Below are positions 1 through 64,000 of a stretch of DNA of 64,000 nucleotides, in pieces (position 1 is the first letter of the stretch; each line of letters starts with the position of its first letter). Source of the DNA: Catenuloplanes atrovinosus. GTDB taxonomy: Bacteria; Actinomycetota; Actinomycetes; Mycobacteriales; Micromonosporaceae. The stretch covers positions 5,690,001 through 5,754,000 of the forward strand of contig NZ_JAVDYB010000001.1 of the NCBI RefSeq assembly GCF_031458235.1, written 5' to 3'. Made by a program: the position numbers and the translations under genes. The notes beneath the pieces are model-generated. The model did no database searches. It was not told where the DNA came from and was given only the letters and a program-made list of their open reading frames with translations.

Positions 1-2
1 TG

Positions 3-716
3 GCCGCCGCGAACCCGGCCGCGTTCGAGCCCCATCTCGCCGCGTCGCTGAACAACCTCGGCGCGATGCTGTCGGAGCTGGGGCGGCGGGAGGAGGCGCT
101 GGCCGCCACGGAAGAGGCGGTCGAGGTGCGGCGGCGGCTGGCCGCGGCGAACCCGGCCGCGTTCGAGCCCCATCTCGCCGGGTCGCTGACCAACCTCGGC
201 GCCGATCTGTCGGCGCTGGGGCGGCGGGAGGAGGCGCTGGCCGCCACGGAAGAGGCGGTCGAGGTGTATCGGCGGCTGGCCGCGGCGAACCCGGCCGCGT
301 TCGAGCCCGACCTCGCCAGGTCGCTGAACAACCTCGGCAATGGGCTGTCGGCGCTGGGGCGGCGGGAGGAAGCGCTGGCCGCCACGGAAGAGGCGGTCGA
401 GGTGTATCGGCGCCTGGCCGCGGCGAACCCGGCCGCGTTCGAGCCCAACCTCGCCAGGTCGCTGTGGGCGTTCGCGTGGGTATGTGTGAAATCGAAAGCC
501 AATTGGATAGAAGCCAGGGAGTTGGTCACCGAGGCCATCAACCTCTACGAGCGGCTGATACAACGATTCCCGCAAACGTTCGCCGGAGAGCTGCTATCCG
601 CATACCGGACGCTGGCGGACGTGCTGGACGGCCTCGGCCAGGCAGACGAGGCTGCCGACTTGCGCCGTCAGCTCAACAAGGCAGCCGGCGGAAGCAGCCC
701 GGACCGAACTGACTGA
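3..716 (+). CDS. Tetratricopeptide-repeat protein, 5' end outside the window
   Basis: The reading frame is open from the window edge, so only the C-terminal 237 residues are seen. It consists of 46-residue units of the form GRREEALAATEEAVEVYRR followed by LAAANPAAFEP and SLNNLG, matching the A and B helices of TPR pairs. Three full units are almost identical in DNA (period exactly 138 bp, starts near 81, 219 and 357), followed by a divergent capping region from about 470 to 716. TPR arrays are protein-protein scaffolds; in actinobacteria such repeats often form the tail of NB-ARC or CHAT-domain signalling proteins, but no such domain is visible here. Family call is firm, function unknown. Confidence 0.8.
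   Translation, partial: AAANPAAFEPHLAASLNNLGAMLSELGRREEALAATEEAVEVRRRLAAANPAAFEPHLAGSLTNLGADLSALGRREEALAATEEAVEVYRRLAAANPAAFEPDLARSLNNLGNGLSALGRREEALAATEEAVEVYRRLAAANPAAFEPNLARSLWAFAWVCVKSKANWIEARELVTEAINLYERLIQRFPQTFAGELLSAYRTLADVLDGLGQADEAADLRRQLNKAAGGSSPDRTD
81..494 (+). repeat. 138-bp in-frame tandem repeat inside the TPR gene
   Basis: The block beginning gggcggcggg recurs at 81, 219 and 357, giving a 138-bp (46-codon) period. Copies differ at only a few bases, such as the codons for the residue before RR and for the residues around NNLG. Near-identity at synonymous positions means recent duplication or gene conversion, not only protein-level selection. Confidence 0.85.
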
Positions 717-1200
717 CCCGCCTACGCCACCGAGGCGGCCATTGTGCACCTCGCAGGGCCGCCACCAACGATGCCACCGCAGCCGATGGGACCAATGCTG
801 GCGGCACGGCCGATGATCAGCCCGGCTTCGCCCGGGAGACCCATACCACCACGAAAAAGAACGGGTCGACGGGACCCGCCGTGACCAGGGAACGCACGCC
901 CATGCCCCGGAGCTGGGGCCCGCCGGAGGCGGATCTTAAAGCCGCGCCGAGGCCGATCATGGCGACCAGCCCCAGGTCCATGCCCACCTGAATCCGAACC
1001 CGAGCACCAGGTAAGGCTGGCGATGTCGTCCCAGCCGCGACCGACGGGCAGAGGCGGTCGAGTGGCTCACGATCCGGCGCACAGCGCCGCATCCGCCGGG
1101 ACCCGCATTGAGCCCGGCCGGAACCGGCAGGGAGGAGCGCCAGCGACGACCGGTGCCCGCGGGAGCATGCGGACCGCAACCACGCCGGAAGCGGGCACAT
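717..1200. other. Gap without a supported gene
   Basis: Between the TPR gene and the qcr terminator I see no convincing coding sequence. A 145-codon minus-strand frame spans much of it but has no recognisable domain and compositionally biased residues. The right end holds copy A of a dispersed repeat (see 1151-1200). Confidence 0.5.
1151..1200 (-). repeat. Dispersed 3'-flank repeat, copy A
   Basis: One of three related ~45-bp elements in the window sharing the core GGAGCATGCGG plus a following CGG.AGCGG. Here 8-base arms gtgcccgc (1153-1160) and gcgggcac (1191-1198) bracket the core. It lies just past the T-tract of the qcrB terminator. The other copies are at 24651-24700 and 58739-58779, each also directly 3' of a minus-strand gene. 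Confidence 0.7.
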
Positions 1201-1239
1201 AAAAAGAACCCGCCGGCCTCGGAAGAGACCGGCGGGTTC
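1201..1239 (-). terminator. Intrinsic terminator after qcrB
   Basis: Perfect 11-base arms, 1206-1216 and 1229-1239, 19 bases after the qcrB stop. On the minus strand the stem is followed by TTTTT (1205-1201). Confidence 0.85.
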
Positions 1240-1257
1240 GGGAGAACGACACAAGCG

Positions 1258-2877
1258 TCAGTGACGCCCGCTACCGACTTCCTCGCGCTTCGCGGAGGGG
1301 TCGACCGGTGGGTGTCCCGGTGAGACGGGAGCCTCGACCGGCTTCTCGATCGGGAAGAAGAAGCCCTTGATCGCCGGGCCGAGGGCGCCGACGCGGTTCA
1401 TCTTCTTCGGTACGACCCAGCCGGTGTATTCGAGGTGGGTGTGGCCGTGCTCGTCGGGGGCGGCCAGGGGCTGGTGCACCTCGACGAAGCGGCCGTCGGG
1501 GAGGCGGCGGATGATGCCGGTCTCCACGCCGTGGGCCAGGACCTCGCGGTCGTGCTGCTGGAGGCCGAGGCAGATGCGGTAGGTGATCCAGTAGGCGATC
1601 GGCGGGACGATCAGCAGGCCGATGCGGCCGGCCCAGGTCATCGCGTTCAGGCTGATGTGGAACTTGTCCGCGACCACGTCGTTGCCGCCGGAGATGGTGG
1701 CGATGATGTAGAAGGAGACGGCCATCATGCCGAGCGCGGTGCGGTGCGGGTTGTCGCGCGGGCGCTCCAGCAGGTTGTGGATGCGCTTGTCGCCGGTGAG
1801 GCGCGCCTCGATCGCCGGGTACAGCATCGGGAGGACGATCAGCACGCCGAGCAGGACGCCGGCGGGCCAGAACATCGGCGGGATGACGTAGCCGTCGCCG
1901 ATCGGGAGGTAGATGTCCCAGTCGGGCATGAGGCGGACCAGGCCGTCCATGAACATGACGTACCAGTCGGGCTGGGAGGCCGAGGAGACCTCGGACGCCC
2001 GGTACGGACCGAACAGCCAGATCGGGTTGATCTGGAAGGCGCCGGCCATGAACGCGATGACGCCGAAGACGGCCATGAAGAAGCCGCCCTGCTTCATGGC
2101 GTAGCGCGGGAACATGCGCTCGCCGACCACGTTCTCGTTGGTCCGGCCGGGGCCGGGCCACTGGGTGTGCTTCTGCTGGAAGACCAGGCCGAGGTGGGCG
2201 GCGATCAGGCCGAGCAGCAGCGCCGGGATGATCAGCACGTGCGCGATGAAGAACCGCGGGATGATCAGCATGCCCGGGAACTCGCCGCCGAACACGGAGC
2301 TGGACAGCCACGAGCCGATGACCGGGAAGGACAGCATGATCGCCGAGGCGATGCGCAGGCCGGTGCCGGAGAGGCCGTCGTCCGGGAGCGAGTAGCCGGT
2401 GAAGCCGGCGAAGAAGCCCAGGAGGAACAGCGTCACGCCGATGACCCAGTTGGTTTCACGCGGCTTGCGGAACGCGCCGGTGAAGAACACCCGGAACATG
2501 TGGATGACGATGGCCGCCATGAACATGAGCGCGGCCCAGTGGTGCATCTGCCGCATGATCAGGCCGCCGCGGACGTCGAACGAGATGTCCAGCGACGAGG
2601 CGTAGGCGGCCGACATCTCGGTGCCACGGAGCGCCGTGTAGGAGCCGTTGTACACGACCTCCTGCATCGACGGGTCGAAGAAGAGGGTCAGGAAGACACC
2701 GGTCAGCAGCAGGACGACGAACGAGAAGAGCGCGATCTCGCCCAGCAGGAAGGACCAGTGGTCGGGGAACACCTTGTTCAGCAGGCTGCGCAGTGGGGTC
2801 GCCACCTGCAGCCGCTCGTCGGCACCGCGCGCCACGTTGCCGGGCACGGCGCCGATGTCGAGCTTCCGGCGTTTCAT
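1258..2877 (-). CDS. qcrB: Cytochrome bc1 complex, cytochrome b subunit
   Basis: Membrane subunit of the actinobacterial menaquinol:cytochrome c reductase that forms a supercomplex with aa3 oxidase. The 539-residue protein shows H112/H113 and H126 in one helix and H213 and H228 in a later one, as expected for the two b-haem ligand pairs, and PDWY at 303-306 in place of the mitochondrial PEWY at the quinol-oxidation site. The C-terminal extension beyond the eight-helix core is typical of actinobacterial QcrB. The ATG overlaps the qcrA stop by four bases (ATGA), so the two are translationally coupled. It is the last gene of the minus-strand run ctaE-qcrC-qcrA-qcrB. Confidence 0.97.
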   Translation of the reverse strand: MKRRKLDIGAVPGNVARGADERLQVATPLRSLLNKVFPDHWSFLLGEIALFSFVVLLLTGVFLTLFFDPSMQEVVYNGSYTALRGTEMSAAYASSLDISFDVRGGLIMRQMHHWAALMFMAAIVIHMFRVFFTGAFRKPRETNWVIGVTLFLLGFFAGFTGYSLPDDGLSGTGLRIASAIMLSFPVIGSWLSSSVFGGEFPGMLIIPRFFIAHVLIIPALLLGLIAAHLGLVFQQKHTQWPGPGRTNENVVGERMFPRYAMKQGGFFMAVFGVIAFMAGAFQINPIWLFGPYRASEVSSASQPDWYVMFMDGLVRLMPDWDIYLPIGDGYVIPPMFWPAGVLLGVLIVLPMLYPAIEARLTGDKRIHNLLERPRDNPHRTALGMMAVSFYIIATISGGNDVVADKFHISLNAMTWAGRIGLLIVPPIAYWITYRICLGLQQHDREVLAHGVETGIIRRLPDGRFVEVHQPLAAPDEHGHTHLEYTGWVVPKKMNRVGALGPAIKGFFFPIEKPVEAPVSPGHPPVDPSAKREEVGSGRH

Positions 2878-3959
2878 GGCCGCTCCCAGAAGTCCGGCCC
2901 GACGGTCTCCTTGTAGTCCGACTTCGCCACGAAGAAGCCCTCGCTGTCGACGTCGATCGGCAGCATCGCGAGCCGCTTGTGGGCGGGGCCGAACACTGGT
3001 CGGGCGTTGTCAATGATAAGGAACTGCGACTGGTGGCAGGGGCAGAGCAGCCGGTTCGTCTGCTGTTCGTAGAGGCTGGCGGGGCAGCCGGCGTGCGAGC
3101 AGATCTTGGTGAAAGCGACATAGTTCCCGTAGTACGCACCACGGTTGATCTCGTCGGCGTCGGCCGCGGCCGCCGCCTTCTGCGCGTCGTCCTCACGCAG
3201 GTGGATCAGCAGCGTGGGCGAGTCCGCCCACTCGTTGGTGGCGCCGTGGTCGATGCCGGGGAAGACCGTGATCTGGCCGCCGGCGCTGACGTCCTCCGGC
3301 CGGACCGGCGTGCCGTCCTCGCGGACCAGGCGCACCAGGTGGCCCTCGTTGTAGACCGGGTTGAAGCCGGTCTTGAACATCGACTGGCGCTCGTCGCCGT
3401 GCGGGTCCTTGATCAGGCCACCGATCAGCGGCGCCGCCGCGACCACGGCCACCGGCGCGAGGCCCAGGCCGATCGCGCCCTTGAGCAGCGGGCGGCGCTT
3501 GAGGCCCAGTTCGTCCAGCATGTAGAGCGCGGTCTCGCCGGTCAGCTTCTGCTGCTCCGGGTCGGTGCCGACGTGCCGGTCCTGGACCGAGATCTCGTGC
3601 GGCAGCAGCTTCTTCGCCCAGGTCAGGATGCCGAAGCCGATGCCGAGCAGCGCGATGCCGAGCGTGACGCCGAGCAGCGGCGTGTAGTAGTTGCTGAGCT
3701 GGTCCGCGCCCAGCTCGTACCGCCACGGCCAGAAGATGTAGACGCCGAGGAACGCGAGCGAGGCGACGCCCGTGATCAGGAAGAACGTGGCGATGATCCG
3801 CACCATCCGCTTCTCGGCCTTGCTGCCGGGCGGAAACTGCGGCTCGTAGTGCACGATCTCGATGTCGTCCCGGCGCGCGCCCTCGCGCACGATGTCGAAC
3901 CGGGAGAGCTTCGGGTCGTTGATGTCCACCCGCTCGGTGGACGGACTCTCAGTGCTCAC
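2874..3959 (-). CDS. qcrA: Cytochrome bc1 complex, Rieske iron-sulfur subunit
   Basis: Carries the [2Fe-2S] centre that takes electrons from menaquinol to QcrC. Near the C-terminus the protein (361 residues from this start) has CSHAGC at 287-292 and CPCH at 306-309: C287, H289, C306 and H309 as cluster ligands, C292 and C308 as the disulfide. Three hydrophobic helices precede the soluble domain, the long N-terminal layout known in actinobacteria. I chose GTG at 3959 because it gives a GTGA overlap with the qcrC stop and removes an otherwise 28-base overlap; a start at 3983 is also open. Confidence 0.95.
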   Translation of the reverse strand: MSTESPSTERVDINDPKLSRFDIVREGARRDDIEIVHYEPQFPPGSKAEKRMVRIIATFFLITGVASLAFLGVYIFWPWRYELGADQLSNYYTPLLGVTLGIALLGIGFGILTWAKKLLPHEISVQDRHVGTDPEQQKLTGETALYMLDELGLKRRPLLKGAIGLGLAPVAVVAAAPLIGGLIKDPHGDERQSMFKTGFNPVYNEGHLVRLVREDGTPVRPEDVSAGGQITVFPGIDHGATNEWADSPTLLIHLREDDAQKAAAAADADEINRGAYYGNYVAFTKICSHAGCPASLYEQQTNRLLCPCHQSQFLIIDNARPVFGPAHKRLAMLPIDVDSEGFFVAKSDYKETVGPDFWERP

Positions 3960-4822
3960 GACTTCCCCGCAATCCAGAGGCACGTGAAGACCAGCGCCGT
4001 GATGCCGACCAGGAAGATGGCCAGGCCCTCGGTGATCGGGCCGAAGCGGCCGAGGTTGAAGCCGCCCGGGTCGCCGCCGTCCTGCAGCTGGCCGGTGATG
4101 TAGGTGATGATGTCGCGCTTCTGGTCCGGCGTCAGCTGGTTGTCGCCGAAGACCGGCATGTTCTGCGGGCCGGAGAGCATGGCCGCGTAGATGTGACGCT
4201 CGCTGACGTCGCCCAGCGCGGGCGCGAACTTGCCGGACGAGAGCGCGCCGCCACCGCCGCCGAAGCCGTGGCAGGAGGTGCAGTTGAGCCGGAACAGCTC
4301 GCCACCGCGGGAGAGCGCCTCCGGGTCCGCGTTGATGTCGTGGGTCAGCGGGCCGTCCGGGATCTCCGGGCCGCCGCCGAGCTCCTGGATGTACTGCGCG
4401 AGCTGCTGCGCCTGCTCGTCGTTGAACTGCGGCATCTTCTCCTCGGCCTGCGCCTCCTGGCGGACCATCGGCATGCGCCCGGTCTCCACCTGGAACTCGA
4501 CGGAGGCGGAGCCGACGCCGATCAGGCTCGGGCCGCGGCCCTCGATGCCCTGCGCGTTCCGGCCGTGGCAGGTGATGCAGCTGTTGTCGAAGAGCTCCTT
4601 GCCCTGCTGCGCCGCGGTGGAGAGCGCCACGTCCTCCTGCGCCTGGACGCTCGGCGCGAGGAACGTGTAGACGCCTCCGGCGAGCATCAGCGCGGCGACC
4701 AGCCGCACCGCGGCACCGGCGCGCCGGCGGAGCTTGCTCGGCGGCGAGTTACGCCCACGGCGCCACCGCGAGCGGAAGCCGCCGCCGCGGCCCGCACGCC
4801 GGGCGGGGGAATCAGAAGTCAT
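3956..4822 (-). CDS. qcrC: Cytochrome bc1 complex, dihaem cytochrome c subunit
   Basis: Membrane-anchored dihaem cytochrome c that wires the bc1 complex directly to CtaC of the oxidase, replacing soluble cytochrome c. Of 288 residues, a basic N-terminus and a hydrophobic segment (about 38-56) lead to two haem-binding motifs, CITCH at 82-86 and CTSCH at 181-185, and a C-terminal transmembrane helix at about 265-284. The ATG follows a small AAGGACTCCTT palindrome (minus strand) whose AAGGA may be part of the ribosome site. It lies 80 bases after ctaE and overlaps qcrA by four bases. Confidence 0.96.
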   Translation of the reverse strand: MTSDSPARRAGRGGGFRSRWRRGRNSPPSKLRRRAGAAVRLVAALMLAGGVYTFLAPSVQAQEDVALSTAAQQGKELFDNSCITCHGRNAQGIEGRGPSLIGVGSASVEFQVETGRMPMVRQEAQAEEKMPQFNDEQAQQLAQYIQELGGGPEIPDGPLTHDINADPEALSRGGELFRLNCTSCHGFGGGGGALSSGKFAPALGDVSERHIYAAMLSGPQNMPVFGDNQLTPDQKRDIITYITGQLQDGGDPGGFNLGRFGPITEGLAIFLVGITALVFTCLWIAGKS

Positions 4823-4902
4823 GGCAAGGAGTCCTTACGCGGTGGTAGACCGTTCGTGCTCAAGGGACGGGGCGGTGGCCCAAAATGTGACGCCGGAGTC
4901 GC

Positions 4903-5499
4903 TCACTGAATCCAGTAGATCATTAGGAACAGGGCGATCCACACGACGTCGACGAAGTGCCAGTAGTAGGACACCACGATCGCGGCGGTGGCCTGCGCAG
5001 GGGTGAAGCGGCCCATCGTGGTCCGGATCATGAAGATGATGAACGCGATCAGACCGCCGGTGACGTGCAGACCGTGGAAGCCCGTGGTCAGGTAGAACAT
5101 CGAGCCGTAGCCGTCTTCGTTGATCTTCACGCCGTGACCGACGAGCGTGATGTACTCGTTCACCTGGCCGAGCACGAAGACCAGGCCCATCACGAACGTG
5201 ATGGTGAACCAGCGCCGCAGCGAGTGCACGTCGCCGCGCTCGGCCGCGAACACGCCCATCTGGCAGGTGACCGACGACAGCACCAGGATCACGGTGAAGG
5301 TCGTCGCGTACGGGATGTTCAGCGCCTCGGTGTGGTGCTCCCACTGCTCGGGCGCCGCGGCCCTGATGGAGAAGTACATCGCGAACAGGGCCGCGAAGAA
5401 CATCAGTTCGCTGGAGAGCCACACGATCGTGCCGACGCTGACCATGTTGGGTCGGGTCAGCGAATGGATCCGGCTCTTGTCAATGGCTGCCGCAGTCAC
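4903..5499 (-). CDS. ctaE: Cytochrome c oxidase subunit III
   Basis: Core membrane subunit of the aa3 oxidase. The 198-residue protein begins [14 protein letters not shown] and continues into [16 protein letters not shown], the usual actinobacterial CtaE N-terminus, with five hydrophobic helices. GTG at 5499 is chosen over an upstream in-frame extension to 5670 because the extension is arginine-rich, unlike the family, and would run through the divergent promoter region of ctaG. First gene of the ctaE-qcrCAB run. Confidence 0.93.
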
Positions 5500-5664
5500 G
5501 GGGTCATTATTGCCCCATACGTGGGGCGGAGAACGTCGGGGTGGCAATCTTGGTGCGTGTCGACCCTTTTCCCGGGCCGGACGACGCCCGCCTGAGCGCG
5601 GGGCATAGCCTCGATGACGTGCCTCTCGTCGATCGGAACCCCCTCGCGACCTCGGCCTACCCCG

Positions 5665-5675
5665 TAGCATCGGGG
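5665..5675 (+). promoter_or_regulatory. -10 box of a leaderless ctaG transcript
   Basis: TAGCAT at 5665-5670 is followed by five bases and the GTG at 5676. No ribosome site is seen. The arrangement fits transcription starting at the start codon. Confidence 0.55.
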
Positions 5676-6584
5676 GTGGAGCCGCTGACCGGCACGACGT
5701 TCTTCACCGAGGCCAGCCTGGACAGTCCGCTGGCGGTCGGCCTGGTGGTGGGCGCCGCGCTCTACCTCTACGGGGTGTACCGGCTGCGGCTGCGCGGCGA
5801 CCGGTGGCCGGTGCTGCGCACGGTCTGCTTCCTGGTGCTCGGCTTCGGCTGGGTGGCGCTGGTGACGCTGAGCGGGCTGCACGCGTACGACACCTCGGTC
5901 ATCTCGGTCCACATGATCCAGCACATGGTGCTGTCGATGGTGGCGCCGATCTTCCTGGCGCTGGGCGCGCCGGTGACGCTGGCGCTGCGGGTGCTGCCGA
6001 AGCGGCCGAAGGCCACGCTGCTGGCGGTGCTGCACAGCCGGCTGGCGCGGGTGGTCACGTTCCCGCTGTACGCGTACGCGATCTTCGTCATCAACCCGTT
6101 CGTGCTCTACTTCACCGGGCTCTACCGGCTCAGCCTGGAGAACGCGTTCGTGCACGAGCTGGTCCACCTGCACTTCCTGGCGACCGGCTGCCTGTTCTTC
6201 TGGCCGCTGCTCGGCCTGGACCCGCTGCCCGGCCGCTGGCCGTACCCGGGGCGCGCGCTGCTGATGCTGCTCTCCGTGCCGTTCCACACCGTGCTCGGGC
6301 TGACGATCATGCAGAGCACCACGCTGCTCGGCGGCGACTGGTACCCGAACCTGGGCCTGACCTGGCTCGACCCGTACACGGACCAGAAGACGGCCGGTGG
6401 CATCCTCTGGGCCGGCGGCGAGATCGTCAGCGTGACCATGCTGGGCGTGCTCATCCTGCAGTGGATCCGGCAGCAGGAGCGCGAGGCCCGCCGGGTGGAC
6501 CGCCAGCTCGACCGCGAGGAGGCCGCCGCCGCGCGGGACGCGAGCAACGAAGAGCGTGCCGGGGCATCCCCTTCCGGCGGCTGA
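5676..6584 (+). CDS. ctaG: Cytochrome c oxidase assembly protein, CtaG (caa3-type) family
   Basis: Multi-helix membrane protein of the caa3_CtaG family, associated with copper delivery to the oxidase CuB site. About seven hydrophobic helices are visible, with histidines in HMIQHMVLS and in HELVHLHF that resemble the conserved metal-handling residues of the family. The tail is a charged helix rich in Arg/Glu. The frame stays open to GTG at 5541, but GTG at 5676 sits directly behind a TAGCAT -10 box and removes an unconserved N-terminus. It diverges from ctaE. Confidence 0.85.
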
Positions 6585-6676
6585 CGAGTAGCATCCGCAC
6601 GACGGCTGCGACGCACTTCACAGGCGCCTCGGCCGCCGGAAACGCACCCGGACCACGGATCGGAGCGGAGCGGATC

Positions 6677-7108
6677 ATGAGTAGTGGCGAGAGCAACCCG
6701 CAGGCGGGCACCTACACGGTCCTGCTCTACAGCGACGACCCGGCGGTGCGCGACCACATGCGCCTGGCGATCGGCACCCGCCCCGCGCCGGACCTGACCG
6801 TCGAGTTCGCGGACGCCGCCAGCTGGGAGGAGTGCCGCCGGCTGGTCGACGAGTACGAGATCAGTCTGATGGTGCTCGACGGCGAGGCCTCGCCGGCCGG
6901 CGGCATCGGCATCGCGCGACAGGTCAAGGACGAGTACCAGGCTCCCCCGCCGGTGATCGTGGTGATCGCCCGTGCGGCGGACCGCTGGCTGGCCGCGTTC
7001 GCCGAGGTGGACGCCACCCTGGTGCACCCGCTGGACCCGGTGGCGACGGGCCGGGCCGTGGCGGCGCTGCTCCGCTCCGGCAAGGCACCGCAGGTCACCA
7101 GCGCATAA
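6677..7108 (+). CDS. Receiver-like (pseudo-receiver) protein
   Basis: A 143-residue protein with the beta-alpha layout of a response-regulator receiver domain and no output domain. Asp pair D20/D21 follows the first strand (TVLLYSDD) and D68 sits at the end of strand 3 (SLMVLDGE), the phospho-acceptor place. The conserved Lys-Pro of strand 5 is replaced by H117-P118, so classical phosphorylation switching may be lost. It lies 40 bases before trpD and could share its transcript. In Streptomyces and relatives similar stand-alone receivers neighbour cytochrome oxidase genes, but no partner kinase is adjacent here. Function unknown. Confidence 0.75.
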   Translation: MSSGESNPQAGTYTVLLYSDDPAVRDHMRLAIGTRPAPDLTVEFADAASWEECRRLVDEYEISLMVLDGEASPAGGIGIARQVKDEYQAPPPVIVVIARAADRWLAAFAEVDATLVHPLDPVATGRAVAALLRSGKAPQVTSA

Positions 7109-7148
7109 CAACCGACAATTCCCCCCTTAGATCCTCGGGAGACCCACG

Positions 7149-8207
7149 ATGGGCGAACGGACCTGGCCGAATCTGCTCACCGCACTGCTGCGAGCCGACG
7201 AGCTGTCCACCGAGGACACCTGGTGGGCGATGAACGAGATCGTCACCGGGAACGCGACGCCCGCCCAGGTGGCCGGCTTCGCCATGGCGCTGCGGGCCAA
7301 GGGCGAGACCGCGGCCGAGCTGGCGGGCCTGGTCGACGCGATGCTGGCCAACGCGGTCCCGGTGGCGCTGCCCGAGGAGGTGCGCACCGGCGCGGTCGAC
7401 ATCGTCGGCACCGGCGGTGACCGCGCGCACACGGTGAACATCTCCACCATGGCCGCGGTCGTGGTGGCCGCGGCCGGCGTGCCCGTGGTCAAGCACGGCA
7501 ACCGCGCCGCGTCGTCCTCGTGCGGCGCCGCCGACCTGCTGGAACATCTCGGCATCCCGCTGGACCTGGGCCCGGCCGGCGTCGCCCGGACGGTGACCGA
7601 GGCCGGCATCGGCTTCTGCTTCGCGGCCCGGTTCCACCCCGGCTTCCGGTTCGTCGGCCCGCCGCGGCGCGAGCTGGGCGTGCCCACCGCGTTCAACTTC
7701 CTGGGCCCGCTGACCAATCCGGCCCGTCCGACCGCGGGCGCGGTGGGCTGCTTCGATTCGCGGATGGCGTCGGTGATGGCCGGCGTGTTCGCGGCGCGCG
7801 GCGACTCGGTGCTGGTCATGCGCGGCGAGGACGGGCTGGACGAGTTCAGCACGGCCGCGCCCACCCGGGTCTGGATCGCGGCCGGTGGCACGGTCACGGA
7901 GCAGGTGATCGACGCGGTGGAGCTGGGGCTGCCCCGCTCGGCCCCGGGCGACCTGCGCGGCGGCGACGTGGCGTTCAACGGCGCGGCCGCGCGGCGGTTC
8001 TTCGCCGGCGAGACCGGGCCGGTGCGGGACGCCGTGCTGCTCAACGCGGCCGCGGGACTGGCGGCCCGGACCGGGCTCCGGGGTGACGTGCGGGAGGCGC
8101 TCAGCGACGGTCTGAAGCGGGCCGCCGCGGCCGTCGACTCCGGCGCCACGGAAGCGCTGCTGGCCAGGTGGGTCGAGGCGGCGACCGAGGCCAAGGCCGC
8201 CGAATAA
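7149..8207 (+). CDS. trpD: Anthranilate phosphoribosyltransferase
   Basis: Transfers the phosphoribosyl group of PRPP to anthranilate, the second step of tryptophan synthesis. The 352-residue protein has the glycine-rich GTGGD at 87-91 that binds PRPP and [12 protein letters not shown] at 115-126, both family signatures. A GGGAG site stands eight bases before the ATG. No other trp gene is in the window; the stand-alone position near the respiratory genes is shared with M. tuberculosis Rv2192c. Confidence 0.97.
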
Positions 8208-8221
8208 ACCTTCCAAGATCA

Positions 8222-8271
8222 AAATCACACGGGGGTACGGCGTGATCTACGCCGTACCCCCGCTGTGATTT
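8222..8271 (+). terminator. Terminator after trpD
   Basis: Perfect 13-base arms 8231-8243 and 8249-8261 around a five-base loop. AAATCACA before and TGTGATTT after extend the stem with a small bulge, so it can work on both strands. Confidence 0.85.
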
Positions 8272-8379
8272 GTCCGATATGCGTGACACGCCGGTGCGAG
8301 GTCCCACTTTTTCCCGACCGACGGTGGCACGTTGGAATCACATTCGGGTAATTCCCCACCCTTCCCCGAGGAGGTACCC

Positions 8380-8586
8380 GTGGAAGACAAAGAGATGCAC
8401 TGCGTCATCTGCCAGCGGGAGATGCTGTTCGAGATCCCGCCGTGCGAGGACGACCACGGCGACGACTGCCCCGAGCTGGTCTGCACCGGCTGCGGGGCGG
8501 CCATCGTGCTGCAGCCGATCACCATGCGGGTCTGGCGGCGCACGCCCGGCAACCGGGTCGCGCCGATCCAGCGCCGCGCCGCCTGA
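8380..8586 (+). CDS. Small zinc-ribbon-like protein
   Basis: Predicted 68-residue protein of unknown function starting at GTG 8380 behind a very strong GAGGAGGT site. Cysteines C8 and C11 (CVIC), C22, C30, and C35 and C38 (CTGC) suggest a small metal-binding ribbon. The central stretch is acidic and the C-terminus is arginine-rich. It stands alone, with a terminator directly downstream. I do not recognise a named family. Confidence 0.7.
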   Translation: MEDKEMHCVICQREMLFEIPPCEDDHGDDCPELVCTGCGAAIVLQPITMRVWRRTPGNRVAPIQRRAA

Positions 8587-8612
8587 CGGCCGCCTGAGCC
8601 CGGAGACAGCGA

Positions 8613-8641
8613 AGCGCCGCACCCCGGTGGGGTGCGGCGCT
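8613..8641. terminator. Bidirectional terminator between convergent genes
   Basis: Perfect 13-base stem (8613-8625 with 8629-8641, three-base loop) between the small zinc-ribbon gene and ctaF, serving both. Confidence 0.85.
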
Positions 8642-8653
8642 CACTCGTGGTCC

Positions 8654-9085
8654 CTAGAACTCGACCGGCCGGCGGGTGCCGGTGTAGTACTCGAACAGCA
8701 GGCCGCACGCGGAGGCGATGACCGCGACCAGGCCGATGGCGATCAGCCACCACATGAAGAAGACCAGGCCCAGCGCGGTGAGCGCGCAGGACAGCGCCAG
8801 GCCGAACGGCCAGTAGCTGCCCGGGCTGAAGAAGCCGACCTCGCCGGCGCCCTCGGCGATCTCCGCGTCCGCCCGGTCCTCCGGGCGCGGGTCGATGCGC
8901 CGCGAGACGAACCAGAAGAACCCGGCGCACATCGTGCAGAGCAGGCCGGACAGGATCAGCGCGACCGTGCCGACCCACTCCAGCTGGCCGACGTCCGAGT
9001 CGCCCTGCGTCCAGAAGCCGTAGAGCGCGGCCGCGAAGAAGAGGAAGAGGGCGACACCGCCGAACATCCGATATTCAGCCTTCAT
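8654..9085 (-). CDS. ctaF: Cytochrome c oxidase subunit IV (actinobacterial)
   Basis: Small actinobacteria-specific subunit of the aa3 oxidase, 143 residues with four hydrophobic helices in two pairs (about 8-25, 38-58, 93-110, 112-130) separated by an acidic loop (RRIDPRPEDRADAE) and the conserved FSPGSYWPFG stretch. Its ATG lies nine bases after the ctaC stop. In Streptomyces I recall ctaD between ctaC and ctaF; here it is missing, as in Mycobacterium. Confidence 0.93.
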   Translation of the reverse strand: MKAEYRMFGGVALFLFFAAALYGFWTQGDSDVGQLEWVGTVALILSGLLCTMCAGFFWFVSRRIDPRPEDRADAEIAEGAGEVGFFSPGSYWPFGLALSCALTALGLVFFMWWLIAIGLVAVIASACGLLFEYYTGTRRPVEF

Positions 9086-9094
9086 GGCCGACCC

Positions 9095-10081
9095 CTACCT
9101 TCCTTCGCCGTCGGTCTGCGCGCCGTTGAAGTTGTTGGCGTCGCGCTTGGTCTTGAACGGCTCCGTCGTGATCGCGAACCGGTCGTCGCCGGTGAAGCCG
9201 ATCGTCTCCATCGCCTGGGGCGTGGACTGACCGGCCTGCTTCGCCGCCAGGAACTGCTGGTAGCGAGCCTGGTCGACGGCGACCAGCTCGAAGTTCATCA
9301 TCGAGTGGTACGTGCCGCACAGCTCGGCGCAGCGGCCGACGAACCGGCCCTCGGTGTCGATCGTGACCTCGAAGACGTTGCGCGCGCTGCCCGGCAGCAC
9401 GTCGCGCTTGAACAGCAGCTCCGGCACCCAGAAGGAGTGGATCACGTCGCGGCTGGTCTCCTCGAACCGGATCTTCTGCCCGGTCGGCAGCACCAGCAGC
9501 GGGATCTCCTCGGTCGAGCCGACGGTGGAGGCGAGCACCTCGGCGTCCTCACCCGGGCCGGCCAGGTAGTTGAACTCCCAGTTCCACTTGAACGCGACGA
9601 CCTCGACGACGACGTCCGGGTCCTTGGAGATCTTGTCCACATCGGTCTGCACGATGGCGGTGTAGTAGAAGAGCACGCACACCACCAGCACCGGCGTGAC
9701 CGTGTAGAGCACCTCCATCGGCATGTTGAACCGGGTCTGCGGAGGCAGCTCCTCGCCGCGCTTGCGGTACCGGATGACGCACCAGAAGATCAGGCCCCAC
9801 ACGAAGATGCCGACCACCAGGGCCGCGATCACGGAGCCGATCCAGAGGTCGTACATCCGCTCGGCCTGAGGCGTGATGCCGCCCTGCGGCCAGCCGAAGC
9901 CACCGAAGGCCGCACCGACATCGCAGCCGCTCAGCAGGGCGACCAGCAGCACGCCCCCGAAGCCGAGCCCGGCGATCCGCCGGTTGCGGGAGCCGTTGTC
10001 CCGTCCCGTGTCCGAGGCGCGCACGCCCGAACCCTTTGCGACCACTGCTCCTGCCTCTCCTCCGCGGTACATGTTGCTCAC
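9095..10081 (-). CDS. ctaC: Cytochrome c oxidase subunit II
   Basis: Exported lipoprotein subunit carrying the CuA centre that accepts electrons from QcrC. The 328-residue protein has a long basic N-terminus, a signal helix ending in LLSGC (lipid-modified C53), two transmembrane helices and a cupredoxin domain. CuA ligands are visible as C251, C255, H259 and M262 in CAELCGTYHSMM, with the upstream histidine in HSFWVPEL. An internal start near residue 14 would also retain the full signal helix. It is divergent from the cysteine desulfurase. Confidence 0.95.
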   Translation of the reverse strand: MSNMYRGGEAGAVVAKGSGVRASDTGRDNGSRNRRIAGLGFGGVLLVALLSGCDVGAAFGGFGWPQGGITPQAERMYDLWIGSVIAALVVGIFVWGLIFWCVIRYRKRGEELPPQTRFNMPMEVLYTVTPVLVVCVLFYYTAIVQTDVDKISKDPDVVVEVVAFKWNWEFNYLAGPGEDAEVLASTVGSTEEIPLLVLPTGQKIRFEETSRDVIHSFWVPELLFKRDVLPGSARNVFEVTIDTEGRFVGRCAELCGTYHSMMNFELVAVDQARYQQFLAAKQAGQSTPQAMETIGFTGDDRFAITTEPFKTKRDANNFNGAQTDGEGR

Positions 10082-10253
10082 CGCCGTGTGGTGCGACCGG
10101 CCGCTGTGGTGTCACGCCGGCCCGGCCGGTCCCGCAAGCCGGTCACCACCCGTCAAAGCGGCACCGACGACCGCAGATTACTCGACCTGGCGTCGGCGCA
10201 AGCCCCAGGGGTCGCGTGTCCGCGCTTCGTGATCACGGCGAACATCTGGACGA

Positions 10254-10266
10254 TACCGTTTGGCAC
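10254..10266 (+). promoter_or_regulatory. -10 box, leaderless start of the cysteine desulfurase gene
   Basis: TACCGT at 10254-10259, seven bases before GTG 10267. No ribosome site precedes the GTG. Confidence 0.5.
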
Positions 10267-11418
10267 GTGTCCTCCACCGCGCAACCCGGACCTTCGGCGG
10301 CATACCTCGACGCCGCTACCGCGGTTCCCCTGCATCCGGTCGCCAAACAGGCGATGATGGCGGCGCTGGCCGACGGCTGGGCCGACCCCGGCAAGCTCTA
10401 CAGCCGGTCCCGAAAGGCACGACAGCTGGTGGAGGCCGCGCGCGCCACCGTCGCGGAGTGCCTCTCGGTCCGCCGTGAGGAGCTCTTCTTCACCAGCAGC
10501 GGTACGACCGCCGCGCACGCGGCCGTGCTCGGCGGCCTGGCCGGGCGCCGCCGCGCCGGCGAGACCTTTGTGCACTCCGCGATCGAGCACTCCGCCGTGC
10601 TGCACGCGGCGTCGTCCGCGGGCGTGCCCACCACCAGCGTGGGCGTGAGCATGCGAGGGCGGCTCGACCTGGCGGCCTGGGAGGAGGCGGTCACGGCGCC
10701 GGGCGTGGCGCTGGCCGCGCTGATCAGCGCCTCGCACGAGGCCGGGACCGTGCAGCCGGTCTCCGCCGCCGCGGAGATCTGCGCGGAGGCGGGCGTGCCG
10801 CTCTACGTGGACGCGGCGCAGTCGATCGGGCGGATGGGCGTGCCGCCGGGCTGGTCGCTGCTGTCCGCGAGCGCGCGCAAGTGGGGCGGGCCGTCCGGCG
10901 TGGGCGTGCTGGTGATCCGCAAGAACGTGCGGTGGGTGTCGCCGTACCCGGAGGACGAGCGGTCGTACGTGCGTACCCCCGGCGCCGTCGATCTTCCGGC
11001 CATCGTCGCGGCCGCGGCCGCGCTGCGCGCCGTGACCAACGACGCGGCCGCGGAGGCGAAGCGGCAGTCCGCGCTGGTCGACCGGATCAGGACCGAGGTG
11101 CCGCGGCTGGTGCCGGACGTGGAGGTGGTCGGCGACCCGGTCGAGCGGCTGCCGCACCTGGTCACGTTCTCCTGCCTCTACGTGGACGGCGAGGCGCTGC
11201 TGCACGCGCTGGACCGGCGCGGGTTCGCGGTGTCGTCCGGCTCGTCGTGCACCTCGTCCACGCTGCGGCCCAGCCACGTGCTGGAGGCGATGGGCGTGCT
11301 GTCCCACGGCAACGTCCGGGTGTCGCTGCACCGCGACACCACCTCGGCGGACGTGGACCGGTTCCTGGCCGAACTGCCCGGCATCGTCGCCGAACTGCGC
11401 GCCGAGTCCGGCCTGTGA
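10267..11418 (+). CDS. Cysteine desulfurase (class V aminotransferase)
   Basis: PLP enzyme of the NifS/IscS family that releases sulfur from cysteine, likely for Fe-S cluster assembly. In the 383-residue protein, D182 and Q185 (VDAAQS) match PLP contacts, K205 (SARKWGG) is the Schiff-base lysine, and C328 in SSGSSCTS matches the persulfide cysteine. An SHEAGTVQP stretch replaces the usual NNEiGtiQp. The frame continues upstream to 10036, but GTG 10267 behind a -10 box is preferred. Its divergence from ctaC, and the erpA gene downstream, suggest a role in supplying the Fe-S enzymes encoded nearby. Confidence 0.88.
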   Translation: MSSTAQPGPSAAYLDAATAVPLHPVAKQAMMAALADGWADPGKLYSRSRKARQLVEAARATVAECLSVRREELFFTSSGTTAAHAAVLGGLAGRRRAGETFVHSAIEHSAVLHAASSAGVPTTSVGVSMRGRLDLAAWEEAVTAPGVALAALISASHEAGTVQPVSAAAEICAEAGVPLYVDAAQSIGRMGVPPGWSLLSASARKWGGPSGVGVLVIRKNVRWVSPYPEDERSYVRTPGAVDLPAIVAAAAALRAVTNDAAAEAKRQSALVDRIRTEVPRLVPDVEVVGDPVERLPHLVTFSCLYVDGEALLHALDRRGFAVSSGSSCTSSTLRPSHVLEAMGVLSHGNVRVSLHRDTTSADVDRFLAELPGIVAELRAESGL

Positions 11419-11421
11419 CGG

Positions 11422-11775
11422 TCAGGCGGTGAGCACGCGCAGCACCAGCGCCGCGACCGCGAGCACGGTCACCACCAGCGGCAGCAGCCACTTCGGGGCG
11501 GGGTCACCGGCGCGCAGGTGCACGATCGCGGCGCCGGAGGCCATGGCGACGAAGCCGGCCAGCGCGGCGATCCCGAGCGGCGCCCACCAGAGCCCGATCA
11601 CCAGGCCGGCGATGCCGGCCGCCTCCAGCACCCCGAGCAGCCGGTACGGACCCGGCGGGAATCCGAGGTGGACGGCCTCGGCCGCCAGCTCCGCTCCCCC
11701 GCGCGCCTTCCGCAGCGCGGCGACGGAGAACACGACGACCAACAGCACACTGAGCACGACCACGACGGCGAACAA
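11422..11775 (-). CDS. DoxX-like membrane protein
   Basis: About 117 residues with four hydrophobic helices and the VHLGFPPGPYRLLGVLEA-type sequence after helix 1 that marks the DoxX-like family. Such proteins are small membrane proteins of uncertain, perhaps redox-linked, function. I place the start at TTG 11775 because GGAGG stands eight bases upstream; later GTG codons are alternatives. It converges tail to tail with the desulfurase gene (three bases between stops) and diverges from the MmyB-type regulator, which may control it. Confidence 0.75.
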   Translation of the reverse strand: MFAVVVVLSVLLVVVFSVAALRKARGGAELAAEAVHLGFPPGPYRLLGVLEAAGIAGLVIGLWWAPLGIAALAGFVAMASGAAIVHLRAGDPAPKWLLPLVVTVLAVAALVLRVLTA

Positions 11776-11836
11776 CGGCGCAACCTCCCGGCTATCACGG
11801 TGACGTCCCGAGCGTGCCGGACCGCACGTCATCGGA

Positions 11837-11859
11837 GCCACACCAGGTCGTGGTGTGGC
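11837..11859. promoter_or_regulatory. Inverted repeat, candidate operator
   Basis: Perfect 9-base arms GCCACACCA (11837-11845) and TGGTGTGGC (11851-11859) with a five-base centre. It lies between the divergent DoxX-like gene and the MmyB-type regulator, over the expected -35 position of the latter (-10 AATACT at 11880-11885). Confidence 0.55.
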
Positions 11860-11891
11860 AGCCGCGCGAGGCCGGGCGGAATACTGGCCCG

Positions 11892-12701
11892 GTGAGCGAA
11901 CTCGGCGATTTCCTGCGCGCCCGGCGGGCCGCGCTGAGCCCGGAGGAGATCGGCGTGCCCACCCACGGCGCGACCCGGCGGGTGCCGGGCCTGCGGCGCG
12001 AGGAGGTCGCGATGCTCGCCGGCGTGAGCACGACCTACTACGCGCGGCTGGAGCAGGGCGAGAGCCACCAGATGTCCGACTCGGTGCTGGACGCGGTGGC
12101 CCGCGCGCTGCGCCTGGAGCAGGTCGAGCGCCTGCACCTGGCCCGGCTGGCCTGGCCGGCACAGCTCGTCCGCCGCGACCCCGGCCCGGACCGCGTCCGT
12201 GACTCGCTGCGCCGCATGATCGAGGGCAACACCGAGCAGGCGGCCGGCCTCCTCAGCCGGCACGCGGACCTGCTGGCCGGCAACCGCCTGTTCCACACGC
12301 TGTTCGGGCTGCCACCCGGGCGGCGGGTCAACCTGGCGCTGTGGCTGTTCCTCGACCCGGCCGCCCGTGACCTGCACGTCGACTGGCCGGCCGCCGCCGT
12401 GAAGATGGCCGCCTACCTGCGGATGACCGCGAGCGAGTGGCCCGGCGATCCGGAGCTGGCCGCGGTGATCGGCGAGCTGAGCATCGGGAGTGCGGAGTTC
12501 GCCGAGCTCTGGGCCAGGCATCCGGTCCGGGAGTGCCTGCACGGCGAGTACGCGCTCCGGCATCCGCAGGTCGGCGAGCTGACGCTGGCGGAGGAGGCGC
12601 TGGTCGTGCCGGATGCGGCCGGTCAGCGCCTGGTCGTCCTGACGCCCGCCGGGTCCGACCCGGAGTGGGCCGCGCGGCTGCGCCTGCTCGGCTCGCTCTG
12701 A
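11892..12701 (+). CDS. XRE-family regulator with MmyB-like ligand-binding domain
   Basis: A 269-residue transcription factor. The N-terminal helix-turn-helix (about 25-80) contains VPGLRREEVAMLAGVSTTYY and ARLEQG, the usual signature of this family; residues 100-265 form the MmyB-like domain (NRLFHTLFG, DPAARDLHVDW and HPVRECLHG stretches). Family members often repress or activate a divergent redox gene, which fits the DoxX-like neighbour. GTG 11892 lies six bases behind AATACT and the protein then begins at the conserved SELGDFLRARR; an upstream start at 11814 would add unconserved residues. Confidence 0.85.
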   Translation: MSELGDFLRARRAALSPEEIGVPTHGATRRVPGLRREEVAMLAGVSTTYYARLEQGESHQMSDSVLDAVARALRLEQVERLHLARLAWPAQLVRRDPGPDRVRDSLRRMIEGNTEQAAGLLSRHADLLAGNRLFHTLFGLPPGRRVNLALWLFLDPAARDLHVDWPAAAVKMAAYLRMTASEWPGDPELAAVIGELSIGSAEFAELWARHPVRECLHGEYALRHPQVGELTLAEEALVVPDAAGQRLVVLTPAGSDPEWAARLRLLGSL

Positions 12702-12706
12702 CCGCC

Positions 12707-13936
12707 TCAGCGGTAGGCGGCCACGGCGGCGCCGCCCTTGATCAGGAAGACGTGGTGGTGGCCGAGCGCGACCGGGCCGGTGCTGTACTCGGCGAGCGGC
12801 AGCCGGCGCAGCTCACGGCCGTCCCGGGCGCGCAGCGCGAGCAGGTGGGTGACCGGGGTGTCCGGGTTGCTCTGGAGCCAGACGACGCCGTTGCCGGCCA
12901 CGATCGGGCCGTACGGGTAGGCGCCCGGCGCGGTCCACAGCCGGCGGCCGGTGCGCACGTCGAACGCGGCGATGCGGTGGTCGTCCGGCACGGTCAGGTC
13001 GTCCGCGCCGGCGTAGAGGCGCCCGCCCGCCGCGGTCAGGTCGTGGTAGCGATGGGTCGCCGGCGCGCACCAGAGCCGCCGGCCGTCCCGGGCGCCGTGG
13101 GCGCACAGCCGGTCGCCCGCGACCAGCACCGCGTGCGGGTCGGCCGCGAGGTCGCCGCCGCCGCGCACCTCCCGCTGCCAGAGCCGCCGGTTGGCCAGGC
13201 TGAGCTGGGTGACCAGCGCCGGTGAGTCGTCCACGACCGGGGCGGGTTCCTGGCCGGGCGGGATGATGTCGTCGCCGTAGAGCTCGTCGCGGTCCTGGAG
13301 CGTGCGGACCGCGATCCGGCCGCCGGCCGCCGCCGCGACCGGGGCGCCGCCGGTCAGCGTGCGGGTCCAGGCGCGGGCGCCGGTCTCCGCGCGGAACGCG
13401 TGCAGCACGGTCCGCTCGCAGACGTCGCCCTCGTAGCGGCCGCAGTCCCGGCCGGACGCGGCCAGCACCAGGTCACCGGCCGGGAGCACCCAGGCCGCGG
13501 GCCGGTCGCCGGCGAGCGTGGCGGTCCAGCGGGTCCGGCCGCCGAGATCGTGGGCGCGCACCACGCCGTCGGCCGTCGTGATCGTGAGGATCGACCGGCC
13601 GTCCGTGACCGGGCCGCCGAGTTCGGGTCCGGGCAGCCCGGGCGCGGCGAACGGGAGGCGTGCACCGGTGGCGGCGTCCCGGCGTACCAGGCGGATCAGG
13701 TCCCCGTCGCGCGCGCCGTGGTAGACCGAACCGGCGACGTGGAGCGGGTCGCCGGCCGGCGCCGCGTCGGTCGCGGTCCACGCCTCGGCGAGCCGCGCGG
13801 CCCGCGCGGGCGTCGGCCCGTCCGTGCCGGGCACCGGCGGTACAAGCATCGGGTCGACCGGCGCCGCCTGGACCGGCCCGGCGGCCAGCGCGGTCAGCAG
13901 CACCGCCGCGGTCGTGGTGAGCAGCGTCCGTGTCAT
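12707..13936 (-). CDS. Secreted PQQ-like beta-propeller protein
   Basis: Of 409 residues, a signal peptide of about 24 (MTRTLLTTTAAVLLTALAAG then VQA|AP) is followed by repeated blades of the form GRLYAG...VRTGRRLWTA and DGRELRRLPL, the W-containing quinoprotein/PQQ-like repeat. A loop with four cysteines (CGRYEGDVC and CAHGARDGRRLWC) could form disulfides outside the cell. No catalytic quinoprotein residues can be assigned, so a binding or scaffold role is as likely as an enzyme. It diverges from the ArsR-type gene across an array of four palindromes and may be part of that regulon. Confidence 0.8.
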   Translation of the reverse strand: MTRTLLTTTAAVLLTALAAGPVQAAPVDPMLVPPVPGTDGPTPARAARLAEAWTATDAAPAGDPLHVAGSVYHGARDGDLIRLVRRDAATGARLPFAAPGLPGPELGGPVTDGRSILTITTADGVVRAHDLGGRTRWTATLAGDRPAAWVLPAGDLVLAASGRDCGRYEGDVCERTVLHAFRAETGARAWTRTLTGGAPVAAAAGGRIAVRTLQDRDELYGDDIIPPGQEPAPVVDDSPALVTQLSLANRRLWQREVRGGGDLAADPHAVLVAGDRLCAHGARDGRRLWCAPATHRYHDLTAAGGRLYAGADDLTVPDDHRIAAFDVRTGRRLWTAPGAYPYGPIVAGNGVVWLQSNPDTPVTHLLALRARDGRELRRLPLAEYSTGPVALGHHHVFLIKGGAAVAAYR

Positions 13937-14017
13937 CGCTGAGAGCCTTTCGTCGGATCCGCGGCCTCAGTATGGGCGCGCCTTCCCGGCGAATCCGGCT
14001 TTCCGGACGCCTCCGCG

Positions 14018-14064
14018 TGTGCACAACTCTTGTGCACAAATTCTGTGCACAGTTACTGTGCACG
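14018..14064. promoter_or_regulatory. Array of four TGTGCACA palindromes with 13-bp spacing
   Basis: TGTGCACA at 14018, 14031 and 14044, and TGTGCACG at 14057. Copies 2-4 cover a candidate promoter, -35 TTGTGC (14030-14035), 18-bp spacer and -10 TACTGT (14054-14059), whose transcript would start at the GTG 14066 of the ArsR-type gene. A likely autoregulatory operator for ArsR and MFS, perhaps also acting on the divergent PQQ gene. Confidence 0.8.
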
Positions 14065-14065
14065 C

Positions 14066-14650
14066 GTGGAGCAGACCGGCGTCCGGATCGACGCGACTCA
14101 GCTGAAGGTGCTGGCCCACCCGTTGCGGTCCCGGCTGCTGGCCGCGCTGCGCACCGACGGCGCCGCCACCGCGACCCGGCTGGCCGAGCGGCTGGGGACG
14201 AACACCGGCGCCACCAGCTACCACCTGCGCCGGCTGGCCGAGGTGGGCCTGGTGGTGGAGGACGACCGGCCCGGCGCCGGCAAGCAGCGCTGGTGGCGTG
14301 CCGCGCAGGACTGGCACAGCATCGTGGCCGGCGACTTCCCGGAGGACGACCCGGACGCGCAGGCCGCGCTGGACTGGCTAGACGAGTTCTACCGCTCCGA
14401 GCACGCGCGCGCGGCCGCCCGGTGGCGGGCCGAGGAGCGCCGGTGGCCGGCCGAGTGGCGGGATGCGGTGACCTCGAACGACTACCTGCTCGACCTCACG
14501 CCCGCGCAGGTCCGCGCGCTGAACGAGGAGGTCGGCGCGCTCATCGAGCGGTACCGGGCGTTGCCGCGCGCGGAGGGCGCCGAGCGGGTGGTGGTGCTGT
14601 ACGAGAACCACCCGGTGCCCCGCGCCCGGCCCGCCGGGGAGGCCCGATGA
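14066..14650 (+). CDS. ArsR-family winged-helix transcriptional regulator
   Basis: A 194-residue regulator. Residues about 8-85 form the winged helix: LKVLAHPLRSRLLAALR, then ATATRLAERLGTNTGATSYH and LRRLAEVGLV, followed by a charged C-terminal helical region. No cysteine metal-binding motif is seen, so a metal sensor is unlikely. GTG 14066 is six bases behind a TACTGT -10 box inside the palindrome array; a TTG at 14030 would translate through the operators and is less likely. The stop overlaps the MFS start (ATGA), so regulator and transporter form an operon. Confidence 0.87.
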   Translation: MEQTGVRIDATQLKVLAHPLRSRLLAALRTDGAATATRLAERLGTNTGATSYHLRRLAEVGLVVEDDRPGAGKQRWWRAAQDWHSIVAGDFPEDDPDAQAALDWLDEFYRSEHARAAARWRAEERRWPAEWRDAVTSNDYLLDLTPAQVRALNEEVGALIERYRALPRAEGAERVVVLYENHPVPRARPAGEAR

Positions 14651-15876
14651 CGGTCCGGGCCCGCTACCTGATCCTGCACGGCCTGCGCTGGCTGCCGGTC
14701 GGGCTGCTGATCCCGGTCACCGTGCTGCTGGCCCAGGAGCGCGGGCTGTCGCTCTCCCAGATCGGCCTGATCACGGCCGTGCAGGGCGTCGTGGTGCTGG
14801 CGCTGGAGCTGCCCACCGGCGGCCTGGCCGACACCATCGGCCGCCGCCCGGTGCTGCTGCTCGCCTCGCTGGTCAACCTCGCCTCGCTGGCGCTGCTGGT
14901 GGTGGCCGACTCGTTCTGGGCGTTCGCGGTGGTCTTCGCGCTGCAGGGCGTGTTCCGCGCGCTGGACAGCGGACCGCTCGACTCCTGGTACGTGGACGCC
15001 GCGCTCGCCGAGGACCCGGACGCCCGGTTCGAGGACGGGCTGAGCCGGGGCGGCGTGGTGCTCGGCTGCGCGATCGGCGGCGGCGCGCTGCTGGCCGGCG
15101 GCCTGGTCGCGCTGGACCCGATCCCGTCGGTGAGCGCGCTGACCGCCCCGCTGGTCGCGGCCGTCGCGCTCCAGGCGGTGACCGTGGTCGCGACCGTGGC
15201 GCTGCTCCGCGAGCCGCCGCGGTCCGGCACCGGCCCGGCGGGCCCGGCCGGGACGCTGCGCGGCGTGCCCGCCGTGATCGCGGACGCGGCCCGGCTGCTG
15301 CGCCGGTCGCACGTGCTCACCGCGCTGATCGCGGTGGAGCTGTTCTGGGCGTTCGGGATGATGACGTTCGAGCTGCTCTTCCCGGTACGGCTGGCCGAAC
15401 TGGTCGGCAGCCCCGGCACCGCGGGCACGATCATGGGCCCGGTGGGCTCGGTCGCCTGGCTGGCCTCCGCGGCCGGCGCCGCGCTGGCGCCCGTGCTGGT
15501 CCGGCGGCTCGGCCCGGCCTGGTCCGGCGTGACCCTGCAGGCCGGGCAGGCGCTGGCGGTGCTGGCGATGGGCCTGCTCACCGGCCCGGCGGGGGCGATC
15601 GCGGCATATCTGGCCTGCTACGCGCTGCACGGCGCGGTCAACCCGGTCTTCCGGGGCCTGATGCACCGGCAGTCGGACGCGGGGAACCGCACCACGGTCG
15701 CGTCGCTCGCCTCGATGGCCGGGCTGCCGGCCGCCGCGGCCGGCAGCGTGGTGCTCGCCGCGATCGCGGACGCCGCCGGCGTGCGCACCGCGATCCTGGC
15801 CGGCGCGATCCCGCTGGCGGTGGCCGCGCTGGGATACCTGGCGGCGCGCCGCACGCCGCCGGCGTCCCGCGATTGA
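14647..15876 (+). CDS. MFS transporter
   Basis: A 409-residue protein with about twelve hydrophobic helices in two halves. Between helices 2 and 3 it carries ELPTGGLADTIGRRPVLL, the GxLaDrxGrr-type motif A of the major facilitator superfamily. Acidic D/E residues appear in VFRALDSGPLDSW, a stretch common in drug-exporter-like MFS members. It is coupled by a four-base overlap to the ArsR-type regulator, so substrate-inducible efflux is the simplest reading. Substrate unknown. Confidence 0.85.
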   Translation: MTVRARYLILHGLRWLPVGLLIPVTVLLAQERGLSLSQIGLITAVQGVVVLALELPTGGLADTIGRRPVLLLASLVNLASLALLVVADSFWAFAVVFALQGVFRALDSGPLDSWYVDAALAEDPDARFEDGLSRGGVVLGCAIGGGALLAGGLVALDPIPSVSALTAPLVAAVALQAVTVVATVALLREPPRSGTGPAGPAGTLRGVPAVIADAARLLRRSHVLTALIAVELFWAFGMMTFELLFPVRLAELVGSPGTAGTIMGPVGSVAWLASAAGAALAPVLVRRLGPAWSGVTLQAGQALAVLAMGLLTGPAGAIAAYLACYALHGAVNPVFRGLMHRQSDAGNRTTVASLASMAGLPAAAAGSVVLAAIADAAGVRTAILAGAIPLAVAALGYLAARRTPPASRD

Positions 15877-15950
15877 GGCACTCCCCCGGCACCCCGCGAT
15901 CGAGGCATTCGCCCCGGCGCCGGGCGATCGAGGTGTTCCCCACGCCGCCG
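15868..15950. repeat. Three imperfect 27-28 bp tandem repeats
   Basis: Units around CGCGATYGAGGCATTC at 15868, 15895 and 15923. The first covers the stop codon of the MFS gene. Confidence 0.5.
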
Positions 15951-15975
15951 GAGCCGCGTGCGGAACACCTCGGCG

Positions 15976-16470
15976 TCAGGCGCGCAGGTAGTCGAGCAGC
16001 GAGCGCAGCGGGTCGCCGGGCGCCGTGGTGTCCACCACGACCCGGCGCCCCACGTAGGGCTGGTACTCCGCGCGGCGCTCCAGCACCCGCACCCAGTCCA
16101 CCTCCGCGTACGCCGGGTCGGCGGCCTGGCGGGCCTCCACGCGGCGGCGGTGCTCGGCCTGGTCGCCGCACCACACCTCGACCACGCGGAGCGGCACCTT
16201 GGCCCGGTCCGCGAGGTCCAGCCACAGCTCACGGGACTCGACGGCCGGGTTGACCGCGTCCACCACCACCGGCAGGCCGAGGTCGAGCTGCAACTCGGCC
16301 AGGGACGCCACGGCCCGGTAGGCCTCGGGGCCGGTGGACCGGAACGCACGCTCGATCGGGTCGACCGGGAGGACCGGGGCCGGCAGCGCGGCGCCCACCC
16401 GGCGGGCGAGCGTGCTCTTGCCGACCCCCGGCAGCCCGGCGAAGACGATCAGCACCGGGCGGGCGGTCAC
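15976..16470 (-). CDS. P-loop kinase-like protein (AAA_33 type)
   Basis: Small 164-residue NTPase. Walker A GLPGVGKST lies at 12-20 after a hydrophobic strand. VVVDAVNP (about 75) and RRRVEAR and YVGRRVVVDTT resemble the lid and C-terminal strand of zeta-toxin-like or gluconate-kinase-like P-loop kinases that phosphorylate small molecules. GTG 16470 overlaps the adenosine-kinase stop by four bases (GTGA), so it is co-translated with that gene and might act on a nucleoside or sugar. Substrate not deducible. Confidence 0.78.
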   Translation of the reverse strand: MTARPVLIVFAGLPGVGKSTLARRVGAALPAPVLPVDPIERAFRSTGPEAYRAVASLAELQLDLGLPVVVDAVNPAVESRELWLDLADRAKVPLRVVEVWCGDQAEHRRRVEARQAADPAYAEVDWVRVLERRAEYQPYVGRRVVVDTTAPGDPLRSLLDYLRA

Positions 16471-17444
16471 GGGATCAGGTGCGGGCGCACGTCCTCCGCC
16501 GCCGCGTCGCCGTAGGCCTCGCCGAGCGCCTTGACGAACTGGTCGGCGCGGATCTCGTACTCCTGGGTGCCGACGGTCTCCAGCACGTACGTGGCGAGCA
16601 GCGAGCCGATCTGGGCGGACCGCTCCAGGCCGAGGCCCCAGGTGAGGCCCGCGAAGAAGCCGGAGCGGAACGCGTCGCCGCCGCCGGTCGGGTCGTACGC
16701 GGAGACGGAACGGGCGACCGGGACGTGGATCGGCGCGATGTCCCGCCCGGTGATCCGGGCGCCGTCCTTGCCGAGCGTGGTGACCTGGACGTGCACCCGG
16801 TCCAGGATCTGCGCCTCGCTGAGCCCGGTCTTGCTCTCCAGCAGCGACTTCTCGTACTCGTTCGTGAAGAGGAACTCGGCGCCGTCGATCAGCTTCAGCA
16901 CGTCCTCGCCATCGACGCGGGCGAGCTGCTGGGACGGGTCGGCGGCGAACCGGATGCCGCGCTCCCGGCACTCCTCGGAGTGGCGGACCATGGCGGCCGG
17001 GTCGTTCGCCCCGACGAGCACCAGGTCGAGGCCGCCGTTGCGGTCCGCGACCGGCGCCAGCTCGATGTTGCGGGCCTCGGCCATCGCGCCCGCGTAGAAC
17101 GAGGCGATCTGGTTCATCTCGGTGTCGGTGGTGCAGACGAAGCGCGCGGTGTGCGCCACGTCGCTGATGTAGACCGAGCCGCAGTCGACACCGTGCCGCT
17201 CCAGCCATGAGCGGTAGTCGGCGAAGTCGGCGCCGACCGCGCCCACCAGGATCGGCCGCAGACCGAGCTGACCCATGCCGAACGCGATGTTCGCCGCGAC
17301 GCCACCGCGGCGCACCACCAGGTCGTCGACGAGGAACGACAGCGACACCTTGTGCAGTTGGTCGGCCAGGAGCTGGTCGGCGAACCGGCCCGGGAAATGC
17401 ATCAGATGGTCGGTGGCGATCGAGCCGGTAACGGCGATCTTCAT
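16467..17444 (-). CDS. adoK: PfkB-family carbohydrate kinase, adenosine kinase-like
   Basis: Ribokinase-fold kinase of 325 residues. It begins MKIAVTGSIATDHLMHFPGR and has FLVDDLVVRRGGVAANIAFG at the sugar site and DPTGGGDAF at 251-259, with D257 the catalytic base. From memory it matches M. tuberculosis adenosine kinase (Rv2202c, also called cbhK) closely over its length, so phosphorylation of adenosine to AMP is likely. The M. tuberculosis protein reads DPTGVGD where this one has DPTGGGD. Followed by a coupled P-loop kinase. Confidence 0.88.
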   Translation of the reverse strand: MKIAVTGSIATDHLMHFPGRFADQLLADQLHKVSLSFLVDDLVVRRGGVAANIAFGMGQLGLRPILVGAVGADFADYRSWLERHGVDCGSVYISDVAHTARFVCTTDTEMNQIASFYAGAMAEARNIELAPVADRNGGLDLVLVGANDPAAMVRHSEECRERGIRFAADPSQQLARVDGEDVLKLIDGAEFLFTNEYEKSLLESKTGLSEAQILDRVHVQVTTLGKDGARITGRDIAPIHVPVARSVSAYDPTGGGDAFRSGFFAGLTWGLGLERSAQIGSLLATYVLETVGTQEYEIRADQFVKALGEAYGDAAAEDVRPHLIP

Positions 17445-17568
17445 GTCGGCCCTCGAGGGTGTCGGCGGCTATAGCCCGAACAGCCTACCGGCACGGACGC
17501 CGGTGGCAGGACGCTCGCCCGTCAGGTCGGCGTCATCTGACGGTAACGCGAGACCCTCGAAAACCACT

Positions 17569-17604
17569 GGAGGGTACGTCGTGCGCGCGCACGGCGTACC
17601 CTCC
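17569..17604 (-). terminator. Terminator after erpA
   Basis: Perfect 10-base arms 17569-17578 and 17595-17604 with an inner palindrome (cgtgcg/cgcacg). The T-tract on the minus strand is weak (GGTTTTC). Confidence 0.65.
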
Positions 17605-17616
17605 GATGATCTTGAT

Positions 17617-17997
17617 TTAGTGGAACGAGTCGCCGCAGGCGCAGGAGCCACCGGCGTTCGGGTTGTCGATGGTGAAGCCCTGCGCGTCGATGCGGTCCGC
17701 GTAGTCGACGGTCGCGCCGGTCAGGTACGGCGCGCTCATCCGGTCCACGACGACCTGGACGCCGCCGAAGTCGTCCACGATGTCACCGTCGAGCGAGCGC
17801 TCGTCGAAGAACAGCTGGTAGCGGAGGCCGGAGCAGCCGCCGGGCTGCACCGCCACGCGCAGCCGCAGATCGTCGCGGCCCTCCTGCTCGAGCAGGTTCT
17901 TGACCTTCTCCGCCGCGACGTCCGTGAGGATGATGGTCGTCGCAGCCTTGGTCGTCTCGGCCACGGCCTCGGTGCCGGTCTGCGCTGAAGTGGTCAC
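17617..17997 (-). CDS. erpA: Iron-sulfur cluster insertion protein, A-type (HesB/IscA)
   Basis: A-type carrier that passes Fe-S clusters to target enzymes. The 126-residue protein has the three conserved cysteines: C55 in GGCSGLRY, and C119 and C121 in the C-terminal CACGDSFH. The first 20 residues are a Thr/Ala-rich extension. Plausible clients encoded nearby are the Rieske protein, NadA and LipA. M. tuberculosis has the homologue Rv2204c in the same context. Confidence 0.93.
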   Translation of the reverse strand: MTTSAQTGTEAVAETTKAATTIILTDVAAEKVKNLLEQEGRDDLRLRVAVQPGGCSGLRYQLFFDERSLDGDIVDDFGGVQVVVDRMSAPYLTGATVDYADRIDAQGFTIDNPNAGGSCACGDSFH

Positions 17998-18115
17998 TTG
18001 GAGGTCTCCCTGCGCTGTGCGGATTTATTCCGTCTGTGGCCAACGCATGTCCGCTGACCGTGCATTCCCACCCAGTCTAAAACTTCTCCCAGGTTATGCC
18101 CGTGCGCCGTTGGTC

Positions 18116-19234
18116 TCACCGGCTGTATTGACCCGCCAGACGCTCCGCCAGCGCGCTCAGCCCCGCCGCTGGTCCGGCCATCGCCGCGTCCACGTCCCCG
18201 CCGAAGAAGTCCACCAGCGAGTACGTCTCGGTGACGCCCACCGCGGCCGCCTCCCGCCGACCGGTGGTGACCCGGCCGGCCAGCACCACGCACGGCAGGC
18301 CGCGGTCCCGGGCGCCGCCGGCCACGCCCGCGACCACCTTGCCGCGCAGCGACTGGTGGTCGAACGAGCCCTCGCCGGTGATCACCAGGTCCGCGGTGTC
18401 CAGCGCGGCGGGCAGGCCGGTGAGGCGGGTCACCAGGTCGATGCCGGACTCGCAGCGGCCGCCGAGCGCGAGGACCGCGGCGCCGAGCCCGCCGGCCGCT
18501 CCCGCGCCGGGCAGCGCCGCCAGCCCGGGTGGTGCCGTGGGCAGTGCCTGCAGCAGGCCGGCGTACGTCTCCAGCGCGCGGTCCAGCACGAACACGTCCT
18601 CCCGGGTGGCGCCCTTCTGCGGGCCGTAGACCGCGGAGGCGCCGTGCAGGCCGGTGAGCGGGTTGTCCACGTCGGTGGCCGCGACCAGCTCGGCGCCCCG
18701 GGTGCGCGGCGTGCCGGTGAGGCCCGCAGCCGCGGTGAGCGCGGCTCCGCCGTACGGCAGCGCGTAGCCACCCGCGTCCACCGGCGCGGCGTCCAGCGCG
18801 GCGAGCATGCCGGCGCCCGCGTCGTTGACGGCGGAGCCGCCGAGGCCGATCACCACGCGGGTGGCGCCGTGCTCGATCGCGGCGAGGATCAGCAGGCCGA
18901 GCCCGTACGACGTGGTGCGCTTCGGATCGCGCTCGGCGGGGTCCAGCAGGTGCAGGCCGCAGGCGTGGGCGCTCTCGACGTACCCGGTGCCGTCTTTGAT
19001 CAGGATCGTGCCCTTCGCCGGCCGGCCGAGCGGGTCGACCGTGTCGATGATCACGCGGCGGCCGTTCAGGGCGGGCGCCAGCACGTCGATGAAGCCGGGG
19101 CCGCCGTCCGCGAGGGGCCGCTCGACCAGTTCGTCCCGATCGTTCGCGGCGCGCCACCCGTCGGCGATCGCACGCGCGGCGGCCGGCGCGTCGATGCTTC
19201 CGGCGAACTTGTCCGGACAGATCAGGATTCGCAC
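18116..19234 (-). CDS. Glycerate kinase
   Basis: Glycerate kinase type 1 (GarK/GlxK family), ATP-dependent phosphorylation of D-glycerate. The 372-residue protein starts VRILICPDKFAGS and contains PLADGGPGF, GLGGSAVNDAGAGML and EGSFDHQS, the glycine-rich and acidic signatures of the family. GTG 19234 is chosen because AGGGAG lies eight bases upstream and the family N-terminus begins there; in-frame codons up to 19291 would run into the nadA promoter region. Divergent from nadA; same place as Rv2205c in M. tuberculosis. Confidence 0.92.
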   Translation of the reverse strand: MRILICPDKFAGSIDAPAAARAIADGWRAANDRDELVERPLADGGPGFIDVLAPALNGRRVIIDTVDPLGRPAKGTILIKDGTGYVESAHACGLHLLDPAERDPKRTTSYGLGLLILAAIEHGATRVVIGLGGSAVNDAGAGMLAALDAAPVDAGGYALPYGGAALTAAAGLTGTPRTRGAELVAATDVDNPLTGLHGASAVYGPQKGATREDVFVLDRALETYAGLLQALPTAPPGLAALPGAGAAGGLGAAVLALGGRCESGIDLVTRLTGLPAALDTADLVITGEGSFDHQSLRGKVVAGVAGGARDRGLPCVVLAGRVTTGRREAAAVGVTETYSLVDFFGGDVDAAMAGPAAGLSALAERLAGQYSR

Positions 19235-19303
19235 GGTTTTCACTCCCTGGTCGACGGCGCTTCGGACCAGTGTGAGGGATGCCTGGATCACACCGGCGGG
19301 CCG

Positions 19304-19318
19304 GTCTCACTGTGAGAC
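19304..19318. promoter_or_regulatory. Palindrome at the nadA promoter, candidate operator
   Basis: GTCTCAC (19304-19310), one base, GTGAGAC (19312-19318): a perfect 15-bp palindrome ending nine bases before the nadA GTG and touching its likely -10 (CAATCT). A second, looser pair TGTGA...TCACA spans 19271-19292. Confidence 0.6.
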
Positions 19319-19327
19319 AATCTTCGT

Positions 19328-20497
19328 GTGACATCGACCTGGGTAGAGCCGTCCAACACCGCAACCGCCCTGCTGCTGCTGGGCAGGGGCACCGACCCGG
19401 CCTCCGAGCGCGGCGTCGACTGCCCCGGAGACCTGCCGTCACCGAGCGACCCCGACCTGGTGGCCCGCGCCATGGCCGCCAAGCTCGCGCTCGGCGACCG
19501 CGTCTTCGTCCTGGGGCACCACTACCAGCGGGACGAGGTGATCCAGTTCGCCGATGTGACGGGCGACTCGTTCAAGCTCGCCCGCGAGGCCGCGGCCCGG
19601 CCGGACGCGGAATTCATCGTCTTCTGCGGCGTGCACTTCATGGCCGAGAGCGCGGACATCCTGACCACGGACGCGCAGAAGGTGATCCTGCCGGATCTCG
19701 CGGCCGGCTGCTCGATGGCCGACATGGCCGTGCTGTCCCAGGTGGAGACCGCGTGGGACCTGTTCGAGGACCTGGGCATCGCCGCGGACGTCGTGCCGGT
19801 CACGTACATGAACTCGTCGGCCGACATCAAGGGCTTCGTCGGGCGCAACAAGGGTGTGGTGTGCACCTCGTCCAACGCCAAGCGCGCGCTGGACTGGGCG
19901 TTCGAGCAGGGGTCGAAGGTGTTCTTCCTGCCCGACCAGCACCTCGGGCGGAACACGGCGGTCCTGGAGATGGGCTACTCGCTGGACGACTGCGTGCTCT
20001 ACGACCCGCACAAGCCGCACGGCGGCCTCACCCCCGAGCAGCTGCGGAACGCCAAGATGATCCTCTGGCGCGGCCACTGCTCGGTGCACGGGCGGTTCAC
20101 GCTCTCCTGCGTGGAGGAGATTCGCGAGCGCGTCCCCGGGGTAAACGTGCTCGTGCACCCGGAATGCCGTCACGAGGTGGTGACGGCGGCCGATCACGTG
20201 GGCTCGACGGAATTCATCATCAAGACCATCGAGGCCGCGCCGGCCGGGTCCGCGTGGGCCGTCGGCACCGAGCTGAACCTCGTGCGCCGGCTCGCCAACG
20301 CGCACCCGGACAAGCAGATCATGTTCCTCGACCGTACTGTGTGTTACTGCTCGACTATGAACCGCATCGATCTGCCGCATCTGGTCTGGGCTCTGGAAGA
20401 ACTTGTCGCCGGCCGGACACCGAACCAGATTACGGTCGATCCGGACACTTCGGCATATGCACGATCCGCGCTCGATCAGATGCTTGCGCTGCCGTAA
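19328..20497 (+). CDS. nadA: Quinolinate synthase
   Basis: [4Fe-4S] enzyme that condenses iminoaspartate with dihydroxyacetone phosphate to quinolinate in NAD synthesis. The 389-residue protein has HHYQRDEV near 64-71. By motif the likely cluster ligands are C100 (FCGVHFMAE), C251 (WRGHCSVH) and C341 (CYCSTMN). The length fits the long Bacillus-type NadA. No nadB or nadC follows within the window, which is unusual since the three are often together. A 15-bp palindrome covers its promoter. Confidence 0.94.
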   Translation: MTSTWVEPSNTATALLLLGRGTDPASERGVDCPGDLPSPSDPDLVARAMAAKLALGDRVFVLGHHYQRDEVIQFADVTGDSFKLAREAAARPDAEFIVFCGVHFMAESADILTTDAQKVILPDLAAGCSMADMAVLSQVETAWDLFEDLGIAADVVPVTYMNSSADIKGFVGRNKGVVCTSSNAKRALDWAFEQGSKVFFLPDQHLGRNTAVLEMGYSLDDCVLYDPHKPHGGLTPEQLRNAKMILWRGHCSVHGRFTLSCVEEIRERVPGVNVLVHPECRHEVVTAADHVGSTEFIIKTIEAAPAGSAWAVGTELNLVRRLANAHPDKQIMFLDRTVCYCSTMNRIDLPHLVWALEELVAGRTPNQITVDPDTSAYARSALDQMLALP

Positions 20498-20579
20498 CAG
20501 GCATCCGAGGCTCCGTAAGATCCCCGACAGAACCACCGCCGCTCGTCCCGGTTTCGTGCCAGGACGGGCGGTGTGCGGG

Positions 20580-20608
20580 TTCTTGTCTTGGTAACCGAGC
20601 GCTATGCT
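20580..20608 (+). promoter_or_regulatory. Candidate murA promoter
   Basis: TTCTTG (20580-20585), 17-bp spacer, TATGCT (20603-20608), in the 201-bp gap between nadA and murA, about 90 bases before the start codon. Unlike many neighbours this gene has a leader and a ribosome site. Confidence 0.55.
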
Positions 20609-20698
20609 TCCCCGGCGACAAGCGCCAGCCCCCCGCTCGTTGATTCGCACGAACGAGAACCGGCGCCCATCCCCCTTACGCAAGCGCTGGAGGTTGCG

Positions 20699-22054
20699 TT
20701 GACCGACGACGTGCTGGCCGTACACGGTGGTACACCGCTGAACGGCCGGGTCCGGGTCCGCGGCGCCAAGAACCTCGTCTCCAAGGCGATGGTGGCGTCC
20801 CTGCTCGGCGACAGCCCGAGCACGCTCTACGACGTCCCCGCCATCCGCGACGTGGAGGTCGTCACCGGCCTGCTGGAACTGCACGGGGTCCGGGTCAGCA
20901 AGGGCGAGTCCGACGGCGAGCTCATCTTCGACCCGTCGAACGTCGAATCCGCCTCGACCGACGAGATCAACGTGCACGCCGGGTCCAGCCGGATCCCGAT
21001 CCTGTTCTGCGGGCCGCTGCTGCACCGGCTGGGCCACGCGTTCATCCCCGACCTGGGCGGCTGCCACATCGGGCCGCGCCCGATCGACTTCCACATCCAG
21101 GCGCTGCGGCAGTTCGGCGCGATCGTGGACAAGGCGCCCGAGGGCATGCACCTCACCGCGCCGAACGGGCTGCACGGCACCAAGTTCGAGCTGCCGTACC
21201 CGAGCGTCGGCGCCACCGAGCAGGTGCTGCTCACCGCGGTCCTGGCCGAGGGCGTCACCGAGCTGCGCAACGCCGCGGTCGAGCCGGAGATCATGGACCT
21301 CATCTGCGTGCTGCAGAAGATGGGCGCCATCATCACCGTGCACACCGACCGGGTCATCGAGATCAAGGGCGTGAAGCGGCTCGGCGGCTACTCGCACCGC
21401 CCGATCCCGGACCGGATCGAGGCCGCGTCCTGGGCCGCGGCGGCGCTGGCCACCCGCGGCGACATCACGGTGCTCGGCGCGCAGCAGGCCGACATGGGCA
21501 CGTTCCTGAACGTGTTCCGGTCGATCGGCGGCCAGTTCGAGGTCACCGACACGCTCCCGCCGAACGACAACCGCCCGGGTCGCGAAGGCGGCATCCGCTT
21601 CTGGCACCCCGGCACCGAGCTGACCGCGGTGGCGCTGGAGACGGACGTGCACCCCGGCTTCGCCACCGACTGGCAGCAGCCGCTGGTGGTCGCGCTCACC
21701 CAGGCACGGGGCATCTCGATCGTCCACGAGACCGTGTACGAGCAGCGCCTCGGCTACACCGAGTCGCTGAACACGATGGGCGCGACGATCCAGACCTACC
21801 GCGACTGCCTCGGCGGTACGCCGTGCCGCTTCGGCCGGCGTAACTTCCACCACTCCGCGGTCATCGCCGGCCCGTCCAAGCTGCACGCGGCCGACCTGGT
21901 CATCCCGGACCTGCGGGCCGGGTTCAGCCACCTCATCGCGGCGCTGGCGGCGGAGGGCACCTCCCGGGTGTACGGCGTGAGCCTGATCAAGCGCGGCTAC
22001 GAGAACTTCGAGACGAAGCTCGCCGACCTCGGCGCGAACGTCGAGCGGGTCTGA
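20699..22054 (+). CDS. murA: UDP-N-acetylglucosamine 1-carboxyvinyltransferase
   Basis: EPT-fold enzyme adding enolpyruvate to UDP-GlcNAc, first committed step of peptidoglycan. The 451-residue protein has RGAKN (K24) at the N-terminus and GGCHIGPRPIDFH around C122, the catalytic cysteine that fosfomycin alkylates. TTG 20699 is the start because GGAGG lies five bases upstream at 20689-20693. Parts of the sequence (for example RGAKNLVSKAMVASLL in place of the common RGAKNAALP) are unusual, so this may be the MurA2-type paralogue found in some actinobacteria. Terminated at 22072-22099. Confidence 0.92.
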   Translation: MTDDVLAVHGGTPLNGRVRVRGAKNLVSKAMVASLLGDSPSTLYDVPAIRDVEVVTGLLELHGVRVSKGESDGELIFDPSNVESASTDEINVHAGSSRIPILFCGPLLHRLGHAFIPDLGGCHIGPRPIDFHIQALRQFGAIVDKAPEGMHLTAPNGLHGTKFELPYPSVGATEQVLLTAVLAEGVTELRNAAVEPEIMDLICVLQKMGAIITVHTDRVIEIKGVKRLGGYSHRPIPDRIEAASWAAAALATRGDITVLGAQQADMGTFLNVFRSIGGQFEVTDTLPPNDNRPGREGGIRFWHPGTELTAVALETDVHPGFATDWQQPLVVALTQARGISIVHETVYEQRLGYTESLNTMGATIQTYRDCLGGTPCRFGRRNFHHSAVIAGPSKLHAADLVIPDLRAGFSHLIAALAAEGTSRVYGVSLIKRGYENFETKLADLGANVERV

Positions 22055-22071
22055 CGCTCCGATCGGAAGGG

Positions 22072-22099
22072 GAGGCCGGGACCTGAGGGTTCCGGCCTC
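22072..22099 (+). terminator. Terminator after murA
   Basis: Twelve-base arms (22072-22083 and 22088-22099) with one G-U pair, four-base loop, followed by CTCGTTCTTTC. Confidence 0.8.
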
Positions 22100-22174
22100 C
22101 TCGTTCTTTCGGGTGACGGGCTTGCGCACGGTGGCCGGTTTCGCTGTCTTTCATCTCTTGGCTACCCTTGCCAC

Positions 22175-22783
22175 GTGCCGCTGTTTCGTCGCAAGTCCAC
22201 CGATCTCGTCGAGGACCAGGTCTCCGAGGTCGAGACGTCCGAGGACGTGACCACCGCCACCCGGGGTCACACCCCGAGCAAGCGTGAGCTGGGTGTGGCG
22301 ACGCCGAAGCGGCCGAGCACCCAGCGCCGCCCCGGCGGTGCCGCGGTCAGCCGGACGCCGCTGACCAAGGAGGAGGCGAAGGAGCAGCGCCGGCTCGCGC
22401 GGCAGCGGGAGTCCGAGCGGTTCCGCCGCGAGGGCGGGCCGCGGGACCGCGGGCCGGAGCGCGTGCTCGTCCGCAACGTGGTCGACTCGCGGCGCACCGT
22501 CGGGTCGTTCTTCCTGGGTGGCGCGTTCGTGGTGCTGATCGGCGCCAGCGTGCCGGACGCCCGGGTGCAGGCCATCGCGAACGTGCTGTGGCTGGCGCTC
22601 GCGCTCGCCGTGATCGTGGACAGCATCCTGATCAGCCGCCGGATCAAGAAGGTGGTGCGCGAGCGCTTCCCGAAGACCACGGAGCGGATGGGCTCGCTCT
22701 ACTTCTACGGCATCTCCCGCTCGCTGAGCTTCCGCCGCATGCGGGTGCCGATGCCCGCGGTCGCGGTCGGCGAGAAGTACTGA
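22175..22783 (+). CDS. DUF3043 membrane protein
   Basis: A 202-residue protein typical of actinobacterial DUF3043. A basic, Lys/Arg- and Thr-rich N-terminal half (KEEAKEQRRLARQRESERF, then RREGGPRDRGPE) precedes two closely spaced transmembrane helices (about 110-128 and 135-152) and a basic C-terminus. Function unknown; the homologue Rv2206 occupies the same place. GTG 22175 lies six bases after a TACCCT -10 box (22163-22168), pointing to a leaderless transcript. Confidence 0.88.
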   Translation: MPLFRRKSTDLVEDQVSEVETSEDVTTATRGHTPSKRELGVATPKRPSTQRRPGGAAVSRTPLTKEEAKEQRRLARQRESERFRREGGPRDRGPERVLVRNVVDSRRTVGSFFLGGAFVVLIGASVPDARVQAIANVLWLALALAVIVDSILISRRIKKVVRERFPKTTERMGSLYFYGISRSLSFRRMRVPMPAVAVGEKY

Positions 22784-22790
22784 GTCCTGA

Positions 22791-23375
22791 TCATGGGTGC
22801 TCCATGATCAGGACCGCCCAGCTGCCGGGCTCCAGCCCTTCGTAGACGTGCGGTGCGTCGCCCGGGTAGGACACGTAGTCGCCCGGGCCGAGCTCCACCG
22901 GCTCGTCCGCCGGGCCGATCCGCACCCGGCCGGACGCCACGATCGCGTGCTCGACCGTGCCGGGCAGGTGGGGTTCCGCGCGCCGTACCGCGCCGGGCTC
23001 GGACTCGATGATGTAGACGTCCCGGCGCGCGCGGCCGTCACCGGCGGTGAGCAGCGAACCGGTGTAGAACGCCTGGTCGGACGTCACCCGCGGGTTCTCC
23101 CCCGCGCGGACCACCCGCACCTTCGGCGTGGGCGGCTCGATCAACCTGCTCAGCGGGACGTCCAGCGCGTTGCCCAGCGACCAGAGCGTCTCCACGCTGG
23201 GGTTGCCGCTGCCCGCCTCCAGCTGCGAGAGCGTGGACTTGGCCACGCCGGCCCGGCGGGCCACCTCGGCCAGCGAGAGGCCGGCGCGTTCCCGTTCCCG
23301 CTTCAGGGCGGCCGCGATGACGGCGATCGGCGGCTCAGGCGTTCGTTTCATCGGACCCTTCGTTCGATTTGACAT
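22791..23375 (-). CDS. XRE-family regulator with C-terminal cupin domain
   Basis: A 194-residue two-domain repressor/activator. The helix-turn-helix (about 18-75) includes LKRERERAGLSLAEVARRAG and KSTLSQLEAG; the cupin barrel (about 110-190) includes HLPGTVEHAIVASGRVRIG and GDYVSYPGDAPHVYEG. It is divergent from azlCD, the usual arrangement for regulators of branched-chain amino acid export. ATG 23375 would be leaderless behind TACCGT; the methionine nine codons in, preceded by AAGGG, is an alternative. CGTTCGATTT-type repeats between the genes are its probable operators. Confidence 0.87.
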   Translation of the reverse strand: MSNRTKGPMKRTPEPPIAVIAAALKRERERAGLSLAEVARRAGVAKSTLSQLEAGSGNPSVETLWSLGNALDVPLSRLIEPPTPKVRVVRAGENPRVTSDQAFYTGSLLTAGDGRARRDVYIIESEPGAVRRAEPHLPGTVEHAIVASGRVRIGPADEPVELGPGDYVSYPGDAPHVYEGLEPGSWAVLIMEHP

Positions 23376-23425
23376 ACTCGACGGTACGTTCGATATTTCA
23401 TGGTGTGCGTTCAGTAAATCGAACG
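23340..23425. promoter_or_regulatory. azlC promoter with repeated CGTTCGATTT operator motif
   Basis: TTGACA (23369-23374), 17-bp spacer and GATATT (23392-23397) form a near-consensus promoter seven bases before azlC. The motif occurs as CGTTCGTTTC at 23340, CGTTCGATTT at 23361, CGTTCGATAT at 23387, and inverted as AAATCGAACG at 23416. Copies abut the -35 and cover the -10. Confidence 0.75.
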
Positions 23426-24214
23426 ATCCTGCGGGACGCGTTCGCGATCGCGGTGGCGACCGGCGCGGTGGCGATCTCGTTCGGCGCGATCGCGGCCGGA
23501 AGCGGCCTGCCGCCCTGGTCGGTGGTGCTCATGTCGGTGTTCATCTTCGCGGGCGGCGCCCAGTTCATGGCGGTAGGGCTGCTCGCCGCCGGAAACCCGC
23601 TGGCCGCGCTCTTCGGCGGCCTGCTGATCAACGCCCGCCACCTGCCGTTCGGCCTGGCGGTCGCGGACGCGGTCGGCCCCCGCCGATGGCAGCGGCTGCT
23701 CGGCAGCCACCTCGTCATCGACGAGTCGGTCGCGTTCGCCCTCGCCCGCACCGACCCGCGCGAACGCCGGGTCGCGTTCTGGGCCACCGGCGCGCTCCTC
23801 TTCGTCTGCTGGAACCTCGGCACGCTGGCCGGCCTCGCGCTGGGCTCCGCCGTGGGCGACCCGGCCGTGCTCGGCCTGGACGCGGCGTTCCCGGCGGGGC
23901 TGATCGCATTGATCCTGCCGTCCCTGCGGGACCGCGCGACACGCGAGGTGACCCTGGCCGGCGCGGCCCTCGCCGTGCTCACCACGCCACTGCTGCCGGC
24001 CGGGCTCCCGGTGCTGCTCGCCCTGGGCGGCCTGCTCGTCCTGGCCATCCCCCGCCGCCGCCCGGCAACCCCCGACGCGGCCGGCCGGTCTTCGGCCGAC
24101 GAGCCGGCGACTCGGGACGGCACACCAGCGGCACAGCGCGAAACACCGGCGGCGGACGGCGGGGCACCGGCGGCCGGGGGCCGCGCGGCGGACGCGGAGG
24201 AGGCGGCATGGTGA
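23405..24214 (+). CDS. azlC: AzlC-family branched-chain amino acid exporter subunit
   Basis: Large subunit of the AzlCD (BrnFE-like) exporter. The 269-residue protein has about seven helices, with GAIAAGSGLPPW and FAGGAQFMAVGLLAAGNP early on and INARHLPFGLAVAD, all family landmarks. The last ~45 residues are a low-complexity Ala/Pro/Asp tail beyond the normal family end. GTG 23405 is leaderless behind GATATT. The stop overlaps azlD by seven bases. Confidence 0.9.
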   Translation: MRSVNRTILRDAFAIAVATGAVAISFGAIAAGSGLPPWSVVLMSVFIFAGGAQFMAVGLLAAGNPLAALFGGLLINARHLPFGLAVADAVGPRRWQRLLGSHLVIDESVAFALARTDPRERRVAFWATGALLFVCWNLGTLAGLALGSAVGDPAVLGLDAAFPAGLIALILPSLRDRATREVTLAGAALAVLTTPLLPAGLPVLLALGGLLVLAIPRRRPATPDAAGRSSADEPATRDGTPAAQRETPAADGGAPAAGGRAADAEEAAW

Positions 24215-24516
24215 TCGCCGTGATCGTCGGGCTGGCGGTGGGCACCTACGCGTTCCGGCTCCTGGGCGTGATGTTGCATGACCGGCTGGAGCTGCCGGAA
24301 CGCGTCCGGGTGGTGCTTCCGCTGGCCGCGTCCGCGCTGCTCGGTGCGCTCGCCGCCACGGCGGCGCTGACCGAGGGAGGCGCCCTCGCCGGTGTGGCCC
24401 GGCCGGCCGGGGTGCTGGTCGGCGTGCTGCTGGCGTGGCGCCGCGTGCCGTTCGTCGTGGTGGTCGTCGCCGCCGCCGCGACCACCGCGTGCCTCCGCCT
24501 GCTCGGCGTGCCCTGA
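24208..24516 (+). CDS. azlD: AzlD-family small exporter subunit
   Basis: A 102-residue partner of AzlC with three to four helices and the short TYAFRLLG motif near the N-terminus seen in AzlD. GGAGGAGG within the end of azlC serves as ribosome site for the ATG at 24208. Together with AzlC it would export branched-chain amino acids or methionine-like substrates under the divergent cupin regulator. Confidence 0.88.
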   Translation: MVIAVIVGLAVGTYAFRLLGVMLHDRLELPERVRVVLPLAASALLGALAATAALTEGGALAGVARPAGVLVGVLLAWRRVPFVVVVVAAAATTACLRLLGVP

Positions 24517-24650
24517 GCGGGTCGCCCGGGGCCGCCTGACGCGCGATCGCACCTGACCGCGGGGCCGGACCGGGTGGTCTTGAACGGCGGGACCGGCTCC
24601 GTCGCGGCGGGCGAACGGAGCGCTAGCGGAGATGAGGCCGGCGGCGCGGT

Positions 24651-24700
24651 TGGCCCGCGGGAGCATGCGGGTCGCACCGCGCCGGGAGCGGGAATATCCG
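24651..24700 (-). repeat. Dispersed 3'-flank repeat, copy B
   Basis: Shares GGGAGCATGCGG and CGGGAGCGGG with copies A and C; arms cccgc/gcggg. It begins four bases past the stop of the ABC ATPase gene. Confidence 0.65.
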
Positions 24701-24703
24701 TTT

Positions 24704-25660
24704 TTATGGGTTCTTGTAGAGGCGGGCGATGACGTCCTCGATCTCCGGTTCGAGGACCGAGATGTCGCGGACGGGGGCGGCCCTGGCGATCTGGATGACG
24801 AGGTCTCCGGCGGTGGCGGTGGTCAGGCGGTAGGTGAGGCGGCGGCCGTCCAGGGCCGTGTCGTCGAGGTCGGCGCCGGTGACCGGGATCGGGGTGGCCG
24901 GGGGCTCGTCCAGGTCGACGACGACGCGGCGGCGGGAGTCGAAGCGGGCGTGCAGCGCGTCGAGGGTGCCGTCGTGGACGACCCGGCCGTGATCGATGAC
25001 GACGAGCCTGCGGCAGAGGCGCTCGATGTCCGCCAGGTCGTGCGTGGTGAGCATCACGGTGGTGTCGCCGCGCCGGCCCAGTTCGGTCAGGAACGCGCGG
25101 ACGGCCTGCTTGCTGACCACGTCCAGGCCGATCGTGGGCTCGTCCAGGAACAGCACCTCGGGGCCGTGCAGCAGCGCGGCGGTGAGCTCGCCGCGCATGC
25201 GCTGGCCGAGCGAGAGCTGCCGGACCGGCGTGTCCAGGAACTCGTCGAGTTCCAGCATGGCGCGGCAGCGGGCCAGGCGGGCGGCGTGGTCGCCGGGCGG
25301 CACCCGGTAGACGTGCCGGAGCAGGTCGAAGGACTCGCGCAGCGGCAGGTCCCACCACAGCTGGGAGCGCTGGCCGAAGACCACGCCGATGCGCAGCGCG
25401 AGCCGGATGCGCTGGCGGACCGGGACCAGGCCGCAGACCGTGACGTGGCCGCCGGACGGCATCAGCACGCCGGTCATCATCTTGAGCGTGGTGGACTTGC
25501 CGGCACCGTTCGGGCCGATGTAGCCGACCGTCTCGCCGCGCGCCACGGTCAGGTCGACGCCGGCCACCGCGGCGGTCTCCCGGCGCTCGCGGCGGAACCG
25601 GCCCTTCTTGACCGAGACGGTGAAGGTCTTGCTGAGGTCGCGGGCCTCGATGACTGTCAT
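24704..25660 (-). CDS. ABC-2 type exporter, ATP-binding subunit
   Basis: Nucleotide-binding subunit of 318 residues. Walker A GPNGAGKST (about 48-56), signature LSLGQRMR, Walker B VLFLDEPTIGLD and switch histidine in LTTHD are all present. The N-terminal insertion with basic KKGRFRRERRE is characteristic of the subgroup paired with DUF990/ABC2_membrane_6 permeases. The C-terminal ~90 residues form a regulatory domain. The ATG overlaps the preceding permease stop (ATGA). Substrate unknown; related systems export lipids, antibiotics or dyes. Confidence 0.9.
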   Translation of the reverse strand: MTVIEARDLSKTFTVSVKKGRFRRERRETAAVAGVDLTVARGETVGYIGPNGAGKSTTLKMMTGVLMPSGGHVTVCGLVPVRQRIRLALRIGVVFGQRSQLWWDLPLRESFDLLRHVYRVPPGDHAARLARCRAMLELDEFLDTPVRQLSLGQRMRGELTAALLHGPEVLFLDEPTIGLDVVSKQAVRAFLTELGRRGDTTVMLTTHDLADIERLCRRLVVIDHGRVVHDGTLDALHARFDSRRRVVVDLDEPPATPIPVTGADLDDTALDGRRLTYRLTTATAGDLVIQIARAAPVRDISVLEPEIEDVIARLYKNP

Positions 25661-26469
25661 GATCCGGTACTCCGATAGTGGCGGACGCCGGTGCGCCAGA
25701 CCAGGCCGGCGACGAGCGCGGCCGGGACACAGACCAGCGGGGCGGCCCATCCGGCCCAGGCGGGCAGGCCGAGCGGGTCGGCGCGGCCGAGCAGGGCCAG
25801 CGCCGGTTGGTAGGCGACGAACGCGAAGCCGAGGCCGTACGCGAAGACGCGCCGGAACCAGCCGTCGTAGACCGTGACGGGGTAGCTGGTGAAGTCGCGC
25901 CCGCCGTAGGTGAACGCGTTGCCGACCTCGCCGGACTCGATCCACCAGAACGCCACGGACGCGGTACCGACGAAGATCGCGCCGAAGAACACCGCGCCGG
26001 CGAGCGGGGCGACGAGCGCGAACGCCACGCGGGCCGGCGTCCAGTCGACGTCCGCCCGGAGGAGCGCGACCGCCAGCACGGCGGCGGCGAACAGGAACCG
26101 GGACACCTTGCGCAGCGGCAGGTCCATGGCGAGCAACTGACCGAGCGGGCCGAGCGGGCGGACCAGTACCGCGTCCATCAGGCCGGTCCGCACGTACAGC
26201 CGGATTCGCTCGATGTTGCCGACCGTGAGGTCGGCCAGGTTGAACGCGCACAGCCCGAGCCCGGCCATCACCAGCGACTCCTCCAGCCGGAACCCGCCGA
26301 CCAGGTCCGTGACCGTGAACAGCACGATCACCGTGGCCACGTCCAGCACGGTGGCGGACACGTTGGTGGCCAGGTCGATCGCGAAGGACATCCGGTACGA
26401 GGCCTGCGCGCGGGCCTGCGCGCGCAGCAGGTGCAGGTGCCCGCCGAGCCGGGCGCGGAACTCACCCAC
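25657..26469 (-). CDS. ABC-2 type exporter, permease subunit (ABC2_membrane_6 family)
   Basis: A 270-residue membrane protein with six helices. The N-terminus (HLHLLRAQARAQASYRMSF) and the RPLGPLGQLLA and FTYGGRDFTSYPVTVY stretches match the ABC-2 permease family that occurs in pairs with a dedicated ATPase. It overlaps the other permease by eight bases and the ATPase by four, so all three are one translational unit. Confidence 0.87.
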   Translation of the reverse strand: MGEFRARLGGHLHLLRAQARAQASYRMSFAIDLATNVSATVLDVATVIVLFTVTDLVGGFRLEESLVMAGLGLCAFNLADLTVGNIERIRLYVRTGLMDAVLVRPLGPLGQLLAMDLPLRKVSRFLFAAAVLAVALLRADVDWTPARVAFALVAPLAGAVFFGAIFVGTASVAFWWIESGEVGNAFTYGGRDFTSYPVTVYDGWFRRVFAYGLGFAFVAYQPALALLGRADPLGLPAWAGWAAPLVCVPAALVAGLVWRTGVRHYRSTGS

Positions 26470-27310
26470 CCTGGATCACCAGCCGCCGCTCGGCCCGGCG
26501 CTGCACCACCCGGCAGAGCAGCAGCATGATCGCCGCCCAGAGTCCCTGGAGCGCGACGATGCCGAACTGGACAGGCGTGGCGTCCCGCTCCACCAGCACG
26601 TCCAGCGGCGCCTGGAACAGGCTGGGCAGCGGCGTGAGCAGCCAGAGCGAGAGCAGCGCGGGCTCCGGCAGGAAGCGCAGCGGGAAGTAGAGGCCGGCCA
26701 CCACGCCGGAGCCGAGCGTCCAGAGCGAGATCGGGCCGCGCACGTCGAGCAGCCAGTAGGCGGTGCAGTTGACCAGGAACCGGCAGCAGAACGTGATCAC
26801 CACGGCGAGCACGACGGAGACGGCGAACAGCGGCGGCGTGTGCCACCGAACCGGAAGATAGAGGTCGAAGAAGAGCATGCCGACGAGTACGGGTGGTACG
26901 CACCGGGTCAGCACCGCGTGCCAGGCCCGGCCCAGGTCGGCGGCGAGCATGCTGTGCACCGGGTCGATCGGGCGCAGCAGATCGCTGACCACCTCGCCGG
27001 TGCGGATGCGGTCGGCCAGCTCGGGCGGGCCCCAGAGCAGCACCACCGCCAGCAGTCCCTGGGCGACCCAGACGAACGTGGCCAGTTGCTCCGGCGTGTA
27101 GCCGCCGACCACCGCGCCACCGGCGACGGCCAGGAAGAGGTAGCAGCGGAGGAAGCCGAAGATCGTGTTGGTGAACGTTCCGGCGACCGTGGCCTGACGA
27201 TAGGTGGCGTAGCGACGAAACCCTGATACCGCGATAATCCAGAATGTCGTGATTTGTCCGACGAATTTTTGATGCGGGATGGTGCGCACGGTGGCGTCGA
27301 ACAAGCCCAC
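26462..27310 (-). CDS. ABC-2 type exporter, permease subunit (second)
   Basis: A 282-residue paralogue of the neighbouring permease with six helices. It has SGFRRYATYRQATVAGTFTN near the N-terminus and a RTGEVVSDLLRPIDPV motif equivalent to RTGLMDAVLVRPLGPL in its partner. First gene of the three-gene exporter. The ~180 bases upstream separate it from the divergent WG-repeat gene. Confidence 0.87.
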   Translation of the reverse strand: MGLFDATVRTIPHQKFVGQITTFWIIAVSGFRRYATYRQATVAGTFTNTIFGFLRCYLFLAVAGGAVVGGYTPEQLATFVWVAQGLLAVVLLWGPPELADRIRTGEVVSDLLRPIDPVHSMLAADLGRAWHAVLTRCVPPVLVGMLFFDLYLPVRWHTPPLFAVSVVLAVVITFCCRFLVNCTAYWLLDVRGPISLWTLGSGVVAGLYFPLRFLPEPALLSLWLLTPLPSLFQAPLDVLVERDATPVQFGIVALQGLWAAIMLLLCRVVQRRAERRLVIQGG

Positions 27311-27493
27311 GCCGTTACCCTCCTTTCCGCGGACTCCGCTGCGCCGAGCCGGGTGACTCTACCCGGGGTTCACGGCTGCCCAGCGATAGATTTCCCATGA
27401 GGTGAGCCGGCGTGAATATGCGACGCCCGTCAGCGTTTCCGCTGGCACGCGTCACAGTCCGCCGCCGCCTGGCACAACGAGATGGGGTGAACC

Positions 27494-30400
27494 GTGGCGC
27501 CGGAACGTAAGGACCGTCGCGGTTCACAGCTGCCCGCCTGGGCGGTGGAGATCACCGACGAGTGGATGGAGGTCCCCGGGGGGCAGAAGTACCCGGGCGA
27601 CCCCGGCCAGACCGTGCAGGCGCGCAGCAGCGCGGTGTACCGCTCGTCCGTACGGCCCGACCCGGACGGTGCCACGCCCGTTCCCCCGCCGATCAACGGA
27701 CGGCCGTCCCGGCCGGCCTCGGGGCGGGCGCGACCACCGGCGCCGGGACGCCGGGCGGCCGCCAACGGCTTCGACTACGAGGAAGACCACTTCCTGGACG
27801 ATCCACCGCGCGGGCGCGCGGGTGGGCATGACGTCCGGGTGTACGGCCGTGGGGCGGCCGAGGACGAGGAGCCGCGCGGGCGCGGGCGGGCCGGGGCCGG
27901 GCAGCGGGCCGACTTCGACTACGACCCGCGGGCGCGTGATCCGCGGGGGCGGAACGGGCGCGGCGGAGGGCCGCGCGACCTGGATCTCGATCTCGACCTC
28001 GACGAGGACGGGTTCGATCCGCGGGACGCCGACCCTCGGCCGCGGCGCGACCCGCGGGACCGCGATCTCGATCCCCGCGACGCCGATCCGCGGGAGCGGG
28101 GCGGGCGCGGGGGTGATCCGCGCGAGCGCGGTGGGCGCGGGGGTGATCCGCGCGAGCGTGGCGGGCGCGGTGCCGACCCGCGCGACTTCGACCCGCGCGA
28201 GCGGGCCGGCCGCCGGGTGGATCCGCGTGATCTCGACCCGCGTGATCTCGACCCGCGCGATCTCGACCCGCGTGAGCGGGGCGGGCGCGGCGCCGACCCG
28301 CGCGATCTCGACCCGCGTGAGCGGGGCGGGCGCGGCGCCGACCCGCGCGACTTCGACCCCCGCGAGCGGGGCGGCCGAGGCGCGGAGCCGCGTGAGCGCG
28401 GCGGGCGGGGCATGGACCGGCGTGACCTGGACCCGCGCGACCTGGAGGCACGCGGCCTCGATCCGCGCGGCCTCGATCCGCGCGATCTTGACCCGCGTGA
28501 GCGCCGGGCGCGAGGTGTCGATCCCCGCGATCCGGACCCGCGCGACGTGGACCCGCGTGAGCGGAACGGCCGCGGTGGGGCCCCACGTGACCTCGGCCCG
28601 CGCGATCGCGGCGGGCGCGATGCCGACCCGCGCGACCTGGACCCGCGCGACCTGGACCCGCGCGACCTGGACCCGCGCAACCTGGACCCGCGCGACCTGG
28701 ACCCACGCGACCTGGACCCGCGCGACGCCGACCCGCGTGAGCGGAACGGCCGTGGCGGTGACCCGCGCGACTTCGACCCCCGCGAGCGCGGCGGACGCGA
28801 TCTGGACCCGCGCGAGGCGGACCGGTGGGAGCGGAACGGCCGCGGCGTGGACCCGGACGGTCCGGACCCGCGTGACGTCGACCCGCGGGACCGGCCGCGG
28901 CGGGGCGCCGACCCACGGGACGACGCCGATCAGCACGGGCGCGACCCGCGGGACGACCCGCGCGGCCGTGGCCGGGATGGTGGCCGTTACGGCGGTGGGC
29001 GGCCCTCGGAGCAGGAGTGGCGGACGGGCGACCCCGGCCGTCCGCGTCGCCCTGCCCGCCGGCCGGACGACGCGCCCGGGGACGTACGCCCGGCCGCGCA
29101 GGCCGGCGGGCCCGACCGTGGCCGCCGGCCCGGCTGGGACCAGGCCGCCGACTGGCAGCAGGCCCGCGGCGGCCGGCGCGACGCACCCCGCGGCGACCAG
29201 CCGTGGCGCCGCCGCGAGGTGGTGCAGAACTGGGGCGAGCCGCTGCCCGCGGACGCCGACGTCGACGAGCGCGACCTGCCGGCCGCCCGGCGTGACGAGC
29301 CGGGCCGTGTCCCGGGGGACCGCCCGGACCAGCAGGGACGTCCACCGGTACGCGATGCCGACCCGGCCCGCCGGGAGCAGCCCGACGACGGGCGCTCCGG
29401 TGCCCCTCGGCGGCAGGAGCAGCCGGACCGTCCGGTCGAGCCGGCCGCCGGTGGCGACCAGGCGCGGCGCGGCGAGCGGACCTGGATCAAGCCCGGTCAG
29501 CGGGCCGTGCCGGCGCGCGCGGACGAGCCCGTGCGCCGTGCGGAGCCGCCGGCGCCGGTCGTACCGATCCGGCGCGACCAGGACCGCCCGTGGGAGCAGG
29601 AGCCCGCGGCCGCGGCGTGGGGCCCGGCGGCCGGAGACGTGCGCGACGAGCCGCGGCCGCCGCGTGCCGAGCCGGAGATGCCGGGCGAGCCCGCACGCCG
29701 CGCTGGCGATCCGGCGCGGTACGCACCGGCCGCGGCCGATCCGGCCGCCCGCTTCGACGCGGAGCGGTCCGGATATCCGCGCCGCGACGTGCCGGACGCG
29801 GACCCGCGTGACCGCGGTCGCCCGGCCGTGCCGCCGATGGCGCCCGCCGCCTCCGCCGCCCCGCCGATGGCCCCGCCGCGTCCTGGTTACGCGGACGGTC
29901 CCGAGCGCTCCGGCGGTCACGCCCGTCCCGATGTGCCGCAGCGTCCCGGCTACGCGGGCGGTCCCGAGCGCTCCGGCGGTCACGCCCGTCCGGGTGTACC
30001 CGGGCGTACGGTCGCCGAGCCGGCCCGCGGTGGTGCTTCGACGCCGCCGCCGGCCGCGCCGCCGCGTCCGGGACGGCCGTCGTCCGGCGAACCGTGGGGC
30101 CCGCAGGACCGGCCGATCAGCCCGGCCGCCGCGTACCGTGGTGGCCCGGCCGACCCGGCGTGGCAGGACGCCTCGGAGCAGACGCGCCGCCTCGGCGCAG
30201 ACCCGTCCGACGCGACGCGGCCGGTCAGCGGCGCGCCGTCCGACCAGACGCAGCCGCTCGGCGCCGCCTTCGAGACGACCCAGCCGATCTCCCGGCCGAC
30301 CGGCGCACCGGTCAGCGGCATCCCCGCGGACCGCACACCGCCCATCGGCCGCGACATCGACCCGGCCCGGCCGGTCAGCGCCACGCCCTACGACCGCCCT

Positions 30401-33400
30401 CGGCCGACCGGCGCACCGGTCAGCGGCATCCCCGCGGACCGCACACCGCCCATCGGCCGCGACATCGACCCGGCCCGGCCGGTCAGCGCGACACCCTACG
30501 ACCGCCCCCAGCCGGGCGGTGGGCCGGTCCGGCCGGTCGGCGAGGTGCCGTCGGAGCAGACGCAGCCGCTCAACCGCGGTCCCGAGGCGGCGCGGCCGGT
30601 CAGCGGCTCTCCCTACGCCGGTGGGCAGCAGGGCGGGCCGGTGCGGCCGGTCAGCGGCTCTCCCTACGCCGGTGGGCAGCAGGGCGGACCGGTGCGGCCG
30701 GTCAGCGGCGTGCCGTCCGACCGGGCGCGGCCCGCCTCCGGCGACGCCGACGCGACGCGGCCGGCCGGCGGGGCGCCGGGGCGGCCGGTCAGTGGCGTGC
30801 CCTATGGGCACGAGTGGGCGCCGGGCGCGTCCGCGCCAACGAGTGGTGCTCCCTACGGTCCGGCGCGACCGGGTCCGGCGCCGGAGCCGCAGCGGCCGGC
30901 CGCCGGGCCGCCGCGCGGGCAGGAGTGGGCTCCGGGAGCGGCTCAGCCCGTCCCCCGGGCGCCGCAGGAGCCGCAGCGTCCGGAGGCTGGCCGGGAGGCG
31001 CAGCACCCGGTCAGCGGCGCGCCCTACGGGCAGGAGTGGGCGCCCGGGGCGACCCGGCCGGTCAGCGGCACCCCCTACGGCCAGGGACGGCCGGAGACGG
31101 GCCAGGAGCCGGTCCGGCCGATCAGCGGCGCGCCCGCCGATCCGCGCGGCCAGGCCACAACCGACCCACGCGGCCAAGCCGCGGCCGACCCACGCGGCCA
31201 AGCCGCCACAGCCGAACCCCGCGGCCAAACCGCGGCCGATCCACGCGGCCAGGCCACAACCGACCCACGCGGCCAAGCCGCCACAGCCGAACCCCGCGGC
31301 CAAGCCACAACCGACCCGCGCGGCCAAGCCGCAGCGGACCCGCGCGGCCAAGCCGCGGCCGACCCACGCGGCGAGGCCGTGGCGGACCTGCCGGAGGCGC
31401 AGGCCGGTGTCAGCGCGACCCTCCCGCAGGCCCGGCCGGACGTTCCGGTCCGGCCGGGTCAGCGGCCGGACGAGCGCGACCAGCAGCCGGAGCAGCCTCC
31501 CGCGCCCGAGCGCGGACAGCAGGGCGGGGCCGACCGGGATCGCCCGGTCAGCGCCGCGCCCTACCAGGAGGCGCCGGAGCGGGACGAGGCCGGATATCGG
31601 CCGCCGGGCGGGTCGGTGCAGCCGCCGCCGCTGGAGCCGTCGCCGTACGACCACTACCCGCAGCAGCCCACCCAGCGTGAGCGGGCGCCGGAGGAGGCGC
31701 CGGCCGCGGCGCCCGCCGTACCCGATCATGATCGGCCTTCGCTCGGTGAGCTGCTGACGGCGAGCGGCGCCGGGACTCGCTCGGTGCCGGCACCCACGGA
31801 CGACCTCGCGGAGAAGCAGGGCGCGCCGCCCCGCGCCGACTCCGGCTGGTTCGGGTCGTCCACCAAGCCCACCGAGACCGACGAGCCGCAGGAGCGGCCG
31901 CCGGCACCCGAGACGGCAGAGACGACGCCGGCCGAGCCGGAGACCGCCGGCACGCCGGAGGAGGGCGCCGAGGAGCCCGGCGAGGAAGCCGCCGTCACCG
32001 CCAGCCCGGACACGGTCCTGCCCGGCCCGGCCGGCCCGGCCGCCGGTGCGGCCACCGCGCTGCGCGCCCCCACGATGATCACCCCGATCGTCACCCCGGA
32101 CGCGCCGGAGGACGCGGCCGCCGGCGACGCCGAGGACACTCCCGGGGCCGAGGAGCGGGCGGCGGACGAGGCTCCGGTCGAGGAGGAGCCGCAGCGGCCG
32201 GCCGATCCGGAGCAGGTACTGGCCACGTACGCCTGGCGGTTCCATCACGAGACGCTGCGCGAACTGGTCGACGACCCGGACGAACTGCGGCAGGTACGCG
32301 AGCGCCTCACCGAGAAGCTGGCCGGCGCCACCGACAACGCCACCCGGGCGCGGCTGCTGAGCCTCCGCGCGGTGGTCAGCAGGATTCTCGGCGATCTCGG
32401 CCCGGCGCTGCACGACGGCCGGATGGGGTTGGAGCACGCGGAGCTGACCGGGCACTTCCGCCGGATCGCGATCGCGCAGGCGCGGCTGGCGCACGTGCTC
32501 CAATGGCGCGGCGACTTCATCGAGGCGGACCGGCTGTTCGCGGAGGCGAACTCGTCGGAGCTGCCGGATCGGCTGCGCGCCACCATGCACGAGCACGCCG
32601 GGCGGTCCGCGTACGACCAGGGCCGGTTCATGGAGGCGCTGCACCACTTCGAGCGCGCGCTGGAGCTGCGCAAGGTCGAGGACCCGGACCTGATCTCGCG
32701 CACCGAGCTGGCGCTGGACGCCGTGTTCGCGAAGGTGGCGGCGAACGGCTGGGGCCCGTACCCGCGCACCGAGGACGAGATCCTCCAGGTGCACCGGCCG
32801 CCGCAGCCGATGTTCTCCGAGCGCGTGCAGCGCTGGGGTTACTCCGATGAGGACGGTGAGCCGGCGATCGCGCCGAGCTACGCGGACGTGCAGCCGTTCC
32901 GGGACGGTGTGGCGTGGGTGCGCCGGCCGGAGGCCCAGCACTGGGAGCTGATCGACGAGTCCGGCGAGCTGCTGATCCCGGCGGACGCGGGCTACTACGG
33001 CGTGGGTTCGTTCTCGGACGGCCTGGCCTGGGTCTCCCGGGACGGCAACGGCGGCTGGGTGGCGATCGACAAGTCGAACGCGGTGGTGATCGGCCAGCCG
33101 TACGAGGACGTGCGCCCGTTCCGGCGGGGGATCGCGGCGGTGCGGCGGAAGAGCGGCTGGGGCGCGGTGGACACGTCCGGGCGCGTGGTGGTGCCGACGC
33201 AGTACAGCGGGTTCGCGACCGCGCTGACCGACGGGCGGTACGTGGACGGCTTCACCGACGAGGGCCTGGCGATCGTTGACCTGAACGGGCGCAAGGGCGT
33301 GGTGGACCGGTCCGGCACCGTGGTGGTGCCGCCGACGTACCCGGCGATGGTGATCCATCCGGTGGCGTTCCTGATCGGCGCCGGCGCGGGCACCGGGCGG

Positions 33401-33514
33401 TGGGGCGCGGTCGACCGCCGCGGCGAGCCGTTGATCGACCCGGTGCACGCGTCCCGGGCGGACGTGATGGACGAGATCGACCGGCTGCTCGCGGACACGA
33501 AGCCGGTCCTCTAG
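27494..33514 (+). CDS. Giant repeat-rich protein with DPR repeats and C-terminal WG repeats
   Basis: A 2006-residue protein with no signal peptide or membrane helix. Residues 1-60 are an ordered, probably conserved head (QLPAWAVEITDEWMEVPGG). About 140-500 consist of five-residue DPRDL/DPRER units with GGRG inserts. About 500-1560 are proline/arginine-rich, with duplicated blocks and an eight-residue DPRGQAA array at about 1214-1296. About 1575-1775 look helical and TPR-like (RGDFIEADRLFAEA, QGRFMEALHHFERALE). About 1780-2006 hold six WG-type repeats (for example GWGAVDTSGRVVVPTQY). WG repeats are beta units found in scaffold proteins. GTG 27494 is preceded by GGGGTGA. The other two long open frames here are side effects of repeats and GC content. 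Function unknown. Confidence 0.85.
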   Translation: MAPERKDRRGSQLPAWAVEITDEWMEVPGGQKYPGDPGQTVQARSSAVYRSSVRPDPDGATPVPPPINGRPSRPASGRARPPAPGRRAAANGFDYEEDHFLDDPPRGRAGGHDVRVYGRGAAEDEEPRGRGRAGAGQRADFDYDPRARDPRGRNGRGGGPRDLDLDLDLDEDGFDPRDADPRPRRDPRDRDLDPRDADPRERGGRGGDPRERGGRGGDPRERGGRGADPRDFDPRERAGRRVDPRDLDPRDLDPRDLDPRERGGRGADPRDLDPRERGGRGADPRDFDPRERGGRGAEPRERGGRGMDRRDLDPRDLEARGLDPRGLDPRDLDPRERRARGVDPRDPDPRDVDPRERNGRGGAPRDLGPRDRGGRDADPRDLDPRDLDPRDLDPRNLDPRDLDPRDLDPRDADPRERNGRGGDPRDFDPRERGGRDLDPREADRWERNGRGVDPDGPDPRDVDPRDRPRRGADPRDDADQHGRDPRDDPRGRGRDGGRYGGGRPSEQEWRTGDPGRPRRPARRPDDAPGDVRPAAQAGGPDRGRRPGWDQAADWQQARGGRRDAPRGDQPWRRREVVQNWGEPLPADADVDERDLPAARRDEPGRVPGDRPDQQGRPPVRDADPARREQPDDGRSGAPRRQEQPDRPVEPAAGGDQARRGERTWIKPGQRAVPARADEPVRRAEPPAPVVPIRRDQDRPWEQEPAAAAWGPAAGDVRDEPRPPRAEPEMPGEPARRAGDPARYAPAAADPAARFDAERSGYPRRDVPDADPRDRGRPAVPPMAPAASAAPPMAPPRPGYADGPERSGGHARPDVPQRPGYAGGPERSGGHARPGVPGRTVAEPARGGASTPPPAAPPRPGRPSSGEPWGPQDRPISPAAAYRGGPADPAWQDASEQTRRLGADPSDATRPVSGAPSDQTQPLGAAFETTQPISRPTGAPVSGIPADRTPPIGRDIDPARPVSATPYDRPRPTGAPVSGIPADRTPPIGRDIDPARPVSATPYDRPQPGGGPVRPVGEVPSEQTQPLNRGPEAARPVSGSPYAGGQQGGPVRPVSGSPYAGGQQGGPVRPVSGVPSDRARPASGDADATRPAGGAPGRPVSGVPYGHEWAPGASAPTSGAPYGPARPGPAPEPQRPAAGPPRGQEWAPGAAQPVPRAPQEPQRPEAGREAQHPVSGAPYGQEWAPGATRPVSGTPYGQGRPETGQEPVRPISGAPADPRGQATTDPRGQAAADPRGQAATAEPRGQTAADPRGQATTDPRGQAATAEPRGQATTDPRGQAAADPRGQAAADPRGEAVADLPEAQAGVSATLPQARPDVPVRPGQRPDERDQQPEQPPAPERGQQGGADRDRPVSAAPYQEAPERDEAGYRPPGGSVQPPPLEPSPYDHYPQQPTQRERAPEEAPAAAPAVPDHDRPSLGELLTASGAGTRSVPAPTDDLAEKQGAPPRADSGWFGSSTKPTETDEPQERPPAPETAETTPAEPETAGTPEEGAEEPGEEAAVTASPDTVLPGPAGPAAGAATALRAPTMITPIVTPDAPEDAAAGDAEDTPGAEERAADEAPVEEEPQRPADPEQVLATYAWRFHHETLRELVDDPDELRQVRERLTEKLAGATDNATRARLLSLRAVVSRILGDLGPALHDGRMGLEHAELTGHFRRIAIAQARLAHVLQWRGDFIEADRLFAEANSSELPDRLRATMHEHAGRSAYDQGRFMEALHHFERALELRKVEDPDLISRTELALDAVFAKVAANGWGPYPRTEDEILQVHRPPQPMFSERVQRWGYSDEDGEPAIAPSYADVQPFRDGVAWVRRPEAQHWELIDESGELLIPADAGYYGVGSFSDGLAWVSRDGNGGWVAIDKSNAVVIGQPYEDVRPFRRGIAAVRRKSGWGAVDTSGRVVVPTQYSGFATALTDGRYVDGFTDEGLAIVDLNGRKGVVDRSGTVVVPPTYPAMVIHPVAFLIGAGAGTGRWGAVDRRGEPLIDPVHASRADVMDEIDRLLADTKPVL
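27920..28990 (+). repeat. DPR-coding 15-bp minisatellite
   Basis: Units such as gacctggacccgcgc (D-L-D-P-R) recur in tandem, most regularly near 28626-28730, with longer blocks coding GGRG inserts. About 360 codons of highly charged, Asp/Arg-alternating sequence. Confidence 0.85.
30295..30515 (+). repeat. Tandem duplication in the proline-rich part
   Basis: A ~111-bp block coding RPTGAPVSGIPADRTPPIG and IDPARPVSATPYDR occurs twice in direct succession with almost no base changes. A shorter block, SGSPYAGGQQGGPVRPV, is duplicated at 30601-30700. Confidence 0.8.
31135..31380 (+). repeat. 24-bp DPRGQ-coding tandem array
   Basis: About ten units of (D/E)PRGQAxxx, mostly eight codons each, with alternating GQATT, GQAAA and GQAATAE variants. 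This implies unequal exchange of two- or three-unit blocks. Confidence 0.8.
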
Positions 33515-33606
33515 ACGTGGAGGACCGGCCCGGAAAAGCGGACGGCGAACCGGGCCGGCCTCCTCACCATAGGTGCCGAACCCCAAGGGCGGCTGAGAAA
33601 ACTGGG

Positions 33607-33618
33607 TAGTGTCGGCGC
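33607..33618 (+). promoter_or_regulatory. -10 box, leaderless aldo/keto reductase gene
   Basis: TAGTGT at 33607-33612, six bases before ATG 33619. Confidence 0.5.
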
Positions 33619-34614
33619 ATGGAATTTCGTCACCTCGGCCGTTCCGGCCTGCTGGTCAGTGAGATCTCGTACGGCAACTGGATCACCCACGGCTCCCAGG
33701 TGGAGGAGGAGGCGGCGGTCGCCTGCGTGCGTGCCGCGCTGGACGTGGGCATCAGCACGTTCGACACCGCGGACGTCTACGCGGGCGGGCGCGCGGAGGA
33801 GGTGCTCGGCCGCGCGCTGAAGGGCGTACGCCGGGAGAGCGTGGAGATCCTGACGAAGGTCTACTGGCGCACCGGACCGGGCCGGAACGAGAGCGGCCTG
33901 TCCCGCAAGCACATCCGCGAGTCGATCGAGGCCTCGCTGCGCCGGCTGCAGACCGACCACGTCGACGTCTACCAGGCGCACCGGTACGACCACCACACGC
34001 CGCTGGAGGAGACGATGTCCGCGTTCGCGGACGTGGTCCACTCCGGCAAGGCGCACTACATCGGCGTCTCCGAGTGGACCGCGGACCAGCTGCGCGCCGG
34101 TCACGCGCTGGCCAAGGAGCTGAAGATCGCCCTGGTGTCGAACCAGCCGCAGTACTCCGCGCTGCACCGGATCATCGAGGGCCAGGTGGTGCCGGCGTCG
34201 CAGGAGCTGGGCATCAGCCAGATCGTGTTCTCGCCGATCGCGCAGGGCGTGCTGACCGGCAAGTATCTGCCGGGCGAGCAGCCGCCGGCCGGCTCCCGGG
34301 CCACGGACGAGTCCGGATCGAAGACGATCGCGCGATTCATGCGCGACGACGTGCTCTCCGCCGTGCAGCGTCTCAAGCCGCTGGCCGAGTCGGCCGGGCT
34401 GAGCATGGCGCAGCTCGCGCTCGCCTGGGTGCTGCAGAACCGGAACGTGGCGAGCGCGATCGTCGGCGCGTCCCGCCCCGAGCAGGTGCACGACAACGCC
34501 AAGGCCGCCGGCGTACGGCTGGAGGACGACCTGCTCAAGCAGATCGACGAGGTGCTCGGCGAGCTGCCCGAGCGCGACCCGGCCAAGACCCAGTCCCCGG
34601 CCGAGCGGCCGTAG
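33619..34614 (+). CDS. Aldo/keto reductase
   Basis: NADPH-dependent oxidoreductase of the Kv-beta-like AKR group, 331 residues. Catalytic tetrad residues are visible: D in FDTADVYAGG, the following Y, K in ILTKVYW, and H in YQAHRYD. The cofactor-binding C-terminal part has SPIAQGVLTGKY and AIVGASRPEQ. Substrate unknown; such enzymes reduce small carbonyls. Leaderless promoter; ends at a strong shared terminator. Confidence 0.92.
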   Translation: MEFRHLGRSGLLVSEISYGNWITHGSQVEEEAAVACVRAALDVGISTFDTADVYAGGRAEEVLGRALKGVRRESVEILTKVYWRTGPGRNESGLSRKHIRESIEASLRRLQTDHVDVYQAHRYDHHTPLEETMSAFADVVHSGKAHYIGVSEWTADQLRAGHALAKELKIALVSNQPQYSALHRIIEGQVVPASQELGISQIVFSPIAQGVLTGKYLPGEQPPAGSRATDESGSKTIARFMRDDVLSAVQRLKPLAESAGLSMAQLALAWVLQNRNVASAIVGASRPEQVHDNAKAAGVRLEDDLLKQIDEVLGELPERDPAKTQSPAERP

Positions 34615-34626
34615 GACCTCCACCGA

Positions 34627-34661
34627 GAAGCCGCGCGGGTACGTCGTACCCGCGCGGCTTC
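34627..34661. terminator. Bidirectional terminator
   Basis: Perfect 17-base inverted arms (34627-34643 and 34645-34661) between the convergent aldo/keto reductase and site-2 protease genes, followed by TTCGAGGTTTTG. Confidence 0.9.
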
Positions 34662-34674
34662 TTCGAGGTTTTGA

Positions 34675-35472
34675 TCAGTCGGCCGAGTAGCTCCAGAAGC
34701 GCAGCAGCGCGAAGCCGTCGCCGTAGAGGTACGACGGCATGCCGATCAGGTCGCCCAGCGTGAAGACGACGGAGAAGAACGCGCCGCCGATCGTCGGGTT
34801 CCACAGGAGCGCGAACAGCATGATGAACCCGAACGGGGCGATCACGTCCCAGGTCCGCTTCCAGGAGAACGGCAGCCACGGCCGCAGGATGTTGCCGCCG
34901 TCCAGGCCCGGCACCGGGATCAGGTTCAGCACGGACGCGGTGAGCTGCAGGAACCCGAGCAGTGCGATGCCCGCCCAGAACTCGGTGTGCGTCTCGCCGG
35001 TCACGCCGAACACGAACGGCAGCGCCAGCAGCACCGCGAACACCAGGTTCGTCGCCGGGCCGGCCAGGCTGACCAGCGACGACCGCAGCCGGCTGCGCAG
35101 CGCGCCGTGGTTGACCCACACCGCGCCGCCGGGCAGGCCGATGCCGCCGAGCACCACCACGATCACCGGCAGCACGATGGACAGCAGCGGGTGGCTGTAC
35201 TTCAGCGGGTTCAGCGTCAGGTAGCCGCGGTGCGCCGCGTCGATGTCACCGGACCGGAACGCGACCAGCGCGTGCGCGTACTCATGAACACACAGCGAGA
35301 TCAGCCAGCCGGTCACCACCAGCAGGAACACGTCGAACGCGACGTTGCCGAAGCCGCTCCACGCCATCACGCCGGCGGTCACGAACAGCGCCACCAGGCC
35401 GAGGAAGATCGGGCTGGGGCGGAACGCCTCCCGCGGCACCCCCATGACGAGGTTGCCCATCCGGTCGCTCAC
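34675..35472 (-). CDS. Site-2 protease family (M50) membrane metalloprotease
   Basis: Intramembrane zinc protease of 265 residues. H63-E64-x-x-H67 (HEYAH) lies in the second helix and the third zinc ligand D191 in NLIPVPGLDGG; both motifs are intact. There is no PDZ domain, so it belongs to the compact Rip3-like or archaeal-type group and could release membrane-anchored regulators. The ATG overlaps by four bases the stop of a 66-residue protein encoded upstream. Confidence 0.9.
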   Translation of the reverse strand: MSDRMGNLVMGVPREAFRPSPIFLGLVALFVTAGVMAWSGFGNVAFDVFLLVVTGWLISLCVHEYAHALVAFRSGDIDAAHRGYLTLNPLKYSHPLLSIVLPVIVVVLGGIGLPGGAVWVNHGALRSRLRSSLVSLAGPATNLVFAVLLALPFVFGVTGETHTEFWAGIALLGFLQLTASVLNLIPVPGLDGGNILRPWLPFSWKRTWDVIAPFGFIMLFALLWNPTIGGAFFSVVFTLGDLIGMPSYLYGDGFALLRFWSYSAD

Positions 35473-35669
35473 TCGCGCACCGGCTGCAGACTCATCGAGT
35501 ACTCCACCCGGTCGTCCTCCACCAGAACCACCGTGCTGACGCCGCTCCCCTGCAGCTCACGCCAGGTCTGCCCGATCCAGGACTCCGCGTCGGCCTGGCT
35601 GGAGAACGCCTCCGACGGGCCCTCCACCGGCTTGCCGTCCGAGTCCTCGTAACGCCAGTTCCACGGCAT
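35469..35669 (-). CDS. Small conserved-looking hypothetical protein
   Basis: A 66-residue soluble protein starting MPWNWRYEDSDGKPV, with ESWIGQTWRELQGSGVSTV and a C-terminal strand YSMSLQPVRE. I do not recognise the family. GGGGAG precedes the ATG by ten bases. It is translationally coupled to the site-2 protease, so it may be an accessory or substrate of it. Confidence 0.75.
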   Translation of the reverse strand: MPWNWRYEDSDGKPVEGPSEAFSSQADAESWIGQTWRELQGSGVSTVVLVEDDRVEYSMSLQPVRE

Positions 35670-35774
35670 AAGCGCGTCTCCCCTCATCGCCGGACACCCG
35701 TCCCTGGCGGGATCGAAGGCCACGTGCACAAGCGTAGTCGGCTGGCCCGGCTGACCGCGCACAGCGGATCGCTC

Positions 35775-35787
35775 TAAGGTACGGGTC
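35775..35787 (+). promoter_or_regulatory. -10 box, leaderless cobUT
   Basis: TAAGGT at 35775-35780, seven bases before ATG 35788. This leaves no room for a cobalamin riboswitch in the mRNA. Confidence 0.55.
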
Positions 35788-38547
35788 ATGTCCGTTGACG
35801 GGTGGAACACCCTTCTCGTGCTCGGCGGCATCCGATCCGGCAAGTCGGAGTTCGCCGAGTCGCTCGTGTCCGGCGCGACCAACGTCCGCTACCTCGCCAC
35901 GTCCGCCCCCGTCTCGCTGTCGGACTCCCCCGACGACCCGGAGTGGGCGGCCCGCATCACCGCGCACCGCGAGCGCCGCCCGGAGACCTGGGAGACGGAC
36001 GAGGTCGGCACGGACCCGGGCCGGCTGATCACCGCGCTCACCGAGGCGAAGCCGGACGAGACGCTGCTCGTCGACGACCTGGGCGGCTGGGCCGGCGTGC
36101 TGCTCGACCCGGCACACCAGCCCGCCGACGACGTGAAGACCGTTCAAGAACTCGCCGCGGCGGTACGGGGATGCGCCGCGCGGCTGATCCTGGTCAGCCC
36201 GGAGGTCGGGCTGTCGCTGGTGCCGACGACCACGCTCGGCCGCGCGTTCGCGGACGCGGTCGGCACCATCAACCAGGCGATGGCCGCCGCGGTGGACGCG
36301 GTGGTGCTGGTGGTGGCCGGGCAGCCGACGTGGCTGAAGGGCTCCGCCGACGCCTCCGCCACCGAGCCCGCGACCGCGCCCGCCGCCGCCTCTCCCGCGG
36401 CGCTGCCGGACGTGCCCGCGCCGATCGTGCTGCCCGAGGTGATCACGCCGGTCGCCGCGCCGCCCGCGCCCGCCGCCGCCTCCTCGCCCGAGGACGTGCT
36501 GCGCGGGCCGACGCAGGCGCTGCCGATGGTGCGTACCGGCCTGGTCATCCAGCCCAACATGGAGCTGCCGCTGCCGGACGACGAGGCCGGACCGGCCGCG
36601 CTCGACCGGCTCGCCACACTCGACCTGGCCGGCACCGGCCTCGGCGAGCTGGCCGGCGTGGTCCGGTTCGCCGCCGCCACCCAGGGCACCGACACGCCGC
36701 GCCCCTGGCAGTCCGTGCGGGTGCTGCTGGTCCAGGGCGACCACGCCGGCGGCGCGTCCGCGGGCACCCCGGACGGCGAGTCCAACCGGCGCACCGCGCA
36801 GGCCCGGCTCGGCATCGGCGCGCTCGCCCAGCTCACCACGGCCGCCGGAGCCACGCTCCAGGTCGTGGACGCGCCCGCGTCCGCCGCCATCGAGGACGGT
36901 CCCGCCCTCACGCTCGCCCAGGTCGACCACGCGCTCCGGGTCGGCTGGCGGCTCGCCGAGGAGGCCGTGGAGAGCGGCGCCGATCTGTTGGTCATCGCCG
37001 CGTCCGGGGCCGGCACCCCGGCCGCCGCGGCAGCCGTGCTGGCCGCCACCGCCGGCGCGGAGCCGTCCGCCGTGCTGCCGCTGGTCCGTACCCCCGAGGG
37101 CGACTTCGACGACAACGCCTGGATGGCCCGGTGCGCCGCCGTCCGCGACGCCATGCAGCGGGTGCGCAAGGGTGGGCGCGAGGCCAAGGACATCCTGGCC
37201 GAGGTCGGCGGCGGCGACATCGCCGTGGTCACCGGCATCCTGCTCGGCGCCACCGCCCGCCGTACCCCCGTCCTCCTCGACGGCCCGGTCGGCGTGGCCG
37301 CCGCCCTGGTCAGCCGCGACCTGGCCGGCCAGGCCCGGCACTGGTGCCTGCTCCCCGACCACAACGGCGACCCGGCCGTCAAGCTCGCCGCGGACGTCCT
37401 CGGCCTCACGCCGGTCCTCACCATGCGGCTCGACCTCGGCGAGGGCACGGCCGCGCTGGCCGCGCTGCCGGTGCTGCGCTCCGCGATCGCGCTCGCGGCC
37501 TCCATCCCGCCGCGGGATGCCGCACCGTCCATGTCGTCCGCCGAGGGGGACGCGTCGTGGCCGGCGGAGGGTCTGGACGCGACGGCCGCGGCCGGGGCCG
37601 CGTCGGCGGGAGCCGCCGGGCTGCTGGCGGAGGCGGCGCTGTCCGCGGGGTCCACCGCCACCTCCACTTCCTCGTCGGACTCCGGCGCGGCGTCCACGGG
37701 CGACTCCGGGGCCGCGTCGGGTGACGATGCGGCCGTCGCGCTGGCCAGCGCGGTCGGCGTGGTCACCGGCGACTCGACGAGCGACACGGACTCCAAGGAC
37801 ACGGACAACGACACGACGACCGTCCTGCCGGGCGCGGGCGGCTCCGCCGCGGCCACGACCGGCGGCATCACTCCTGCCGGTGGCACGGACAACGACACGA
37901 CGACCGTCCTGCCGGGCGCCGGTGGCTCCGCCGCGGCCACGACCGGCGGCATCACTCCTGCCGGTGGCACGGACAACGACACGACGACCGTCCTGCCGGG
38001 CGCCGGTGGCTCCGGCGCGGCCACGACCGGCGACATCGCGCGGGCCGGTGGCACGGGCAGTGACGTGACGACCCACGTCTCCGGCTCCGGTGCCGGTGGC
38101 GCGGGTAACGACGCGACCACCGGGATCACCGGCGCTGGTGGCACCGGCAACGACGGGGGACCCGGCATCGGCACGAGGGGTGCCGGCGCCGACACGACAG
38201 CCGTCATCACCGGCGCCGGCGGGTCGGACGCCGATGAGACGGCCGTGATCCGGCTCCCCGAGAGCGCGACCTCCGGCGGCGCCGGCGCGGCGGCCTTCCC
38301 GTCCCGCACCGCCGACGCGACCGAGGACGACGCGGAGCGCACCGCGGTCTTCTCCGTCGCGCCGCCGGCCGACGAGTCACCGACCACGGCGTTCCGGGTA
38401 CCGCCCAAGGACGACCCGGAGGCCACCACGGTCATCTCCACCGGCGGCACGTCCCGTACCGAGGACGACGAGGACTCCACCTCCTGGCTCCCCGGCTTCG
38501 GCAATCCGCGCCGCACCGACGACCCGGACGCCCCCACGCGCCGCTGA
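35788..38547 (+). CDS. Fused adenosylcobinamide kinase (CobU) and CobT-like domain with low-complexity tail
   Basis: A 919-residue fusion. Residues 1-190 are CobU (kinase/guanylyltransferase): P-loop GGIRSGKSEFAE and the guanylylated-histidine region AHRERRPETWETDE. Residues about 235-575 are CobT-like (nicotinate-nucleotide:DMB phosphoribosyltransferase): EVGGGDIAVVTGILLGAT and LDLGEGTAAL (the general-base Glu region) are kept. However, the usual TKPxGSLGxLE and GEMGIGNTT motifs are replaced by divergent sequence. Residues about 575-919 are Thr/Gly/Asp-rich, with an 84-bp repeat and several TAV/TTV clusters. Both enzymes act in the nucleotide-loop assembly of B12, with cobS next door. Activity of the CobT half is uncertain. 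Confidence 0.85.
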   Translation: MSVDGWNTLLVLGGIRSGKSEFAESLVSGATNVRYLATSAPVSLSDSPDDPEWAARITAHRERRPETWETDEVGTDPGRLITALTEAKPDETLLVDDLGGWAGVLLDPAHQPADDVKTVQELAAAVRGCAARLILVSPEVGLSLVPTTTLGRAFADAVGTINQAMAAAVDAVVLVVAGQPTWLKGSADASATEPATAPAAASPAALPDVPAPIVLPEVITPVAAPPAPAAASSPEDVLRGPTQALPMVRTGLVIQPNMELPLPDDEAGPAALDRLATLDLAGTGLGELAGVVRFAAATQGTDTPRPWQSVRVLLVQGDHAGGASAGTPDGESNRRTAQARLGIGALAQLTTAAGATLQVVDAPASAAIEDGPALTLAQVDHALRVGWRLAEEAVESGADLLVIAASGAGTPAAAAAVLAATAGAEPSAVLPLVRTPEGDFDDNAWMARCAAVRDAMQRVRKGGREAKDILAEVGGGDIAVVTGILLGATARRTPVLLDGPVGVAAALVSRDLAGQARHWCLLPDHNGDPAVKLAADVLGLTPVLTMRLDLGEGTAALAALPVLRSAIALAASIPPRDAAPSMSSAEGDASWPAEGLDATAAAGAASAGAAGLLAEAALSAGSTATSTSSSDSGAASTGDSGAASGDDAAVALASAVGVVTGDSTSDTDSKDTDNDTTTVLPGAGGSAAATTGGITPAGGTDNDTTTVLPGAGGSAAATTGGITPAGGTDNDTTTVLPGAGGSGAATTGDIARAGGTGSDVTTHVSGSGAGGAGNDATTGITGAGGTGNDGGPGIGTRGAGADTTAVITGAGGSDADETAVIRLPESATSGGAGAAAFPSRTADATEDDAERTAVFSVAPPADESPTTAFRVPPKDDPEATTVISTGGTSRTEDDEDSTSWLPGFGNPRRTDDPDAPTRR
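37801..38052 (+). repeat. 84-bp tandem repeat in the cobUT tail
   Basis: Three copies starting at 37801, 37885 and 37969 (exact 84-bp steps) code the 28-residue unit around NDTTTVLPGAGGS and ITPAGGTD. Confidence 0.85.
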
Positions 38548-38551
38548 CCCG

Positions 38552-39427
38552 TTGCCCACCCCGCACAACGATCCCGCGCCCAGGCCCGCCCCGGAACCCT
38601 CCGGCGGCGGGCCTGCCGCACCCGCGGTCTCCCCGGGCGGCGGCGATGCGGCGGCCGGGCGGTGGGTGCTGCTGGTGGACGGCGTGCGACTGGCGGTGAC
38701 CACGCTGACGGTCGTACCGGTGCGGGTCGGCATCGTCGACCGGCGGACCGCCGCGGTAGCCATGACCGCCGCACCGGCCGTCGGGCTCCCGCTCGGCGCG
38801 CTCCTCGCCGGCATCCTCCTGCTGCTCGACGCGGCCGGTGCCCCCACGTTGCTGGCCGCGGCCGTCACGCTCGGCCTGTCCACGCTGCTCACCCGCGCGT
38901 TGCACCTGGACGGCCTGGCCGACACCGTCGACGCGCTCGGCTCCTACCGCGCCGGCGAGGCCGGGCTGGCCGTGATGAAGAAGCCGGACATCGGCCCGTT
39001 CGGCGTGGCCGCCGTGACGCTCGCGCTGCTCACCCAGGCCGCCGCGCTCACCGCGCTACCGGACGCCGCACCGGTCGCCGTGCTGTCCACCGTCTGCACC
39101 GCTTACGGCACCGGGCGCCTGGCGATCTCCTGGGCCTGCCGCCGGGGTCTGCCCCCCGCCCGCCCGACCGGGCTGGGCGCCCTGGTCGCGGACACCGTGC
39201 CCCCGGTCCCGCTGGCACTCGGCACCGCGGCGACCGTGGCGATCTCGGTACCCGCCGTCCCCGGCCGCCCCTGGCAGGGCCCGCTGGCCGTGATCCTCGC
39301 CCTCACCGCCACCCACCTGCTCCTCCGCCAGTGCCACCGCCGCTTCGGCGGCATCACCGGCGACATCCTCGGCGCCTCCCTCGAACTCGCCACCACCGTC
39401 GCCCTGATCACCCTCGCCCTCCGGTGA
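38552..39427 (+). CDS. cobS: Adenosylcobinamide-GDP ribazoletransferase
   Basis: Membrane enzyme joining adenosylcobinamide-GDP and alpha-ribazole, the last step of cobalamin assembly. The 291-residue protein starts at TTG 38552, four bases after cobUT. It has a proline-rich N-terminal extension of about 40 residues, then hydrophobic helices with LHLDGLADTVDALGS and GGITGDILGA, the acidic and glycine motifs of the family. Co-transcribed with cobUT. Confidence 0.92.
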   Translation: MPTPHNDPAPRPAPEPSGGGPAAPAVSPGGGDAAAGRWVLLVDGVRLAVTTLTVVPVRVGIVDRRTAAVAMTAAPAVGLPLGALLAGILLLLDAAGAPTLLAAAVTLGLSTLLTRALHLDGLADTVDALGSYRAGEAGLAVMKKPDIGPFGVAAVTLALLTQAAALTALPDAAPVAVLSTVCTAYGTGRLAISWACRRGLPPARPTGLGALVADTVPPVPLALGTAATVAISVPAVPGRPWQGPLAVILALTATHLLLRQCHRRFGGITGDILGASLELATTVALITLALR

Positions 39428-39469
39428 TCGTTCCTCGCTGCGCGGACCCCTCCCGGGATTCGCAGACCG

Positions 39470-39565
39470 CTCTCTCGCTCCGGGCACACTCTCGCTCCGG
39501 GCACCACCCGCTCCGGGCACACTCTCGCTCCGCGGACCACTCTGGCTCCGCCGACCAGTCACGCT
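39470..39565. repeat. Degenerate 17-18 bp tandem repeat
   Basis: About six units around CGCTCCGSGSACCACTC in the gap after cobS. Unit boundaries and bases vary. Confidence 0.55.
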
Positions 39566-39642
39566 CCGCGGATCGCCGGGGGGATATTTCGGCTTCGGAC
39601 CGCGCGGGTGACCATCAGGTCGCGCCGATGATCAACTCACTT

Positions 39643-39693
39643 TGTGAGCCTCCGGCACGTAATTCGAGCGAAATTACGTGCCGGAGGCTCACA
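39643..39693. repeat. Perfect 22-bp inverted repeat
   Basis: Arms 39643-39664 and 39672-39693 are exact reverse complements around a seven-base loop. No T-tract follows on either strand. The surroundings are AT-richer than the rest of the window, and a 12-bp palindrome ccgaaatttcgg follows at 39731-39742. Confidence 0.85.
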
Positions 39694-39740
39694 TAGATGA
39701 AAAGTCATCGATCGAATTACTGACGATATACCGAAATTTC

Positions 39741-39956
39741 GGGCGCGGCGCGGCGGACCACCTCGGAACAGATCGGGCGCGGCGCGGCGGACCACCTCGG
39801 AACAGATCGGGCGCGGCGCGGCGGACCACCTCGGAACAGATCGGGCGCGGCGCGGCGGACCACCTCGGAACAGATCGGGCGCGGCGCGGCGGACCACCTC
39901 GGAACAGATCGGGCGCGGCGCGGCGCGACCGTCTCGGAGCAGATCGGGCGCGGCGC
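39741..39956. repeat. 34-bp tandem repeat, five perfect copies plus variants
   Basis: The unit beginning gggcgcggcgcggcggacca and ending cagatc recurs at 39741, 39775, 39809, 39843 and 39877 without change. A sixth 35-bp variant starts at 39911 and a partial copy at 39946. No unique spacers, so it is not a CRISPR array. Confidence 0.9.
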
Positions 39957-40163
39957 GCCCGAGCACGGACCGAGCGGCGAGCGGCAGCCGGCGCGCCGCG
40001 GAGGGCGCGACGTTGAGTATCGCGGCGGCGAGCCGCTGGGGCGTTCGCGGCCGCGGGCCCGCGTTTCCAGCGGCGGCCTCCGCGCGAGCCGGCCGGGACG
40101 GCACCCACGGCCGTACCGGGCCGGCAGTGGACGGTGCGACCGGCGGGCCGCCCGGCCGGCGGG

Positions 40164-41252
40164 CTAGCGCACCGAGGTGGTGACGAAGGGCGGCTTGACG
40201 ATGGTCATGGGGGTGCGGCGGCCACGGATGTCGACGTGGACGGTGTCGCCGAGGGAGGTGCCGGGGACGGTGTCGAGGAGGGCGAGCGCGATGCCGACCT
40301 TGCGCGTCGGGGAGAACGTGCCGCTGGTGATCTCGCCGACGCGGGCGTCGCCGGCGTAGACGTCCATGTGGGCGCGCGGGATGCCGCGGCCCTGTGCCTC
40401 CAGGCCGACGAGCACGCGGCGCGGGCCGGACTCCTTTTCGGCGAGCAGCACGTCACGGCCCCAGAACGCGGGCTTGGTCCAGCCGACCGCCCAGCCGGAG
40501 CGGCCCTGCACGGGCGTGATGTCCAGCGACAGGTCCTGGCCGTGCAGCGGGTAGCCCATCTCGGTGCGCAGCGTGTCGCGCGCGCCGAGCCCGCACGGCT
40601 TCAGCGTGGGGTCCGCGTCGAACAGCGCGTCCCAGACCGCGGTGGCGGACTCCGCCGGTACGACCAGCTCGTACCCGATCTCGCCGGTGTAGCCCGTCCG
40701 GCACACGATGATGTCGGCGCCGGCCAGCCGGGCCGGGGCGAAGCTCATGTACTGGTGACCGGTGTCCAGGCCGAGCGTGGCCAGCAGCGCGGGCGAGGCG
40801 GGGCCCTGGACGGCCAGCACCGCGAACGCGTCGTGCTCGTTCCGCACGCTGACGCCGGTGGGCGCGGCCTCGGTGAGGCGGCGGACGACCTCGGCGGTGT
40901 TGGCCGCGTTCGGGATCAGGAAGACGTGGTCGTCGCCGTGCAGGTAGGCGATGATGTCGTCGACCACGCCGCCGGTGGCGTCGTCGCAGCACAGCGTGTA
41001 CTGCGCGCGGCCGGGGCCGATGCGGCCGAGGTCGTTGGTGAGGCAGGCGTTGACGAACGCGGCGGCGCCGGGCCCGGTGACGCGCGCCTTGCCGAGGTGG
41101 GACACGTCGAAGACGCCGACGTTCTCGCGGACCGCGGTGTGCTCGGCGATGACGCCGCCGTCCGCGTACTCCAGAGGCATCTCCCAGCCTCCGAACGGCG
41201 CGAACTTCGCGCCCCGGGAGACGTGCCGGTCGTGCAGGGGAGATCTCTTCAT
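40164..41252 (-). CDS. gcvT: Aminomethyltransferase, glycine cleavage T protein
   Basis: Transfers the methylene group from the lipoyl arm of GcvH to tetrahydrofolate, releasing ammonia. The 362-residue protein starts [20 protein letters not shown] and keeps [35 protein letters not shown] and [16 protein letters not shown]. The family usually reads DVSHMGxxxVxG; the change to SHLGK is mild. ATG 41252 lies seven bases behind TAAGTT (minus strand), so leaderless; codons further upstream overlap the divergent promoter. gcvH and gcvP are not in the window. Confidence 0.94.
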
Positions 41253-41385
41253 GGGTGGCAACTTACCCGCATCCGACCATCTGGTTAGCATCGGCGGGAC
41301 ATGATGTTGTCCAGCGGGTACGCCTCGCAGACGACCACACCAGCGGATGCGCACCCGCACGCCGCCCAGACGTCGGAGAAGCCGA

Positions 41386-42939
41386 GTGACTCAGCCCAAT
41401 CCCTCCCTGCACCTGGTGGACAGCGACCCCGCCGAGCTTGCCGTCGACGCCGTCGTGATCGGCGTGCACAGCCGCGACGACGAGCCGTCCGGTCTGCTGA
41501 TCGCCAGCGGCGCGGAGAGCATCACGGCTGCGTTCGACGGCCGGCTGGCGGAGACGCTGCGGCTGCTGGGCGCGTCCGGCAGCGCCGGTGAGGTGACCAA
41601 GATCGCAACCCTAGGCACGGTGACCGCGCCGATCGTCGCGGCCGTCGGCCTGGGCCCGGAGCCGTCCGGTGCCGCGCCGGAGCCGGAGGCGCTGCGCCGC
41701 GCGGCCGGGACCGCGGTGCGCGCGCTGGCCGGTGCCGGCACCGTGGCGCTGGCGCTGCCGCTGCCGGACGACGCGGACGGCCCGGCCGCGCTCGGCGCCG
41801 TCGCCGAGGGCGCGGTGCTCGGGTCGTACCGGTTCGCCGGGTACAAGACGAAGCCGCAGCCGGGCCGCCGTGAGCCGGTCGGGACCGTGCGGGTCGTGGT
41901 GCCGGACGCGGCCGACGCCGGGCTGGTCGCGGCGCTGGCGCGGGCGTCCGCGGTGGCGTCCGCCGTGGTGCGCACGCGCGACTGGGTGAACGCCGCGCCG
42001 AACGAGCTGCGCCCGCCCCAGTTCGCCGAGCAGGTCGCGGCCGCGGGCCGCGAGGCCGGGCTCGAGGTCGAGGTGCTGGACGAGAAGGCGCTGGCCGAGG
42101 GCGGATACGGCGGCATTCTCGCGGTCGGCCTCGGCTCGGAGGCCCCGCCGCGCCTGGTGAAACTGACCTACACGCCGCAGTCCCCGGCCGCGGGCGCCAA
42201 GCGGGTCGCGCTGGTCGGCAAGGGCATCACGTTCGACACCGGCGGCGTCTCGATCAAGCCGGCCGCGGGCATGTGGGAGATGAAGTCCGACATGGCCGGT
42301 GCCGCCGCGGTCGCGGCCACCCTGCTGGCGGTGGCGGAGCTGAAGCCGGCCGTGCCGGTGACCGGCTACCTGCCGATCGCGGAGAACATGCCGTCGGGTT
42401 CGGCGTACCGGCCGGGTGACGTGGTCACGATGTTCAACGGCAAGCGGGTCGAGGTGCTGAACACGGACGCCGAGGGCCGCATGGTGCTGGGCGACGCGAT
42501 GGCGCGGGCCTGCGCGGACGGCACCGACTACCTGTTCGAGACGTCCACGCTGACCGGCGGCCAGGTCATCGCGCTCGGCAAGCGGATCTCCGGGGTGATG
42601 GGCACGGCGGAGCTGACCGAGCGGGTGAAGGCCGCGGGCGAGCTGGTCGGCGAGCCGGCCTGGCCGATGCCGCTGCCGGACGACGTGCGCAAGGGCATGG
42701 ACTCGGACGTCGCGGACATCTCGCAGGTCAACGCGGGCATGGACCGGGCCGGGCACATGCTGCAGGGCGGCGTGTTCCTGCGCGAGTTCGTCACCGAGGA
42801 CGTGGCCTGGGCGCACATCGACATCGCGGGCCCGAGCTTCCACACCGGCGAGGCCACCGGCTACTGGACCAAGGGCGGCACCGGCGTGCCGGTGCGCACG
42901 CTGGTCGCGCTGATCGACGACGTGGTCGCGAACGGCTGA
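41386..42939 (+). CDS. pepA: Leucyl aminopeptidase (M17)
   Basis: Cytosolic dizinc aminopeptidase of 517 residues. In the C-terminal catalytic domain the metal and active-site residues are visible: K279 and D284 in [12 protein letters not shown]302 in [11 protein letters not shown], and D361 and E363 in [15 protein letters not shown] 41386 follows GGAG by eight bases; an in-frame upstream start at 41347 would add an Arg/Pro-rich stretch. Divergent from gcvT, the arrangement of Rv2211c-Rv2213. Confidence 0.94.
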
Positions 42940-42949
42940 GCACGCGATT

Positions 42950-42977
42950 CCGGGCGTCCCGTCACCGGGGCGCCCGG
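42950..42977. terminator. Bidirectional terminator
   Basis: Eleven-base stem with one G-U pair (42950-42960 with 42967-42977) between convergent pepA and the 107-residue gene. Confidence 0.75.
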
Positions 42978-42996
42978 ATCAGCGATAGATTCGCGG

Positions 42997-43320
42997 TCAG
43001 GAGGACGCGCGCTTGCGACGCTCGTTGTAATCGCGCATGCGCTGCGGATAGCCCACGAGCTGAATGTCGTACACGGGAATCGCCATCCTGTGCGCGAACC
43101 GCCGCGCGCCCTCGGGCGAGTCGATGCGACGGCGGGTCCACTCGCCGTCGTGGGCTATCAGGATGACCGTGGTCTCGGTCACGGTCGTCTTGGGCTCGAT
43201 GAAGACCTCGACACCGGTACGCGAGGTCACGAACTGTGCGAGGTGTTCCAGGGCCTCATTCTGCGCCGCTCGGGCAACCGAGCCCCCGCCCGACTTCTTC
43301 TGCCGCCTGAACCAGGCCAC
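42997..43320 (-). CDS. Conserved-looking small hypothetical protein
   Basis: A 107-residue basic protein starting MAWFRRQKKSGG (GTG start, GGGGGAG site upstream). It has EALEHLAQFVTSRTGVEVFI, then TTVILIAHDGEWTRRRID and IPVYDIQLVGYPQRMRDYNE, predicting a small alpha/beta fold. I recall similar proteins in other actinobacteria beside lpd but no function. Divergent from lpd. Confidence 0.75.
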   Translation of the reverse strand: MAWFRRQKKSGGGSVARAAQNEALEHLAQFVTSRTGVEVFIEPKTTVTETTVILIAHDGEWTRRRIDSPEGARRFAHRMAIPVYDIQLVGYPQRMRDYNERRKRASS

Positions 43321-43499
43321 CGTGTGTCTCCCCCATCCGCAACCGTCACGGGCGACTTGCAGGCAAGGGTACTGCCAGGGGACGTGTTCCTGGGCACCTC
43401 CCTACGCGGCCCCCTTCCACAAGTGACAGGATGGGCACGGCACCATGCACGTTACGACAGCATGACCGTCGTATGAGCGACGCGACTTGGGAGTTGACT

Positions 43500-44888
43500 G
43501 TGAGCCAGCCGAACGGCGAAACCTTCGACATCGTCATTCTCGGCGCCGGCAGCGGTGGTTATGCCACGGCGCTCCGCGCGGTCCAGCTCGGCCTGACCGT
43601 GGCCCTGGTGGAGAAGGACAAGCTGGGCGGCACGTGTCTGCACGTCGGCTGCATCCCGACGAAGGCGCTGCTGCACGCGGCCGAGGTCGCGGACGAGACC
43701 CGGGAGTCCGAGCAGTTCGGCGTGAAGGCTGAGTTCCACGGCATCGACATGGCCGGGGTGAACTCGTACAAGGACGGTGTCATCTCCCGTCTGTACAAGG
43801 GCCTGTCCGGCATGCTCAACGGCAACAAGTCGATCACCGTGGTCGAGGGCGAGGGCAAGCTCGTCGCGCCGAACACGGTGGAGGTCAACGGCAATCGCTA
43901 CGTCGGCCGCAACGTCGTGCTCGCCTCCGGGTCGTTCTCCCGGACGCTGCCGGGCCTGGACGTGGACGGCGAGAAGATCATCACCAGCGAGCACGCGCTG
44001 AAGCTGGACCGCGTGCCCAAGTCGGTGATCGTGCTGGGCGGCGGCGTGATCGGCGTCGAGTTCGCCAGCGTGTGGAGCTCGTTCGGCGCCGAGGTCACCA
44101 TCATCGAGGCGCTGCCCCGCCTGGTCGCCGCGGAGGACGCGGAGGTCTCCAAGGCCGTCGAGCGCGCGTTCCGCAAGCGGAAGATCAACTTCAAGGTCGG
44201 CAAGCCGTTCGAGAAGGTCGAGAAGACCGAGAACGGCGTGCGCGCCACCATCCAGGGCGGCGAGGTCGTCGAGGCCGAGCTGCTGCTGGTCGCGGTCGGC
44301 CGCGGCCCGCGCACCCAGGGCCTGGGCTACGAGGAGCAGGGCATCAGGATGGAGCGCGGCTTCGTCCTCACCGACGAGCGCCTGCGCACCAACGTGCCCA
44401 ACGTGTTCGCCGTCGGCGACATCGTGCCCGGCCTCCAGCTCGCGCACCGCGGCTTCCAGCAGGGCATCTTCGTGGCCGAGGAGATCGCGGGCAAGAACCC
44501 GGCCGTCATCGACGAGCTGGGCATCCCGCGGGTGACGTACTCGAACCCGGAGATCGCGTCCGTCGGCCTGACCGAGGCGAAGGCCCGCGAGCAGTACGGC
44601 GACAAGGTGAAGACGTACAACTACAACCTGGGCGGCAACGGCAAGAGCCAGATCCTCAAGACCACCGGCTTCGTCAAGCTGGTCGGCGTGGAGGACGGCC
44701 CGGTCGTCGGCGTCCACATGGTCGGTGCGCGCGTCGGTGAGCTGATCGGCGAGGCGCAGCTGATCTACAACTGGGAGGCGTTCCCGGGCGAGGTCGCTCA
44801 GCTCGTCCACGCCCACCCCACCCAGAACGAGGCGCTGGGCGAGGCGCACCTGGCCCTGGCGGGCAAGCCGCTGCACGCACACGCCTGA
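43500..44888 (+). CDS. lpdA: Dihydrolipoyl dehydrogenase
   Basis: FAD enzyme (E3) that reoxidises the lipoyl arms of 2-oxoacid dehydrogenases and the glycine cleavage system. The 462-residue protein has the FAD motif GAGSGGYATA, redox-active disulfide C46-C51 in GGTCLHVGCIPTK, NAD motif GGGVIGVEFASV and catalytic H439 and E444 in HPTQNE. GTG 43500 has GGGAG six bases upstream and gives the canonical length; an ATG at 43473 is in frame. Followed after 44 bases by sucB. Confidence 0.95.
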   Translation: MSQPNGETFDIVILGAGSGGYATALRAVQLGLTVALVEKDKLGGTCLHVGCIPTKALLHAAEVADETRESEQFGVKAEFHGIDMAGVNSYKDGVISRLYKGLSGMLNGNKSITVVEGEGKLVAPNTVEVNGNRYVGRNVVLASGSFSRTLPGLDVDGEKIITSEHALKLDRVPKSVIVLGGGVIGVEFASVWSSFGAEVTIIEALPRLVAAEDAEVSKAVERAFRKRKINFKVGKPFEKVEKTENGVRATIQGGEVVEAELLLVAVGRGPRTQGLGYEEQGIRMERGFVLTDERLRTNVPNVFAVGDIVPGLQLAHRGFQQGIFVAEEIAGKNPAVIDELGIPRVTYSNPEIASVGLTEAKAREQYGDKVKTYNYNLGGNGKSQILKTTGFVKLVGVEDGPVVGVHMVGARVGELIGEAQLIYNWEAFPGEVAQLVHAHPTQNEALGEAHLALAGKPLHAHA

Positions 44889-44932
44889 TCTTGAACATAC
44901 CGTCGCGGTTGCTTGTTAAGGAGTCTTGAGAC

Positions 44933-46756
44933 ATGCCGGTATCGGTCACCATGCCCCGGCTCGGCGAGAGCGTCACCGAGGGCACCGTCACGCGCTGGCT
45001 GAAGCAGGTCGGCGACACGGTCGAGGCGGACGAGCCGCTGCTCGAGGTCTCCACCGACAAGGTCGACACCGAGATCCCGTCCCCCGCGTCCGGCGTGCTG
45101 ACCAGCATCCTGGTGAACGAGGACGAAACCGCCGAGGTCGGCAGCGAGCTGGCGGTCATCGGCGGCGAGGGTGACGCGCCCGCCGCCGCACCGGCCCCGG
45201 ACGCGGACGAGCAGGACACGGACGACGCGGCCGTCGAGGCGCGCACCGAGCAGTCCACCTCGGCGGACACCCCGGAGAACCTGGAGGCCCCGGCCCCGTC
45301 CTCCGGTAGCGACGGCGGCAACGGCAACGGCGGCGGCGAGGGCACCGTGGTGACCATGCCGGCGCTGGGCGAGAGCGTGACCGAGGGTACGGTCACCCGC
45401 TGGCTCAAGGAGGTCGGCGACCCGGTCGAGGTCGACGAGCCGCTGCTCGAGGTCTCCACCGACAAGGTCGACACCGAGATCCCGTCGCCGGCCGCGGGCA
45501 CGCTGCTGGAGATCAAGGTCCAGCAGGACGACACCGCGGAGGTCGGCGCGGCCCTGGCCGTGATCGGCGCCGCCGGCGGTGCCGCGCCGAAGGCGGCGGA
45601 GAAGGCGCCGGAGCCCGGCCCGGCCGCCCCGGCCAAGCCCGTCGCGGAGTCGTACGCGACGCCGTCCCCGGCCGCGGAGGCCCCGTCCTCCTCGACGCCG
45701 GCCGAGGCGCCGAAGCCCGCGGAGGCCCCGAAGCAGGCCGACGCGCCCAAGGTCGAGTCGAAGCCGGCCCCGGCCGTCGCGTCCGCGCCGTCGAACGGCG
45801 CCGCGGACGAGGGCGAGGCCGCGTACGTGACGCCCCTGGTCCGCAAGCTGGCCGCCGAGCACAACGTCGACCTCGGCTCGCTGACCGGCACCGGCGTCGG
45901 TGGCCGCATCCGCAAGCAGGACGTGCTGGACGCCGCGGAGAAGGCGAAGGCGGCCGCCGCCAAGCCCGCTCCCGCCCCGGCGGCGGCAGCGGCCCCCGCC
46001 GCGGAGCCCAAGGCCAAGCCGGCGCCGAGCCCGCTGCGTGGCCGGACCGAGAAGATGACCCGCACCCGCGCCACGATCGCCAAGCGCATGGTCGAGTCGC
46101 TGCAGATCTCGGCGCAGCTGACCACCGTGGTCGAGGTCGACATGACCAAGATCGCGAAGCTGCGGGCCCAGGTGAAGGACGCGTTCCAGCAGCGGCACGG
46201 CGTGAAGCTGTCGTTCATGCCGTTCCTGGCGCTGGCCACGGTGGAGGCGCTCCAGCAGCACCCGGTGGTGAACGCGCGGATCGACCAGGAGGCCGGCACG
46301 ATCACCTACCACGACGCCGAGCACCTGGCGATCGCGGTGGACACGCCGAAGGGCCTGATCGTCCCGGTGATCAAGGACGCGGGTGACCTGAACCTGGGCG
46401 GCCTGGCCAAGCGCATCGCGGACGTCGCGGACCGTACCCGGAACAACAAGATCGGGCCGGACGAGATCTCGGGCGGCACGTTCACGCTGACCAACACGGG
46501 CAGCCGGGGCGCGCTCTTCGACACGCCGATCATCAACCAGCCGCAGGTCGGCATCCTGGGCACGGGCGCGATCGTGAAGCGCGCCGTGGTCGTGGACGAC
46601 CCGGAGCTGGGCGAGATCATCGTGCCGCGCTCCATGATGTACCTGGCGCTCTCCTACGACCACCGGATCGTGGACGGCGCGGACGCGGCCCGCTTCCTCA
46701 GCACCATGAAGGAGCGGCTGGAGGCCGGCAACTTCGAGGCCGAGCTGGGCCTCTGA
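44933..46756 (+). CDS. sucB: 2-oxoacid dehydrogenase E2 (dihydrolipoamide succinyltransferase)
   Basis: E2 core of 607 residues. Two N-terminal lipoyl domains carry the modified lysines K43 and K178, each in [11 protein letters not shown], separated by Ala/Pro-rich linkers. A peripheral-subunit-binding domain ([17 protein letters not shown], about 298-335) and the acyltransferase domain follow, with catalytic H577 and D581 in [10 protein letters not shown]. In M. tuberculosis the homologue Rv2215 (DlaT) serves the pyruvate dehydrogenase, so PDH E2 is the alternative. AAGGAG precedes the ATG by ten bases. LipB and LipA, encoded 3-5 kb away, make its lipoyl groups. Confidence 0.93.
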
Positions 46757-46775
46757 TCCACTCGTAGCTCAACCT

Positions 46776-46812
46776 GGGGGCGAATCCCGGCCGCGCGCCG
46801 GGGTTCGCCCCC
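46776..46812 (+). terminator. Terminator after sucB
   Basis: Sixteen-base arms (46776-46791 and 46797-46812) with a single G-U pair and five-base loop. Confidence 0.85.
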
Positions 46813-46878
46813 GCCCGGCTTCCGCCCCGGCCGCCCCCAGGTCGAGTGAACGCCCGATCTTCAGGGAATGATGGCTCC

Positions 46879-47775
46879 ATGAGGATTCTGCTGGCGGGGG
46901 CGTCAGGTTTCTTGGGTACGGCGCTGCGCGAGCGCCTAGCGGCGGACGGGCACGATCTGCGGCAACTGGTGCGGCGTACGCCGGAGACCGGCGACCAGAT
47001 CCCGTGGAAGCCCTCCTCCGGCCACCTCGACCCGGCCGCGCTGCGCGGCGTGGACGCGGTGATCAACCTGGCCGGTGCCAGCATCGGCGGCCAGCGCTGG
47101 ACCGCGTCGTACAAGCGCAAGCTGCGCAGCAGCCGGGTGGACACCACCGGCACGCTGGCCCGCGCGATCGCCGCGCTGCCCGAGAGCGAACGGCCGAAGG
47201 TCTTCCTCAACGGCTCCGCGAAGGGCTGGTACGGCGACACCGGCGACACCCCGGTCGAGGAGGAGGCGCCGGCCGCCGACGACTTCCTCGGCGACCTGTG
47301 CCGGGTGTGGGAGGCCGCGGCCCGCCCGGCCGAGGACGCCGGCGTGCGCGTGGTCTACCTGCGCTCCGGCCTGCCGCTGGACAAGCGCGGCGGCCTGCTG
47401 CAACCACTGGTGCTGCTGTTCCGGGCCGGGCTGGGCGGGAAGATCGGCAACGGCCGGCAGTACATCCCGTGGATCTCACTGGCCGACTGGGTGGGCGCGA
47501 CCGTGTTCCTGCTGGAGCGCGACGACCTGGCCGGCCCGGTCAACGTGGTCGGCCCGGACCCGGCCACGAACGCGGCGTTCACCAGGGAGCTGGCGGCGGC
47601 GCTGCACCGGCCCGCGCTGATCCCGGTGCCCGCGTTCGCGTTGCAGGCGGTGCTGGGCGAGTTCTCCACCGAGATCCTGGCCAGCACGCGCGCGCTGCCG
47701 GGCGTGCTGCGGCGGGCGGGCTACGAGTTCCGTCACCCGACGCTGCCGGCCGCCATCCGGGCCGCGCTGGCGTAG
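46879..47775 (+). CDS. TIGR01777-family NAD(P)-binding epimerase-like protein
   Basis: SDR-type protein of 298 residues. N-terminal Rossmann motif GASGFLGTAL; DAVINLAGASIGGQRWT and the GWYGDTGD region are hallmarks of TIGR01777 proteins, related to sugar epimerases and plant SulA. No substrate is known. ATG 46879 stands six bases behind AATGAT and may be leaderless. Its 3' end overlaps the convergent luciferase-like gene by 43 bases. Homologue Rv2216 lies in the same place. Confidence 0.9.
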   Translation: MRILLAGASGFLGTALRERLAADGHDLRQLVRRTPETGDQIPWKPSSGHLDPAALRGVDAVINLAGASIGGQRWTASYKRKLRSSRVDTTGTLARAIAALPESERPKVFLNGSAKGWYGDTGDTPVEEEAPAADDFLGDLCRVWEAAARPAEDAGVRVVYLRSGLPLDKRGGLLQPLVLLFRAGLGGKIGNGRQYIPWISLADWVGATVFLLERDDLAGPVNVVGPDPATNAAFTRELAAALHRPALIPVPAFALQAVLGEFSTEILASTRALPGVLRRAGYEFRHPTLPAAIRAALA

Positions 47776-48674
47776 ACCGCCTCCTCCACCGCGCCGAGGT
47801 CGCCGGCCGCCTCGACCATGAGCAGCGTACGGCGTACCCCCGGTGGCTCCTCGATCGTCTCGTGGATCCGGCGGAGCCGGGCCGCGTAGGCGTCCAGGTC
47901 GCGGTGCGCGGGCGGCGAGCCGTCGATGCGCACGTAGTCGCGGGTGCGCGCGAGCAGTTCCTCCAGCATCGGCGCCGGCCCCGGGGCCAGGTGCACGGAG
48001 GCGTGGTCGGCGCGCTCGGGGTCGTGCCCGTGCGCCGCCGCGGTCGCGGACCAGCGCGCCAGCAGGTCCGCCTTCTCCGCGGCGTCGGCGTGCACGCCGA
48101 GCAGCAGCGGCAGCCCACGCCGGGCCGCCACCTCCACGGTCGCGGGCGTGGTCGCCGCGACCCAGACCGGCACGGCCGCGCGCGGCGAGACCGCCACCTC
48201 CCGAAATCTGTGGAAGTCGCCGTGGAACCCGACCCGGGGCGCGCCGGAGAGCCACGCGCACAGCAGGTCCAGCGACTCCGGGAAGCCGCGCTCGCGCCGG
48301 GACAGGCCGGTGCCGAAGACCTCCAGGTCCACCCACGGGCCGCCGCGCGCCACGCCGAGCCGGAACCGCCCGCCGGACAGCTCGTGCAGCAGCGCGGCCT
48401 CCTCGCCGAGCGCCACCGGATGCCGGGCCGGGAGCACGCAGGCGGCGGTGCCGATCTCGATCCGGTGGGTGGCGCCGAGCGCGTGGCCGGCCGCGACCGT
48501 CGCGGACGGCAGCGTGCCGTACGCCGTGAAGTGGTGCTCGGCCAGCCACACGTCGTCCAGCCCGGCCTCCTCGGCCGCACGCGCCAGCGACGGTACGGAC
48601 GCGGGCCCGTGCGCGCCGAGCAGGAAGAGGCCGAGCCGCCGGCGGACCGGCGACTCGGCATCGGGACCGGACAT
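47733..48674 (-). CDS. Luciferase-like (LLM) flavin-dependent oxidoreductase
   Basis: TIM-barrel protein of 313 residues using FMN or F420. Conserved stretches include DDVWLAEHHF, GTAACVLPARHPVALGEEAALL, SGGRFRLGVARGGP and PVWVAATTP. The AEHHF and GVARG parts place it with bacterial-luciferase-like monooxygenases. It starts where the SCO5389-type gene ends (TGATG, one base shared). The C-terminus overlaps the convergent TIGR01777 gene by 43 bases. Substrate unknown. Confidence 0.88.
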   Translation of the reverse strand: MSGPDAESPVRRRLGLFLLGAHGPASVPSLARAAEEAGLDDVWLAEHHFTAYGTLPSATVAAGHALGATHRIEIGTAACVLPARHPVALGEEAALLHELSGGRFRLGVARGGPWVDLEVFGTGLSRRERGFPESLDLLCAWLSGAPRVGFHGDFHRFREVAVSPRAAVPVWVAATTPATVEVAARRGLPLLLGVHADAAEKADLLARWSATAAAHGHDPERADHASVHLAPGPAPMLEELLARTRDYVRIDGSPPAHRDLDAYAARLRRIHETIEEPPGVRRTLLMVEAAGDLGAVEEAVYASAARMAAGSVG

Positions 48675-49069
48675 CAGCAGTCGCGCAGCTCGGGGCTCTG
48701 GTTGGCGATCTGCGCGGTCGGCGAGATGAACCGCTGGTACGTCTCGCCACCCACCGCCGCGAGCTTGAACGCGGCAACCCGGTGGCAGTTCTGGAACGCG
48801 AGCTTCACGCCGAAGTGACGCTCCAGCCCGCCGCGGATGGCGTCGCTGGCGAGCGCGCGCAGCAGCTGGCCACGCTCCTTCTCGCTCGGCGGCGGGACGG
48901 CGTGGTCCTCGAACTCGCCGTCGCTCGCGGCGGAGCGGGACGCCACCTCGGACACGATCATCCAGGCGTACGGCAGCGACTGGCGGACGACGTCGACGAA
49001 CTCGGCGTCGTTGACGACCTCGCCCCGCTCCACGCGGTCAAGCAGGGCGGTGGGTACGTCGAGGGACAT
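48674..49069 (-). CDS. SCO5389-family protein
   Basis: A 131-residue soluble protein that matches, from memory, the actinobacterial SCO5389 family: start MSLDVPTALLDRVERGEV, middle RGQLLRALASDAIRGGLERH with LAFQNCHRVAAF, and the C-terminal NQSPELRDC. Function not established. The two conserved cysteines (FQNC and terminal C131) could bind metal or form a redox pair. It lies 49 bases after the CooC-like ATPase. Confidence 0.85.
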   Translation of the reverse strand: MSLDVPTALLDRVERGEVVNDAEFVDVVRQSLPYAWMIVSEVASRSAASDGEFEDHAVPPPSEKERGQLLRALASDAIRGGLERHFGVKLAFQNCHRVAAFKLAAVGGETYQRFISPTAQIANQSPELRDC

Positions 49070-49118
49070 ACGGTTCTCCTAACGTGTTGCCCGTGAATCA
49101 GTTACCCACGGGAGTCTA

Positions 49119-50090
49119 TTAACTCCGGAGAGCTACGTCGATGGCTGACGGATTGATAATGAAATCCGGATCGATCTGCTCCGTGAGGTCCGCGCCGACC
49201 CGCTCGCTGGCCCACGCCGCCGCGTTGCGCCGGTGGAACTCCGCGGCCTGGCGCGCGTACGTCGTCCAGTCCTTGCCGCACGCGTCCACCCGCGCGCGCA
49301 TGTCGTCCAGCACCGCGCGGTTCGCCGGCTCCAGCGCCTCGATCGGCTGGAAGCGCCCACGTTCGGCCGCCTTCACGAACGCGGACCGGCCCACCCAGCC
49401 GACCAGGTCGTCGCCCACCTCCGCGCGCAGGAAGTCCACGTCGGACTCGTCGTCGACCTTGTTGCCGATCACCGCGACCCGGACCCCGAAGTCGCGGGCG
49501 TAGCCGGTGTACTGCCGGTAGACGCCCACGCTGCGCACGGTCGGCTCGCAGACCAGGAACGTCAGGTCGAAGCGGGTGAACAGGCCGGACGCGAACGAGT
49601 CCGCGCCCGCGGTCATGTCCACCACCGCGTACTCCCCCGGGCCGTCCGCGAGGTGGTTGAGCAGCAGCTCCACCGCGCCGACCTTGGAGTGGTAGCAGGC
49701 CACGCCCAGGTCCTCGGAGGCGAACGGGCCGGTCACCGCCAGCCGTACGCCGCGCACGTCGCGGACCAGCGCGTCGTACAGCGGGTTGGGCCGGTCGATG
49801 CCGATCAGCCGGGAGCCGCGGCCGGGCGGCGTGGTCTTGACCATGGCGGCGGCCGAGGAGATGCGCGGGTTGTCGCCGCGCAGGTACTCCTTGATCTCGC
49901 CGAGGTGGTCGCCGAGCGCGGGCAGCAGCACCGCCTCGTCGTCCGTGGCGCCGAGCGCGGCGGCCAGGTGCTGGTTGATGTCGGCGTCCAGCGCGAGCAC
50001 CGGCGCCCCGCCGGCGGCCAGGTGACGCGCGAAGAGTCCGGCCAGCGTGGTCTTGCCGCTGCCGCCCTTACCGACGAAAGCTACTTTCAC
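49119..50090 (-). CDS. CooC-like MinD/ParA-fold ATPase
   Basis: A 323-residue ATPase. The deviant Walker A GKGGSGKTT (7-15, with K8 and K13) starts the protein, LALDADINQHLA follows, and VVDMTAGADSFASGLF and VIGNKVDDESDV match switch and base-recognition parts of the CooC/SIMIBI class. CooC members insert nickel into CO dehydrogenase, but no such enzyme is in the window and the CxC metal motif of true CooC is not seen. The client is therefore unknown, perhaps the neighbouring SCO5389 or LLM protein. Its promoter carries a Fur-family-like palindrome. Confidence 0.83.
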   Translation of the reverse strand: MKVAFVGKGGSGKTTLAGLFARHLAAGGAPVLALDADINQHLAAALGATDDEAVLLPALGDHLGEIKEYLRGDNPRISSAAAMVKTTPPGRGSRLIGIDRPNPLYDALVRDVRGVRLAVTGPFASEDLGVACYHSKVGAVELLLNHLADGPGEYAVVDMTAGADSFASGLFTRFDLTFLVCEPTVRSVGVYRQYTGYARDFGVRVAVIGNKVDDESDVDFLRAEVGDDLVGWVGRSAFVKAAERGRFQPIEALEPANRAVLDDMRARVDACGKDWTTYARQAAEFHRRNAAAWASERVGADLTEQIDPDFIINPSAIDVALRS

Positions 50091-50133
50091 GAAATTTCCC
50101 CTACACGGCGTTGTGCGTATCAGGTCCCCCTAA

Positions 50134-50163
50134 ATTGGTAGTCATTTCCAATAGCAGAGTCAA
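50134..50163 (-). promoter_or_regulatory. CooC-like gene promoter with Fur-family-type palindrome
   Basis: On the minus strand TTGACT (50163-50158), 17-bp spacer and TACCAA (50140-50135) form a good promoter. A 19-bp imperfect 9-1-9 palindrome (50134-50152, ATTGGTAGT C ATTTCCAAT, seven of nine positions paired) covers the -10 and spacer. It resembles actinobacterial Zur/Fur boxes. Confidence 0.6.
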
Positions 50164-50207
50164 GCCGGAGTCACCCACGCGTGGTGATCATGGGCGGCGG
50201 GCCGGTC

Positions 50208-50219
50208 TACGCTGGAGCC
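50208..50219 (+). promoter_or_regulatory. -10 box, leaderless lipB
   Basis: TACGCT at 50208-50213, six bases before GTG 50220. Confidence 0.6.
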
Positions 50220-50891
50220 GTGACGGACACGGTTACCGCACCGCACGCGGTGCGCGCGGGAGTCATCGGCTACGAGGCGGCCTGGGCCGAGCAGCGCCGA
50301 CTGCACGACCTGGTGGTGGCGGGCGAGACGCCGGACACCGTGCTGCTGCTGGAGCACCCCAGCGTCTACACGGCCGGCAAACGCACCGAGCCGTGGGATC
50401 GGCCGGTGGACGGCACGCCCGTGGTCGACGTGGACCGCGGCGGGAAGATCACCTGGCACGGGCCGGGGCAGTTGGTCGGCTACCCGATCATGAAGCTGCC
50501 GGACCCGATCGACGTGGTCGCGTACGTCCGCCGGGTCGAGCAGTTGATGATCGACACGTGCGCGGAGCTCGGGCTGGCGGTCACCCGCGTCGAGGGCCGC
50601 AGCGGCGTCTGGGTGCTCGCGGACGAGCGCGGGCCGGACCGCAAGGTCGGCGCGGTCGGCATCCGGGTCGCGCGCGGCGCCACGCTGCACGGCTTCTCGC
50701 TCAACTGCGACTGCGACCTGACGTTCTTCGACCGGATCGTGCCGTGCGGCCTGCGCGACGCGGGCGTGACCTCCCTGAGCGCGGAGTTGGGCCGGCCGGT
50801 CACGGTCGCCGAGGTGCTGCCGATCGTCGAGCGCCGCCTCGGCACGCTCTCCGGGCCGATCGCGGCGGCGGGTGGCGAGGGCGGCGCGTAA
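50220..50891 (+). CDS. lipB: Octanoyltransferase
   Basis: Moves octanoate from acyl carrier protein to lipoyl domains. The 223-residue protein from GTG 50220 places the catalytic dyad at K142 ([10 protein letters not shown]) and C176 (RIVPCGL), the same numbers as in M. tuberculosis LipB, which supports this start. [18 protein letters not shown] is the family signature. Clients encoded nearby are SucB and, through GcvH, the glycine cleavage system. Confidence 0.96.
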
Positions 50892-51258
50892 ACGCGACGT
50901 TCCGGCATCGCGCTCGATCCACCCGGCCGCCGACGCGCGACGCGGCGGTCCAGGCCACACCGCGGCAACCCGGCCACATCGGTGCCAGCCGTTGCCGCCC
51001 GCGGCAACCCGGCCACAGTGCGGCAGTGCGAGCCGCATCCGTGGCGGCGCCGGTCGTACCGTGGCGGGATTGTGATTTTTTCTGTGCGGTTCTCTGCCTT
51101 TCTGTGCACTCTTTTTCGGCGCTGAGCGGCCGTCGTGGAGATTGCCATTGGGTAACCGGCTGTTTGCCGTTTGTGGTGAGGGCCGTCACACGCGATCGGG
51201 CGTGAGCCACGTCGCGGTGCACCTCCCCGCGCCCGATGCCGGGCGTAGGCTGACTTTC
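50892..51258 (+). other. Gap between lipB and lipA
   Basis: No gene seen in 367 bases. A 17-bp direct repeat (GCGGCAACCCGGCCACA) occurs at 50962 and 51001. An unusually T/pyrimidine-rich stretch lies at 51069-51118. TAGGCT at 51246-51251, seven bases before the lipA GTG, is a likely -10 for a leaderless lipA transcript. Confidence 0.55.
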
Positions 51259-52248
51259 GTGACGATCGAGCGCTCCGGGCCGCCGACAGCGACCGCAGTT
51301 ACCAACAACTCCCACCCTGCCCCCGAGGGCCGGCGGATGTTGCGTATCGAAGCGCGCAATGCGAGCACGCCGATCGAACGCAAACCACCGTGGATCAAGG
51401 TGCGGGCCAAGATGGGCCCGGAGTACACGGAGCTGCGCGGTCTGGTCTCCCGGGAGGGCCTGCACACCGTGTGCCAGGAGGCCGGCTGTCCCAACATCTA
51501 CGAGTGCTGGGAGGACCGCGAGGCCACGTTCCTCATCGGCGGCGACCAGTGCACGCGGCGCTGCGACTTCTGCCAGATCGACACCGGCAAGCCGGCCGAG
51601 TTCGACGCGGACGAGCCCCGCCGGGTCGGCGAGTCCGTCGCCACCATGGGCCTGCGGTACGCGACCGTCACCGGCGTGGCCCGCGACGACCTGCCCGACG
51701 GCGGCGCCTGGCTGTACGCGGAGACGGTCCGCCAGATCCACAAGCTCCAGCCCGGCTGCGGCGTCGAGCTGCTGATCCCCGACTTCAACGCGGACCCCGC
51801 GCAGCTCGGCGAGGTCTTCGACGCGCGCCCCGAGGTGCTCGCGCACAACGTGGAGACCGTGCCGCGGATCTTCAAGCGGATCCGTCCCGCGTTCCGCTAC
51901 GAGCGCTCGCTCGACGTGATCACCCAGGCCCGCCGGGCCGGGCTGGTCACCAAGTCCAACCTGATCCTGGGCCTCGGCGAGGAGCGCGAGGAGGTCAGCC
52001 AGGCGCTGCGCGACCTGCACGAGGCCGGCTGCGAGCTGATCACCATCACGCAGTACCTGCGGCCGACGCCGCGGCACCACCCGGTCGAGCGCTGGGTCAA
52101 GCCGGAGGAGTTCATCGAGCTGCAGGCCGAGGCCGAGCGGATCGGCTTCGCCGGCGTGATGAGCGGGCCGCTGGTGCGCTCGTCCTACCGCGCCGGCCGG
52201 CTCTACCAGCAGGCCCTCGACGCGCGCTCGGCCGCGGCCGCCGCCTGA
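51259..52248 (+). CDS. lipA: Lipoyl synthase
   Basis: Radical SAM enzyme inserting two sulfurs into octanoyl groups. The 329-residue protein has the auxiliary cluster cysteines C72, C77 and C83 ([13 protein letters not shown]), the radical SAM cysteines C98, C102 and C105 (CTRRCDFC) and the C-terminal GPLVRSSY with the serine ligand. GTG 51259 is leaderless behind TAGGCT. The auxiliary cluster is consumed as sulfur donor, so demand on the local desulfurase/ErpA system is plausible. Confidence 0.97.
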
Positions 52249-52267
52249 CCTCCCGGGTCGTCCGCGG

Positions 52268-52936
52268 TCAGCGGGCGATCACGGGGCTCCGGGCACCGAT
52301 GACGTAACCGCTGGTCAGCGCGATGGTGAGGACGCCGACCAGGATCAGCGCGGTGATCGCCAGGCCACGGCCCTGGGCGCCGGTACGCCGAATCCGCAAC
52401 AGCGCGATCGGCGCGGTGACCAGGGCGGCCGGGGCGAACACGATGGCCAGCACGAGCGAGACGATGGCCAGGTTGTCGTAGCCGACCGGGCGTGCGGTGG
52501 AGACGAAGTCGCGGCGCGGGTCGGCCTGTCGCGGGGCGGACCAGGGGTTCGGTTCGGGCTCGTCCACCTCGGCGTCGTCGTCCCAGCGGTCCCACTCGTC
52601 GGGCTCCTGTGCGCGTTCCCACGCGTGCGGCGGGCCGGGCGCCGGCGATGCCGGGGGCGGTGAGGGCGCCGGGGGCGCCGAGGGAGCTGGAGGTGCGCCG
52701 ACCAGCGAGGCCGTGCGGCGGTAGCGGTCGTACTCGCCGCGCAGCGTGGGGTCGGAGAGCGTGTCGTAGGCGACGTTCAGCAGGGACTGGACGTTGTCGC
52801 TGCCGCCGACGTCCGCGTGGTGCAGCCGGGACATGGCCCGCCAGGCGCGCTTGATCTGCTGAGCGTCCGCGTCCTCCTCCAGACCGAGCAGCGCGTACGC
52901 GTCGCGCCCGCCCAGCTCGCGGAAGTCGCGGCTCAT
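52268..52936 (-). CDS. Degenerate J-domain membrane protein
   Basis: A 222-residue protein. Residues 12-75 match a J domain (AYALLGLEEDADAQQIKRAW, AYDTLSDPTLRGEYDRYRR), but the essential HPD is H40-A41-D42, so stimulation of DnaK ATPase is probably impaired. A Pro/Ala-rich linker (80-110), an acidic patch and two C-terminal transmembrane helices with a DUF4190-like pattern follow (NLAIVSLVLAIVFAPAALV and LAITALILVGVLTIAL). Convergent with lipA (19 bases). Confidence 0.82.
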   Translation of the reverse strand: MSRDFRELGGRDAYALLGLEEDADAQQIKRAWRAMSRLHHADVGGSDNVQSLLNVAYDTLSDPTLRGEYDRYRRTASLVGAPPAPSAPPAPSPPPASPAPGPPHAWERAQEPDEWDRWDDDAEVDEPEPNPWSAPRQADPRRDFVSTARPVGYDNLAIVSLVLAIVFAPAALVTAPIALLRIRRTGAQGRGLAITALILVGVLTIALTSGYVIGARSPVIAR

Positions 52937-53034
52937 GCCGGCCCCTCACGCGGCGGCCGGCGCTGATCGACCGTGCCGGGCGGGCGGGGCTCGGGCGTAC
53001 CGGAAGCAGGCAAAGCCCCTCCACACGGCGTGAA

Positions 53035-53077
53035 CCACTCCTTCCGGCCGAAGGAGTGGGTAACGCGAACGTTACCC
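53035..53077. promoter_or_regulatory. Two adjacent perfect palindromes
   Basis: CCACTCCTTC/GAAGGAGTGG (53035-53044 and 53050-53059) and GGGTAACG/CGTTACCC (53058-53065 and 53070-53077) lie in the 205-bp gap downstream of the LuxR gene and upstream of the J-domain gene. The first may terminate the LuxR gene; the second looks more like an operator or promoter element. Confidence 0.5.
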
Positions 53078-53141
53078 AAGGCGATCCTAGATCGCCGCTC
53101 ATCCACGCGGTCGGTTTCCCGTCGCATTTCGCCGCCCGCCC

Positions 53142-56100
53142 CTAGCCGGCCGCCGCCGGGGAGTCGAGCAGGCCCAGGCGGTGTGCGACCGCGGCGGCCT
53201 CCACCCGGTTCGCCACCTCCAGCTTCGCGATGATGCGGGAGACGTGGACGCTCGCCGTCTTCGGCGAGATGTACAGCTCGGCGGCGATGCGCGCGTTGCT
53301 CAGGCCCTCCGCGACGAGGCGCAGCACCTCCCGCTCGCGCTCGGTGAGCAGGTCGGCCCCGGGGGCGGCGGACACCGGCGCGAAGCCGGCGACCGTGCCG
53401 CGCAGGCCGAGCCGGCGGGCCAGCGTGGTGATCGCGGCGGAGAGCGGCGCGGCACCCAGCGCGCCGGCCAGCACGGACGCCTCCTCCAGCGCGGCGGTCG
53501 CGGTGTCCCGATCGCTCCCGGCGGTCACCTCGGCGAGATTGAGCAGCGCCCCGGCCAGGTGGTAGGGACGCCCGTCCAGCCGCCACGCCTCCACCGCGAC
53601 CCGCCACGCGGCGACCACGTCCCCGGACCGCGCCGAGCCGGGGCCGTCCGCGAACGGACCAGCCTCGTCGCCGCCCGGCACCGCGCCTCCGGCGGACAGA
53701 CCGACGCCGCCCACCGACGACCCGGCACCGCCGGTGGACGGGTCCGTGAGCGCGTCGAGCGGGCCGGGCGCGGGAGGGCAGCCGGCCGCGGAACCGTCCC
53801 TGAGAGCGGCAGCCGGGGCGCCCGACGTCGCCACGGCGGTGAGTGCGGCCAGTGCGGACGCCGGGACCAGGCCGGCGAGCAGGGCGGCCGTCTCGGCCGC
53901 GTGGGCGCGCTGGGGTGGGTGTTCGGCGAGCCAGGTGCCGGCGAGGTCCGCGATCCGGGTGGCCAGTGCGGTGTCGGACGCGTCGCGGGCGGCGGCGGCG
54001 ATCGCGGCGGCCAGTGGCCAGTCGTAGCGCGGGTAGTCGCCGAGGCGCGGGTCGGCGGACGCGGCGCGTGCGGCCTCCAGCGCGGCGCGCTGGTCGCCCC
54101 GGGCGCGGGCGGCCACGATGGACAGCTCGACCAGCGGCAGCCGGAGCTGGTCCTCCAGGTAGGGCCGGGACAGGAAGGCGAGCGCCCGGGCAACGGCGTC
54201 GTCCGCGCCGGCCGCACCGCGACTCAGGCGCAGTTGCGCGCGCAGCGTCGTCCAGTGTGCGCCCAGGTTCCCGGGCGGGTCGAGCCGGGCCGTGTCGGCA
54301 CAGCGCGCCTCCGCCTCGTCCCAGCGGCCCAGCGCGAACAGGGCCTCGGCCGCGTTGGAGATCAGGAAGAGGCCGACCGAGCGGCTGATGCCGACGCGTT
54401 TCGCCTCGGCCATGCCCTCGGACGCGACCCGCTCGCTGGCCGCCCAGTCACCGATCTCGAACAGCGAGTCGGAGTTGTTTATCAGCGCCTTGACCAGGCC
54501 CTCGATGTCGCCGCTGCGGCGGGCCAGCGCGATCGCCCGGCGCTGCTCGTCGATGCCGCCGCCGACCGAGTCGAGCCGGCACGCGACGCGGGACAGCGCC
54601 AGGATCGCGGCGATCTCGGCGGACGGGTCGGACGTGTCCCGCGCGGCGACCCGGACCACCTCGGCCGCGGCCCGGCCACCCTCCCGGCTGATCTTCGCCA
54701 GGTGGCCGGAGATGTCGGCCAGCAGGTGCACCCGGGCGGCCGAGGGCGGGCAGCGCATCGCCAGCTCCAGCGCGCGATCCAACTCCTCGGCGCCGTCGCT
54801 CTTGCCGAGCGTGCGCAGCAGGCGGCCGCGCTGCTCCAGCAGCCGGCCCACGCGCAGCGGCTCCGCGGCGTCGTCCGCCTCCGCGAGCGCGGCCCGGGTG
54901 AGGCTGACGCCGCGGTGGTAGTCGCCGGCCGCGGTGACCGCGCCGAGCGCCTCCTCCAGCAGGTCGAGGTGGGTCATGCCGAGCAGCGCGCCGGCGTCCG
55001 GCACCTGCTCCCACAGGTCGAGCATGCGGTCGAGCAGCCGGCTCTGCTCCGCGTACGCGTACCGCCGGCAGGCCGCGTCGGCGGCGGCGTGCGCGGAGAC
55101 CAGCGCGCGGGGATGGTCGTGCGCCACGAACCAGTGGTGGGCGATCTCGGCGGGTGCCCGGGACGCGCCGACCAGCGACGCGTCCGCCTCGATGATCGCG
55201 GCGTAGCGCGCGTGCAGCCGGGTGCGCTCGCCGGGCAGCAGGTCGTCGTGGACGGCCTCGCGGACCAGCGCGTGCCGGAACTCGTAGCCACCGTCCGGGT
55301 CGGCGACCATGAGCTGGCCGGCGATCGCGGCGCGCAGCGCGGGCTCCAGTTGCTCGGCGGGCAGCCCGGCGGCCTCGACGAGCAGGTCGTGGCCGACCTG
55401 GTTGCCGCCGACGGACGCGATGCGCAGCACCCGCTGTGCCGCCTCCGGCAGCCGGTCGACGCGGGCCAGCAGCAGGTCGCGCAGCGTCTCCGGCATGGTG
55501 GCGCAGCAGTTCGGATCGCCGGTCGCGGCCAGCTCCTCGATGAAGAACGGGTTGCCCTGCGCGCGGTCGTGGATGTCGTCGACCGCGCGGGCGGTGGGCT
55601 CGGTGCCGAAGAGCTGGGCGAGCACGCGGGCGGTGCCGTCCCGGTCGAGGCGGTCCAGCTCGCGCCGCTCGACGCCGCGCACCCGGTCCAGCTCGGCCAG
55701 GTAGGGCCGCAGCGGGTGGCCGCGGTGCAACTCGTCCGACCGGTACGTCCCGACGAGCAGCACGCGGGACCGGCGCCCGGACCGGATCAGGAACGCGATC
55801 AGGTCCCGGGTGGACCGGTCGGCCCAGTGCAGGTCCTCGATCAGCAGCACCAGCGGCCGCTCCTCCGCCATCCGCGCGAACAGGCCGGCGACCAGGTCGA
55901 ACAGGTAACCGCGGCTGGCCTGCGCCTCGCCGGGCTGGCCCAGCTCCGGCAGCAGCACCGCGAACTCGCGCTCGTGCCCGGCGAACAGCGGCGCGCCGCC
56001 GCGGCGCAGCACCTCGCGCAGCGCGGACGCGAACGGCGCGAACGGCAGGCCCTCCTCGCCCAGCTCCAGGCACTGGCCGGTGAGCAGTTGCACGCCCTCG

Positions 56101-56429
56101 CCCGCGGCCCACCGGCCGAACTCCTCGCAGAGCCGGGTCTTGCCGACGCCCGCCTCGCCGCCGATCAGCATCGCCGCGGTCTCCCCGCCGCGGGCGCGCT
56201 TCAGCGCCTCGCCGAGCGCGGCGAGGTCCGCGTCGCGCCCGACCAGCGCGGGCGGCCGGGCCGGGAGCCTGGATGCCGTCACGGGGACGAGCATGCCACG
56301 CGGGTGTGACGAATTCATCGAGGGCGCGGGCGGCGGCAGCAGGGACAGCACGGGCCGGGCGGCCGTCTCCGGCGCCCGGCCCGCGTTCCCCCGTGCCGAC
56401 CCCTCAGCGGTTCCGGGGTGGTCCATCAT
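53142..56429 (-). CDS. LuxR-family transcriptional regulator with AAA ATPase and helical repeats
   Basis: A 1095-residue LAL-type (large ATP-binding) regulator. Walker A GGEAGVGKT at 90-98, Walker B LVLLIEDLHWAD (about 190-200), then long helical TPR-like repeats (about 450-1000) and a C-terminal LuxR helix-turn-helix (about 1030-1085: TEREREVLRLVAEGLSNARI, then SPKTASVHVSRI). Such proteins sense an unknown ligand through the repeats and activate secondary-metabolism or sugar genes. No obvious target operon is adjacent. The true start may be one of several internal ATG/GTG codons near residues 38-50. Confidence 0.88.
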   Translation of the reverse strand: MMDHPGTAEGSARGNAGRAPETAARPVLSLLPPPAPSMNSSHPRGMLVPVTASRLPARPPALVGRDADLAALGEALKRARGGETAAMLIGGEAGVGKTRLCEEFGRWAAGEGVQLLTGQCLELGEEGLPFAPFASALREVLRRGGAPLFAGHEREFAVLLPELGQPGEAQASRGYLFDLVAGLFARMAEERPLVLLIEDLHWADRSTRDLIAFLIRSGRRSRVLLVGTYRSDELHRGHPLRPYLAELDRVRGVERRELDRLDRDGTARVLAQLFGTEPTARAVDDIHDRAQGNPFFIEELAATGDPNCCATMPETLRDLLLARVDRLPEAAQRVLRIASVGGNQVGHDLLVEAAGLPAEQLEPALRAAIAGQLMVADPDGGYEFRHALVREAVHDDLLPGERTRLHARYAAIIEADASLVGASRAPAEIAHHWFVAHDHPRALVSAHAAADAACRRYAYAEQSRLLDRMLDLWEQVPDAGALLGMTHLDLLEEALGAVTAAGDYHRGVSLTRAALAEADDAAEPLRVGRLLEQRGRLLRTLGKSDGAEELDRALELAMRCPPSAARVHLLADISGHLAKISREGGRAAAEVVRVAARDTSDPSAEIAAILALSRVACRLDSVGGGIDEQRRAIALARRSGDIEGLVKALINNSDSLFEIGDWAASERVASEGMAEAKRVGISRSVGLFLISNAAEALFALGRWDEAEARCADTARLDPPGNLGAHWTTLRAQLRLSRGAAGADDAVARALAFLSRPYLEDQLRLPLVELSIVAARARGDQRAALEAARAASADPRLGDYPRYDWPLAAAIAAAARDASDTALATRIADLAGTWLAEHPPQRAHAAETAALLAGLVPASALAALTAVATSGAPAAALRDGSAAGCPPAPGPLDALTDPSTGGAGSSVGGVGLSAGGAVPGGDEAGPFADGPGSARSGDVVAAWRVAVEAWRLDGRPYHLAGALLNLAEVTAGSDRDTATAALEEASVLAGALGAAPLSAAITTLARRLGLRGTVAGFAPVSAAPGADLLTEREREVLRLVAEGLSNARIAAELYISPKTASVHVSRIIAKLEVANRVEAAAVAHRLGLLDSPAAAG

Positions 56430-56442
56430 CCGATACGCCGGT

Positions 56443-56601
56443 TCAGCCCCGCATCGGGGCAGGTCCGGACCGGCGCGGATGCCAGCGCCCCGCCTTCCGG
56501 GCGCGTACCCGGGCGGCCAGCGCGTCCGACCGCGCGGCGCGCATCAGGTCGGCCTCGCGGGTGCGGTGCAGGGCCAGGATGAGCTCGGAGTTCTGCAACA
56601 T
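56443..56601 (-). CDS. Very small basic protein
   Basis: A 52-codon frame: ATG at 56601-56599, stop TGA at 56445-56443, ending 13 bases before the LuxR start. The product starts MLQNSELILALHRTREADLM, then helical RAARSDALAARVRARKAG, and is Arg/Ala-rich. GGCGG lies seven to nine bases upstream of the ATG. Amphipathic helix plus a basic tail suggests nucleic-acid or protein binding. No family recognised; moderately likely to be real. Confidence 0.45.
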   Translation of the reverse strand: MLQNSELILALHRTREADLMRAARSDALAARVRARKAGRWHPRRSGPAPMRG

Positions 56602-56623
56602 GATCGATCCGCCTTCCGTCTCG

Positions 56624-56757
56624 GTGACGTCACTTACGCTCCTCGGGAAGGCACCACCGGCGCATGGGGCGCGCGCCGCATTCCCGGGCGATATCGGCGC
56701 CTAAGACCCGCCTTAGTCCGCCCTGGTAAGGCCCTTTGGCGCCGTAAGGTACTTACG
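56624..56757. promoter_or_regulatory. Palindrome-dense intergenic region
   Basis: GTGACGTCAC (56624-56633), CTAAG/CTTAG (56701-56705 and 56712-56716) and CGTAAG-GTA-CTTACG (56743-56757) lie between the divergent tiny gene and DUF4191 gene. A TAGACT -10 (56802-56807) follows, six bases before ATG 56814. Confidence 0.5.
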
Positions 56758-56813
56758 AAGTCCGGGCCGGGACGGGCGCGCGGAGCGGTGGCGCGGCACC
56801 GTAGACTCGACAC

Positions 56814-57506
56814 ATGGCAAAGCCCCAGGAGAAGGTCTCGTTCGGCCAGCGGCTGAAGCAGATCGGGATGGTGTTCCAGTTCACCGCCAAGCACGACCGG
56901 TGGTTCGCGCCGCTGCTCGCGGCCGCGCTGGTGATCCCGATCGCGCTCGCCGTGCTGGCCATCCTGCTGAACTGGGGCATCTTCACGGTCATCCTGTTGT
57001 TCCTGCTCGCGCCGCTGGCCGCGCTGGTCGTGCTGAGCGTCCGGTCGAACAGCGCGATGATGACCGCGGCCGAGGGCCAGCCGGGTGCCGCCGCGTCGAT
57101 CCTGGAGCAGATGCGCGGCGACTGGCGGGTGCGGCCCGCGGCCAGCTCCACCACCAGCTTCGACATGGTGCACATCGTGATCGGCCGGCCCGGCGTGATC
57201 CTGGTCGGCGAGGGCGAGTCCTCCCGGGTCCGCAACCTGCTCGGCCAGGAGAAGAAGCGCCTGTCGAAGGTGATCGGCAACGCGCCGCTGCACGACTACA
57301 TCATCGGCACCGGCGAGGGCGAGCTCTCCATCCGCAAGCTGCGGATGACGCTGCTGCGCCTGCCGCGCGACATCTCCGGCGCCGAGGTCAACGCGCTCGA
57401 CAAGCGGCTCGCGGCACTGTTCGCCCGCCCGCAGATGCCGAAGGGCGCGATCCCGAAGAACATGCGTCCCAGCAAGGGCCAGTTCCGCCAGATGCGCGGA
57501 CGCTGA
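56814..57506 (+). CDS. DUF4191 membrane protein
   Basis: A 230-residue protein with two adjacent transmembrane helices (about 37-57 and 60-75) and a soluble C-terminal domain (SFDMVHIVIGRPGVILVGEG, HDYIIGTGEG, KLRMTLLRLPR). The family is conserved in actinobacteria and represented by Rv2219 directly after lipA in M. tuberculosis; function unknown. Leaderless promoter as described above. Followed after 13 bases by a clgR-like gene. Confidence 0.88.
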   Translation: MAKPQEKVSFGQRLKQIGMVFQFTAKHDRWFAPLLAAALVIPIALAVLAILLNWGIFTVILLFLLAPLAALVVLSVRSNSAMMTAAEGQPGAAASILEQMRGDWRVRPAASSTTSFDMVHIVIGRPGVILVGEGESSRVRNLLGQEKKRLSKVIGNAPLHDYIIGTGEGELSIRKLRMTLLRLPRDISGAEVNALDKRLAALFARPQMPKGAIPKNMRPSKGQFRQMRGR

Positions 57507-57519
57507 TCGGGAGGTCGTC

Positions 57520-57930
57520 GTGCCGCTGTTGCGCCGCATCATCGGGTCCGTTCTGCGCCGGCTCCGGCTCGCTCAGGGCCGCACGCTGCAGGACGTGGCC
57601 CGCGACGCCGACGTCTCGCTGCCCTACCTCTCCGAGATCGAGCGAGGGCGCAAGGAGGCGTCGTCGGAGATCCTGGCCGCGATCTGCCGCGCGCTCGGCA
57701 TCGGGCTCGGCGACCTGCTCGACGAGGCCCGGCGCGAGCTCGCCCGCACCGATCCGCGCCGCACCGCGCCCCGCGCCATGGCCTCGGCCCGTGGCTCCGC
57801 CGGTGCGCCGCGCAGCGCGGCCCGGCTCTGCGGCGGCAACGCCGGGCGGCTGCGCGCCACCGTTGCGCTGGAAGCGATTCTCCGCTCAGGAGAAACCTTC
57901 GAGGGTACGGCGATGAGCGCCGCACGCTGA
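57520..57930 (+). CDS. ClgR-like XRE-family regulator
   Basis: A 136-residue regulator with a single helix-turn-helix (about 12-68). The sequence IIGSVLRRLRLAQGRTLQDV, then SLPYLSEIERGRKEASSEIL and CRALGIGLGDLLDEARREL, closely resembles ClgR, the activator of clp protease genes in actinobacteria. Direct position before clpP supports that. GTG 57520 is preceded by GGGAGG. The C-terminal half is Ala/Arg-rich and longer than I expect; it ends GTAMSAAR, without the usual AA-type degron I would look for. Confidence 0.82.
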   Translation: MPLLRRIIGSVLRRLRLAQGRTLQDVARDADVSLPYLSEIERGRKEASSEILAAICRALGIGLGDLLDEARRELARTDPRRTAPRAMASARGSAGAPRSAARLCGGNAGRLRATVALEAILRSGETFEGTAMSAAR

Positions 57931-57942
57931 ACGAAAGCGACC

Positions 57943-57961
57943 GGGTGGGTCCGTCCCACCC
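57943..57961 (+). other. Short hairpin between clgR-like gene and clpP
   Basis: GGGTGGG (57943-57949) and CCCACCC (57955-57961) with a five-base loop, 20 bases before the clpP ATG. It could be a weak terminator or hinder read-through. Confidence 0.45.
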
Positions 57962-57981
57962 CCGACTTTCGGGAGCGTGCC

Positions 57982-58605
57982 ATGCACTCCGTCCACCCCC
58001 AGCCGGTCCACGCGCGCGGCCGTGAGGAGGCCCCCGGGCCGGGCCTGTTCGAGGGCCAGGTCTTCGAGCGCCTCCTCCGGGAGCGGATCATCTTCCTCGG
58101 CCGCGAGGTCGACGACGCCATCGCGAACACGATCTGCGCCCAGATGCTGCTGCTGGCCGCGGACGACCCGGAGCGCGACATCGTGCTCTACATCAACTCC
58201 CCCGGCGGCTCGGTCAGCGCGGGTATGGCCGTCTACGACACCATGCGCTTCGTCCCCAACGACGTGGCGACCGTGGCGCTGGGCATGAGCGCGTCCATGG
58301 GCCAGGTGCTGCTCTGCGCGGGCACGGCCGGCAAGCGGTACGCGCTGCCGCACGCGCGGATCATGATGCACCAGGTCTCCGGCGGCATCGGCGGCTCCAG
58401 CGCCGACATCGCGGTCCAGGCCCAGAGCATGATGCACGTGCGCCGCACCACCATGGAGCTGATCGCCAAGCACACCGGCCAGACCACGGAGCAGATCGCC
58501 GAGGACTGGGACCGGGACCGCTGGTTCACGGCCCGGCAGGCGCTCGAGTACGGCATGGTCGACCACGTGGTGACCACGGCCGACGAGCTGGCCACCGCGC
58601 GCTGA
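57982..58605 (+). CDS. clpP: ATP-dependent Clp protease proteolytic subunit
   Basis: Serine protease ring subunit of 207 residues. The catalytic triad is intact: S105 (GMSASMGQ), H130 (RIMMHQ) and D179 (DRDRWF), with the same spacings as in E. coli ClpP (25 and 49). It departs from the usual GMAASMGAFLL by GMSASMGQVLL. As most actinobacteria have a clpP1-clpP2 pair next to clpX elsewhere, this lone copy is likely an additional paralogue controlled by the adjacent ClgR-like protein. Confidence 0.93.
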   Translation: MHSVHPQPVHARGREEAPGPGLFEGQVFERLLRERIIFLGREVDDAIANTICAQMLLLAADDPERDIVLYINSPGGSVSAGMAVYDTMRFVPNDVATVALGMSASMGQVLLCAGTAGKRYALPHARIMMHQVSGGIGGSSADIAVQAQSMMHVRRTTMELIAKHTGQTTEQIAEDWDRDRWFTARQALEYGMVDHVVTTADELATAR

Positions 58606-58608
58606 CCG

Positions 58609-58653
58609 CCCGGGCCCGTGAGCCGCGGGGGCGCCGCGGCTCACGGGCCCGGG
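58609..58653 (+). terminator. Strong terminator after clpP
   Basis: Perfect 20-base arms (58609-58628 and 58634-58653), five-base loop, followed by TCTTTCTCG. Confidence 0.9.
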
Positions 58654-58738
58654 TCTTTCTCGCCGCCACCCACGGCACCGGCGGGAGCCCGGCCGCCGCC
58701 CCGGACCGGAGTAAACGCTCTGCCCATGCGGCCCACCG

Positions 58739-58779
58739 GTGCCCGCCGGAGCATGCGGACCACACCACGGCGGAAGCGG
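58739..58779 (-). repeat. Dispersed 3'-flank repeat, copy C
   Basis: Shares GGTGCCCGC, GGAGCATGCGGACC and CGGAAGCGG with copies A and B. It touches the stop codon of the RDD gene (58780-58782). Confidence 0.7.
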
Positions 58780-59196
58780 TTAAGCCTTTTTGCGCGGCGC
58801 CGGGACGACGATCGAGCCGGCCAGCCGGTCGTGCAGGCCGCGACGGCGGTCGTCGAACACCAGCATCGGCAGGACCAGGCAGATCAGCAGGCCGCGGATG
58901 AGGCCGCGGAGCGGGCCGATCGCGCCGCCGCGGTCCACGTCGACGACGGCGATGCGGGTGAGCGCCATGCCGGGTGTCTGGGCGAAGAAGCCGGCGAAGA
59001 CCGTGTAGATGAAGATCAGCGCGACGACCGGGGACCAGCCGTCGCGGGTGGGCTCGCCGTAGAGGTTCGCGATCAGCAGGCAGAGAGCCCAGTCGATCGC
59101 GAGCGCGCCGAATCGGCGGCCGAGCGTGGGGAGTTCGATTTCGCCGTCGGGCGGATCATTCGACTTTTGCTGTTTATTCGAGGGATTCGCGGCCAC
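58780..59196 (-). CDS. RDD-family membrane protein
   Basis: A 138-residue protein starting VAANPSNKQQKSNDPPDGE. LGRRFGALAIDWALCLLI carries the R-D signature in helix 1; FAGFFAQTPGMALTRIAVVD and DDRRRGLHDRLAGSIVV complete the RDD fold with three to four helices. Function unknown; Rv2219A is the counterpart upstream of glnA1. GTG 59196 follows TAACCT by seven bases on the minus strand, so the in-frame extension to 59364 is unlikely. Confidence 0.87.
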   Translation of the reverse strand: MAANPSNKQQKSNDPPDGEIELPTLGRRFGALAIDWALCLLIANLYGEPTRDGWSPVVALIFIYTVFAGFFAQTPGMALTRIAVVDVDRGGAIGPLRGLIRGLLICLVLPMLVFDDRRRGLHDRLAGSIVVPAPRKKA

Positions 59197-59271
59197 GAAA
59201 CCGAGGTTAACGGTCAGTATTCGGGAGGCGTGACGCCGGGCAGCGTACGGGTTGTATGGTCCGTTCAGGCC

Positions 59272-59342
59272 GTTACCGCGTACCTGTTCGGTGGATAATC
59301 CAGCAGCTCCCGGTCGTAACACGGCAGAAACAATCGAGACAT
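59272..59342 (+). promoter_or_regulatory. GlnR-type binding site upstream of glnA
   Basis: GTAAC (59316-59320), six bases, GAAAC (59327-59331) matches the actinobacterial GlnR box gTnAc-n6-GaAAc exactly. A GACAT follows after another six bases. A GTTAC at 59272 lies 44 bp upstream, two 22-bp box lengths away. It lies 80-95 bases before the glnA start. Confidence 0.75.
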
Positions 59343-59410
59343 GCTCGGGCAACCCCGCAGCCATACGGTCGCGCTCAGCCTAGCCAAAAGTGGACGTGCC
59401 AGGAGGACGT

Positions 59411-60835
59411 GTGTTCGCCAATTCCGAGGAGCTGCTGCGATACCTCAGGGATGAGGACGTAAAGTTCGTCGATGTTCGGTTCTGTGACCTGCCCGGCGTG
59501 ATGCAGCACTTCACGCTGCCGGTGGAGAGCTTCGACGACTCCGTCTTCACCGACGGCCTCGCCTTCGACGGGTCGTCGATCCGCGGGTTCCAGGCCATCC
59601 ACGAGTCCGACATGCTGCTGCTGCCGGACGTCGCGTCCGCCTTCGTCGACCCGTTCCGGATCGCGAAGACCGTCGCGCTGAACTTCTTCATCCACGACCC
59701 GTTCACGCGGGAGCCCTACTCGCGTGACCCGCGCAACGTCGCGAAGAAGGCGGAGGCCTACCTCGCCTCCTCCGGCATCGCCGACACCGCGTTCTTCGGT
59801 CCCGAGGCGGAGTTCTACATCTTCGACTCGATCCGCCACAGCACCTCCGCGAACGAGGCGTTCTACCACATCGACTCGATCGAGGGCTGGTGGAACTCGG
59901 GCAAGGAGGAGCCGGGCGGCAACCGCGGCTACAAGACCGCGTACAAGGGCGGCTACTTCCCGGTCCCGCCGGTCGACCACTACGCCGACCTGCGCGACAA
60001 GATGGTCACCAACCTGATCAACTCGGGCTTCACCATCGAGCGGGCGCACCACGAGGTCGGCACCGCCGGCCAGGCCGAGATCAACTACAAGTTCTCGACG
60101 CTGCTGCACTCGGGCGACCAGGTCCAGCTGTTCAAGTACATCGTCAAGAACACCGCGTGGGCCGAGGGCAAGACCGCCACGTTCATGCCGAAGCCGCTGT
60201 TCGGCGACAACGGCTCGGGCATGCACACCCACCAGTCGCTCTGGGCGAACGGCGAGCCGCTGTTCTACGACGAGACCGGCTACGGCGGCCTCTCCGACAC
60301 CGCCCGGTGGTACATCGGCGGCCTGCTGACCCACGCCCCGTCGCTGCTCGCGTTCACCAACCCGACGGTCAACTCGTACCGTCGCCTGGTGCCGGGCTTC
60401 GAGGCGCCGGTCAACCTGGTCTACTCGGCGCGTAACCGGTCCGCCTGCACCCGCATCCCGGTCACCGGCACCAACCCGAAGGCCAAGCGCGTCGAGTTCC
60501 GCGTGCCGGACCCGTCGAGCAACCCGTACCTGGCGTTCTCCGCCATGCTGCTGGCCGGCCTGGACGGCATCAAGAACAAGATCGAGCCGCCGGCCCCGAT
60601 CGACAAGGACCTCTACGACCTCCCGCCGGAGGAGGTCGCCAACGTCAAGCAGGTGCCGGGCTCCCTCGACGCCGTGCTCGACAAGCTGGAGACCGACCAC
60701 GAGTACCTCACCGCGGGCGGCGTCTTCACCGAGGACCTGATCGAGACCTGGATCGACTACAAGCGCACCAACGAGGTCGACGCGGTCCGCCTGCGCCCGA
60801 CCCCGCACGAGTTCGCGATGTACTACGACTGCTGA
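59411..60835 (+). CDS. glnA: Glutamine synthetase type I (beta)
   Basis: Makes glutamine from glutamate, ammonia and ATP as a dodecamer. The 474-residue protein shows DGSSIRGFQ, the PEAEFYIFD metal motif, [10 protein letters not shown] (ATP/ammonia region) and Y402 in DLYDLPPEE, the site adenylylated by GlnE. GTG 59411 has AGGAGGA six bases upstream; 59390 is a longer in-frame alternative. It corresponds to glnA1 (Rv2220). A GlnR-type box lies in its promoter region, so nitrogen control at both transcription and activity level is expected. Confidence 0.97.
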
Positions 60836-60871
60836 TCCGGTCGCGCCGTAGGGCGCGGTCGTTTCCGGTGG

Positions 60872-60897
60872 AGGCCGGGCCCCTCGGGGTCCGGCCT
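60872..60897 (+). terminator. Terminator after glnA
   Basis: Twelve-base arms (60872-60883 and 60886-60897) with one G-U pair, tight loop. Confidence 0.75.
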
Positions 60898-60964
60898 TCG
60901 TTCGCTTCCCCGGCGGCCGGCGGCGAGTCCTCAGGTTGTCAGGTTCCGGGCCGATCAGCCGAAC

Positions 60965-62944
60965 GTGCCGGATCAGATCTTCCTTCTGGCCAACGTCGCC
61001 ATCACGGTCGCCTACGCGGCGATCGCGGTGGCGATCGCCGTGCCCGTGGGCCGGGCCGGGCAGTTGCGCACGAACAAGCTGGCGGTGGCCACCGCGATGA
61101 TCTTCTTCAGCTGCTCGGTCGGGCACGGCCTGCACGCGGTGATGGCGACCCGGGCGGTGCTGGGCCTGCCCGGCGCGCACGCCGGGCACGTGGCGGACCT
61201 GGGCTGGACGTGGAGCTCGGCGGCCTGGGACACGCTGACCGCGCTGATCGGCCTGTACTACTGGACGCTGCGGCGCGGGTACGGCGTGCTGCTGGGCCGT
61301 GGCGCGATCTACGTCGATCCGGGCGGGCAGCGCAATCTGGCCGAGGCCGCCGGCCGGGAGCAGCGGGCCCGGGAGCAGGCCGCCCAGCAGCGGGCGTGGC
61401 TGACCGCGGTGGTCGAGCACAGCGACGACGCGATCATCGGGCTCACCCCGGAGGGTGTGATCACGGCCTGGAACCGGGGTGCGGAGCGGACGTTCGGTTA
61501 TCCCGCCGAGGAGGTCCTCGGCCGGCCGGCCCGGATGCTCGCGGACGGCGACGGCAACGCGCAGCAGGACGACGTGCTGGCCCGGATCAGGGCGGGCGAG
61601 GACCGCGTCCGGTACGAGACGCAGCGGGTGCGCAAGGACGGCACACCGATCGACGTGGCCCTCAACGTCGCGCCGATCCGGGACTCCGGCGGCACCGTGA
61701 TCGGCGTGTCCGTGGTCGCGCGCGACATGACCGCGGCCCGGGAGGACGAGGACCGGCGGCGGGCGCTCCAGGAGCGGACCAACCAGGCGCAGCGGATGGA
61801 GAGCCTGGGCCGGCTCGCCGGCGGGGTCGCCCACGACTTCAACAACATCCTGGCGATCATCACCAACTACACCGAGTTCGCGATCGAGCAGACCGCCGAC
61901 CGGCCGGCGGCCCACGACGACCTCGTGCAGGTACGCGCCGCGGCCGGCCGGGCCACCGCGCTGACCCGGCAGTTGCTGACGTTCACCCGCGGCGACACGG
62001 TCCAGCCGCGCGACGTCGACCTCAACGACGCGATCGAGGAGGTCCGGGCCATGCTGGACCGCACGATCGGCGAGGACATCACGCTGCTGGCGGTGCCGGC
62101 GGAGCAGCCGCCGATCGTGCACCTCGACCCGGGCCAGCTGCACCAGGTGCTGCTGAACCTCGCGATCAACGCCCGGGACGCGATGCCCGGCGGCGGCACG
62201 CTCGTGCTCGAGGCGGGCCTCGTCACGCTGGACGGCGACGAGTTCGACATGCAGCCGCCGCTGCCCGCGGGCACGTACGCGCGGCTGCTGGTCTCCGACA
62301 CCGGCGAGGGGATGCCGCCGCACGTGGCGGAGCACATCTTCGAGCCGTTCTTCACCACCAAGCAGCGCGGCAAGGGCACCGGCCTGGGCCTGGCCACCGT
62401 CTACGGCATCGTCACCGAGGCCGGCGGCAGCCTCAACGTCTACACCGAGCCGGGCATCGGCACCACGTTCCGGATCTACCTGCCGACGGTCACCGCGCCC
62501 ACCGTGCACGACCCGGCGCGCGAGGCGGCGCCACCGCGCGGCGCGGGCCGTACCGTGCTGGTGGTCGAGGACGAGACGGCGCTGGCCCGGGTGATCGTGC
62601 GAATCCTGTCCGGCCACGGCTACCGGGCGCTGGCGGCGGCCGGAGGCGCGGAGGCACTGGAGATCCTGGCCGGGCACGACTGCGACCTGCTGCTCACCGA
62701 CGTGATCATGCCGGAGATGTCCGGCACCCGGCTCGCCGACCTCGTCCACCGGACGCATCCCGGCCTGCCGGTGGTGTTCATGTCCGGCTACAGCAACGGG
62801 CTGCTCGGCTCCACGCACGTCATCGACGGCGACATCGTCCTGCTGGAGAAGCCGTTCACCGGCGCGGAGCTGCTGCGCAAGGTGGGCACCGCGCTCGCCG
62901 GCCGGCGTCGCTCGGAGCCGCGGTCGACCGTCGATCTGGAGTAG
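60965..62944 (+). CDS. Hybrid sensor histidine kinase with PAS and receiver domains
   Basis: A 659-residue membrane kinase. Three helices (about 5-28, 38-60, 85-102) with histidines ([11 protein letters not shown]) form a putative sensor. A coiled stretch leads to a PAS domain (about 143-258, [17 protein letters not shown]), then the phospho-acceptor domain with H290 in [12 protein letters not shown]. The ATPase domain has [16 protein letters not shown] and [13 protein letters not shown], and a C-terminal receiver has acceptor D579 ([12 protein letters not shown]). GTG 60965 start. Hybrid kinases of this HDFNN type usually pass phosphate to a separate regulator; none is adjacent. Signal unknown. 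Confidence 0.92.
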
Positions 62945-62948
62945 ACGG

Positions 62949-63380
62949 TCAGACGTCCAGAATCCTCGCGTCCGGCAGGTACGGCTCGCCGCGCCGGTAC
63001 GGCTTCTGCGGCTTGTGACAGGCCAGCAGGTCCAGCAGCCGGGGGTGCTCGCGCAGATCGACGCCGGCGGCGGTGGCGAACTCGGTCACGTCGGTGAACG
63101 GGCCGCCGAGGTCGCGCAGGTCGACCGCGCGGGAGGCGCCGGCGAGCGTGATGCCGGGCAGGACGGCGAGTTCCGCCGCGGTGGCGGCGTTGACGTCGAC
63201 GCGGTCGACGAACGTGGGCGGCCGGGTGCCGGGCGGCACCACCGGGCGGACCAACTGCTCCTCCGCGGCCGGCGAGCTGGGCGGCGGGAGCGGCGTGGGC
63301 CGGGGCACGGGCACCCCGGCGGCGAACCCGGACGCCCCGGACGGCTCGGACGGGGTGGTAAAGCGTTGCCACCAGCTCAC
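62949..63380 (-). CDS. Helix-hairpin-helix domain protein
   Basis: A 143-residue protein starting VSWWQRFTTP, with a Pro-rich linker (about 25-55) and an HhH/ComEA-like module VDVNAATAAELAVLPGITLAGA (about 60-110), then a C-terminal KPQKPYRRGEPYLPDARI. HhH modules bind DNA non-specifically or mediate protein contacts. GTG 63380 follows GGAGG by ten bases. Convergent with the kinase gene and 37 bases downstream of the AAA ATPase gene, probably one transcript. Confidence 0.78.
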   Translation of the reverse strand: MSWWQRFTTPSEPSGASGFAAGVPVPRPTPLPPPSSPAAEEQLVRPVVPPGTRPPTFVDRVDVNAATAAELAVLPGITLAGASRAVDLRDLGGPFTDVTEFATAAGVDLREHPRLLDLLACHKPQKPYRRGEPYLPDARILDV

Positions 63381-63417
63381 CGGAACGCAACCTCCGCAGA
63401 TGTGCACGGGCCAGAGA

Positions 63418-64000
63418 TCAGAACTCTACGGGCCGCCCGTTGCCGGTGCCCATATCCCAGTCCTCCGGCGCGGTCGCGGCGACCGCGCGGTTGGCGGCCC
63501 AGGTGCGAATGGCCTCTATCCGTTCCGACTGGGTCACGCTGAGCGGCACCGTGTTGGAGACGGCGCGCACCAGGTCGTCACGCTGGAGCGGGCGGCGTTC
63601 CGCGAACGCGTCGTAGAGCGCGGAGACCACGGCCTGCTCGATCTCGGCGCCGGAGAACCCGAGCGTCAGCTTGGTCAGCTCGTGCAGCAGGTCGGGCGTG
63701 AGGTCGAGGCGGCCGGCCACGGCGGGACGGCTGAGGCGGCGGGCGAGGTGAACGGTCCAGATGGCGGTGCGCTCCGGGCCGGTGGGCAGGTCCACGAAGA
63801 AGATCTCGTCGAAACGTCCCTTGCGGAGCAGCTCGGCGGGGAGGCGGTCGATGTCGTTCGCGGTGGCGATGACGAAGACCGGGCGCGTCTTCTCCTGCAG
63901 CCAGGTGAGGAACGTGCCGAGCACGCGCGCGCCGGTGCCGGTGTTGTCGCCGGTCGAGGAGCCGGCGGCGGCCAGGCCCTTCTCGACCTCGTCGACCCAG
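63418..64000 (-). CDS. AAA+ ATPase, N-terminal part outside the window
   Basis: The frame enters from the right edge. Visible are the Walker B-like WVDEVEKGL, sensor-1 [14 protein letters not shown], the arginine-finger region [14 protein letters not shown] and the C-terminal lid ([22 protein letters not shown]). The pattern is that of the FtsH/Ycf46-like AAA group, with a [21 protein letters not shown] insert. No metalloprotease domain follows, so it is not FtsH. Probably followed by the HhH gene in one operon. Confidence 0.85.

Follow-up and report, generated by a model that had tools for sequence, protein, structure and literature searches.

Four short palindromes stand in register upstream of an ArsR-like regulator gene of Catenuloplanes atrovinosus, a soil actinobacterium, and they raise the question of which protein would bind them and what length of DNA would serve each of its dimers. 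The window, the whole stretch of 64,000 nucleotides that was analysed, holds the octamer TGTGCACA at 14018, 14031 and 14044 and the variant TGTGCACG, with G instead as its last base, at 14057. The step between successive octamers is exactly 13 bp, and three of the four are perfect palindromes.

The array is exceptional because of its phasing, not of octamer abundance. The octamer is in no excess in the window, where 15 matches with at most one mismatch were counted against 14.73 expected. A run of four TGCA cores at any constant period between 8 and 20 bp is present once in the window and never in 100 dinucleotide shuffles, while three-core arrays arose twice in the shuffles. No other palindromic 8-mer of the window is present in three copies at a single spacing (9–24 bp tested), and the three-core 13-bp pattern is found in the 8.9-Mb genome at this locus only. 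The repeats and their exact phasing are not due to chance. Their positions and spacing are as the initial annotation gave them. It also placed successive sites on rotated faces of the helix, and the arithmetic agrees, as 13 bp make about 446 degrees at 10.5 bp per turn, that is, about 86 degrees on.

The array lies inside a longer quasi-palindrome. Compared by eye, 14011–14025 and the reverse complement of 14057–14071 agree at 13 of 15 bases, and the latter arm takes in the start codon of the regulator gene. The stretch 14010–14072 folds far better than its shuffles, with z values of -6.48 on the plus strand and -4.42 on the minus strand.

Table 1. Observed and predicted features at the array and beside it, in window positions
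Feature	Position	Strand	Remarks
Octamers 1-4	14018..14064		inner two (14031-14038, 14044-14051) are predicted overlaps of neighbouring sites; 14018-14025 and 14057-14064 are terminal cores
Predicted dimer site 1, TGCACA-ACTCT-TGTGCA	14020..14036		13-bp tile CACAACTCTTGTG at 14022-14034; unit deduced from end-core asymmetry
Predicted dimer site 2, TGCACA-AATTC-TGTGCA	14033..14049		13-bp tile at 14035-14047; unit deduced from end-core asymmetry
Predicted dimer site 3, TGCACA-GTTAC-TGTGCA	14046..14062		13-bp tile at 14048-14060; includes the -10; unit deduced from end-core asymmetry
Predicted -35, TTGTGC	14030..14035	+	overlaps core 2; T, T and G conserved
Predicted -10, TACTGT (TAnnnT)	14054..14059	+	overlaps last core; T and A conserved
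ArsR-like winged-HTH regulator, 194 aa	14066..14650	+	GTG start; PF12840 HTH_20; recognition helix region TNTGATSYHLR
MFS transporter (PF07690)	14647..15876	+	start overlaps regulator stop (ATGA)
Divergent PQQ_2 protein	12707..13936	-	probably outside the system

Does the array stay with its gene pair? Orthologues that keep the pair and lack the array had been named beforehand as the refuting test, and the comparison shows the opposite, array and pair kept together. Two or more exact cores spaced on the 13-bp register are present in 81 of 81 loci, namely the window and the best 80 of 476 relatives at 48–78% identity, a sample hence biased to top-scoring relatives. At least three such cores are present in 77 of the 81. 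The arrays hold five exact cores in 34 loci, four in 28, three in 15 and two in 4 (L019, L039, L081 and L082). The TGCA pairs in the 81 upstream stretches are mostly 13 (255 pairs), 26 (174), 39 (97) or 52 bp (34) apart, with 8 for the next commonest, and at the other periods of 10, 11, 12, 14 and 15 bp a pair occurs in one of the 81 loci in all, as by chance.

The nearest among the relatives listed is Catenuloplanes japonicus with 78% identity. The sample is mostly Micromonosporaceae but extends to Actinophytocola, Georgenia, Cellulomonas, Agromyces, Herbiconiux, Microlunatus and Nocardioides, and further to Acidimicrobiia MAGs, one Chloroflexota MAG and a few others. The Chloroflexota MAG carries the gene pair and the array on a contig of 6.9 kb (L057), so short that its placement is provisional. 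A related MFS gene follows the regulator on the same strand in all 80 close relatives. The last core lies 6–9 nt upstream of the start codon in 68 of the 80 and 12, 19, 20 or 32 nt upstream in the other 12. Each start codon was taken by a rule that biases the distances towards short ones, namely as the first in-frame start encountered past the last core.

The array appears to cover the promoter of the regulator gene. The promoter predicted in the window reads TTGTGC-18 bp-TACTGT and the GTG begins 7 nt past the end of its -10. A gap-free alignment took 77 of the 81 loci (L058, L081 and L082 lacked an anchor and L068 was left out; in five loci with a degenerate last core the anchor was shifted one period on), and 66 non-redundant arrays remained after removal of those at least 75% identical. 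Among these 66, the -35 bases aligned with 14030–14032 are T, T and G in 59, 58 and 56, respectively, and the -10 bases aligned with 14054–14055 are T and A in 65 each. These conserved bases uphold the annotated placement over the promoter of the ArsR-type gene, which the MFS gene follows, though a consensus scan found 0 promoters at the array. The transcript is probably leaderless, and an array so placed over the regulator's own promoter is compatible with autorepression.

The regulator itself matches the HTH models PF12840 HTH_20 with 47.6 bits (cut-off 27) and PF01022 HTH_5 with 29.6 bits (cut-off 22). It scores 45.6 bits with the metalloregulator subfamily model NF033788, under the curated cut-off of 55. 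It has no cysteine, nor do 38 of the 41 rows of alignment A1 (the window plus 40 relatives from the set of 80), which bears on cysteine-based metal sites only. Residues N46 to R55 (NTGATSYHLR) are invariant in all 41 rows.

The regulator has a wider family, with relatives in 112 of the 148 genomes of the class that were searched with a profile. We compared 94 wider loci, which comprise 5 of the 8 other own-genome matches, 29 of the 30 profile-search loci, the window's own being left out, and 60 hand-picked matches as part of those listed without a locus. The 6-mer repeat offset in these loci is 14 in 56 and 13 in 12, and each other offset from 8 to 21 is found in 3 to 16.

The core changes with the recognition helix. 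All seven loci with a TN[TS]G helix have TGTGCA and a 13-bp TGCA pair, with L128 being a copy of L084 and with mainly TGCAGA cores in L130, L131 and L189. The [EQT]SSG-like helices go with TGCAAA (37 of 39 loci) and a 14-bp TGCA pair (26 of 39, with 13 bp in 3), the [LVI]N[TS]G helices with TTTGCG (8 of 8) and a 14-bp TTGC pair (6 of 8), and the EA[VP]SL helices with TTGCGC and GCGCAA (6 of 6) and a 14-bp GCAA pair (6 of 6). The five loci with [LI][ST]PSA helices gave no TGCA or TTGC pair, and the 29 loci with unclassified helices are mixed, 5 of them with a 14-bp TGCA pair. Because the recognition helix and the core and period vary in step across the wider family, the array is tied to the adjacent regulator. 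The correlation is at the clade level, so its independent events are few.

In a quick tree of 134 rows, a 48-row group, all labelled 13, splits off with an SH-aLRT of 98; for the 41 A1 rows the label was assigned by rule, and one wider locus of the 94 dropped out because of its length. Six rows labelled 13 fall outside this group and three of them form one small clade. L174, L197 and L214 form a small clade of their own (RIGQSSGVTSYHLR[TI]M), whose TTGCA-type cores are apparently 13 bp apart. Because this clade stands apart, the step of 13 bp may have more than one origin.

The window genome has two paralogues with their own 14-bp-phased repeats upstream of the regulator genes, at L090 (G000:C1:5578491) and L092 (G000:C1:942497). 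Their half-sites, CACAAGAA and CTAAAGA, differ from those of the window. Upstream of L144, L141, L152, L165 and L199, in the 14-bp group and beyond, long near-perfect palindromes over several cores were seen by eye.

Pumps accompany the distant regulators as well. Each of the 10 distant members scanned, all picked for a membrane-spanning-looking next ORF, has an MFS protein behind it. The pumps differ across the wider family, because tblastn with the window MFS protein matched only 15 of the 94 loci.

The repeats might instead serve another DNA-binding protein, or be a simple repeat without a regulatory role. The bare three-core pattern is indeed found elsewhere. TGYA-N9-TGCA-N9-TGCA occurs in 40 of 296 genomes phylum-wide and its reversed control in 31 of 296 by manual table count, so it was rejected as an unspecific finder of the system. 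Such a regulator stands at only 4 of the 29 loci fetched in this search, and at two more chosen for likeness. However, where the recognition helix encoded next to the array differs, core and period differ with it, and the window genome has a single such array. We regard another binder or an idle repeat as very improbable.

From these sequence comparisons we infer that the array is a multi-dimer autorepressor operator of the adjacent ArsR-like regulator and controls both the regulator and the MFS gene, with a probability of roughly three in four.

How would the dimers sit on this operator? The initial annotation gave each short palindrome its own dimer, so that four dimers centred on the TGCA of each TGTGCACA octamer would stand 13 bp apart. 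A dimer centred on the octamer predicts symmetric ends of the array, whereas one between the cores predicts the end asymmetry that is observed. In the 66 non-redundant 13-bp arrays, the leftmost core has the inner A in 66 and the outer T, thus partly kept, in 24, and the last core has the inner T in 64 and the outer A in 9. The 27 arrays of 14 bp behave alike, with the inner A at +5 in 25 and the outer T at -2 in 5 at the leftmost core, and the inner T at -2 in 25 and the outer A at +5 in 2 at the rightmost. The base right beside the core is less clear-cut in them (outer T at -1 in 8 of 27 and outer A at +4 in 10 of 27).

The interior cores of the 13-bp arrays are symmetric, with T at -2 and A at +5 each in 138 of 146, and those of the 14-bp arrays have T at -2 in 23 of 37 and A at +5 in 31 of 37. 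The former symmetry and the three perfect octamers of the window are what dimers centred on octamers would give. They would not give the loss of most of the outer half at the terminal cores of both the 13-bp and 14-bp arrays, nor the full TGTGCACA in only 60 of the 278 cores of the non-redundant 13-bp arrays. Moreover, the two recognition helices of one such dimer would need to be about 4 bp apart. We consider this arrangement improbable.

We place the dimer axis between octamers because the terminal cores keep the inward half only. The dimer unit is likely a 17-bp TGCANA-N5-TNTGCA, which is TGCACA-N5-TGTGCA in the window, with neighbours overlapping by TGCA. The octamers are then likely the overlaps of neighbouring dimer sites, and the end-core asymmetry leaves the window with three complete sites in place of the four that had been proposed.

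The sites TGCAYA-N5-TRTGCA occur in the genome three times at the array and once elsewhere (2711596), so the operator looks dedicated. At E 1e-3, the locus fetched there (G000:C1:2711596, L216) shows no relative of the regulator. With only this one further site, we rejected the idea that the genome holds a wider regulon.

In the mechanism we propose, the ArsR-like regulator would repress its own leaderless promoter and thereby the MFS gene overlapping its stop codon. Its dimers would occupy the 17-bp sites between consecutive TGCA cores, and three of them would tile 43 bp without a gap, sharing the TGCA cores and covering the -35, the spacer and the -10. A ligand, perhaps a substrate of the pump, would release them.

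An extension is that cooperative binding joins the dimers into a continuous helical sheath, or filament, and that array length sets a switch-like response. Constant gap-free phasing with 2 to 5 exact cores per array speaks for it, and so do the precedents of BldC and TubR. The five-core arrays add spacers that mirror each other around the second site, as a symmetric higher-order complex would require. Close spacing is possible without dimer–dimer contact, though, and the 16 four-core arrays, the window's among them, lack the mirror signal. Cooperativity or a filament is plausible, and we hold the full extension possible at somewhat less than even odds.

The mirroring was measured on 29 non-redundant five-core arrays. 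The spacers flanking the second site mirror each other at 3.97 of 5 bases, against 2.80 expected from loci re-paired, and 15 of the 29 are perfect mirrors. A looser core rule gives 3.79 against 2.50 expected (n = 39). In alignment A2 of the 29 arrays, 32 cells are double-changed, against 11.8 (sd 4.3) after a shuffle that ignores relatedness and 3–7 when the arms are slid. The four-core arrays (n = 16, the window's included) show no mirror signal, with 1.69 of 5 against 1.82 and, on the other axis, 1.44 against 1.30. Nine 14-bp arrays with at least four cores score 3.89 of 6 against 3.01 expected, the largest of 2000 shuffles being 4.33, so that their mirror symmetry is suggestive only.

This covariation could come from a symmetric multi-dimer complex or from template-switch mutation. 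In the latter case, template switching at quasi-palindromes would homogenise both arms without selection, and a process of this kind is described (PMC7202029, PMC8604942). Within the mirrored arms, G.T departures (34) are about as frequent as A.C departures (30; p 0.71), so no selection for an RNA hairpin is seen, which suits a mutational origin. However, the mirror similarity falls to what is expected (1.82 of 8 against 1.78, n = 39) beyond the outermost mirrored cores, a limit that a mutational tract need not respect. A purely mutational symmetry seems rather unlikely to us.

An RNA hairpin or attenuator was rejected on the same near equality of departures and on the array being upstream of the predicted start.

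The divergent PQQ gene had been suggested as perhaps under the same control. It stands beside the regulator–MFS pair in only one of the 80 close relatives, Catenuloplanes japonicus, and its likely -10, at about 13969–13974 on the minus strand as judged from the sequence, is outside the array. Shared control is weakly supported and was set aside.

Our literature search, which used few terms and covered the result lists in part and few subscription papers, found nothing on this regulator or operator. On present comparisons we offer a broader generalisation that we hold less likely than not. In it, the ArsR-like pump regulators of a large family in actinobacteria, undescribed in the literature searched, would bind as an extendable gap-free sheath of dimers with one 13- or 14-bp tile per dimer. 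Neighbouring dimers would share one TGCA (or YGCR) core and meet there within the same major groove. The helix would set the core, the clade the tile length, and the core number (2 to 5) would tune the sharpness of the switch.

If true, nature provides a series of 2 to 5 cores, 13- and 14-bp steps and several core sequences in dozens of orthologues. With this series one can ask how the response of a promoter depends on how many repressor dimers it binds and how they are phased. The rule from recognition helix to DNA might also predict the operators of many uncharacterised actinobacterial MFS pumps from sequence.

Several known systems resemble the proposed operator in part. The double-dimer operators of DtxR/IdeR and QacR have overlapping sites for more than one dimer, as proposed here, but they take two dimers on one site at an offset of about 5–6 bp, unlike the extendable 13- or 14-bp tiling. 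The MerR-like BldC of Streptomyces binds a variable number of repeats as cooperative multimers in a protein–DNA filament (PMC5859096). Its repeats are direct and bound head-to-tail by an asymmetric oligomer, whereas the sites here are palindromic and the HTH is ArsR-type.

In the TubR–tubC centromere complexes, winged-helix dimers fill an array, repress tubRZ and form a flexible filament (PMC5016525). They serve plasmid partition on direct repeats, unlike the palindromic array at a pump promoter. In a search by sequence, TubR was not among the PDB matches of our regulator. Oligomeric binding of Streptomyces Zur at zitB lengthens the footprint (PMC5472717). Zur is a metal sensor of another family, however, and activates by spreading upstream from one box rather than along phased palindromes.

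The ArsR/SmtB operators are 12-2-12 inverted repeats bound by homodimers in metal-inducible operons (PMC6555750). In place of one such operator, the window has three overlapping predicted 17-bp sites. The same source names smt itself as an exception to the single 12-2-12 rule, as the smt operon has two repeats (S2/S1 and S4/S3) with one homodimer on each (PMC6555750). The likeness is that of homodimers on inverted repeats in an operator, the dimers being predicted here. The differences are that the window protein lacks cysteine and has a C-terminal half beyond the HTH domain, and that its three sites (one to four sites on 2 to 5 cores elsewhere) share TGCA cores at a fixed step of 13 or 14 bp.
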